Shown piece by piece: positions 1 through 41,958 of a DNA stretch of 41,958 nucleotides; position 1 is the stretch's first letter; each line of letters begins with the position of its first letter. Both the position numbers and the translations under genes were made by a program. Source of the DNA: Patescibacteria group bacterium (GTDB lineage Bacteria > Patescibacteriota > Microgenomatia > UBA1400 > PJMF01); contig JAHIVK010000023.1 in the NCBI GenBank assembly GCA_018816385.1, positions 1 to 41,958 on the forward strand, read 5' to 3'. The notes under the pieces are model-generated. The model saw only the letters and a list, made by a program, of their open reading frames with translations. It had not been told where the DNA came from and made no database searches.

Positions 1-596
1 AAAATTCTGTTTATCTCCTCAACCAACTTAAACACTGCAGTTGAAGGATTATTTTCTACTTTGTTTATCTGGAAGATTTGTTTAGCGTTTTTAATCGCCT
101 CTGCCTGCTTATCTAATATCCGGTCAAAAACACTACAATTTTTGGTGTAAGGTTTGCCACCTAACCGCCTAAAGTGCGTCTTCAGCTTTGTATGGTAATT
201 GGTACGTGGGATTCCAGTTTGTAGTGACTGAAAATGGAGTAAATACCAAAGTTCAAAACACTCATTGCTCCAAGCAAGGCGAATGTCATTCTCTCTTGCC
301 AACTTAGTTGCTACCTTAAACTTTGCAGGGTTTTGATTCCAAAACTCGTCAACATCAAACACACACCAGCATTGGTCCCCATCTTCATCCACAAACCGAC
401 CACGACTAGTTAAAGCATTTTTCTCAGCCACAACTTTTTCAATCAAATCCCAAGGAGAATTACCCTTAAAACGATTGTAGCTAATGGTGATAGTTCTTGA
501 ACGGAGGTGATCTTTGAACTCTTTGAAATATACAGGCTCACCTACCCCACCATTGCAGTAAATATAAATTCTGGGATTGATAGCATGTCGTTTCAT
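1..596 (-). CDS. RloB-like protein (AbiLii-like), 3' end truncated by window edge
   Basis: My reverse translation from ATG at 596 gives an open frame to the edge: MKRHAINPRIYIYCNGGVGEPVYFKEFKDHLRSRTITISYNRFKGNSPWDLIEKVVAEKNALTSRGRFVDEDGDQCWCVFDVDEFW...NDIRLAWSNECFELWYLLHF. The acidic FDVDEFW and the SNECFELWYLLHF block resemble RloB. It follows an AAA15 ATPase by 8 bp. Not in the ORF track because it has no stop in the window. Confidence 0.82.
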   Translation of the reverse strand, partial: MKRHAINPRIYIYCNGGVGEPVYFKEFKDHLRSRTITISYNRFKGNSPWDLIEKVVAEKNALTSRGRFVDEDGDQCWCVFDVDEFWNQNPAKFKVATKLARENDIRLAWSNECFELWYLLHFQSLQTGIPRTNYHTKLKTHFRRLGGKPYTKNCSVFDRILDKQAEAIKNAKQIFQINKVENNPSTAVFKLVEEINRI

Positions 597-604
597 AGCT
601 CATA

Positions 605-1861
605 TTACTTAATAGTTTCCAACTGTTTGATATACGGCAAAGCCCCATATCTACCTTCCAGATACCGCTTAGCGAAATTCAAGTTAGATCTCTCTTTCAA
701 ATCCATCAGAGAGAATAGCTCTGAGGCTCCAAACTTATCTTTTTGTGCAAACCAAACCTGATCTCGACGTAACAGATCTTCATCAAGCAGACTTATGTCA
801 TGAGTAGTGAAAATTAACTGAGCATCTTTGGCATTGTGATCGCCTGAGTTAAACATTTTCAAAATATATCGACACATCAAAGGATGTAAGCTTGAATCCA
901 GCTCATCAATGATAAGGGTATTGGACTCTTCAAGAGAATTAATAAAGGGAGCTGATAAAGCAAACATTTGTTGCGTACCATCTGACTCTTTGAAAAAGTT
1001 AAAAGGTACTGTCCCAGCACTCTTATTTTGAGCATCATATTTTTTATGGAGGACAGATAGCCTTCTTTCAAAGAAATTGCTTTTACCTGCTACCAATTGA
1101 TCTCTAAATTGAGGAGGTACTGTTTTTATTATCTCTTCGACAGAGACGCGTTTTTCCTCAGAGATAATATCACTAATTCCCAAGTCGGCTTCCAGTAAGA
1201 ACTCTTTCATCCGTTCACGATAACTTTCTTCCTTGGTGTATTTCTCAAAAGCATAGTTAAGCGTCTGACCTCTTTCTAACCCAGAAACAACTTGAATTCT
1301 TTTTATAGCATCTACAACTTTTGTTGAAAATTCACCACCATAACTAGCAACTACTGACAAAAATAAAACATTTTCCCTTGTTTGCTTTCTAGTAATCGCA
1401 GAGCCCTCTTTGAAGTAACGAGCATTTACTTTGATCTCACTGGAATTACGCTCAAATAAAACTTTCTTATTTGGGTATTGATGTAACCATTCCTTATGAA
1501 CCTTTTGATTAGATACTTCAAAACCATAGACGAAAAAATCTTTGCCTACTACAATCTCAAGTTCGAATAGGCTTGGCTTATGCTCAGTCTCGTTACTTAA
1601 CAGGAACGGTTCGACAGGGATAACGTTTTCAAGTTGTTTTAATCCATTCACTACAAAATTACGTACAAAGGCAAAAGCCTTAATAAAATTTGACTTACCT
1701 GAAGCGTTTGAACCATAAATAGCGACAGCCCTCACAAAGGTTTCCCCGTGTGCCTTGGTTAAAACCTCTTTCAGGCTAGTATCTTGTTTTCTAGCCACAA
1801 AAGAGAACGTCTGGTTGTCCTTAAAAGATAGAAAATTGCCAATGGTGAATTTTGTTATCAT
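605..1861 (-). CDS. AAA15/AAA21-family ATPase, RloA/AbiLi-like
   Basis: MITKFTIGNFLSFKDNQTFSF..., Walker A GSNASGKSNFIKAF, Walker B TLIIDELDSSLHP, then FTTHD. Start set at 1861 rather than 1888 because a TTGACA-17-CATAAT promoter ends 6 nt upstream of this ATG. Confidence 0.88.
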   Translation of the reverse strand: MITKFTIGNFLSFKDNQTFSFVARKQDTSLKEVLTKAHGETFVRAVAIYGSNASGKSNFIKAFAFVRNFVVNGLKQLENVIPVEPFLLSNETEHKPSLFELEIVVGKDFFVYGFEVSNQKVHKEWLHQYPNKKVLFERNSSEIKVNARYFKEGSAITRKQTRENVLFLSVVASYGGEFSTKVVDAIKRIQVVSGLERGQTLNYAFEKYTKEESYRERMKEFLLEADLGISDIISEEKRVSVEEIIKTVPPQFRDQLVAGKSNFFERRLSVLHKKYDAQNKSAGTVPFNFFKESDGTQQMFALSAPFINSLEESNTLIIDELDSSLHPLMCRYILKMFNSGDHNAKDAQLIFTTHDISLLDEDLLRRDQVWFAQKDKFGASELFSLMDLKERSNLNFAKRYLEGRYGALPYIKQLETIK

Positions 1862-1867
1862 GATCAG

Positions 1868-1896
1868 ATTATGGCACTTTACTTGCAAATTGTCAA
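1868..1896 (-). promoter_or_regulatory. Sigma70-like promoter for the AAA/RloB pair
   Basis: Minus strand: TTGACA (1896-1891), 17-nt spacer, CATAAT (1873-1868), 6 nt to ATG at 1861. Confidence 0.65.
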
Positions 1897-1921
1897 TACT
1901 TTAGTAAATAATTTGCAGTAA

Positions 1922-1950
1922 TTGACTATTTTTGCAGTTATTTGTATACT
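1922..1950 (+). promoter_or_regulatory. Divergent sigma70-like promoter
   Basis: TTGACT (1922-1927), 17-nt spacer, TATACT (1945-1950). Confidence 0.6.
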
Positions 1951-2006
1951 TTAAAAGTTCCTTAACAACTGGTGTTTTTAGGTCTGCAGTTTGCAAAGGA
2001 GGAACT

Positions 2007-2072
2007 ATGGAACAACTAAATAAAAACCATATTACCAACCCTAATAGTCGTTTCACTGTTTTTCTCGATTAG
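2007..2072 (+). CDS. Candidate 21-aa small protein or leader peptide (MEQLNKNHITNPNSRFTVFLD)
   Basis: AAAGGAGG Shine-Dalgarno 5 nt upstream of ATG and a promoter-like sequence about 57 nt upstream. No homology evidence. Confidence 0.35.
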   Translation: MEQLNKNHITNPNSRFTVFLD

Positions 2073-2184
2073 TTTAAATATACAGTACTGGAGTAGAACA
2101 CAGACCTAAGAACACAGTTGTTTCCATTTTAGAAATAACTCCGAAGCAGTAGGCTAAACTCATTTGTGATATACTTTGATGTAT

Positions 2185-2526
2185 ATGGCCAGAGTTTCGC
2201 ATCAAAGTACTGCTCAAAATTTGTCTGCCATTGCCCGTTCCCTGGAATCGGCAGAAGAAAAACTGATTTGTTTCTCTGCCCTTTTGGGTAATAAAACACT
2301 AGAGTTAATTGGCCGGAAGCTGGCCATCATTGAACTTCTGGAGCAGGAGATTCCCTACACCGAGATTAGCCAGCGATTGGGCGTCTCCAGTGCCACCATT
2401 GCCTCGGTCACCCAAAACATGGCACCCAGCGTCCGACAGATGATCTCTGCCAAGTTACATCAAGAAAAGAAAATTGATCGCCTGACTAATCAAATCTGGA
2501 AATTCCTTCCCGACTGGCTCAAGTAA
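2185..2526 (+). CDS. TrpR-related YerC/YecD-like DNA-binding protein
   Basis: Helix-turn-helix segment IPYTEISQRLGVSSATIASVTQ in a small helical protein; the pattern resembles the YerC/YecD TrpR-like family. Track start 2176 is TTG; the ATG at 2185 lies 9 nt after TATACT. Confidence 0.75.
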   Translation: MARVSHQSTAQNLSAIARSLESAEEKLICFSALLGNKTLELIGRKLAIIELLEQEIPYTEISQRLGVSSATIASVTQNMAPSVRQMISAKLHQEKKIDRLTNQIWKFLPDWLK

Positions 2527-2567
2527 CTCACTTTTCATCTGGTCGCTGAAATTGAAGCAAGTTATAA

Positions 2568-2788
2568 TACAATGGAATTGTAAAGAAATAGATTGGATTC
2601 CCGCTTGGCGCGGGAATGACAACACAAGCGGGAATGACAACTCGTCCGTCATCCTCGCGAAGCGGGGATGGATTCCCCTCCCTGCGGTCGGGGAATGACG
2701 AAGGGGGGGGAATGACAAAGGGCGCGGGAATGACAACACTGGAGGAGAATGACGATTAAACTCGTTTCTTGTTTCACTACATATCTAT
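2568..2788 (-). repeat. Composite dispersed element: A-box plus GC-rich hairpin units
   Basis: Multiple units of ATTCCCGC..GCGGGAATGAC / TCATCCTCGCGAAGCGGGGATGGATTCC; the right end on the minus strand reads ATAGATATGTAGTGAAACAAGAAACGAGTTTAATCGTCATTCTCC. Confidence 0.75.
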
Positions 2789-2789
2789 C

Positions 2790-4235
2790 ATGAACAAATC
2801 CTTTTACATCACCACCGCCTTGCCTTATGTTAACGCCTCTCCCCACATTGGTTTTGGCTTGGAGATTGTGACGGCTGATGTCTTGGCCCGATATCACCGA
2901 CTCCTGGGAGAGTCTGTGGTTTTTAATACCGGTGTGGATGAACACGGCCAAAAGATCTTGAACCAAGCCCTCAAAGCCGGTCAAAGTCCTCAAGACTATG
3001 TGGATGAGTATGCCCAAAAATATCTCAAACTCAAAGACCTGCTTGATTTGAGCTGGACCAATTTTATCCGGACCACTGATCCTCATCACCTCAAGGCGGC
3101 GACAGAGTTCTGGCGCTTAAGCCTCAAAAACGGCTTTATTTACAAAGACCAGTACGCGACTAAGTACTGTGTAGGCTGTGAACTGGAGAAAACCGACAGC
3201 GAACTGGTGGATGACCACTGTCCACTCCACCCCCAACAAACCATTGAACAGCGCGATGAAGAAAACTACTTCTTTAGATTTTCTAAGTTTCAATCCAAAT
3301 TAAAAGAATTGTATTTGGCTCATCCCAACTTTATTTTGCCAGCCGGCAAAATGAAAGAAATGTTGGCCTTTGTCGATCAAGGTTTAACTGACTTTAGTAT
3401 CTCTCGGCTCAAAGCCAAAATGCCTTGGGGAGTGGCGGTACCAGATGACCCAGACCATGTGATGTACGTCTGGTTTGATGCTTTAATTAACTACATTAGT
3501 GTCTTGGGCTGGCCTCAATCAAGCCAAAAGTTTGATCAGTTTTGGCCGGGCGTACAAATTGCCGGCAAGGATAATTTGCGTCAGCAATCTGCCATGTGGC
3601 AGACCATGCTTATGTCGGCTGGATTACCTTGTTCCAAACAAATCTTAATTAATGGCTTTATTAGTGTTGAAGGCCAAAAGATGAGCAAGTCTTTGGGAAA
3701 TGTTATCTCACCCCAAGATATGATCGACAGGTATGGACTGGATGCCACCCGTTGGCTGTTGGTCAATCTGGGACCTTTGCAAACCGATATGGACGTATCT
3801 TGGACCAAGTTCGATACTATCTATACAGCTACTTTGAGCCGAGGCCTGGGTAATGTTTGTTCAAGAATCGCTAAATTAGCCGAACAAACTGGCGCCACCA
3901 GTTCCAAGCCAGCACTTTCGCTAGCGAAAGTGTTCCAGATTGCACTTGATGGTTATCAAGTTTCAACTGCTGTCGACTGGATTAATCAACAGGTGAGTTT
4001 GATTGATGAGTACTTAAGTCAAACCAAACCCTGGTTAATGACGGGACCGGAAAAAACTCAAGTTGTGTCCAAAGCAGTTGATCAAATCCTAGTTCTGGCT
4101 CATCATTTATCAGTTTTCTTGCCAGGCACATCAGAAGTGATGACCAAGCATTTTTCTGCCCATCACATTGCTAGTATCAAGCCACTTTTCCCTGGTTTAA
4201 CTCCATCAGCAGCCAAATCAGAAAGTAAAAAGTAA
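2790..4235 (+). CDS. metG: Methionyl-tRNA synthetase
   Basis: TTALPYVNASPHIGFGLEIVTADVLARYHRL, zinc-site CVGCELEK, and EGQKMSKSLGN (KMSKS). Confidence 0.96.
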   Translation: MNKSFYITTALPYVNASPHIGFGLEIVTADVLARYHRLLGESVVFNTGVDEHGQKILNQALKAGQSPQDYVDEYAQKYLKLKDLLDLSWTNFIRTTDPHHLKAATEFWRLSLKNGFIYKDQYATKYCVGCELEKTDSELVDDHCPLHPQQTIEQRDEENYFFRFSKFQSKLKELYLAHPNFILPAGKMKEMLAFVDQGLTDFSISRLKAKMPWGVAVPDDPDHVMYVWFDALINYISVLGWPQSSQKFDQFWPGVQIAGKDNLRQQSAMWQTMLMSAGLPCSKQILINGFISVEGQKMSKSLGNVISPQDMIDRYGLDATRWLLVNLGPLQTDMDVSWTKFDTIYTATLSRGLGNVCSRIAKLAEQTGATSSKPALSLAKVFQIALDGYQVSTAVDWINQQVSLIDEYLSQTKPWLMTGPEKTQVVSKAVDQILVLAHHLSVFLPGTSEVMTKHFSAHHIASIKPLFPGLTPSAAKSESKK

Positions 4236-4357
4236 TAGTGACAATTTATCAAGTGTTTATCAACAGACAAATCAGAAGTTAACAAGCTGTAGAGAATATT
4301 TATTAAAAATTCAAATCAAAAATTAATATTAATATCATTAAATATACATTCATTAAC

Positions 4358-5863
4358 ATGATGTCAAAACTCCAAATTTATTTCAAGCGCCATCCTGTTA
4401 AAACCCAACGCTTCTTGGAGATTTTGCCGGGAGTCTTTTCTTGGTCGTTGATCTTATTCCCTATCTGGGGGTCATTTGTGGTACCCAATCTGGTGGCCTA
4501 CTACACTATATTGTTTGTGGTCTATTGGTTATATCGGTCTTTTACAGTGGCAGGTTTGGCGGTATCTTCTCACTTTGCTATCAGAGCCTCTAAAAGATTT
4601 AATTGGATTCAACTACTCAAGGATAAATACCCCAATCGCTGGCGAAAAATTCATCACTTAATTATTATCCCCACCTACAACGAGCCAATCACAACTTTAG
4701 AGCACACTCTGCAAAGTTTGGTCGATCAAACTGTCCCCAGGAAAAATATCCATATTATGCTGTCTTTTGAAACTCGAGAGGGTGCAGAGGTCAAAAGTAA
4801 ATCTAAACACTTGCTTAAAATGTTTGGCAGTAAGTTTGGTCATCTTTGGTCAACCTACCATCCGGAGATAAAGGGCGAGGTCAAAGGTAAATCGGCCAAC
4901 ACTTGCTGGGGAGCCAAAATGGCTAAAGGCTTATTAATTGATGAGGCGGGCCTAGACATTGATGACGTGACTATCTCCAGCGAAGATGCCGATGCCCGGT
5001 TTCACAAATCCTACTTTGCCAACATCACCTACGAATTTCTGTCCAACCCCATGCCCTACAACAACATTTGGCAGGGAGCGGTGGTCTTCTATAACAACAT
5101 CTGGCGAGTGCCAGCTCCCATTCGGGTGATTGCCTCGATGTTCTCGGTCATTCAGATGTATATCTTGAAGCGATCGGACAGATTAATCAACTTCTCCACC
5201 TATACCACCAGTCTCAAGCATGTAGTCGAGATTGGCTATTGGGATACTGATGTCATCCCGGAGGACTATCGGTTGTTTTTTAAATCCTATTTTGCTAAAA
5301 AGGGTCAGTTTTGGGTTAGGCCAATTTTCTTGCCCATTTTTGCTGATGCAGCCGAAGCCAAAGGTTTGATTAACACCTTCATTAACCAGTATCAGCAACT
5401 CAAGCGTTGGGCCTGGGGAGTGAGTGATGACGCCTACATCATTAAGAAATTTATCGAAAGCGACGAAATTCCTTTTTGGGATAAAACTGTCCGCATTTCC
5501 AAAACCATCCAAGATCACTTTTTGTGGCCGGTTAATTGGTTTGCCATTACCATTGCGGCCTTCTTCCCGCCCTTACTTAATCCCGAGTTTAGTCGAACGA
5601 TTATTGGCAAAACACTGCCCCAAGTTACTTCAACTCTGCTAACTTTATCTCTTGTTTCGATGGTGGTTATCTTTATCCTGGATGCCTTAAACCGGCCTCC
5701 CAAACCAGGTGGCAGATCATTTCTGTCCTACATTCTCCAGCCTCTGGAGTTTCTGATGCTGCCTATCACTGGCTTCTTCTTTGCCGCTCTGCCGGGCATT
5801 GACGCCCACACTCGCCTAATGCTAGGCAAGTATATTGAGTATAAAGTTACGAAGAAAGTCTAA
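4358..5863 (+). CDS. Family 2 glycosyltransferase, membrane-associated
   Basis: LIIIPTYNEPITTLEHTLQSLVDQ, SSEDADARFH, QLKRWAWGVSDDAY (QxxRW-like) and flanking TM segments. Confidence 0.85.
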   Translation: MMSKLQIYFKRHPVKTQRFLEILPGVFSWSLILFPIWGSFVVPNLVAYYTILFVVYWLYRSFTVAGLAVSSHFAIRASKRFNWIQLLKDKYPNRWRKIHHLIIIPTYNEPITTLEHTLQSLVDQTVPRKNIHIMLSFETREGAEVKSKSKHLLKMFGSKFGHLWSTYHPEIKGEVKGKSANTCWGAKMAKGLLIDEAGLDIDDVTISSEDADARFHKSYFANITYEFLSNPMPYNNIWQGAVVFYNNIWRVPAPIRVIASMFSVIQMYILKRSDRLINFSTYTTSLKHVVEIGYWDTDVIPEDYRLFFKSYFAKKGQFWVRPIFLPIFADAAEAKGLINTFINQYQQLKRWAWGVSDDAYIIKKFIESDEIPFWDKTVRISKTIQDHFLWPVNWFAITIAAFFPPLLNPEFSRTIIGKTLPQVTSTLLTLSLVSMVVIFILDALNRPPKPGGRSFLSYILQPLEFLMLPITGFFFAALPGIDAHTRLMLGKYIEYKVTKKV

Positions 5864-5916
5864 TCGAATTGTGGTTCAATTTGTGCGATGATAGAGTGGC
5901 TAATCAATAAGAAAAC

Positions 5917-7647
5917 ATGCCAAAAAATGGGATAGCAAATATGAAGTGCTGGCTAATTAAAATTGATAAGTTCCTGGACACCAAATTGCCTTTAGTTATC
6001 CTGCTGTCTTTAGTGGTCTTGCTTCGCCTGCCTAACTTCTTTGAACCATATTGGTATGGTGATGAAGCCATCTACTTGACCGTTGGTCAATCAATCAACG
6101 CCGGCCAAAAGCTGTATGCCCAGATTATCGATCACAAAACTCCTCTTATTTACTACTTAGCTAGAGTCCCCAATCAGTTTAGTTTTCGTTTACTGCTGAT
6201 GGGCTGGATGCTGATTTCTACTTGGACATTTTTTCAAATCGCCAAAAAATTGTTTAAAAGTTGTCATGCCGTCATGACAGCTAGCGTCCTTTTTGTGCTA
6301 CTTACCACTCTGCCGTGGTTGGAAGGTCACATTCCCAATGGCGAATTATTTGTGATGGGCTTTGTCTTAGTCGGGGGCTGGCTGTTAACCAAGACTAAAC
6401 TCTGGCAAGCTTTAATTGACCCAAAGACTCCAGTCACCAAACCTCTGCCGTTTTTAGACTTACCCAGGGTTTTGTCCTCTACTTGGCAAACTTGGCGACA
6501 TAAGAGGTGGCTGAAAAAGTGGCGGGTAACTGGTCTAGAAAATTTCTGGTTGCTCTTGGGTGGCATTTTGCTAGGTTTGGGTATCTTAACCAAAGTCCCG
6601 GGTTTATTTGATGTGGCCGGTTGGGGGTTAATCGGTTGGTTTATCTTGACCAACTCTCTGCCTAACTCAAGAGCCACCAGTCAAGTCAAAGAAGACTTTG
6701 CCAAATCAAGCCTAGTAGTCATTCAAAAACTCAGTCTATTGGTGGCTGGTATTTTACTGCCTCTAATTTTATCGGCTATCTACTTTGGCTTGCTGGGTGC
6801 AGGTCCAGACTATCTCAGGTTTGGCCTTTTATATAACTTTCACTATGCTGGTAACTGGGGTTTACCTTTTACCAACCCCTTGTTACTCAAGTTCTTTACC
6901 TTGCCTGGCAAATTAGGTCTGGCCACTTTGCTGGTCTTGATTTTAACTGTATTTCGACACCGCTTTTCTGGTCGCTTCCAGTTCATCGCCGGCTGGTTGA
7001 TTTTAGCTTTGTTTGGCAGTTTATTATCAAACCGACCTTACCCTCACTACTTCCAACAGTTAGTACCACCCGTTATGTTGTTGGTTGGTTATTTAATTGA
7101 AAAATGCCAAGTTATATACGGCCAAAAAAAGTTCTACTTGAATCAAGTTTGGTCTTTAACCATGAGCGGACTGCTGTTGTTTTTAATAACTAGCACCTTT
7201 TTACTGCTGGGCTTTAGACCATACGCCGTCGGCAGTTACTACAGCTCGTGGCTTAAATTAGTCACCGGTCAGCAGTCTTCAGAAACCTACAAAAATAGCT
7301 TCAACCACCTACTGCCGGACAACTACAAACTAAGTACTTTTCTCAAACAAACTCAAACCAAACGCTTGTTCATTTGGGGTACCAATCCGGCTTTGTATGC
7401 TCTGTCTCAGACTGTACCAGTCGGTCGGTTTACCGTCTCTTTCCATATTATTGACATTAGCGCTTACGACGAAACTATGCAGGCTTTAATCCAAACACCG
7501 CCCCCATATATTGTGGTGATGAAAGACGAGCTGGCCCCCTTTCCAGAGTTTTATCAATTCTTAAATGCAAACTACATGCCCAACTCAACCAGTGACCAGT
7601 ATCAGTATATGAATCTTTGGAAGTATGCACCAAACCTTAGTCCCTAA
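5917..7647 (+). CDS. Multi-TM GT39/ArnT/PMT-like glycosyltransferase
   Basis: RLPNFFEPYWYGDEAIYLTVGQSINAGQKLYAQIIDHKTPLIYYLARV: acidic motif in first loop, many TM helices. Confidence 0.75.
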   Translation: MPKNGIANMKCWLIKIDKFLDTKLPLVILLSLVVLLRLPNFFEPYWYGDEAIYLTVGQSINAGQKLYAQIIDHKTPLIYYLARVPNQFSFRLLLMGWMLISTWTFFQIAKKLFKSCHAVMTASVLFVLLTTLPWLEGHIPNGELFVMGFVLVGGWLLTKTKLWQALIDPKTPVTKPLPFLDLPRVLSSTWQTWRHKRWLKKWRVTGLENFWLLLGGILLGLGILTKVPGLFDVAGWGLIGWFILTNSLPNSRATSQVKEDFAKSSLVVIQKLSLLVAGILLPLILSAIYFGLLGAGPDYLRFGLLYNFHYAGNWGLPFTNPLLLKFFTLPGKLGLATLLVLILTVFRHRFSGRFQFIAGWLILALFGSLLSNRPYPHYFQQLVPPVMLLVGYLIEKCQVIYGQKKFYLNQVWSLTMSGLLLFLITSTFLLLGFRPYAVGSYYSSWLKLVTGQQSSETYKNSFNHLLPDNYKLSTFLKQTQTKRLFIWGTNPALYALSQTVPVGRFTVSFHIIDISAYDETMQALIQTPPPYIVVMKDELAPFPEFYQFLNANYMPNSTSDQYQYMNLWKYAPNLSP

Positions 7648-7966
7648 TCAGAAGTTAATCAAGTTTAATCTGGCTATCAGCTTAAGTATGGGCGTAGGCT
7701 TGCTGATCATGTTTGGCAGGCTTCAACCCACATTACCTTTGTTCTACTCTTTGCCTACCAAAGAAGCCAGTTTAATTGCCAAAGAGTGGCTGGCAGTTAT
7801 TCCAGGCGTGTCTTTATTGATTAATGGTTTGCATTGGCTGATGACCAAGCACCTATCCAGTCGACTCAACCAACCCACTATTTGGCAGTTATTCTGGCAG
7901 ATGACAACTCTGATTCAAATTTTGCTGGCTATGAGTTTTGTGAGAATTATTTGGATAACGTACTAG
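7625..7966 (+). CDS. Small hydrophobic membrane protein, unknown
   Basis: 113-aa ORF with several hydrophobic segments, overlapping the upstream gene by 23 bp in a co-oriented cluster. Confidence 0.6.
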   Translation: MHQTLVPNQKLIKFNLAISLSMGVGLLIMFGRLQPTLPLFYSLPTKEASLIAKEWLAVIPGVSLLINGLHWLMTKHLSSRLNQPTIWQLFWQMTTLIQILLAMSFVRIIWITY

Positions 7967-7986
7967 GTTAAAGCAGAAAGTCTGCT

Positions 7987-9051
7987 ATGTGGTTATTTAT
8001 ATTTAGCTTTCTACTAGCCGCCGGTCTAGCTCCTCTGGTCATCAAGTTTTATCGATCACGAGGCTGGGTGGATGACCCCAAACACCATCCTCACGCCAAA
8101 GTCGTCCATACTCAAGCTGTACCTCGGGGTGGCGGGGTGGTGGTTTTTGGCGCTATTTTAATTGCCTCGCTCATTTTCTTGGATATAGACAAATACTTAA
8201 TTGCCATCTTGGCTGGAGCTGGTCTGCTAATGTTCACGGGCATCTGGGACGATGTTAAAAACATTCATCCTTTTATCCGTTTGGGAGTGGGTATCTTGGC
8301 TGGTTTGGTGGTGGTGGGTTCAGGCATTGGCATTGCTTATGTCTCCAATCCCTTTGGAGCTGGGGTGATTCATCTCAACCAACCTCAACTGGCTTTTTGG
8401 TTTAATAATCAACTGCACACTATCTGGATTTGGGCTGATATTTTTGCTCTACTGTTTCTAGTTTGGAACATTAACATTGTCAACTGGTCCAAAGGAGTTG
8501 ATGGCCAGATGCCCGGCTTTGTGAGTATCGCCGCTTTAATGATTGGCTTTTTATCCTATCGATTTATTGATGACCCGACTCAATTTAATACCGCTCACTT
8601 AAGTTTTATTACAGCTGGAGCTTTTGCGGGCTTATTAGTTTGGAACTGGTATCCTCAAAAAATTATGCCCGGCTATGGAGCCGGCTCCATCGCTGGCTTT
8701 CTACTGGGGGTGCTGGCAATTTTATCGGGAGCCAAAGTCGCCGCCGCTTTAATGGTGCTGGCGGTACCGACTGCCGACGCAATTTTCACTATTTCCAGAC
8801 GGATTATTGCCGGCAAGTCGCCATTCTGGGGAGACCGAGGACATTTGCATCACAAATTACTGGATGTGCTGGGTTGGTCCAAACCCCAAATTGCGGTTTT
8901 GTATTGGTCAAGTAGCTTTTTGTTGGGGTTTCTATCTTTGTATTTGAATACCTGGTTAAAATTGATTACAATATCGGTGGTTGGAGCTACGGTTTTTGGG
9001 TTTTTAATTTGGGCTAAGTTAGTCAGTCAAAATAGAACCCATCACATCTAA
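7987..9051 (+). CDS. WecA/MraY-like polyprenyl-phosphate sugar-1-phosphate transferase (GT4 family)
   Basis: DDPKHHPHAKVVHTQAVPRGGG, FTGIWDDVKNIHP, WNINIVNWSKGVDGQMPG, PTADAIFTISRRIIAGKSPFWGDRGHLHHKLLD. Confidence 0.92.
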   Translation: MWLFIFSFLLAAGLAPLVIKFYRSRGWVDDPKHHPHAKVVHTQAVPRGGGVVVFGAILIASLIFLDIDKYLIAILAGAGLLMFTGIWDDVKNIHPFIRLGVGILAGLVVVGSGIGIAYVSNPFGAGVIHLNQPQLAFWFNNQLHTIWIWADIFALLFLVWNINIVNWSKGVDGQMPGFVSIAALMIGFLSYRFIDDPTQFNTAHLSFITAGAFAGLLVWNWYPQKIMPGYGAGSIAGFLLGVLAILSGAKVAAALMVLAVPTADAIFTISRRIIAGKSPFWGDRGHLHHKLLDVLGWSKPQIAVLYWSSSFLLGFLSLYLNTWLKLITISVVGATVFGFLIWAKLVSQNRTHHI

Positions 9052-9053
9052 AT

Positions 9054-10028
9054 ATGAGTCAAAGAACAGTTTTTTCCATCTTTTTCGCCTTAATCAAAGC
9101 GGTTCGGCCCTTACAGTGGGTCAAGAATGCTTCACTGTTTGCGGCTTTACTTTTCTCTGGATTTTTATTCTACCAACCCCTGACCGGTCCTTCCTATTTT
9201 CTAATTGTGACTTGGGCGACAATTCTTTTTTCTATCTTAGCTTCCAGCGTTTATTTAATCAACGACGTAGTGGATATCGAGGTCGATCGCCACCACCCTT
9301 TCAAGAAAAATCGACCCATCGCTTCGGGCGCTTTGCCTGTGCCAGTGGCTCTGTTTGCTTCCATGCTGGGTCTGTCATTTGTCTTCATTGCTTCACTTCG
9401 ACTCCAACCCTTCTTTTTGGTTTTAGTCATTCTGTATGTGGTGATGCAAGTTCTCTACGCTAAGTTTTTGAAACACATACCTATTTTGGATGTGGTCACC
9501 ATCTCGACTGGTTTTTTAATTCGGATTTATGCTGGCGCCATTGTGGTTAATCTGCACATGAGCGTCTGGTTTCTGTTAACTATTATTTCAGCTTCCCTGT
9601 TTCTATCTGTGGCTAAAAGACAAAGTGAACTGACCTTACTCAACAATAATGCTACTCTTTTACTGGGTAGCACCCGCAAAATTTTGACTCGCTACAGCCA
9701 GCGCTTGCTTGATCAATACACCAGCATGTTTGCTACTGCCACCTGGTTGACTTATGCTTTGTTTGCCTTCCAAAATCAGAACTTTCAAAGTTCCAATCCC
9801 AAGTACGCCGAAATCTATACTGTCTTGCCCAAGTCTTTCCATTCAGAAAAATTACTGATGTTGTCCTTACCGTTTGTCATCTACGGTGTCATGCGTTACT
9901 TACATTTGATCTATGAAAAAAATCGAGGCGAGTCGCCAGAAAAAGTCCTTTATTCAGACAAACCCATCTTTATTGATGCCACTTTGTTTGTAGTAGTGGT
10001 GTTTTTTGTTATTTACGTTTTAGGATAA
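9054..10028 (+). CDS. UbiA-family prenyltransferase, decaprenyl-phosphate phosphoribosyltransferase-like
   Basis: KAVRPLQWVKNASLFAALLFSG, SSVYLINDVVDIEVDRHHPFKKNRPIASGALP. Confidence 0.88.
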   Translation: MSQRTVFSIFFALIKAVRPLQWVKNASLFAALLFSGFLFYQPLTGPSYFLIVTWATILFSILASSVYLINDVVDIEVDRHHPFKKNRPIASGALPVPVALFASMLGLSFVFIASLRLQPFFLVLVILYVVMQVLYAKFLKHIPILDVVTISTGFLIRIYAGAIVVNLHMSVWFLLTIISASLFLSVAKRQSELTLLNNNATLLLGSTRKILTRYSQRLLDQYTSMFATATWLTYALFAFQNQNFQSSNPKYAEIYTVLPKSFHSEKLLMLSLPFVIYGVMRYLHLIYEKNRGESPEKVLYSDKPIFIDATLFVVVVFFVIYVLG

Positions 10029-10030
10029 TA

Positions 10031-10207
10031 ATAGACTTTTTGCGAAATAAAAAATGAACACTCATCGTCATTCTCCTCCGCCAGGAGGAGAATCCACTGG
10101 TTCCCCGCTGGCGCGAGGATGACGAAGCGTGGCGCGGGAATGACAAATGGGAGGCGAGAATGATGCAATCGAAAGTAACCGTTTTCTTTACTTTGCAGAA
10201 AGTCTAA
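10031..10207. repeat. MITE-like element with terminal inverted repeats and hairpin core
   Basis: Left arm AGACTTTTTGCGAAATAAAAAA (10033-10054); right arm TTTCTTTACTTTGCAGAAAGTCT (10183-10205), reverse complement AGACTTTCTGCAAAGTAAAGAAA; core contains TCATTCTCCTCCGCCAGGAGGAGAATCC and CCCCGCTGGCGCGAGGATGACG. Confidence 0.8.
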
Positions 10208-10208
10208 A

Positions 10209-12251
10209 ATGTTGGGTGATTTTTTCATTGTCTTGTTTACTGGTCTGCTGATTTGGCTGGTGGCGGGATTAGTTTTACCTTTTATCCTCATCAAAAACTT
10301 TGATTTACCGGACAAAGGCTGGGGTTTTGGCCGAATCGCCGGCTGGCTGGCGATCGGTCTGCCCGTTTGGTTTTTGGCTAATCTAGGTTTACCCGTCAAC
10401 ACTCAACTGGGTGTCTGGGTGGTAATTTTATTATTGTTGGGTCGTTCGATGATATTTACTCAAAAAAACTGGCCTCAACTCAAAAAAGTTCTAGTTTTGG
10501 CCAAACCTTTTATTCTGGCTGAAGAAATTCTTTTTTGGTTGGGTTATTTCTTTTTAAGCTTCATCAGAGGTTTCCAACCCGATGTCAATGGTCTGGAAAA
10601 ATTTATGGATCATGGGTTTATGGCGGGTTATCTGCGTTCTCCTACCTTGCCAGCCGGTGATATGTGGCTAGCTGGTTTTGATATTAACTACTATACTTTT
10701 GGCCACTTTTTAGGCAGTCTGTGGATGAGAATTTGGGGGGCTTTACCCGAAGTCAGCTACAATCTGCTGTTGGCCTTGATTATGGGTTTAACTTTGCTGG
10801 GCAGTTTTCAGGTCATTACTACCCTGCTGGATCAAACCAAACAAGTGTCACTCAAAGCCAAACTTTTTGCCGGTAGTTTGGGTAGTATATTAATGGTCTT
10901 TGCCGGCAATTCCATGCCCATTTGGTCCCGAATTACCAAAGGCACTTGGCAGGGCTTTTGGTATCCCGATGCCACTCGATTTATTCCCAACACCATTCAC
11001 GAGTTCCCCGCCTATAGTTTTATTGTGAGTGATCTGCATGGTCATGTCTGGAACATGGCCTTAGTTTTGCCCTTCATTTGCTTGCTTTTCATCTGGTTTT
11101 CAAAGCTCTGGCAAATCCCAGTTACTGGGCAAAAACTGGAGGATCTGTGGAGAGAAATTGGCTGGTTAAGTGTTTTAATTGGAGGCACGTTGGGCTTAAT
11201 GGCCAGCACCAGCACTTGGGGGACTATGATCTACGGTCTGTTTTTAGTTATTTTGAGTGGCCTGTTCTTGATCACTCAAAGAAGAGGTTTTAAAACTTTA
11301 GTTTTTTGTGGCGTGGTAGTAGGTTTGAGCGCTTTTCTGATCGCCAGCCCCTGGTTTTTTAACTTTGAGTCAATTTCAGAAGGTATTAGAATGGTTACCG
11401 AACGATCCGATTTGTCTAAATTAATAATTCTTTGGACGGGTCATGTGGTGATGGCCATCACAGCCGGTCTGGTAGCTTTAAAATTATTTAGACACAGTCA
11501 AAACTCCAAGCAACAACCAGTTTTCTTTTTTGTGATAGTCATGTTAATCATGGCTGTAACTTTATTAATCTTGCCAGAATTCATTTATTTCAAAGACATC
11601 TATCCCACTCATCCCCGAGCCAACACTATGTTTAAGCTCACCTTTGAAGCTTTTATTATCATGATATTAATGACTGGTTGGTTGATCGGCATTTTATCCA
11701 CTCTCAAACCAGTCTGGCAAAAGAGGTTAGCGGGTGGTTTGGTGGCAATCTTTGTGGTGGCGGTTTTAAGCTATCCCTACTTTGGTTATCGCGACTTTTA
11801 TGGTGGACTCAAAACTTACAAAGGTTTGGACGGCTTGAGCTGGCTCCAGACTTTACATCCTGATGACTACGCCGGTCTTAAGTGGTTAAACACCAATACC
11901 CTAGGTCGACCTGTGGTTTTGGAAGCCGTGGGTGAGAGCTATACCACTTTTGCCAGGGTTTCTACTTACACTGGCCTACAAACAGTTTTAGGTTGGCGAG
12001 TCCACGAGTGGTTATGGCGAGGTTCATTTGACATTGCTAGTCAACGCACCGAAGAGGTCAAAACCATCTACTTGACTCCGTTCTTTGCCGAAGCTCAAAC
12101 TAAACTCAATCAATACAATGTGGAGTACATTTTTGTGGGAGATAAAGAGCGCGAGGCCTATCCCACCTTAGATGTACCAGGTCTCAAGCGACTGGGCAAG
12201 GTGGTCTTTGCCCAAAACCAAACCTTCATCGTCCGCCGAGCCGTCAGGTAA
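10209..12251 (+). CDS. DUF2298 (Chlor_Arch_YYY-like) membrane protein, putative glycosyltransferase
   Basis: FMDHGFMAGYLRSPTLPAGDMWLAGFDINYYTFGHFLGS, HEFPAYSFIVSDLHGHVWNM, DIYPTHPRANTMFKLTFEAF. Confidence 0.85.
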   Translation: MLGDFFIVLFTGLLIWLVAGLVLPFILIKNFDLPDKGWGFGRIAGWLAIGLPVWFLANLGLPVNTQLGVWVVILLLLGRSMIFTQKNWPQLKKVLVLAKPFILAEEILFWLGYFFLSFIRGFQPDVNGLEKFMDHGFMAGYLRSPTLPAGDMWLAGFDINYYTFGHFLGSLWMRIWGALPEVSYNLLLALIMGLTLLGSFQVITTLLDQTKQVSLKAKLFAGSLGSILMVFAGNSMPIWSRITKGTWQGFWYPDATRFIPNTIHEFPAYSFIVSDLHGHVWNMALVLPFICLLFIWFSKLWQIPVTGQKLEDLWREIGWLSVLIGGTLGLMASTSTWGTMIYGLFLVILSGLFLITQRRGFKTLVFCGVVVGLSAFLIASPWFFNFESISEGIRMVTERSDLSKLIILWTGHVVMAITAGLVALKLFRHSQNSKQQPVFFFVIVMLIMAVTLLILPEFIYFKDIYPTHPRANTMFKLTFEAFIIMILMTGWLIGILSTLKPVWQKRLAGGLVAIFVVAVLSYPYFGYRDFYGGLKTYKGLDGLSWLQTLHPDDYAGLKWLNTNTLGRPVVLEAVGESYTTFARVSTYTGLQTVLGWRVHEWLWRGSFDIASQRTEEVKTIYLTPFFAEAQTKLNQYNVEYIFVGDKEREAYPTLDVPGLKRLGKVVFAQNQTFIVRRAVR

Positions 12252-12294
12252 AAACAATTATGAATCAAATAATCAACAAGTCTGGGAGTGTCTT

Positions 12295-12819
12295 TCAACC
12301 ATCTTTATGTTGATTAATACGAATTAATAACGAACACTCAGCCGGCAAGTCAATGGAGTGATCACTACCCCATGGTTCAGCATCATTTCCTTGAGCTTTT
12401 ACAGCATCAACCATTGCTAGCCTTGCTTCTTTTAGCCATTCCCAAACTGTATCCATCCACTGGAACTCATGAGCACCTTTCCCAAAGTCGTTGGGACGCT
12501 TTATTGTGACCAGGAGTTGAATCCACAACTCGTTTGACTCTTTCAGAACTCTACTTGGAAAGTATCTTTTAATCTCTACAGTCACGTTTTCTGATCCAAA
12601 CCCAAACAACTCAGCAATCTTGACACGGAGCGGTTCGAGGTAAGCTGTGGCTAACTCCTGGCAATAATCATGCAAGGCAGCTTCATTAACTCGAACAGCT
12701 TGCATGTACGGGATCCTTGTTTGGTCAACTACTCCTTGGGTTAAAATAACCCACTCCAAACCAGACGCTCCCTTGGGTTTTTCAAGTGACCCAGCATTGT
12801 CTTTTTCACTTCTACTCAT
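12295..12819 (-). CDS. Hypothetical soluble protein
   Basis: 174-aa ORF; TGGTATAAT extended -10 ends 7 nt before the ATG; plausible globular composition. Confidence 0.7.
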   Translation of the reverse strand: MSRSEKDNAGSLEKPKGASGLEWVILTQGVVDQTRIPYMQAVRVNEAALHDYCQELATAYLEPLRVKIAELFGFGSENVTVEIKRYFPSRVLKESNELWIQLLVTIKRPNDFGKGAHEFQWMDTVWEWLKEARLAMVDAVKAQGNDAEPWGSDHSIDLPAECSLLIRINQHKDG

Positions 12820-12827
12820 GATACGAA

Positions 12828-12854
12828 TTATACCACAAGCTGGTTAACACACGC
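12828..12854 (-). promoter_or_regulatory. Promoter/operator copy shared with 13584-13610
   Basis: Minus strand GTGTGTTAACCAGCTTGTGGTATAA; about 22/27 matches to the copy upstream of the 13519 gene. Confidence 0.5.
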
Positions 12855-12917
12855 GCCGTCCTGGTCATCCTCGCGTCCCGCAGAGCGGGGCCAGCGGGGA
12901 TCCAGGGACGACACCGT
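12854..12917. repeat. Partial copy of the GC-rich hairpin repeat
   Basis: GGTCATCCTCGCGTCCCGCAGAGCGGGGCCAGCGGGGATCCAGGGACG. Confidence 0.65.
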
Positions 12918-12994
12918 GGTAGAATCTACTAGTTGGCGGATGAGACGTAATAAAAAGCTAATTTATCTCTACTCTTAATAAAATTTTTGGCAAT

Positions 12995-13519
12995 TCACAA
13001 CTTAGGCTCTTTGACTTCTTCTAAAGATCCGGGAAACCTTTCGGTGCCGAACAACTCAACGATTACTTCTGGCGCTACTCTATAACTACCCCCTTCAAAA
13101 AATCCATGCTTTTCGATCAAGTGCCTAAGTAGCCCAGCAATATGAACAGGCTCGTTACCCTTTCCCTTTTCAGTAACATGCATGTCCATTGCTCCACTTG
13201 ACCTTCGCCAGTCAACCGCATCTTTCCAGGGGCACTGTTGGCTACCTCGCCAAGTTTGAGTTCTCACTTCATACTGTTTACCATTTGGGGCAGTATAGTC
13301 AAAATTGCCACCATTTGCGGCCATTTCGGTGACAGGACCTAAAAGATCGGCCACCTCTTGAGCGGTATAACCTAATATTTGTAGAGCCTGTTCATCCATT
13401 TTCAAAACTTGCTCTAATGTTTGACCCTCCTGCAAAAATCCTGCAGCACTCATTTTGCCCGGTTTAAGTTCTTGGTCGGTTGGTCTATAAGTAGGTTGTT
13501 CAACGCTTGGAAATTCCAT
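12995..13519 (-). CDS. Hypothetical soluble protein
   Basis: 174-aa ORF with AGGGGGTGATAAT before the ATG; includes a GGNFDYTAPNGKQYEVRTQTWRGSQ segment; no confident family. Confidence 0.7.
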   Translation of the reverse strand: MEFPSVEQPTYRPTDQELKPGKMSAAGFLQEGQTLEQVLKMDEQALQILGYTAQEVADLLGPVTEMAANGGNFDYTAPNGKQYEVRTQTWRGSQQCPWKDAVDWRRSSGAMDMHVTEKGKGNEPVHIAGLLRHLIEKHGFFEGGSYRVAPEVIVELFGTERFPGSLEEVKEPKL

Positions 13520-13583
13520 ATTATCACCCCCTATTATTAATTAATTAGATTTAAGGCTTTTTATTATGGCGTACAACTGGTTA

Positions 13584-13610
13584 TTATACACGAAGCTGGT
13601 TAACATACAC
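13584..13610 (-). promoter_or_regulatory. Second copy of the shared promoter/operator motif
   Basis: Minus strand GTGTATGTTAACCAGCTTCGTGTATAA; TATAAT at 13588-13583. Confidence 0.5.
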
Positions 13611-13659
13611 TCCGCTGACTGGATTTTCAAGTTTATCAAATCAAAAACTACCATCAGAA

Positions 13660-15315
13660 TTGAATTCAGTGAGTGTAGTGTACGATGAATATATGTTGCG
13701 CAAGGTGGCTAAATATTTGCCTCGGTACTACGCCCCGCTGGCGTTGCTGGTTCTGGGCTTGAGTTTGGTTTGGCGACTGCGGGGTTTAGATCAACCTGCC
13801 AGTTATATTTTTGATGAGGACATGCACGCCTACACAGCCGGACTGATGGCTCAAAATGACCCCAGAGCCTACGAGTGGCGGCATCCACCATTTGCCGGCG
13901 AATTTGAGCAAAACCCAAGTTTGTTTTATCGTCCACCGGCAGTTGAGTGGTTGCACCCGCCTCTGGCCAAACTGTTTCAAGCCACTAGCATTAGGCTTTT
14001 GGGCAACACCGCTTTCGCTTGGCGACTGCCGTCGGCTTTGGCGGGCGTGGGAGTGGTCTGGCTGGTGGTGCTCATCACGCTGGATATCACCTCCTCCTGG
14101 CAGACATCAAAACCAATGCTGACCAAAAAAACACTCGGTCGATTAAAAAGCCAGCAGACAACTGCGGTTACCATGGCTTCCGCCAAGCAAATTTACCACC
14201 TTGGTCATCCCCAAAATTCACCAGGCTTGTTTGGCGCAAACTATATTTTAAGTTTGATGGCCGGCCTGGTGGCTGGCTTTGAACCCTTGCTTTTGGTTCA
14301 ATCTCGCCTTGCCTCGGCCGATATCTTCGTGACTTTTTTTGGTCTATTAACTGTTTGGCTTTATATCAAATACTTCATTTTCACTCCTCCCCAATTAAAC
14401 CGCCAAAAAACCAACTGGTGGCCAATTTTGCTCACTGGAATGAGCCTGGGCTTGACTATCGCTAGCAAGTGGTCGGGCGCGTTTCTGATATTGGGCTTGG
14501 TGGGGTTTGAAATTGTGTCCCAAATTAATATCAAGCCCCAGCTCCACGATGGCTGTTGGCTAGCTCAATTACCAGTTTGGTGGCTATCCCGGCTGTTGTC
14601 TCGAACTAATCGGGTCAATCAAATAGCGCCCCCGTTCCATCACATGATAAATCTCCAGGGCCGACTCTGGCGGTTGGTATTAATTTGCCTGGTGGCTGGT
14701 CTGGTTTACCTGCTGTCCTACAGCCAAATGTTTCTCCAAGGTAAAGGCTTGAACCACCTATTTGAGTTACATCACCAAAGCTATTGGTACCAAACCCACA
14801 CCACTTTCACCCATCCCAGCCAGAGTCGGCCATGGCAGTGGCTGGTTGGTCAAAAGCCGGTTTGGTACTACTACCAGCTGGAAAATGCCAACCATCAGCC
14901 AGCAAATACGGGGCAAATTAAACAAATCGTGGCCCAACCTTGGGCCTGGCTAACCATCCTCGGTTTTTCGTCAATCATCTGTCTCAATTGGCAAATTTTC
15001 ATCCAGTCAAAACAAAATAAAAACAAGTTTGATTTCTTTTTAATACCCCATCAGCTTACTGTGGGGTTACCAATTAAAAAATTAGAGTCTAGAGTTTGTT
15101 CTGGAATTAATACCTTTTATTTCTCCCCTCTCCAAACCAAAATGATTTTATTCTTAATCTGGATAACTCTTAGTCTTTACCTGCCCTGGTTTTTTATTTC
15201 TCGCGCTCTATTTATCTATCAGTTAACACCCATCATGCCCTATTTTATAATTTTAACTTCTGTTTCTATCTTTTGCTTCATTAAATCAGGTAAAATAGAC
15301 TTGACTTTGAAATAA
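13660..15315 (+). CDS. PMT/GT39-family (dolichyl-phosphate-mannose protein mannosyltransferase-like) glycosyltransferase
   Basis: YIFDEDMHAYTAGLM, EWLHPPLAKLFQA, LLLVQSRLASADIFVTFFGLL, SLGLTIASKWSGAF. The start may be the ATG at 13693. Confidence 0.85.
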   Translation: MNSVSVVYDEYMLRKVAKYLPRYYAPLALLVLGLSLVWRLRGLDQPASYIFDEDMHAYTAGLMAQNDPRAYEWRHPPFAGEFEQNPSLFYRPPAVEWLHPPLAKLFQATSIRLLGNTAFAWRLPSALAGVGVVWLVVLITLDITSSWQTSKPMLTKKTLGRLKSQQTTAVTMASAKQIYHLGHPQNSPGLFGANYILSLMAGLVAGFEPLLLVQSRLASADIFVTFFGLLTVWLYIKYFIFTPPQLNRQKTNWWPILLTGMSLGLTIASKWSGAFLILGLVGFEIVSQINIKPQLHDGCWLAQLPVWWLSRLLSRTNRVNQIAPPFHHMINLQGRLWRLVLICLVAGLVYLLSYSQMFLQGKGLNHLFELHHQSYWYQTHTTFTHPSQSRPWQWLVGQKPVWYYYQLENANHQPANTGQIKQIVAQPWAWLTILGFSSIICLNWQIFIQSKQNKNKFDFFLIPHQLTVGLPIKKLESRVCSGINTFYFSPLQTKMILFLIWITLSLYLPWFFISRALFIYQLTPIMPYFIILTSVSIFCFIKSGKIDLTLK

Positions 15316-15318
15316 AAA

Positions 15319-16602
15319 ATGATCCAAACTAAACCTTTAGTTGTTTTTACCTACGCTCCCGCTGGCTTAGGACACATCAGAGTTACAGATGCTTTCAGAA
15401 CCAGTTTACCCAAGCATTTTTCCAGTACTGTCTTTTCTCCGGCCAATAAATTTATAGAAACCATGCATCGGCTGACTAGCATCAATCTAGTAGCTCGGGA
15501 GATCACAGAATGGGTCCAAAGAGGTTTGCCCCAAGCTATCTTTACTCATTACTTCAGAAATTATCTTAAAACTCATGTTGAGGATTTGGCTGAACAGTTT
15601 ATTAATTTAATTTTATCTCAAGCAGATCGACCTCAAACAGTGATTGTGATTGCTACTCATTTTGGTCTAGCTCATCAACTCGGTGCAATTATGACCGAGC
15701 TAACTACTATTCTGAATGTCAAGATTTATCTAGTTGTCCAAGTCACCGATGACTCACCCCAGAGTATTTGGTATGTCGATCAAGCTGACTTAATTGTCTG
15801 CCCTGGAGCTGGCACCAAAGCTACCCTGGCTGAATATGGTCGCAAGGCTCATTTACGACCAGTCCCCATCGCCGTTTTACCCTATCCCATCAACCCTGAT
15901 TTTTCCATCAAGCTATCTGCCAGTCAGTTAAAAGAGCGTCAAGATCAGTATGATCAATCCAGCCAAATACCAATTAATATAGCTATTCCCATTTCCGGCG
16001 CCGCCGTGGGCACGCATTTCTTCGTTCATTTAATAGAAAAACTGCATGCCAAATCGGCCAGGTTTGTTTTTCATATTGTCTGTAGAAAAGCCCCCTTTAC
16101 TCTGGAATTTATTGAAACAATGCAAAATAAACCCTATGTCAAACTTTATACCGCCAAAAGTTATCAAAAAACGGTTGATTTATATGACCAAGTATATCTC
16201 AACCATGTTATTTCTGCCGAAATCACCAAACCCAGTGAGCAATCATTTAAAGCTTTGCTTAGTCACGAGGCGGTGGCGGGATCTGTGCTATTTTTTGCTC
16301 AACCTGTGGGCAGGCAAGAGTTTGATAACCTGAAATTTTTCAAGCGCCATCAGCTGTTATCTTCCCCTGCGAATCAAACTAGAAATTGGTTACTGCCATT
16401 TAGCTTGGATGCTTCGGTCGAATTTATTTGGCAAAAGTTCAATTCCGGCCAACTGCTCGAAGTCTTTAATCATCCTGCCAAACCAGAAATAACCGCCGAA
16501 ACTGGAGATAACGGCGCGCAACTTTTCTGGGATTTGATTGAAAAAACCTTTTGCTTATCAGAAAATCCAAAATGCCAGCCTAGATTAGCTCCAAAAACTT
16601 GA
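15319..16602 (+). CDS. GT-B fold glycosyltransferase-like protein (MurG/MGDG synthase-like)
   Basis: VVFTYAPAGLGHIRVTDAFRTSLPKHF, VVQVTDDSPQSIWYVDQADLIVCPG; overall layout resembles GT-B proteins. Family not certain. Confidence 0.55.
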   Translation: MIQTKPLVVFTYAPAGLGHIRVTDAFRTSLPKHFSSTVFSPANKFIETMHRLTSINLVAREITEWVQRGLPQAIFTHYFRNYLKTHVEDLAEQFINLILSQADRPQTVIVIATHFGLAHQLGAIMTELTTILNVKIYLVVQVTDDSPQSIWYVDQADLIVCPGAGTKATLAEYGRKAHLRPVPIAVLPYPINPDFSIKLSASQLKERQDQYDQSSQIPINIAIPISGAAVGTHFFVHLIEKLHAKSARFVFHIVCRKAPFTLEFIETMQNKPYVKLYTAKSYQKTVDLYDQVYLNHVISAEITKPSEQSFKALLSHEAVAGSVLFFAQPVGRQEFDNLKFFKRHQLLSSPANQTRNWLLPFSLDASVEFIWQKFNSGQLLEVFNHPAKPEITAETGDNGAQLFWDLIEKTFCLSENPKCQPRLAPKT

Positions 16603-19600
16603 GTCCTCGGATCTCTGCCATCACCTCTCGGATTAACTTTTTTAAATCCCTCACATCGCCGTCCAACAGTTCAAATCGACGCGATACAAATTTACCACTG
16701 GGTTGAACAGGCTCTACAAACTCCAAGACTCCCTCGACCGCTTGATGCGGAAATTCTGGTGCTAGCTGGGTCAGCAATTTATAGAAAACCAACTGTCTTT
16801 TATATGGACCTCTGATCCCCTCGGGTAAAGTTTGTTCCCGTTCCGAGAGTCGGCTAGTCTGAGTTCTACCTTCAATATCGTTGACAGACCGAGCCTTACC
16901 GGTTTTGTAATCGATAACTCGAACTAATTTTTTGTCTCTATCTAACCAATCAACTCGATCAATTTTACCCGTCAAATGTATATCTCCCAAGTAAGTAGCT
17001 AGAGGGGGAAAACCAAATTGCTGTTCGGCCATAATGATCTGGTCACCGGCTAAGTCTTGCTCGAGATACTGGGTTAAATTGTCCTGCCCTCGCTTCAACC
17101 ACCCCTCATAATCATCTTTGGTTAAGATTTCGGCCTTCAAAGCTTGTCTGAATCTTTCCAGTGCTTCGGGCAGTGGCAAAACTTGGCGGGTCTTGAGCAA
17201 GTGCTGATTAACTGCTTCCAAAGTTAGGTGATAAGCTGTGCCAAAAGCCATAGAAGCCACTTTAGCTTTGGGTAATTTTAACAAGACATCAAGCACAAAT
17301 TCTTCTGGAGATTGAAGATATTTATTTAAAGAAGATACCGACAAATGCATGTTTTGCGCTAGATGTTTAAAGAAACGTTTTTCATCACCGGTCACACCCA
17401 AACTTGGGCTGGGCTGAAGCAAATCGGATAGTTTATCTTGCGCATGGGCCAACAGTTCCACAGATTCGCTTTGAGTTATGTACCCAGTGGTTTTTCCTGC
17501 CTCGTCTTGACTCAACTCAACTAAAAATTGAGAACCAATCACTTCCAGACTCCGCTGATACTGCATCTTGGTTTGAGGATAACTCAAATAGACCTGTTGG
17601 CTAGCTCTAGTTATAGCCACATAAAACAGCCGTCTTTCCTCATCATTTTTCTCAAGTTCAGATATATCGGTATAACGCAAAACTTTATCTGGTAACTTGA
17701 GTTTTTGGGCTCTTCTCAAGTTGCCCCAAACTCCATCATTCAGGCCCACCACAAACACATACTGCCATTCCCGACCTTTAGCCTTGTGAACTGTTGATAG
17801 ATGAACAGTGCCAGTGGTCACATCCAAGTCTTCGGTTTCCAAACTCAAGTTGTGCTCAATCATCAGGTCAATAGCCCCCACTAAATCTGCCAATTTAAAA
17901 TCTGTTCTTTGACTGGACAAAGATTTAATTAGATCATAAAGCGTGTTCAGGTTTAAAACCAACTCAATGCGATTGGGCTGTTTCATCACCCAATCCAGAT
18001 AGCCACTTTCCTTAGCTAAAGTGGTAAACCAATTGGGTAGGGCTGTCTTTAAATCATCCAAACCCCAAGCGATCATTTTTTGGTAAGTCTGATGAATCGG
18101 TTTGAACTCTTGACCCGTTAAACCTGTTGGACCTGTTGGACTCATTTGGGTCGTCTGGGAACTTTTGCTCGATTTCTGGGGCTGGTAGTTTTCGATCACC
18201 TCGACCAATGATTGCCTTTGACTGCCTGCCATCTTTGTTAACCGATAAACAGCCAACCGATCAACCCCCGACCAATCGTAGACCAAGACCTCAAATAGAT
18301 TAGGGTGAGCTTGAAAAGTTCTAAGTTGCAGAATGACTCTCAAAAACTCAATTAACTGTCTGGTAGTCTCGGCTTTTAAAACATTGCCCCCACCAGCCAC
18401 TTCGTAGCGGATTTTGTATTTATCAAACAACTCCATCAGCTCAAAACTTTCCTGATTTTTGCGATACAAAACGGCAATTTGAGCCGGATCAACTTTTTGT
18501 TTGAGTAACTTCTGGACACTCTCTACTACCCACAACAACTCAACTTGGCGTGAGGGAGCCCCAAACAAAGTTATGGCTGACTGATTTTTCCCTCCATCAG
18601 TAGTACTTTTTAAAGCTTGCTTGGGCAAAAACTTAAGGGCTGATGCCTCGGTTTGATATTGGTGACTGTGACCAATCAACCAATGGGCGGCATCATAGAT
18701 AGTTTGCGGACAGCGATAACCCAAATTCAAGTTAATCACCTGGACCCCGGGATAGTGATCCACAAAACTACTTACATTTTCCAACGAGGCTCCCTGAAAT
18801 CTAAAAATAGATTGTTGAGGGTCACCCACCACAAAAATATTGGCCTTGTCACCCCAATATGATGCCAGTGACCAGATAACTTGATTTTGAGCTGAGTTGG
18901 TATCTTGATATTCATCCACCAAAAAGTAATGGAGTTCCTCTTGCTGTTCGAGCAGTAACAACTCATGTTCGGCAAAAGCCCCAATCACCAAAGTCACCAT
19001 ATCATCAAAATCATAGCGCTGGGTTTTGATCAGTTTTTTTTGATAAGCTTTGAATAACTCAAGTAATTCTAGGTTTTTCTGTTGGTTGCGCTCGGCTTGG
19101 AGGCGCTTGGTTTTGCTAGTCATACTCTCCAAATCCGCAAACTCCTCCTCAATCATTTTCTCCAGTTCGCCTGGCAAAATACCTTCTCTTTTTAAATCAG
19201 AAATGGCCTTGATAATATCTCTCAAATAGTGAAGCGGGTCATTTAATGGGCGCAAAATTTTAAGTGGCTGATGCAGGATTAAGTCAGTCACTATCTGGAA
19301 CTTTTCCAGATCTGATAAAGGTTGACTGAGATGACTTATGGCAAAGTACTCTGGATATTGAAGAATTACCCGTTGGCAAAAAGCATGAAAAGTGCTGATT
19401 CTGACCTGATATCCAGTCGCCCCAATCATCTCTACCACCCGTGCCTGCATGTTGTGAGCCGCTGATTCAGTAAAAGTTAGAGCTAAAATACTGGCAGGAG
19501 GCGTGTCTGTCTTAAGCAGAATGTTGGCAATTCTAGCCGCCAGCACTTGCGTCTTGCCGGTGCCAGGACCAGCCACCACCATCACCGGTCCCTCAATCGC

Positions 19601-19672
19601 ATTGACCGCTTTTTTCTGGGCGGGATTCAATGCTTGGTAAATTTTGGTAAACTTAGGATTGGTTTTGGTCAT
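16580..19672 (-). CDS. UvrD/PcrA-type superfamily 1 helicase with C-terminal PD-(D/E)XK nuclease domain
   Basis: [101 protein letters not shown]; C-terminal GKIDRVDW...[10 protein letters not shown] typical of RecB-like nucleases. Confidence 0.94.
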   Translation of the reverse strand: [1030 protein letters not shown]

Positions 19673-19883
19673 AAACTGGTTCAGCGACTCTGCCCCCTCG
19701 CTACTACTCTAGCATACATTTTTGGGTGACAAACGGAGAGTCCAGCTATTTCTCTCGCGACCTAATAGACTTGTAGCGAAGTCTGTGTCTTCAACGAGCA
19801 AATTAATTTGGGTTCGTATTTCTCTATCAGCTTATACAATATTTATAGTATAGCAAGCTATCGATTTGGAGAGGAAATTAGGT

Positions 19884-20144
19884 TTAGAGATTTTGATAAA
19901 CTTTTGATCGATGGTCTATGCGATACACTCTAATAATCTGTAATTGAGACAAAATTCTGTATATCACTCTATAATCACCGATCCTTATTCTATATCCTTT
20001 ATGCATGGCATTTATCTTTTTCACGCCTGGTGGGAAGGGATCGCGCACTAGACCATTAACCTTATTGATGATTTTCTTTCTCGAGGTTAAATCTAATTTT
20101 TTAAGTTGCTGATGAGCTTTTTTTGTAATATCAAGTTCTAGCAT
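19884..20144 (-). CDS. RelE/ParE-superfamily toxin
   Basis: MLELDITKKAHQQLKKLD...GYRIRIGDYRVIYRI...VYRIDHRSKVY; gene order antitoxin then toxin. Confidence 0.9.
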   Translation of the reverse strand: MLELDITKKAHQQLKKLDLTSRKKIINKVNGLVRDPFPPGVKKINAMHKGYRIRIGDYRVIYRILSQLQIIRVYRIDHRSKVYQNL

Positions 20145-20410
20145 CAGAGATAGTTTTCTGGTTTGAACTTAATAGTATGTTTATCTTCACCTGCCGCCAT
20201 AGCTCTATCTAACTCGGCAGCGTCTCCAGCGTCATAGTAACCATCGGCGTACTTTTCCAGATACTCGAGATACTCTGGGTCGAGCACCACAGCTTTGGGT
20301 TTGCTGTTTTGTAAAATTACCACAGGGTTTTGTCCCACAGCTTTATCTAACCAAGCCGGAAGATTAGATCGGAAATCAGAAATAGAAACTAAATTTTGTA
20401 CAGAATACAT
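20144..20410 (-). CDS. Phd/YefM-family antitoxin
   Basis: LVSISDFRSNLPAWLDKAVGQNPVVILQNSKPKAVVLDPEYLEYLEK; overlaps the toxin start by 1 nt. Confidence 0.88.
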   Translation of the reverse strand: MYSVQNLVSISDFRSNLPAWLDKAVGQNPVVILQNSKPKAVVLDPEYLEYLEKYADGYYDAGDAAELDRAMAAGEDKHTIKFKPENYL

Positions 20411-20426
20411 GACATTATTTTGTCAT
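20409..20426. promoter_or_regulatory. Palindromic candidate operator at antitoxin start
   Basis: ATGACA-TTATTT-TGTCAT, a perfect 6-bp inverted repeat overlapping the antitoxin start codon and next to TTGACA on the minus strand. Confidence 0.5.
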
Positions 20427-20440
20427 ATATTTGGTGGTTG

Positions 20441-20492
20441 TCAAGCATCTATTATCAAGCATCTATTATCAAGCATCTATTATCAAGCATCT
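20441..20492. repeat. Short tandem repeat, 14-bp unit x3.7
   Basis: TCAAGCATCT followed by three exact copies of ATTATCAAGCATCT. Confidence 0.97.
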
Positions 20493-20561
20493 GTTAGCAC
20501 AAAGCGAAAATGTTGTGTTCCTGCAAAGTAGAAATGTCGCCTTTTAGATAAACTCACCAGC

Positions 20562-20822
20562 TCAAGTTTGGCCTAGTTTGCTCTGCAAACGGCCAATTTC
20601 CCCCGCCAACATCTCGCCCCGTTTTTCCAGCACTGCCTTAACGGGTTGGTCGGCATTAACCGAGGCTCGCTTAAAGGCCAAACGCTTTTGGGCCGCTTTC
20701 ATGATTCTTTCCTGATTTCTTTGAGCAAAAGAGTAAGTCACGTTCGCTCCACCACCAAACTTGCTACTCAAGTTGGTTCTGTTAAAGGTGGGCATGGGTG
20801 GTCGGCGAACGGGATCAGACAT
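20562..20822 (-). CDS. Hypothetical small basic protein
   Basis: MSDPVRRPPMPTFNRTNLSSKFGGGANVTYSFAQRNQERIMKAAQKR...; the first ATG of the track ORF is less likely than the one at 20822. Confidence 0.55.
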   Translation of the reverse strand: MSDPVRRPPMPTFNRTNLSSKFGGGANVTYSFAQRNQERIMKAAQKRLAFKRASVNADQPVKAVLEKRGEMLAGEIGRLQSKLGQT

Positions 20823-20849
20823 ATAGAGATATAGTAACACACATGCCGA

Positions 20850-21131
20850 TTATTCTGCAATCTGACCCAGAGCGTAGTTTTGCAGAAGCACACCATACAT
20901 CAAATACTTCTCCGCCGTTTCCATTGAAATATCAGCCACATCCCTTGAAGAAATATCTTGGGCGATATTTAAAATATATGGCGCTATATTAAGTTTTTGC
21001 AGTGGCTCTGACCATCGTTTGGCTTCAAGTAAAAATCGGCTGGCCGCTTTGGTCGATCCTCGCTGGGTGAGGCTGGCCACTCGAAACAGATCGCTGGATA
21101 AAGAACCAACTAGCAATTGAGTGTCTGTCAT
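20850..21131 (-). CDS. Hypothetical helical protein
   Basis: 93-aa ORF overlapping the upstream gene by 4 bp (translational coupling geometry). Confidence 0.65.
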   Translation of the reverse strand: MTDTQLLVGSLSSDLFRVASLTQRGSTKAASRFLLEAKRWSEPLQKLNIAPYILNIAQDISSRDVADISMETAEKYLMYGVLLQNYALGQIAE

Positions 21132-21466
21132 ATCAATTCCTGGAAAAAGAATACTGTTAGCTCTTTGTATTTACCCTTGATTTCCTCGCTTTGAATTTCA
21201 TTTTTCGGATTGTTATCTCTGGGACGAATGTTAATAAATGAATTAAAGTCGATCTCTTTGGTCTCCAAATCAATGCCCCCTCCCCAAATATGACTCTGTG
21301 TTGACCCTTGTTTGAGTAGCAGTTGTTCTCCTTCAAAATGGCGGTCCATACCGGCAGAGCAAATTTTCTTTTCAATATCTATGACAGTTTTGATATAAAC
21401 TTCAAATTGTTCTTTAAGTTGCCCTATTTCTTCCAAAGTAAAAGGTTTTTGTTTAGTGATAATCAT
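21128..21466 (-). CDS. DUF5674-like protein
   Basis: CSAGMDRHFEGEQLLLKQGSTQSHIWGGGIDLETKEIDFNSFINIRPRDNN resembles the DUF5674 pattern from memory. Confidence 0.65.
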   Translation of the reverse strand: MIITKQKPFTLEEIGQLKEQFEVYIKTVIDIEKKICSAGMDRHFEGEQLLLKQGSTQSHIWGGGIDLETKEIDFNSFINIRPRDNNPKNEIQSEEIKGKYKELTVFFFQELI

Positions 21467-21482
21467 AAGTCAATTTTCTCTG

Positions 21483-21556
21483 TCGGGGCGACAGGACTCG
21501 AACCTGCGACCACTCGCACCCCATGCGAGTATTCTAGCCATCTGAACTACGCCCCG
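21483..21556 (-). tRNA. tRNA-Pro(GGG)
   Basis: Reverse complement CGGGGCG-TA-GTTC...-CTCGC-ATGGGGT-GCGAG-TGGTC-GCAGG-TTCGAGT-CCTGT-CGCCCCG-A: 7-bp acceptor stem, 5-bp anticodon stem, T-arm GGTTCGAGTCC, anticodon GGG. CCA not encoded. Confidence 0.95.
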
Positions 21557-21629
21557 AACTCCACTAGGTCTGTATTATAACCTAAAAAATGCATGCAAAT
21601 ATTTAACAAGTTATAATCGTCCAATAACC

Positions 21630-22070
21630 TTATCCCAAAAGTCCATGTCCAAGTCTATATTCAACAATATTAGCCAAAGAAACACCCATTGTGCCCAATG
21701 TTGTTTCAAGTTTAGATTTTGAAACACTGTTCAAATCACTTTTAGAAACTACTTTTTCAATTTTCCAACTTGAAGAGTGGTTGACCATACCATTATTAAG
21801 CCTTGAGAGATAAATCAAATATTGCTCGCCTGCCAGTACAATCTCAACACATGCTGGAAATTCTGCTGTGCTGGCATGAAAAAAAGGAATATTTGAAATG
21901 ACTATTGCTTCCAAAACTTCAGCTTTTGTCTTAGGTTGTTCTTGACTATCAGATAATTCACCAAAACTTGGTATTCCACTCTCAACTGCTCTCTTTGCAA
22001 CTGTCATTGCCGATAACTCTGCTGGACTCATTGGCGCACCTGCATTACGTGTTTGAAGACTTTCTACCAT
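21630..22070 (-). CDS. Hypothetical protein
   Basis: 146-aa ORF with plausible composition; no family recognised. Confidence 0.65.
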   Translation of the reverse strand: MVESLQTRNAGAPMSPAELSAMTVAKRAVESGIPSFGELSDSQEQPKTKAEVLEAIVISNIPFFHASTAEFPACVEIVLAGEQYLIYLSRLNNGMVNHSSSWKIEKVVSKSDLNSVSKSKLETTLGTMGVSLANIVEYRLGHGLLG

Positions 22071-22230
22071 AATATTATTCCTACAATTAATACTACTGAA
22101 AATTGTATCACACTATATGAAACGCTACAGTTCTTGTTAGAATTAGGTCTTATCATATCCCTAGGTTTGTAGTATGTTGTATTAGTAAAGAACAAAACCC
22201 AAATACTAAAAAGAATTAAAAGGAGCATTT

Positions 22231-23289
22231 ATGAGCGCCACTAAACCAGCCCCAAAAAAAACAGTCAAAGATGACGAGGCCCAAAAACAACTGGCCGGCC
22301 GCCGACAGGCGGTCAACATCGCCATGCAACAGATCGAGAAAGAGTACGGCAAAGGCGCCATTATGCGCATGGGTGAATCACTCAAAAACATGGCCAAAAT
22401 GCCGGTTATTTCCACCGGCTCTCTGTCTTTGAATCTGGCTCTGGGCGTGGGTGGCTATCCCAAAGGCCGAGTGGTTGAGATTTATGGTCCCGAGGCTTCA
22501 GGCAAGACGACGCTTTGTCTTCACGCCATTGCCGAAGTCCAACGCAAGGGTGGCACAGCGGCTTTTGTGGATGTAGAGCACGCCCTTGATCCGGTGCGAG
22601 CTCAAAAAATCGGTGTCAACTTGGACGACATGCTCATCTCCCAACCAGACTATGGCGAACAGGCCTTGGAAATAGCCGAGACTTTAATCCGTTCCGGCGG
22701 GGTCGATGTGCTGGTCATTGACTCGGTGGCGGCTTTGGTGCCTAAGTCCGAGATTGAGGGTGAAATGGGTGACCAACAGATGGGCAAACAGGCCAGGCTG
22801 ATGTCTCAAGCTATGCGTAAACTCACATCCGCCATCAGCAAAACTAGCACCTTAGTCATTTTCACTAATCAGATTCGCTATAAAATTGGTGTCATGTTTG
22901 GCAGTCCCGAGACCACTTCTGGCGGTAACGCCCTCAAATTCTACGCCTCGCTGAGACTGGATATTCGCAAGATCGGCAATATTCAGGAGGGCGATAAAAT
23001 TGTGGGCACCCGACATCGAGTCAAAGTCAAAAAGAACAAGGTGGCTCCCCCCTTCAAGCAGTGTGAATTTGATATGGATATCAATGGTATTTCCATGGTG
23101 GGCGATGTGATTGATCTGGCAGTTGAACATTTGGTGATTCAAAAAGCTGGTAGTTTCTTCAAGTATGGCGACGAAGTTATTGCTCAAGGTCGCGAATCCG
23201 CCAAAGCCTACTTGGCAGAAAATCCAGATTTTATGAAGAAGATTCAAAAGCAAATTTGGGTCAAAATTAAAGAAGAAAACGACTTGTAA
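22231..23289 (+). CDS. recA: Recombinase A
   Basis: [106 protein letters not shown] upstream. Confidence 0.99.
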
Positions 23290-23357
23290 CTAGCCTGGTA
23301 GATCGAGACTTTGGGTTTGACTATTGACTCCCCAAGCAGTACAATCTGCATTTAGTT

Positions 23358-23525
23358 GTAAAGTATTTTATCGTAATAAATTGAAACATCATGAGCATTC
23401 TAGATATATATCAACACATCCATGAACAGGCCTTTTTGGCTTGGTAAGTTTCTAGCTGGTCGACCCTGATTATTGGGCTTGACCACTAATTTCTCGATAA
23501 ATACTTTACATCCAAGAAAGGATGT
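23358..23525 (+). promoter_or_regulatory. Structured 5' region upstream of rny
   Basis: Inverted repeat GTAAAGTATTTTATCG (23358-23373) / CGATAAATACTTTAC (23495-23509), inner hairpin TGGTCGACCC..GGGCTTGACCA, and hairpin ACATCC-AAGAAA-GGATGT (23508-23525) abutting the ATG. Confidence 0.6.
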
Positions 23526-25148
23526 ATGTCATTTTTTAACAATCTATCTGGATTATTTAATACCACTGCCACCAAACCTGGTCAAAAACCTAAGTTCTCC
23601 AGTCCTCATCAAGGTAAACCTACCCCTCAAGCTCGACCTAAGTTTAAGACCGAACCCACAGTCCAACCAATTCGCCAACAAGCTCCTGCTCCTTTACCTA
23701 AACCCACCCCCCAACCTCCCATGGCAATTGTCAAGGAGGCTGAAGATATTATTAGAGAAGCTAGAGCTAAAGCTCGAGAAATCATTGTTGAAGCCAAAAG
23801 TGAAACTTTAACCATCAGATCAAGTGCCGAGGCTGATGCTCGCAAAGTTGGTCAAGCTATCGAAGAACAACAAAGAAATCTAGATAAGAAAATTGATCGA
23901 ATTGATTTTAAACTGGAACAAATTACGGGCAAGGAAGAAGCCCTTGATACCGAAAGAGAACGAGTCAACCAGGCTAAAGACAAAGTCCAAAAACTCAAAG
24001 ACCAACAAGTCAAAGAGTTAGAAAAAGTAGCTGGATTAACCAAAGATGAAGCCACCCAAAACTTATTGAGTCAGCTGGAAAAAACCATGACTCAACAAAT
24101 GGCTCAGTTAATCAAGCAAAAAGAAGAAGAAGCCTTGGCCTCGGCCGAAGAAAAAACCCGAGAAATTTTAATCGATGCCATGCTTCACGGAGCGACTGAT
24201 TACGTGGCCGAGTACACAGTTTCTGTCATCACTTTACCTAACGAAGAAACCAAAGGTAAAATTATTGGCAAGGCTGGTCGCAATATTCATGCCTTTGAAA
24301 AAGAAACGGGAGTTGATGTTGATCTTGACGTATCACCCACGGAAGTGAGAATTTCTAGCTACGACCCCATCAGAAGAGAAGTTGCCAGAATTTCTCTGGA
24401 GAGATTGATTAAAGATGGCCGAATTCAACCCGCTAGAATTGAAGAAGTGGTGGCCAAAGCTCAAACCGAGATCGACAAAACCGTCTTTGAAGCTGGTAAA
24501 CAATTGTGTCATAGTTTGGATATCTACAATCTGCCGATTGATCTGATTAAGCTGGTGGGTAAATTTAAGTACCGATATTCATATGGTCAGAACTTGATTG
24601 CTCACACTCTGGAAGAAACCCAAATTGCTATTAAGTTGGCCAGTGAGTTTGGGGTTGATGTGCACACAGTTAAACTGGGTTGTCTGCTACATGATATTGG
24701 TAAAGTGGCAGAAGAAGATGAAGGTAGTCATGTTGAACTGGGAGTTAAGATTGCCAAGCGTTTCAATCTGCCTCAAGCCGTAATTGACTGCATCGCCCAA
24801 CATCATGAAGATGAGTCCTTCTCTGGACCAGAGCAAATGTTGGTCTATATAGCAGATGCCATTTCTGGTGCCAGACCGGGAGCTCGCTACGAAAATTATG
24901 ATGAATACGTCAAGCGACTGACACAAATTGAAGAGCTTGCCAGTGCATATCCGGAAGTCAAACAGGCTTATGCGATTCAAGCTGGTCGAGAAGTTAGAGT
25001 CCTCCTTGAACCCGATCAATCCAAAGACGATGACGTCAAAGTTTTGAGCATTAAGATTCGTGATCAAATCAAAGATAAGGTCACTTATCCGGGTACAGTC
25101 ACGGTCACAGTCATGCGAGAAACCAGAGCTCAAGAAGTCGCTAAATAG
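23526..25148 (+). CDS. rny: Ribonuclease Y (KH plus HD domains), apparently without N-terminal TM helix
   Basis: Coiled coil EAEDIIREARAKAREIIVEAKSE, KH segment ETKGKIIGKAGRNIHAFEKETGVDVDLD, HD motif LGCLLHDIGKVAEEDEGSHVELG. N-terminus is Pro/Gln-rich and hydrophilic. Confidence 0.95.
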   Translation: MSFFNNLSGLFNTTATKPGQKPKFSSPHQGKPTPQARPKFKTEPTVQPIRQQAPAPLPKPTPQPPMAIVKEAEDIIREARAKAREIIVEAKSETLTIRSSAEADARKVGQAIEEQQRNLDKKIDRIDFKLEQITGKEEALDTERERVNQAKDKVQKLKDQQVKELEKVAGLTKDEATQNLLSQLEKTMTQQMAQLIKQKEEEALASAEEKTREILIDAMLHGATDYVAEYTVSVITLPNEETKGKIIGKAGRNIHAFEKETGVDVDLDVSPTEVRISSYDPIRREVARISLERLIKDGRIQPARIEEVVAKAQTEIDKTVFEAGKQLCHSLDIYNLPIDLIKLVGKFKYRYSYGQNLIAHTLEETQIAIKLASEFGVDVHTVKLGCLLHDIGKVAEEDEGSHVELGVKIAKRFNLPQAVIDCIAQHHEDESFSGPEQMLVYIADAISGARPGARYENYDEYVKRLTQIEELASAYPEVKQAYAIQAGREVRVLLEPDQSKDDDVKVLSIKIRDQIKDKVTYPGTVTVTVMRETRAQEVAK

Positions 25149-25183
25149 ACCTAAATCGAAATAAAATAATTTTAGTTTATAAT

Positions 25184-25240
25184 AGACTTTCCGCGAAATA
25201 AAAAACAAGTTAATTATGTTAAAATTTTCGCAGAAAGTCT
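25184..25240. repeat. Short inverted-repeat element (minimal A-box element)
   Basis: AGACTTTCCGCGAAATAAAAA ... AAAATTTTCGCAGAAAGTCT; 9 bp before the secG start. Confidence 0.75.
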
Positions 25241-25249
25241 AATAAGCAT

Positions 25250-25462
25250 ATGAATCAAATTTGGCTGATTATTCAAGGAGTTCTGGCTGTGATCTTGGTG
25301 GCATTAATTTTACTTCAAGCTCAAGGTAGTGGTTTGGGTAGTACCTGGGGTGGTGGTGGCGAAACCTATCACACCAAACGAGGAGTGGAAAAAGTTGTTT
25401 TCTACCTGACTATAGTTGGAGTCATTACCTTCACTTTAGTCTCGGTTTTAGCTCTAATTTAA
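25250..25462 (+). CDS. secG: Preprotein translocase subunit SecG
   Basis: ILVALILLQAQGSGLGSTWGGGGETYHTKRGVEKVVFYLTIVGVITF. Confidence 0.93.
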   Translation: MNQIWLIIQGVLAVILVALILLQAQGSGLGSTWGGGGETYHTKRGVEKVVFYLTIVGVITFTLVSVLALI

Positions 25463-25559
25463 TAGATCTGTTGCGAAATTAGAAACAAGTTAATAATAGA
25501 CTTGACTCGCAAAATAAAAAACGAGTTAATTATGTTAAGATTTTAATGCGCAAGCTCTA
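25461..25559. repeat. Two consecutive A-boxes with a right arm running into the next CDS
   Basis: AATAGATCTGTTGCGAAATTAGAAACAAGTTAAT then AATAGACTTGACTCGCAAAATAAAAAACGAGTTAATTATG; right arm GATTTTAATGCGCAAGCTCTA overlaps the ATG at 25546. Confidence 0.7.
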
Positions 25560-26952
25560 CTGGTACATAACTGCCTATGTTCGAAAACACGGATTGATTT
25601 TCGTTTTATCCCTAGTGGGAGCAATTATTTTGTTTTCATTTTTTATTTCTTCTATTGCTCGCAATCTTGAAACAAAGAAATCCCATTACATTGGTATCGT
25701 TGGTAGTTTTACTCTGTCCAGTTTGCCAGAAATGATTCAGCATCAAATCAGTTCTGGATTAACTCAAATCAACGAAGATGGATCAGTGGCACCTCTCTTG
25801 GCAGAGCGGTGGACGATTGAGCAAGAAGGCACGGCTTATCGCTTCGTGCTAAAAAATAATTTGGTTTGGCAAGATGGTAAGCCCGTCAAACCAGAAGATG
25901 TAGTTTATCAACTCAAAGATATAGAAGTTATGGCCACCCCCCAAGATATTGTCTTTAAACTGCCCACGGCTTTTTCTCCTTTTCCCACCAAAGTTTTTCA
26001 GCCCGTTTTCCGTGAGGGAGAAATCAAAACCAAGTTTTTCTTTAAGCAACCAACCTTAATTGGCATTGGTCCATACAGAATTACAGACTATAAACAATCT
26101 AAAAGTCAAAAAATATCCGAGTTATCAGTTGGAAGCCCAGACGAACGTTTTGTCTACCGTTTCTATTTAACAGAACAGGATGCGGTCACAGCTTTTAAAA
26201 GAGGTGAAGTGGATATCTTACCAGAGTTAGCTCAACATCATGACATCATGGACTGGCAAAATGTTCAAGTCATCAATCAGCTCAACTACAATCAATATCT
26301 GGCCGTCTTTTTCAACCATCAGTATCCCATCTTTCAAAAAAACATCAGACAGGCTCTATCTTATGCCGTTCATAAACCCACCGATAATACCAGAGCAATT
26401 GGACCACTCAATCCCCTATCTTGGACATACTTAGCCGGAAGCAAATCTTACGACTATGATTTGGACCGGGCTATGGAACGGCTGATGGATGAGCTCCCCA
26501 GGTCTCCTCTGGAGTTTGATTTAACAACCACTACCCTGTTTGAAGCCGAAGCCAAGCAGATTCAGGCGGACTGGCAAAAATTGGGTCAACTGGCGACAGC
26601 CAAGTGCCAAGCTAGCAGTCAAATTAAAGAGAAAGGTTTGTGCCCCAATCTTCAGATTACGACTCGCCTCCACATCACCAACTTCCCAGACGTGTCCAAT
26701 TTTCAATTGTTGTTAATTGGTCAAGAAACATCTCCCGACCCAGACCAATATGAATTTTGGCATTCTAGTGAACCAAGTAACATGATTAGCTATAAAAACA
26801 CCCGCATTGACAATCTGCTGGAAAAGGGCCGCCAAACCTACGAAAAGCAAGCCCGCAAAGAAATCTACCAGGAGTTTCAACAGTTCTTGCTGGAAGACGC
26901 GCCGGCCATTTTCATCAAGTATCTGCCCAGCTACACGGTGGAAAGAAAGTAG
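25546..26952 (+). CDS. Membrane-anchored oligopeptide ABC-type solute-binding protein (SBP_bac_5-like)
   Basis: N-terminal TM FVLSLVGAIILFSFFISSI, then LAERWTIEQEGTAYRFVLKNNLVWQDGKPVKPEDVVYQ, GIGPYRITDYK, NIRQALSYAVHK. Confidence 0.88.
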   Translation: MRKLYWYITAYVRKHGLIFVLSLVGAIILFSFFISSIARNLETKKSHYIGIVGSFTLSSLPEMIQHQISSGLTQINEDGSVAPLLAERWTIEQEGTAYRFVLKNNLVWQDGKPVKPEDVVYQLKDIEVMATPQDIVFKLPTAFSPFPTKVFQPVFREGEIKTKFFFKQPTLIGIGPYRITDYKQSKSQKISELSVGSPDERFVYRFYLTEQDAVTAFKRGEVDILPELAQHHDIMDWQNVQVINQLNYNQYLAVFFNHQYPIFQKNIRQALSYAVHKPTDNTRAIGPLNPLSWTYLAGSKSYDYDLDRAMERLMDELPRSPLEFDLTTTTLFEAEAKQIQADWQKLGQLATAKCQASSQIKEKGLCPNLQITTRLHITNFPDVSNFQLLLIGQETSPDPDQYEFWHSSEPSNMISYKNTRIDNLLEKGRQTYEKQARKEIYQEFQQFLLEDAPAIFIKYLPSYTVERK

Positions 26953-26980
26953 CCAGAAAATAATTCAGTATTTTCCTAAA

Positions 26981-27391
26981 TTACTTCCATCCTTGTTGTT
27001 TTTTCCATTCTGCAACTTGATCGGCACTTAACCAATAAAATCCCTGATCTATCTGGTGTCCCAAGGGACCCTCATGACCTTCGACTCTAGGTTGTAAAAT
27101 CTTGCCAGCCACAAGGAGACGCCTGCAAATCTCCTCTCCCTTTGTTGGGTCCACATGCCAGTAGTTTTGTTTGTAACGTGCAATTACTTCATCCCATTCT
27201 TGAGGACTTCTCGCATAAGTGGAGCTAATTATTTGTATTACATCTTGTTCTTGCACCTCACCATCCATGATATCCCTGACACAAAAAGACAAGCTCAACC
27301 CAACAACCTGAGCATTGGATGGAGTTTCCTTACCATCTTCAAAACGTGAGGGTTTTTTTTCAGCATCTTTCAACATATTTGTTGTCCCCAT
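26981..27391 (-). CDS. Hypothetical protein
   Basis: 136-aa ORF in minus orientation; plausible composition (QNYWHVDPTKGEEICRRLLVAGKI); no family recognised. Confidence 0.65.
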   Translation of the reverse strand: MGTTNMLKDAEKKPSRFEDGKETPSNAQVVGLSLSFCVRDIMDGEVQEQDVIQIISSTYARSPQEWDEVIARYKQNYWHVDPTKGEEICRRLLVAGKILQPRVEGHEGPLGHQIDQGFYWLSADQVAEWKKQQGWK

Positions 27392-27517
27392 TCTTTAATT
27401 ATTACTACTGTTTATATTACCTTCTTATTACGCCGTTTGTAGTATATCAAACCTTCATAAAATATCTAGATTACATTCGGATGACTAATTAAAACCAAAA
27501 CAATTTTTTTGTCCATA

Positions 27518-28573
27518 TCACAATCTCCTAATTCTTTTCCGCAGTTTTTCAAACCACCACGTCACCCAATATCTTGGACTTAAGGGTATGTCGTGGGCCT
27601 TGATGTACTCAACCTCCTGGCCGCCAAAGCCCCGCTTAAACAGGGAAACGCCGGCAAAGCGATGATGGGGTTGATCCAACGGGACTACCCCCCAAAAATT
27701 GTAGCGAATACATCCTCTTAATCTGGCTTCCATCATAGCTCTCCATTGACAAGCGTAACTGCCAGGCAGGGAACGATTAGCATCGGTGGAAACTCCGTAG
27801 TGATAGACCGCTTCCTGGTTATAAAAAATCACAAAAGCTGAAGCTAGCAATTCCCCCTGGGCAGTTCTAGCGTGAATTAAGGCTACAGCCTGGCGACTGG
27901 CAAAAACCTGGAATTGATTGCGCAAAAACTCAAAACCAAAAGGTACAAAGCCATGTCTTTTAGCCAACTCCAATTGATGATCATAGAACTCTTGAATCTG
28001 ATCCACATCTGTGGTGACACTGGTCACAATTCCAAGTTGATCAGCCTTGCGAATGGCTGACCGATGGTTTTTGCGCATTTGAGCCAACAACTCTTCATCA
28101 CTTAAGTTTAAATCCAGTTGCAAAGTTAAGTCGGCAGTTAAGTGCATGGGGGACAGCATGGCGCCCATGGTTCCCAGTGTCTGGAGTTTATCCGGACTAG
28201 TGATGATCTGGGGCCGGAATCGAATAAACAGACAACCGTGAGTCCGACCCAATTCCTTCAATTGCTCAAATATTAATTTTAAAACTTCTTGATCTGGCCA
28301 CTTAACCAAAGGACCACCGGCCACTGCTAGATAGGCTCCGCGTTTGGCTGGCTCGAGGACTGCTTGAGCCAAACCCTTCGCTGATCCTTGTTCATCAAAG
28401 ACTGCCACTCGAAAAACCAACTTACCTAACGACTGGTGAAACTCGCCCCAAGCCCAGGACTGGAGAAAGTTGGCCTCCTCAAACTGGCCCACTAACTCTT
28501 CCCAATCGGCTTCTTGTTCGATCAGCTTAATTAACATATTGTTTTTTAACGATAACGTGTCAAATCTATTCAT
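27518..28573 (-). CDS. FemAB/FemX-like peptidoglycan bridge aminoacyltransferase (GNAT fold)
   Basis: FEEANFLQSWAWGEFHQSLGK, CLFIRFRPQI, QMRKNHRSAIRKADQLGI, YHYGVSTDANRSLPGSYACQWRAMMEARLRGCIRYNFWGV. The start could be the internal ATG at M13. Confidence 0.9.
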   Translation of the reverse strand: MNRFDTLSLKNNMLIKLIEQEADWEELVGQFEEANFLQSWAWGEFHQSLGKLVFRVAVFDEQGSAKGLAQAVLEPAKRGAYLAVAGGPLVKWPDQEVLKLIFEQLKELGRTHGCLFIRFRPQIITSPDKLQTLGTMGAMLSPMHLTADLTLQLDLNLSDEELLAQMRKNHRSAIRKADQLGIVTSVTTDVDQIQEFYDHQLELAKRHGFVPFGFEFLRNQFQVFASRQAVALIHARTAQGELLASAFVIFYNQEAVYHYGVSTDANRSLPGSYACQWRAMMEARLRGCIRYNFWGVVPLDQPHHRFAGVSLFKRGFGGQEVEYIKAHDIPLSPRYWVTWWFEKLRKRIRRL

Positions 28574-28608
28574 AATTAACTCGTTTCTTATTTCGCAATA
28601 AGTCTATT
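28571..28608 (-). repeat. A-box repeat providing the annotated femX ATG
   Basis: Minus strand AATAGACTTATTGCGAAATAAGAAACGAGTTAATTATG; the terminal ATG is the first codon of the 27518-28573 ORF. Confidence 0.8.
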
Positions 28609-28684
28609 GTTTTTCTCAAATCATTCTAGTTGCAGTCTATGTCAAATCCAAAACAGCATATCAGAAAAAAACCATCACAACTTC

Positions 28685-29896
28685 CTACTTGGCAGTAAAC
28701 TGGATAACCAATCGAGCAATCCGATCGGCATCAGCCAATTTTATACCTTGGTGAGTCGGTAAGTTAACGATCTGGTTTGCTAACAGTTCTGCTTGAGGGC
28801 AACTACCCGCCCTGTAACTTGTGGCATAACCCAAGTTACCACTATCAACTGGTGACCGATACCAACGATCAGCTACATAGATTTTATGTTGTTTTAACCA
28901 ATCTACTAATGAATCAGGTTCAGCGACTTTGATTGAAAAGCGCTGATTGGATCCTCGTTCGATATCATCACTAGAATGAAGAGAGATTTCTACCAATTGC
29001 TCCTGATAAACTCTGGCTATCTGGTGCCGATGAGTGACTTGATCTACCAGGTTATGCCATTGGCAAAGGACCAACCGAGCTAACTCCAGTGGCAATTGAG
29101 TAGCCCTTTTCAAAGGTGACCAAACTGGCGACTTCAGCCAACCTTGTTGTCTGCAAACTTTGAGAATCACCTGACCAATCAAAACTGGATGAGTAGCTCT
29201 AATCAAATTTGTTAAACTGGGATACCAAAGGTCTGTTTTTAAATTTGACCTGGGCACACTGCCTAATTGATCGTACAAAGTTTTTGCAGTTTTGATAGCC
29301 TCAGCGGATCTCACAACAACTGCCCCACCAGAAACTGCATCCACCATTTTGTCCCGGCCAAAAGATAGAACCACCGCATCAGCTAAACTACCCAAGGTTT
29401 GGCCAGATTCATCCACTCCACCTATGGCTTGGGCCAAGTCTTCCAAAACTAATAAGTTGTGATCACCACACCACTTAACTATATCATCAATTTTTGCTGG
29501 TACCCCTAAAGTGTGTTGCATCAAAACCAACTTAGCTTTTTTGGCTGACTTAAGCCCTCTTTCAAGTTCTACCACACTGGGATTAAGTTTGCCTGGAGCT
29601 AAATCCACAAAAATGGGTTCCGCTCCCACCCGAGTAATCGCCTCTTCAACCGCGTGGCAAGTAAAGGCTTGGGTTAAAACTTGATCTCCTCGGCCCACTC
29701 CCAAAGCCTTGAGAGCTAACCAAATAGCATCTCGACCTTTGTACGTTAAAAAGGCTTGACCGCCAAATTTATCCACCAGTTGTTCTCCTAAATCATGATC
29801 TGGCTGTCGATGAGATCCAAACCACTCTCTCACAGCCTGCCAAGCAAAACTCCATGAGTAATTGGAACCAAGACTGTTGAATATAGGTTTTTGCAT
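28685..29896 (-). CDS. DegT/DnrJ/EryC1/StrS-family PLP aminotransferase
   Basis: DQVLTQAFTCHAVEEAITRVGAEPIFVDLAPGKLNP, LLVLEDLAQAIGG, VVLSFGRDKMVDAVSGGAVVV. Confidence 0.85.
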   Translation of the reverse strand: MQKPIFNSLGSNYSWSFAWQAVREWFGSHRQPDHDLGEQLVDKFGGQAFLTYKGRDAIWLALKALGVGRGDQVLTQAFTCHAVEEAITRVGAEPIFVDLAPGKLNPSVVELERGLKSAKKAKLVLMQHTLGVPAKIDDIVKWCGDHNLLVLEDLAQAIGGVDESGQTLGSLADAVVLSFGRDKMVDAVSGGAVVVRSAEAIKTAKTLYDQLGSVPRSNLKTDLWYPSLTNLIRATHPVLIGQVILKVCRQQGWLKSPVWSPLKRATQLPLELARLVLCQWHNLVDQVTHRHQIARVYQEQLVEISLHSSDDIERGSNQRFSIKVAEPDSLVDWLKQHKIYVADRWYRSPVDSGNLGYATSYRAGSCPQAELLANQIVNLPTHQGIKLADADRIARLVIQFTAK

Positions 29897-29904
29897 CAGG
29901 TTCT

Positions 29905-31419
29905 TTAAGCTAAATGTCTGGTCATCTGATCTATTTTAGGCTTTAACCAAGCTGGAATTCTACCCTCAACCACCAACATTGTACCCGCTTCCAACTCAGT
30001 CAGGAGTTTGATAATCTGTTGAGGTTGGCTGATTAATTTCTGATTAAACTGGGCTTTAAACTCGGTCTGGCCTGGCGTATCCAGATACATGACTTGATCA
30101 AAAACAGTTTTAGCCTGTTCAGCTAACTGTTCGTGAATTTGGCCTGTTTGATGACCCAAGTCAATAATGCCTGGAGTTAGCAGAATCTTTTTCAAAGCTG
30201 GGATGCGTTCTGCTAGTTGAATAGCACTAGCAAATCCTGCCGGATTACTGGTACCACCATCATCAATCAACAGATTGCCATCGGTTAAGAATTTAATTTG
30301 AATAAAATGAGCATCTGGCTGAAAATTCATGACTCTGACCCAGACTTTTTCTGATTTAACCCCATGTGTTAGAGCAACGGTCACTGCTCCAACTAAACCC
30401 AAAAGGTAATGTTCGCCCACTAATTTGGTTTTAATAATTTCACCATCCACCAAACACTCTAAAAAGCCTTGTTCCGTAATTCCAGCACTAGTGATTTTAA
30501 CTAAATGACTACCTTTTTTCGAAAAAGAAATTTGTTTTAAAGATCGATCGACCACTCCTATTTTGACTAATTTTTCGACTTCCGGTTGATCGGAGCTATA
30601 GAATACTACTCCATCATTGGGCAGAGCCGCCACTAACTCAGCTTTAGCTTTAATCAGATTTTCAACATTTCCAAATAAACCTAAGTGTTGAGGAGCAATA
30701 CCAGTAATAATGGCCTGTTGAGGCTTAATCCAACTGGCTAGCTGAGCAATCTCATTTTTAGCATAAGCTCCGTACTCAATAATGGCAATTTTTTGCCCTC
30801 GATAATCCTGACAAATTGACCGCGCTACTGAAAGTTTGGCATTGTATGAATCAGGCGTAGCATAAACTTGGGCTGGACCTCCCAGTAGATGAGTTAGTAA
30901 TTTTTTGGTACTGGTTTTACCAAACGAGCCAGTAATACCAATCACCAAAGGTTGGTGAGTATCAAAGATTTTTTTAGCCTGCCTCAGGTATGATTCGGTG
31001 GCCAACCAGTTAACTAAACTGGTTGGTAAAATGGCCAGTAGCACAAAGATGGGTAAAGTTAGATAAATACCCACCAACCAACCAATAACCTTAAGTAATA
31101 TCGATTGAAAAGAATCAGGTGCAAACCAATCCAGAATCAAAATGGGAGATAAAATTAAATAGACACTCATGATCAAGCCCAAGCTTAAGCCGGCAATCAA
31201 TAATACCCGAGGTGTCCACTTAGGTCGCTTCAAACCGGTGCGAGAAAAGTCAGATCTTTTGGGTAGCAGTCGCTTGAATTCGGCTTGACCATCCGGACTT
31301 TGAAAGAAAAGTTTTAGTCGGTCAAGCCGATACTCTTTCTGTTGAGCCAAACCCAACCACCTCAGCCATCTAATGCCAAAGCCACTGGTTAACAAAATGA
31401 TAAGCGAAAGTGTCTTCAT
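29905..31419 (-). CDS. Mur ligase (MurF-like) with N-terminal membrane segment
   Basis: VIGITGSFGKTSTKKLLTHLLG, ATPDSYNAKLSVARSI, AIIEYGAYAKNEIAQLASWIKPQQAIITGIAPQHLGLFGNVENLIKAKAEL; two strong TM stretches before the ligase domain. Confidence 0.86.
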   Translation of the reverse strand: MKTLSLIILLTSGFGIRWLRWLGLAQQKEYRLDRLKLFFQSPDGQAEFKRLLPKRSDFSRTGLKRPKWTPRVLLIAGLSLGLIMSVYLILSPILILDWFAPDSFQSILLKVIGWLVGIYLTLPIFVLLAILPTSLVNWLATESYLRQAKKIFDTHQPLVIGITGSFGKTSTKKLLTHLLGGPAQVYATPDSYNAKLSVARSICQDYRGQKIAIIEYGAYAKNEIAQLASWIKPQQAIITGIAPQHLGLFGNVENLIKAKAELVAALPNDGVVFYSSDQPEVEKLVKIGVVDRSLKQISFSKKGSHLVKITSAGITEQGFLECLVDGEIIKTKLVGEHYLLGLVGAVTVALTHGVKSEKVWVRVMNFQPDAHFIQIKFLTDGNLLIDDGGTSNPAGFASAIQLAERIPALKKILLTPGIIDLGHQTGQIHEQLAEQAKTVFDQVMYLDTPGQTEFKAQFNQKLISQPQQIIKLLTELEAGTMLVVEGRIPAWLKPKIDQMTRHLA

Positions 31420-31422
31420 AAA

Positions 31423-32136
31423 TTATTTGGCAAATATAAACTTGGCAACTCGGTCTGCTACCACTTGAGGATGAGTTAAGTGAGGCGAGTGACCTGCTTC
31501 ACCCACAACTGACCACTGATTACTAGGTATCAGTTGATGCATTTTTTGGCCTAACTTCAAAGGAGTAGTTTTGTCTACTTCACCCCAGATAATTAAAGTT
31601 GGCTGTTTGACTTTGGGCAGATCTGACCAAACTTCATCAGCCACGACTTTAGACATAGTTTTTTTAAGCAGGGGAGAAGCATGATAGTAATCTCCAACTC
31701 CAATGACTTTGTAAAACCCTCGTCGAACTAGATCAGAGCTGGTAATTCTGTGACCTAATTTTGCCAAGTACCCCAAGCCGTTTCTTTTAGTTTTGGCCAG
31801 CAGGCTCCAGTCTCTTAAGCCGGCGCTATCTATCAAGATGAGTTTTTGGACTCTGTCTGCATGAAGATTGGCTAACCGGATGGCTATCTGACCACCAAAT
31901 GAGTGACCCAACAAGATAACTGGCTGATGGGGTAACTGTTTTAACAACCACTGGACATAATCATTGACGCCCCAGACTTCTTCAAGTGAGGCAGATAAAC
32001 CGGGTATTTTCAAGAGTTTGCCTTCAATACCTTTTTCTTTGAGAGCTTTGATAAATTCAGCCCACATCTTGGTCTGCTGGCCATGCAAAGCCCAGCCATG
32101 AAGCATATAAATAACCACGTCAAATTTTTTAGACAT
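31423..32136 (-). CDS. Alpha/beta hydrolase
   Basis: LHGWALHGQQTKMW, VILLGHSFGGQIAIRLA (GHSFGG nucleophile elbow), LIIWGEVDKTTPL, VVGEAGHSPHLTHP. Confidence 0.9.
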   Translation of the reverse strand: MSKKFDVVIYMLHGWALHGQQTKMWAEFIKALKEKGIEGKLLKIPGLSASLEEVWGVNDYVQWLLKQLPHQPVILLGHSFGGQIAIRLANLHADRVQKLILIDSAGLRDWSLLAKTKRNGLGYLAKLGHRITSSDLVRRGFYKVIGVGDYYHASPLLKKTMSKVVADEVWSDLPKVKQPTLIIWGEVDKTTPLKLGQKMHQLIPSNQWSVVGEAGHSPHLTHPQVVADRVAKFIFAK

Positions 32137-32235
32137 GAAGTAATTATACAGAAATCAGAACGGGTCGGGATAATGAAATCTAAAGATCATTTTTTAATTA
32201 TTGTTTAAAACCAATGCTTGGGTATACTAAGCCCC

Positions 32236-32949
32236 ATGCTAAAAATCAACTTTTCCCATCTGTTATTAATCCCAGTCATTCTGGCCAGCGGTTTACTGCT
32301 GTCTGGTTGCGGACCAAAACCTGCATCAGATAATGAGTTCATTCTGGACCTTAATCAAACAGACCAACCTACTCCCCAACAAGAAGCTCAACCAGACTCC
32401 GCCCAAATTCAAGATGATATCCAACTTCAAGACGATATTCAACAACCTACTCGAAAGGATCCCACTGTGAAAACCCTAGCCGACTTTGCCCCAATTGAGA
32501 CCAAACAGGTGACAATGACCACCACTAAAGGTGACATTGTCATCGAGTTATTTAGAGATCAGGCGCCTCTGACCACGCTCAACTTTCTATCCTTGGCCAA
32601 AGAGAAATTTTATGACGGCATTATTTTCCACCGGGTGGTACCTGGCTTTGTGGTTCAAGTGGGTGATCCCACCACCAAAGACCCCAACAGTCCCAATCCT
32701 CCCGGCACTGGAGGACCCGGTTACACTATTGCCGACGAATTTAGTCCCCAACTCAGGCACAGCCAAGCCGGTATTGTCTCAATGGCCAACTCTGGACCAA
32801 ACACCGGTGGCAGTCAAATATTTATCACCCTCGACGCCACTCCTCACTTGGATGACATCCACGCGGTCTTTGGTCAAGTCACCAGTGGCATGGACGTGGT
32901 AAACTCGATTAGCCAAGGTGACAAAATTATCAGCATCGCTCTCCAGTAG
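32236..32949 (+). CDS. Cyclophilin-type peptidyl-prolyl isomerase, predicted lipoprotein
   Basis: Lipobox LLLSGC; TTTKGDIVIELFRDQAPLTTLNFLSLAKEKFYDGIIFHRVVPGFVVQVGDPT..., GSQIFITLDATPHLDDIHAVFGQV. Track start 32218 is TTG; the ATG at 32236 is 7 nt after TATACT. Confidence 0.94.
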   Translation: MLKINFSHLLLIPVILASGLLLSGCGPKPASDNEFILDLNQTDQPTPQQEAQPDSAQIQDDIQLQDDIQQPTRKDPTVKTLADFAPIETKQVTMTTTKGDIVIELFRDQAPLTTLNFLSLAKEKFYDGIIFHRVVPGFVVQVGDPTTKDPNSPNPPGTGGPGYTIADEFSPQLRHSQAGIVSMANSGPNTGGSQIFITLDATPHLDDIHAVFGQVTSGMDVVNSISQGDKIISIALQ

Positions 32950-34546
32950 TTTTAGTCGAGTCGTCAAACGATCGCTGGTGATATTTTTCTTTTTTTTTCT
33001 GCTGATGGCTGGCTGGCTAGTTATTTGGAGTCTAATTTCGGTCTCTAGTCTCAAACAGCTGCAATTTGACCAATCAGCTCGCCAGGCACAAATGGCTTTA
33101 GCTGTTACAAAACCAATCAATTTTATTTCTAACAATCAATTGTCTCTGATGACTACCTGGCAAGCAGGTTTAAAACTAGTCACATTACTTCCCGAGTGGA
33201 ACAAATATCTAACCTCCTCAAACATTAATAGTACTTCATCAGAAGAAACCCAACTTCTGCCACCTCAATTTATGACTCAAACATTTGCTGGTCTTGATCA
33301 AATTAGCCAGCACCAATCCAAAATTAAACTTTTCTCCCAACTCACCCCCAAACCCATGGCTAACTTTCTAAACTTCTGGCAAGCTCATAGCCCAGAACTT
33401 AAAACATTAATATCTGATTATCTATTGAACGACCACACGATTTTACTTGTCTTTCAGAACAGTCATGAATTAAGAGCGACCGGAGGCTTCATGGGTTCTT
33501 ATGCTCTGCTCAAAACTAAGTCTGGCCAAATAGAATCCTTAGTAGTGGAAGATATTTATGATGCAGATGGCCAATTTACTGGTTTCGTGTCCGCTCCACC
33601 TGGGGTTCAAGAGTACCTAAGCAGTGCTCGAGGCATGAGACTGCCGGATAGCAATTGGCAAGCCGAGTTTAGCCAATCAGCCCAAAATATTCTTCAATAT
33701 TTTGCGCTGGGCAACAGGTCAAATATTGACACGGTTATGGCCGTTAATCACTCAGTCCTGGAAAATCTACTCCAGCTAACTGGTCCCGTTTATCTGCCCG
33801 ATTATCACCAGACGATCACCGCCGAAACAGCCGTCAACCTACTGGAAAACCGACCTGGTGCTTTTTTTGCTGGCAGTGGGCAAAAAAAGCACCTGATTTC
33901 CCAACTCTTGAATCAAATGATGCTCAAAACAGAAGATTTGACCACTGACGACTGGTCAAAGCTATTGGCACTTTTACCTCGATTTGTGTCTCAAAAAGAT
34001 TTGCAAATTTACAGCATTCAACCTAAACTCCAAGCCAAGTTAGAGCAACTCAATCTAACTGGCTCTTGGACCTGGCCAGAAAACACGGACTTAATTGGTT
34101 GGGTGGAATCAAACGTGGGTATCAACAAGGTCAATAAATATGTCACCAGATCGCTGGAAATTGAACTCAAGCAGTACCAAACCCAGATTTTTGCTCAATT
34201 TGATAACACCGATTCTCTGCAATACACCAATTATCAAAGGGTTTATATACCTAGTCAGTGGCAAGTAGTGTCGGTAGTTGATCATCAAAAGGAGATTGTT
34301 GACTGGCACCTGGAAATAATTGAATTGGCTAGTGGCCAAACAGTTGGGGAAATTGGCTTTCTAATGTTGGTACCAGGTTATGGTCAGCAAGCTATCAGCC
34401 TAGTTTTTGACCGCAGAAACAATCCACTGACTGAAGGCAAAAAAGTCTATTTACCCAAACAATCCGGTTTGCCCCCCGTGCCAATCACCATCACTCGAAC
34501 CGAGTCAACCGTTACGCTGGTTTGGGAAAAAGATGAGATACTCTAA
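32918..34546 (+). CDS. DUF4012 membrane-anchored extracellular protein
   Basis: N-terminal TM; LVFQNSHELRATGGFMGSYALLKTKSGQIESLVVEDIYDADGQ is typical of DUF4012. Overlaps the upstream gene by 32 bp (GTG start). Confidence 0.83.
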   Translation: MTKLSASLSSSFSRVVKRSLVIFFFFFLLMAGWLVIWSLISVSSLKQLQFDQSARQAQMALAVTKPINFISNNQLSLMTTWQAGLKLVTLLPEWNKYLTSSNINSTSSEETQLLPPQFMTQTFAGLDQISQHQSKIKLFSQLTPKPMANFLNFWQAHSPELKTLISDYLLNDHTILLVFQNSHELRATGGFMGSYALLKTKSGQIESLVVEDIYDADGQFTGFVSAPPGVQEYLSSARGMRLPDSNWQAEFSQSAQNILQYFALGNRSNIDTVMAVNHSVLENLLQLTGPVYLPDYHQTITAETAVNLLENRPGAFFAGSGQKKHLISQLLNQMMLKTEDLTTDDWSKLLALLPRFVSQKDLQIYSIQPKLQAKLEQLNLTGSWTWPENTDLIGWVESNVGINKVNKYVTRSLEIELKQYQTQIFAQFDNTDSLQYTNYQRVYIPSQWQVVSVVDHQKEIVDWHLEIIELASGQTVGEIGFLMLVPGYGQQAISLVFDRRNNPLTEGKKVYLPKQSGLPPVPITITRTESTVTLVWEKDEIL

Positions 34547-34630
34547 CTTCTCCAGATGTTACAATAAAGTGAACTGGTAGCAAGAAAAGTAAAGCTAGCC
34601 AGGAGGCTGTTTTGGAATTGAGGCTCAAGT

Positions 34631-35740
34631 ATGCAAACTAAACTCAGAGATGACTTTCAAACTGCTCTTGATGAAGCTAACCAATTAATTAGTCAGTTGT
34701 CGTCAACCACAGACCTGGAAAATCAAATCAAGGATTTAGAACAAAAAACTCTCCAGCCCAATTTTTGGCAGACAGATGGGGCCCAACCGACTATGAAAAA
34801 GATGTCGGGACTCAAAAATTATCTTGAGGAAGTTGGGTCACTTCAACAAGCTAAAGAAGATGTTCAAGCGGTCTTGGATTTGAGTAGTGCCGATTCAGCA
34901 GATCAGACTCCAGATCAAACTGAGTTAGAAAAAGAGGCCGAATCAGAACTCCGAAAACTGACTAAAATTCTGGCCAAGCTCAAGATTAAGCAATTCCTCA
35001 GCGGACCCTACGATAAACTGGGTGCCATTATCTCGATTCACTCTGGTCAGGGAGGTAGTGAAGCCATGGACTGGGCGGAAATGTTAAGTCGGATGTACAC
35101 TAGATACTTTGAGCGGCAAAACTGGTCATGCAAGTTACTGCATATGTCACCTGGAGAAACAGCCGGCATTAAGGCCGTCGAGTACTTAGTAGAGGCGCCT
35201 TTTGCCTACGGATATCTAAAAAAAGAAAAAGGTACTCACCGCTTGGTCCGCTTAAGCCCCTTCAATGCCGATAGTCTCCGCCAAACTTCGTTTGCTTTGG
35301 TTGAAGTTATTCCTTTAATTGAAGCTGATGATACCAATCTTGAAGTATCTGACTCTGATCTGTCATGGAAGTTTTCCAGGTCGGGTGGAGCTGGTGGCCA
35401 AAATGTCAACAAGGTTAATACTGCAGTTGAGTTAACACATTTACCCACAGGTTTGGTAGTAACTTGTCGAGAAGAACGCAGTCAAGTTCAAAACAAAGAC
35501 AGAGCTTTGCAAAAACTTAAGGGTTTACTGGCTAAACAAGAAGAAACCAAACACCTCCAAGAACTGGCCAAAGAAAAAGGTGTTCATCAACAGGCCAGCT
35601 GGGGTAGTCAAATCAGAAATTACGTGCTACATCCATACAATATGGTGAAAGACACTCGCACCGGTGTGGAAACCAGTGACACTCACGGCGTGCTGGACGG
35701 CGATTTGGACGAATTCATTCAGGCAGAGATACAGATTTAA
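34631..35740 (+). CDS. prfB: Peptide chain release factor 2
   Basis: RSGGAGGQNVNKVNTAVELTHLPTG (GGQ), HRLVRLSPFNADSLRQTSF (SPF, RF2-type). Continuous frame, no in-frame TGA. Confidence 0.95.
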   Translation: MQTKLRDDFQTALDEANQLISQLSSTTDLENQIKDLEQKTLQPNFWQTDGAQPTMKKMSGLKNYLEEVGSLQQAKEDVQAVLDLSSADSADQTPDQTELEKEAESELRKLTKILAKLKIKQFLSGPYDKLGAIISIHSGQGGSEAMDWAEMLSRMYTRYFERQNWSCKLLHMSPGETAGIKAVEYLVEAPFAYGYLKKEKGTHRLVRLSPFNADSLRQTSFALVEVIPLIEADDTNLEVSDSDLSWKFSRSGGAGGQNVNKVNTAVELTHLPTGLVVTCREERSQVQNKDRALQKLKGLLAKQEETKHLQELAKEKGVHQQASWGSQIRNYVLHPYNMVKDTRTGVETSDTHGVLDGDLDEFIQAEIQI

Positions 35741-35863
35741 CGAACAGTTACGTTATTTTCCCCCTGTTTTGTCTGATATATTTTGATATAATAATTGTAT
35801 ACCTCAACTGCAAAACCTTATAAAGGGTGTGATAAAATAATCTGGAGCAACGAAAGGATAAAA

Positions 35864-36211
35864 ATGACAAAAGAAGGTGTTTCCACTTCTGAACTCGAGG
35901 GTATATGTCAATCGATTATTGGTTTGATGGACTCTGATCGTGGAGTTTCATATCTAAGTCAAATTTTACATGACATATTATGTCAAATTGATTCTCACCC
36001 TGGCTCACTCGAAACAAAACGTAAAGTACTAGAGCTGATGGCTAAAAAAATACAAGTAAGAATTGGTGATATTCTTCGCGAAATCGACTTTTTGATAGTG
36101 GAAGAATCCCAGAAAAAAGGCGATGATATGTATCTACTAGCGAAACTAAATGTGCTTGCAACTCAATTGAATGGCATATACGGGGCTATAAATATACGTT
36201 TGCATAAGTAA
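35864..36211 (+). CDS. Hypothetical helical protein
   Basis: MTKEGVSTSELEGICQSIIGLMDSDRG...; GAAAGG upstream of ATG at 35864; the track start 35795 is less likely. Confidence 0.6.
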   Translation: MTKEGVSTSELEGICQSIIGLMDSDRGVSYLSQILHDILCQIDSHPGSLETKRKVLELMAKKIQVRIGDILREIDFLIVEESQKKGDDMYLLAKLNVLATQLNGIYGAINIRLHK

Positions 36212-36267
36212 CTGTTAGTCTAAATTCAAACACTCCTCACAAAATCTCTTTGCTCTTCAGCTTTAGC

Positions 36268-36298
36268 AGTTGTCAAATAGTGAATAAACTCGATATAC
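36268..36298. repeat. 31-bp direct repeat, copy 1
   Basis: AGTTGTCAAATAGTGAATAAACTCGATATAC; 30/31 identical to 37477-37507. Confidence 0.95.
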
Positions 36299-36316
36299 CA
36301 TACAGTCAGTATTTGT

Positions 36317-37240
36317 TTACTGAGGCTCAACTACAGCCAATTTTTTCGATTTAAGTCGTAAGCTCAAAAAAATCATTTTGACATTTGGAACTATATTAGC
36401 CAATAAAATAAATACACCCCCTGCAATTTCCATTCCAGTCGGATACTCTCCAAACACCATTGCTCCAAAGATAAGCGCAAAGAATAATTCGAGCGATAGC
36501 ACGATCGATCCTAATCCAAGATCGAAATTCTTAAAACCAACGAGCAGTAGGTAATTAACAATTACAAGTAATGCCCCAAATAATCCACCAATAATCCAAG
36601 CCGTAGTCGAAATTGATCCTAGATAGCTCAAACTTTGATTGAAGTAACTCATCATAAAACCTGAAATTAATACACCTCCCACTGCTGTGAGTGACACCAA
36701 CACTACCTTGCTTATCTTCCCTGATAAATCTTTTCTAAACCCATTGGCAGAGCCATCAAGTACTCCACTGATCACACCTGCAATTAAACCAAGGTTAATA
36801 CTTCTATTGGTAAAAGGAAAGGCAAATAGCGCAATGCCAATCAACACCAACGTAAGCGATATCCACTTCTCAGCATTAAGTTTTTCATGAAAGAAGAAAA
36901 TACCCACCACCCAACCAGTCAAGATCGTGCCAACATAAAAAGCAAAAGTGGCCAAAGCTATTTTGGTATTTAGCATAGCCACGTTATAGGCAATCACTGC
37001 CAAAGGGACGAGCAAAATATAGAAAAATAGGTTAAGTTTTTTTACTTTACTCCAGTTAATATTCTTGAGTTGCCTTGTGAAGATGACAATCAATATCGCA
37101 AAAATAAAGGCGAATCCATTTCTCAACACCACCTGCTGGTAGATTGACATTTCCTGATTAAGCAACCTGATCCAGATGCCAAATGTACCAAAGGCCAGAG
37201 CTGAAAAGAATAAGGCTGAGAAACCAAGGGCTTTGTTCAT
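36317..37240 (-). CDS. EamA/DMT-superfamily transporter
   Basis: About 10 hydrophobic segments, FGTFGIWIRLLNQEMSIYQQVVLRNGFAF, FFHEKLNAEKWISLTLVLIGIALF, FGEYPTGMEIAGGVFILLAN. Confidence 0.9.
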   Translation of the reverse strand: MNKALGFSALFFSALAFGTFGIWIRLLNQEMSIYQQVVLRNGFAFIFAILIVIFTRQLKNINWSKVKKLNLFFYILLVPLAVIAYNVAMLNTKIALATFAFYVGTILTGWVVGIFFFHEKLNAEKWISLTLVLIGIALFAFPFTNRSINLGLIAGVISGVLDGSANGFRKDLSGKISKVVLVSLTAVGGVLISGFMMSYFNQSLSYLGSISTTAWIIGGLFGALLVIVNYLLLVGFKNFDLGLGSIVLSLELFFALIFGAMVFGEYPTGMEIAGGVFILLANIVPNVKMIFLSLRLKSKKLAVVEPQ

Positions 37241-37476
37241 ACTTTATTTACCACTGAGCACAAACGCACTAACCTCTGCTGCCATTTCAGCTTCATGACT
37301 GCTACCCGCCTATTGTTTGATGGCACAAAATAGCCGTGCAGATAAAGACCATCTGAGGTTGACACATGAAGAAGAGAATTGTTGTGCATCTTATCCTTTA
37401 TTGAGCGATTATATACGTAATTTTTCTTCTATCAATAATAATATCTAATGATTAGTATCTGTTTCTATACTTTGTT

Positions 37477-37507
37477 AGTTGTCAAATAGTGAATAAACTC
37501 GTTATAC
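37477..37507. repeat. 31-bp direct repeat, copy 2, containing a promoter for the 37517 gene
   Basis: AGTTGTCAAATAGTGAATAAACTCGTTATAC; TTGTCA-18-TATACT, then 8 nt to ATG at 37517. Confidence 0.95.
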
Positions 37508-37516
37508 TACTCAGAT

Positions 37517-38146
37517 ATGCATAAACTTGATCTCACTCAACAAGATTCAGCTCAATCTGACTTTAGCCAGCCAGAACCCATTCAACCTGCACCCACAGAG
37601 GAAATGGTAACTCAAACCCCTCAAACTAGTTCACCCACCCTTGACGAAACTGGCAGGGGGGCAGATAATCACTCTTCTCTGCACCCAATTGAATCAAACA
37701 CTATGAAACAAGCTCCTAAAATAATTACCCTGGTGGCTATCATTTTAGCCGTATCTGCTGGCGTAGCTACAGGCTTTGGTTCATATCGCCTGTCCCATCA
37801 GGTCGGTGATAGTGCCAGTTTTGGTGGCAAAAATATAGAGCAGGTGGCAACCGGTCAAGTTAATAATGGGGATGTCTTTGGAGCGCAAGATATTTCACTG
37901 TTTAAAGATCAGGCTGAAGGCTACTTGGAAAAAGGTGGCATTAATGGTGAGGGCTCTCACAAACTCTTAAGACCAGGTGGCATCTCTCAAACTGTTTATT
38001 TAACCTCTTCAGTCACTGATCTAGACAAACTGACCGATACACAGGTTAGAGTTTGGGGTGAAACCTTCAAAGGTCAACAAGCCGGCTGGCTGATGGATGT
38101 GGGTCGAGTTGAGGTGATTGATACCCAGGCAGAAAAACCCATCTAA
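37517..38146 (+). CDS. Membrane-anchored hypothetical protein
   Basis: Gln/Pro/Thr-rich N-terminus, TM IITLVAIILAVSAGVATGF, C-terminal beta-rich domain; directly upstream of ftsE. Confidence 0.75.
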   Translation: MHKLDLTQQDSAQSDFSQPEPIQPAPTEEMVTQTPQTSSPTLDETGRGADNHSSLHPIESNTMKQAPKIITLVAIILAVSAGVATGFGSYRLSHQVGDSASFGGKNIEQVATGQVNNGDVFGAQDISLFKDQAEGYLEKGGINGEGSHKLLRPGGISQTVYLTSSVTDLDKLTDTQVRVWGETFKGQQAGWLMDVGRVEVIDTQAEKPI

Positions 38147-38189
38147 TAAGCGATTGCGCACTCAGGGGTAAGTCTAGTACACTAGACCC

Positions 38190-39203
38190 ATGATTCGTTT
38201 TGAAAAAGTCACTAAACAGTTCTCTCTCCAATCCTTTGGAGCTTTGGATTTGTCTTTTGATATCGAACCTGGAGAAATGGTTTTTATCACTGGCAAAAGT
38301 GGCAGTGGCAAAACAACTTTGGGTAGACTAATCACTAAAGAATACTCACCTAGCTCTGGAGAAGTGTTCTTTAACGATCAACCCTTAAGTCAAATTAAGT
38401 CAAACAAAATTCATCTGCATCGTCGCCAAGTAGGAGTGGTTTTTCAAGACTATCGTCTGCTACCCGAGTTAACAGCTTGGGAAAACATTGCCCTGCCTTT
38501 ATCAATTCTCAATTTATCCAAACCAGAAATTGATAAAAGAGTGACTGATTTGTTAACTTTGGTGTCTCTAGCAGAAAAAGGCAGTCTTTTCCCCAGTCAG
38601 TTGTCTGGAGGCGAAGCTCAAAGAGTTAGTATCGCTCGAGCTTTAGCTATGAGTCCCCAAGTCTTGTTTGCCGATGAACCGACGGGCAATCTGGATCCAG
38701 ACACAGCTCTAGAAATCTCTCAAATTCTCTCCAAAATTAATTCGCTCGGCACCACTATTCTGTTTGCTACCCACAATCCAGATCTAGTTGCCAATTCACC
38801 TAAGTATCGCTTAATTCAACTGGAAAATGGTAAATTAGTCCAAGATACTGGTGCAAAAGACAAACCAAAATCAGAACCTCTTGAAACTAAACCGCTTGAA
38901 TCTAAACCGCTTGAATCTAAACCGCTTGAATCTAAACCGCTTGAATCTAAACCGCCAGTCCAAGATTCAGAAACAACCTCACCCAACAAAGTGGTGCCTC
39001 CAGACCAGGAAGGCGAGTTACCCAAGCGCACTCCCCTAACACCAAAATCTTGGAAAAGATTATTTAGTTGGGGTCTGCCCACATTAAAACTGCCTAATTT
39101 TAAGATTAAACCGGGTCCTAAAACCCCGTCCAAGGATCAAACAGAAAAACCTAAATCAAAGCCCATCAGCAAATCAGAAAAAAAGAAAATAAAGAAAGTC
39201 TAA
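38190..39203 (+). CDS. ftsE: Cell-division ABC ATPase FtsE with C-terminal Lys/Pro-rich extension
   Basis: MIRFEKVTKQFSLQSFGALDLSFDIEPGEMVFITGKSGSGKTTLGRLI, RRQVGVVFQDYRLLPELTAWENIALPL, QLSGGEAQRVSIARALAMSPQVLFADEPTGNLDP; ftsX follows by 1 nt. Confidence 0.94.
   Translation: MIRFEKVTKQFSLQSFGALDLSFDIEPGEMVFITGKSGSGKTTLGRLITKEYSPSSGEVFFNDQPLSQIKSNKIHLHRRQVGVVFQDYRLLPELTAWENIALPLSILNLSKPEIDKRVTDLLTLVSLAEKGSLFPSQLSGGEAQRVSIARALAMSPQVLFADEPTGNLDPDTALEISQILSKINSLGTTILFATHNPDLVANSPKYRLIQLENGKLVQDTGAKDKPKSEPLETKPLESKPLESKPLESKPLESKPPVQDSETTSPNKVVPPDQEGELPKRTPLTPKSWKRLFSWGLPTLKLPNFKIKPGPKTPSKDQTEKPKSKPISKSEKKKIKKV
38880..38954 (+). repeat. Intragenic tandem repeat, 15-bp unit x5
   Basis: CTTGAA(A/T)CTAAACCG repeated 5 times, encoding LETKP then LESKP x4. 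Confidence 0.97.
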
Positions 39204-39204
39204 T

Positions 39205-40074
39205 ATGTCAGCTCTTGCCTCTGCCTTAACTACCATTCGCCGAACGCCTTACCAGGCTTTGTCGGCAATTTTAATGGTCATGGTGACTTTTGTGGTGGGA
39301 TATAGTTTAAGTTTAATGATGTTGGGCGCCCAAATTGTGATTCAACACTTTGAATCTCAACCTCAAGTGATTGCTTTTTTTGAGCTGGGTGTAGGTCAAG
39401 CTCAAATTAACAAATTGAGTCAAGAAATAGCTCTAGACCCCAGTGTTAAAGAAGTTAAAACAGTCACTCAAGAGGATGCATTAGAGTTATATCAAACAGA
39501 AAATCAAGAAGACCAACTGCTACTTGAATTGGTGACAGCTGATATTCTGCCGGCCTCGATTGAGGTGAGCGCTTACCAAGTAGATGATTTGGCTAAAATT
39601 ACAGAAAAACTCCAAAAGCTGGAAGGCGTTGAAGAAGTTGTGTATCAAAAAGATGTTATCGAAGCTCTGTCGTCTTGGACCAAAGGCATTAAGTTAGTTG
39701 GCTTGATCACGGCTGGAGTTTTAGCTTTCATTTCTTTCTTGACCATTATGGTTTTGATCGGCCTCAAGGCCGCCACTCAGAAAGTAGCTATTGGTATTAT
39801 GAGGGTGATTGGCGCCAGTCGATCTTATGTCAAGTTACCATTTATTATTGAAGGGGTCTTGTATGGTCTGATGGGAGCAGTGGTGGGCTGGATTATCAGT
39901 ACAAGTTTGGCTCTTTACTTGACGCCTTGGGCGAGTGAGTTTTTGCGAGGAATTATTAGCTTCCCTCTGCCTATTGAGCTGTTTGCCATTCAACTGGGAA
40001 TTGGTTTAGTGGTTGGTTGTCTATTGGGTTGCTTAGCTGGCCTGGTGGCTGTTTCCAGGTTTATGAAATCATAG
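39205..40074 (+). CDS. ftsX: Cell-division protein FtsX
   Basis: RRTPYQALSAILMVMVTFVVGYSLSL, QPQVIAFFELG.....VKEVKTVTQEDALELYQ, four TM pattern, IGIMRVIGASRSYVKLPFIIEGVLYGLMGAVVGW. Confidence 0.94.
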   Translation: MSALASALTTIRRTPYQALSAILMVMVTFVVGYSLSLMMLGAQIVIQHFESQPQVIAFFELGVGQAQINKLSQEIALDPSVKEVKTVTQEDALELYQTENQEDQLLLELVTADILPASIEVSAYQVDDLAKITEKLQKLEGVEEVVYQKDVIEALSSWTKGIKLVGLITAGVLAFISFLTIMVLIGLKAATQKVAIGIMRVIGASRSYVKLPFIIEGVLYGLMGAVVGWIISTSLALYLTPWASEFLRGIISFPLPIELFAIQLGIGLVVGCLLGCLAGLVAVSRFMKS

Positions 40075-40085
40075 GTGATGCACAG

Positions 40086-40310
40086 AATAGACTTCTTGCG
40101 GTGAGAAACAGGTTAATTATGGATAGATTAGACTGCCTGCAAAATAAGAAACAGCACTAATTGTCATTCTCTCCCGATTTTATCGGGGGGGGAATCCAGT
40201 CCCCATCGTCATTCTCCCCGCCCAGGCGGGGGGAATCCACTGGATCCCCGCTAACGCGAGGATGACGAAAGGGGCCACAAGAATGACCAGCAGGCGCGAG
40301 GATGATACGC
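40086..40310. repeat. Composite A-box/hairpin element
   Basis: AATAGACTTCTTGCGGTGAGAAACAGGTTAATTATGG, TTAGACTGCCTGCAAAATAAGAAACAG, then CATTCTCTCCCGATTTTATCGGGGGGGGAATCC, CATTCTCCCCGCCCAGGCGGGGGGAATCC, CCCCGCTAACGCGAGGATGACG. Confidence 0.78.
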
Positions 40311-40358
40311 GTGTGTTAAGATCTTACTATACTGTTTTACATGTAGCTCAAGTTAATC

Positions 40359-41612
40359 ATGAAACGATTTGTTATTACCTGCCTTGTAGTCTTTAACCCC
40401 TGGTTAATCATGCCCGTTCCATCCGTCAATGCAGGTTGTGAAGATCAAGCTTGCCCTGAGGCTAAACCAGAAGACACGGACTTACATAACATATACCAAC
40501 AATGTCTGAACAATAAAAAAATCTGTTTGGAAGATCTTATTAGCCAAGCTCAAACTCAAAAAACTACCCTGACTAATACTATTAATATTCTGAGTGGTCA
40601 GATTGGTATTCAAAGAATTCAGATTTCTCAAACTCAGGCCGAAATTGCCAAATTGGAAAACGAGATAAATATTCTCTCTGGTCGAATTAAAACTCTCAAC
40701 TTCTCTTTAGACAAGCTGACCGATATGTTAATTAATCGAGTCGTTACCCAATACAAACGCCGATATATCAGTTCGCTATCGATTCTGGCTCAAAATAAGT
40801 CTGTAGGAGAGCTTTTTGCTCATCAAAGGTATATAGCTCAAGCTGGCCAACAAACCGCCCAAGTTATGGAGAAAGCCGAAGCTCAACGGATTGAGTTTGA
40901 TGCCCAAAAAGATCTCAGGCAGGAAAAACAGGTCCAAGTGGAAAACAAGCGCGCTCAACTTCAAAGAGAACAAAATCAGTTGAATGCCAAAAAACAAGAT
41001 CAGCAACGATTACTGGATTCAACTCAAAATGATGAAAAGAGATTTCAGGCTTTACTCAAAGAGGCTAATGAACAACTCGCCTCATTTAAACAATTTGTGA
41101 CTGTTCAAGGTGGAGCTGGTATTCTATCTGGACAAACTAGTTGTGATGACTGGGGTTGCTACTACAATCAACGTGACAGCCAATGGGGCAATAATGTTAT
41201 TGGCAATAGCCGGGATTCAATGGCTGAGTATGGTTGTTTAGTTACATCCATGGCCATGGTCTCAACCCATTTTGGCAAGTCACTCAATCCTGGCCAAATC
41301 GCGGGCAGTTCTGCGCCATTTTGGTATAACACGGCTTATATGTTGCAAGGTTCTTGGACTGTAAACGGAGTGACTATGAATCGAACCAGAATTGGTTATT
41401 CACTAGACACTTTAGATTCAATTCTTGCTACCGGTAATCCAGCCGTGATCGGTATCGGCCGTGGTCCAGCTCATTTCATTGTAATAACTGCCAAACGCGA
41501 TGGAGAGTACGTCATGCGAGATCCTTATACAGAAAACGGCAAAGATATTTCTTTTTCCAGCAAATACTCACTTTCATCAATCTCGGCAGTTGATCGGGTG
41601 ACTGTCCAATAA
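40359..41612 (+). CDS. Secreted coiled-coil protein with C-terminal C39-like cysteine peptidase domain
   Basis: Signal peptide CLVVFNPWLIMPVPSVNA; long Gln/Glu/Lys coiled coil; YYNQRDSQWGNNV...MAEYGCLVTSMAMVSTHFG and AHFIVITAKRDGEYVMRDPY (Cys and His). Confidence 0.85.
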   Translation: MKRFVITCLVVFNPWLIMPVPSVNAGCEDQACPEAKPEDTDLHNIYQQCLNNKKICLEDLISQAQTQKTTLTNTINILSGQIGIQRIQISQTQAEIAKLENEINILSGRIKTLNFSLDKLTDMLINRVVTQYKRRYISSLSILAQNKSVGELFAHQRYIAQAGQQTAQVMEKAEAQRIEFDAQKDLRQEKQVQVENKRAQLQREQNQLNAKKQDQQRLLDSTQNDEKRFQALLKEANEQLASFKQFVTVQGGAGILSGQTSCDDWGCYYNQRDSQWGNNVIGNSRDSMAEYGCLVTSMAMVSTHFGKSLNPGQIAGSSAPFWYNTAYMLQGSWTVNGVTMNRTRIGYSLDTLDSILATGNPAVIGIGRGPAHFIVITAKRDGEYVMRDPYTENGKDISFSSKYSLSSISAVDRVTVQ

Positions 41613-41643
41613 TAAACTTATTAATTCAAATTTGCTGATACGT

Positions 41644-41793
41644 TCATTTCACAATCAACTCAAAAAGACGCGCCTTGTTAGGACGTTCGCTCCAACTCCA
41701 CAATATTTTTTTATATCTTAAACTTTTTAAGTCTTGATTTGCAGGCCATTCGCTCCAGAAAATATCTAATTGCAATTTTGTGAGCTCATTCAT
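41644..41793 (-). CDS. Candidate 49-aa Trp-rich small protein or gene remnant
   Basis: MNELTKLQLDIFWSEWPANQDLKSLRYKKILWSWSERPNKARLFELIVK*. Open frame only; below the length of the ORF track. Confidence 0.35.
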   Translation of the reverse strand: MNELTKLQLDIFWSEWPANQDLKSLRYKKILWSWSERPNKARLFELIVK

Positions 41794-41828
41794 AGACCTG
41801 CAGTGAAATAAGAAACGAGTTAATTATG
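41791..41828 (+). repeat. A-box repeat copy
   Basis: CATAGACCTGCAGTGAAATAAGAAACGAGTTAATTATG. Confidence 0.78.
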
Positions 41829-41829
41829 A

Positions 41830-41863
41830 GTGAAGCTCGCCGGCCTAAAGGCCGGAGCTTCAC
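41830..41863 (+). repeat. Strong imperfect palindrome, candidate IS200/IS605 left-end hairpin
   Basis: GTGAAGCTCGCCGGCC-TAAA-GGCCGGAGCTTCAC with one bulged G; no T-tract follows. Confidence 0.65.
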
Positions 41864-41900
41864 AAAGAACCTGTGCTTAGTTTGTTGATATACTTGGCTT

Positions 41901-41958
41901 ATGCAAGCCAGGTATAAAGTAGGCTCTCATACCAGACATCGTCTCCTCTACCATTTTA
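41901..41958 (+). mobile_element. tnpA: Start of IS200/IS605-like TnpA, truncated by window edge
   Basis: Open frame MQARYKVGSHTRHRLLYHF... matches the usual N-terminus pattern of IS200-type Y1 transposases (YK.GSHT....YH), with a hairpin 38 nt upstream. Confidence 0.6.

Follow-up and report, generated by a model that had tools for sequence, protein, structure and literature searches.

Two members of the IS1634 family, IS1634 and IS1549, are reported to make direct repeats of between 8 and 514 bp (PMC2266710). Here we describe a gene of the EamA/DMT transporter family (PF00892) in the genome of a Patescibacteria group bacterium that resembles these elements in being one unit with a direct repeat of some tens of bases on either side, but differs from them in that the enclosed block has neither a transposase nor terminal inverted repeats. 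As a single accessory gene set amid conserved neighbours and lacking mobile-element genes, the arrangement is also like the illegitimate or homology-facilitated insertion of accessory genes. A duplication of 31 bp, as found here, exceeds the microhomology that is usually reported for that kind of insertion.

Results

The window, which is the whole 41,958-nt stretch of DNA that was analysed, contains a 31-bp direct repeat with copies at 36268-36298 and 37477-37507 that are identical at 30 of 31 positions, the single mismatch being A at 36293 against T at 37502 and the longest exact run being 25 bp. Both copies had been reported by the initial annotation as bracketing a minus-strand EamA gene, and repeat and gene alike were recovered in our analysis. 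Allowing up to three mismatches, a search of the window returned these two copies and nothing else (100 shuffles gave none), and the same search of the genome (1.0 Mb in 77 contigs, 97.5% complete) again found only two, in agreement with BLAST of the region. No third copy was found at another promoter anywhere in the genome. With just two copies the repeat does not form a dispersed promoter family, which the initial annotation had named as a finding that would refute its reading. The similarity does not extend past 31 bp, as the sequences flanking each copy are unrelated to one another and align at chance level, and no RNA families were found in the region. A survey of 866 kb, or 87% of the genome, detected 12 direct repeats that are low in copy number and comparable in strength, with their copies 250-4000 bp apart and several of them apparently within coding repeats, whereas the shuffled genome gave none. 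The 31-bp repeat pair is real and uncommon.

The right copy (37477..37507, plus strand) was proposed earlier to be the TTGTCA-18-TATACT promoter of the gene at 37517, and both a consensus scan and the genome's -10 statistics agree. TTGTCA starts at 37479 and is followed by an 18-nt spacer and by TATACT, whose end at 37508 leaves 8 nt to the ATG at 37517. Among 435 genes of this genome with free upstream space, the positions of -10-like hexamers show a sharp peak at 6-9 nt from the start codon, with counts of 21, 17, 13 and 8 against a background of about 3; leaderless transcripts have this geometry, and many genes here therefore look leaderless. The gene in question (37517..38146, plus strand), which we call o209, encodes a conserved 209-aa protein present in 51 of 52 genomes, and its start codon is supported by first residues, M-x-K-[LI]-D/N-L, that are shared by many relatives. 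A -10-like hexamer lies no more than 20 nt from the o209 start in 17 of 23 upstream regions (our genome and 22 relatives with a placeable start); letter shuffles of the same regions gave a mean of 4.7 and a maximum of 11. The right copy has the layout expected of a leaderless sigma-70-type promoter, in which 6-9 nt separate the -10 box from the start codon and the -35 box lies another 16-18 nt upstream. Given this geometry, the genome-wide peak and the orthologous upstream regions, we infer, with good support, that the right copy is the leaderless promoter of o209. We found nothing directly relevant in the literature on leaderless promoters in Patescibacteria.

The left copy (36268..36298, plus strand), located 18 bp past the EamA stop codon, contains TTGTCA and TATAC, and the next base, beyond the end of the repeat, makes this TATACC, so that the final T of the -10 box is missing. 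No gene start lies at a suitable distance downstream. Because its -10 box is one base short and it faces no gene, the left copy is best taken as a copied piece of promoter, probably weak or dead. It is quite improbable that both copies are selected regulatory sites, whether operators of a single regulator or, on the left, an antisense promoter damping EamA. A promoter should depend on its hexamers alone, yet the two copies also have nearly the same spacer, and this would fit selection; however, fairly recent copying also predicts an identical spacer, the left copy has lost the last base of its -10 box, and other promoters in the genome carry no third copy.

Between the copies lies the EamA gene itself (36317..37240, minus strand), whose 307-aa product matches PF00892 in two stretches (E=9e-15, 55.6 bits against a curated cut-off of 28.2). 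By consensus scan, the unit likely has its own promoter, TTGATA-16-TATAAT (37408..37435, minus strand, 11 of 12 consensus positions), facing left. Upstream of EamA, a short reading frame (37247..37389, minus strand) begins with AAAGGA-ATG and continues into a frame-shifted tail, and is possibly a gene remnant. Inspection by eye had suggested an alpha/beta-hydrolase remnant; this was rejected, as the frame matched nothing in Pfam, NCBIfam, PDB or genome sequences, and its plasmid matches at E=2 are chance and lend the hydrolase no support. The block holds EamA and this one short frame and nothing more. No transposase or integrase was found within it, no terminal inverted repeats at its ends (p=0.85) and no IS1634 end motif, and when foreign composition was looked for, the block proved ordinary for the genome.

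These ends bear on whether the block could be a worn mobile element, an IS1634-like or other long-repeat transposon or a recombinase cassette that carried EamA as cargo and has lost its ends. The long repeats reported for IS1634 and IS1549 would suit such an origin, and an IS1634-family element surrounded by a 51-bp direct repeat is present in the same genome (C27, L126:238-1910). That genuine copy, however, retains perfect 12-bp inverted ends, whereas the EamA block has no inverted repeats, no end motif and no transposase, and its EamA gene is unmatched in plasmid records and without a close relative in viral contigs. We consider this origin improbable; the IS1634 copy shows that long duplications occur here without tying the EamA block to it.

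EamA homologues were found in only 17 of the 52 genomes, those of the relatives lying at places other than this one, and class-wide at E<=1e-35 in only 5 of 374 genomes, our own included. The nearest relative, from another order, is 46% identical, the closest ones fall at 44-46%, and no close relatives were found among genome contigs. The initial annotation had proposed setting a phylogeny of EamA against the genome: the EamA tree does not follow taxonomy, and the genomes of the family are not grouped together. Since the subfamily is patchy and its best relative lies in another order, the EamA unit was likely acquired, and we take it to be a mobile accessory gene in the sense that it has changed places over time. 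Because the composition of the block is ordinary, by that measure it is no recent foreign arrival; it may date far back, or its source may have been a similar genome.

The locus was compared with relatives from other genera and families, the nearest named ones being Microgenomates-type Patescibacteria, at 23 loci in which prfB is visible. In 19 of these, prfB is directly followed by o209 in the same direction, usually with ftsE-ftsX next. Here prfB (34631..35740, plus strand), assigned as peptide chain release factor 2 by its PCRF and RF-1 domains and by gene order, is separated from o209 by about 1.8 kb of extra DNA, comprising EamA and a small gene (35795..36211, plus strand; ATG likely at 35864 after AAAGGA) with no relative in the 51 other genomes. 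As prfB adjoins o209 in most relatives, both genes are extra here, which supports the earlier proposal that the EamA segment is an insertion; the small gene lies outside the repeats. In two other loci (L004 and L016, from G013 and G026) o209 is inverted between prfB and ftsE, and the inverted o209 of L016 has its own TATACT ahead of its start. The remaining two have other genes inserted at the junction, an ImmA/IrrE-like protein assigned by its AHELAH motif in L023 and an opposite-strand frame of 270 aa in L025, and neither insert is bracketed by a repeat pair.

Insertion at this junction thus needs no repeat, and the promoter piece could have been duplicated apart from EamA, after its arrival, through a repair process such as template switching or ectopic gene conversion. 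The unrelated flanks of the two copies are in keeping with such an independent duplication. On the other hand, each copy closely adjoins one end of the EamA unit, the left 18 bp past the stop codon and the right just past the promoter region, a placement that random duplication would not favour, and we regard this explanation as possible but doubtful.

Other single genes of this genome are also enclosed by long direct repeats, as is evident from the IS1634-family element and from a DUF4143 AAA ATPase gene (C5, L104:1755-3094) that, like EamA, is bracketed by a direct repeat, in this case of 44 bp (41/44). LAGLIDADG endonuclease genes also lie between direct repeats, of 34 bp at L118:3937-4773 and of 21 bp at L109:18270-19187.

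A separate repeat is abundant genome-wide, a miniature element about 165 bp long, or 51-60 bp in its short form, that has TAGACTTGTCGCGAAATAAG/CTTATTTCGCGACAAGTCTA as its terminal inverted repeats. Allowing up to three mismatches, 155 of its ends were counted in 866 kb, and contigs break inside it. Its many sites include 25182-25243, 10031 and 28586 in the window, as well as L128:6820-6984 and L144:7400-7564. It resembles a MITE, and its targets are possibly TA. Ends of the element are found directly before gene starts at L175:17296-17345, L109:10410-10470 and 25508-25545 of the window, one example being GAGTTAATTATG, whose ATG is the start, and for this reason the element may provide genes with a promoter or start region. 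Derivation of the 31-bp repeat from the TAGACTTGTCGCGAAATAAG element was considered and rejected, as their alignment is no better than that of shuffles.

Discussion

The history that we favour, and think reasonably probable, is that the EamA unit was inserted between prfB and o209 with duplication of 31 bp of promoter, in the manner of a target-site duplication. An accessory unit with its own leftward promoter would have entered in or at the leaderless promoter of o209, and 31 bp of that promoter would have ended up on both sides of the insert, much as a long duplicated target site would. Of the two, the right copy would still drive o209, and the left copy, minus the last base of its -10 box, would be a leftover. 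Possible routes are fill-in of a staggered break, illegitimate recombination with DNA that the cell had taken up, or transposition by an enzyme supplied in trans. We infer that the insertion of EamA and the duplication of the promoter were one event, so that the 30/31 repeat flanking the block would be a target copy. The two copies bracketing the gene, the conserved order without EamA, the patchy occurrence of EamA, the -10 hexamers of this genome and of the o209 upstream regions, and the long repeats around other single genes speak for this history; against it stand the lack of a transposase, integrase or inverted ends in the block, its ordinary composition, the inserts that relatives carry at this junction without a bracketing repeat pair and the position of the 35795 gene outside the repeats.

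The initial annotation had further suggested that excision between the repeats would restore a promoter. A crossover between the two copies is predicted to leave prfB, the 35795 gene, a single repeat and o209. The joined repeat would take its right end from the right copy, and o209 would therefore retain TATACT; it would have a promoter with or without the block, and excision would not act as a switch for it. The block, moreover, has no recombinase gene and no inverted ends, and the -10 box of the left copy is incomplete. Excision would only lose EamA, and the idea of a switch is weak. Spontaneous loss across 25 bp of perfect identity is possible and expected to be rare. We think it highly improbable that EamA and the DUF4143 ATPase gene on another contig reflect an undescribed route by which the genome gains and loses single accessory genes, with duplications of 31-44 bp, no mobile-element genes and the possibility of precise loss.

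The EamA case looks like ordinary gene acquisition and not like a genetic switch. It would be a clear addition of a single gene to a streamlined Patescibacteria genome that left the promoter of the neighbouring gene unbroken. By themselves, neither this addition nor the finding on leaderless promoters alters current understanding. The apparent leaderless geometry of many promoters in this genome should help in annotating such genomes.
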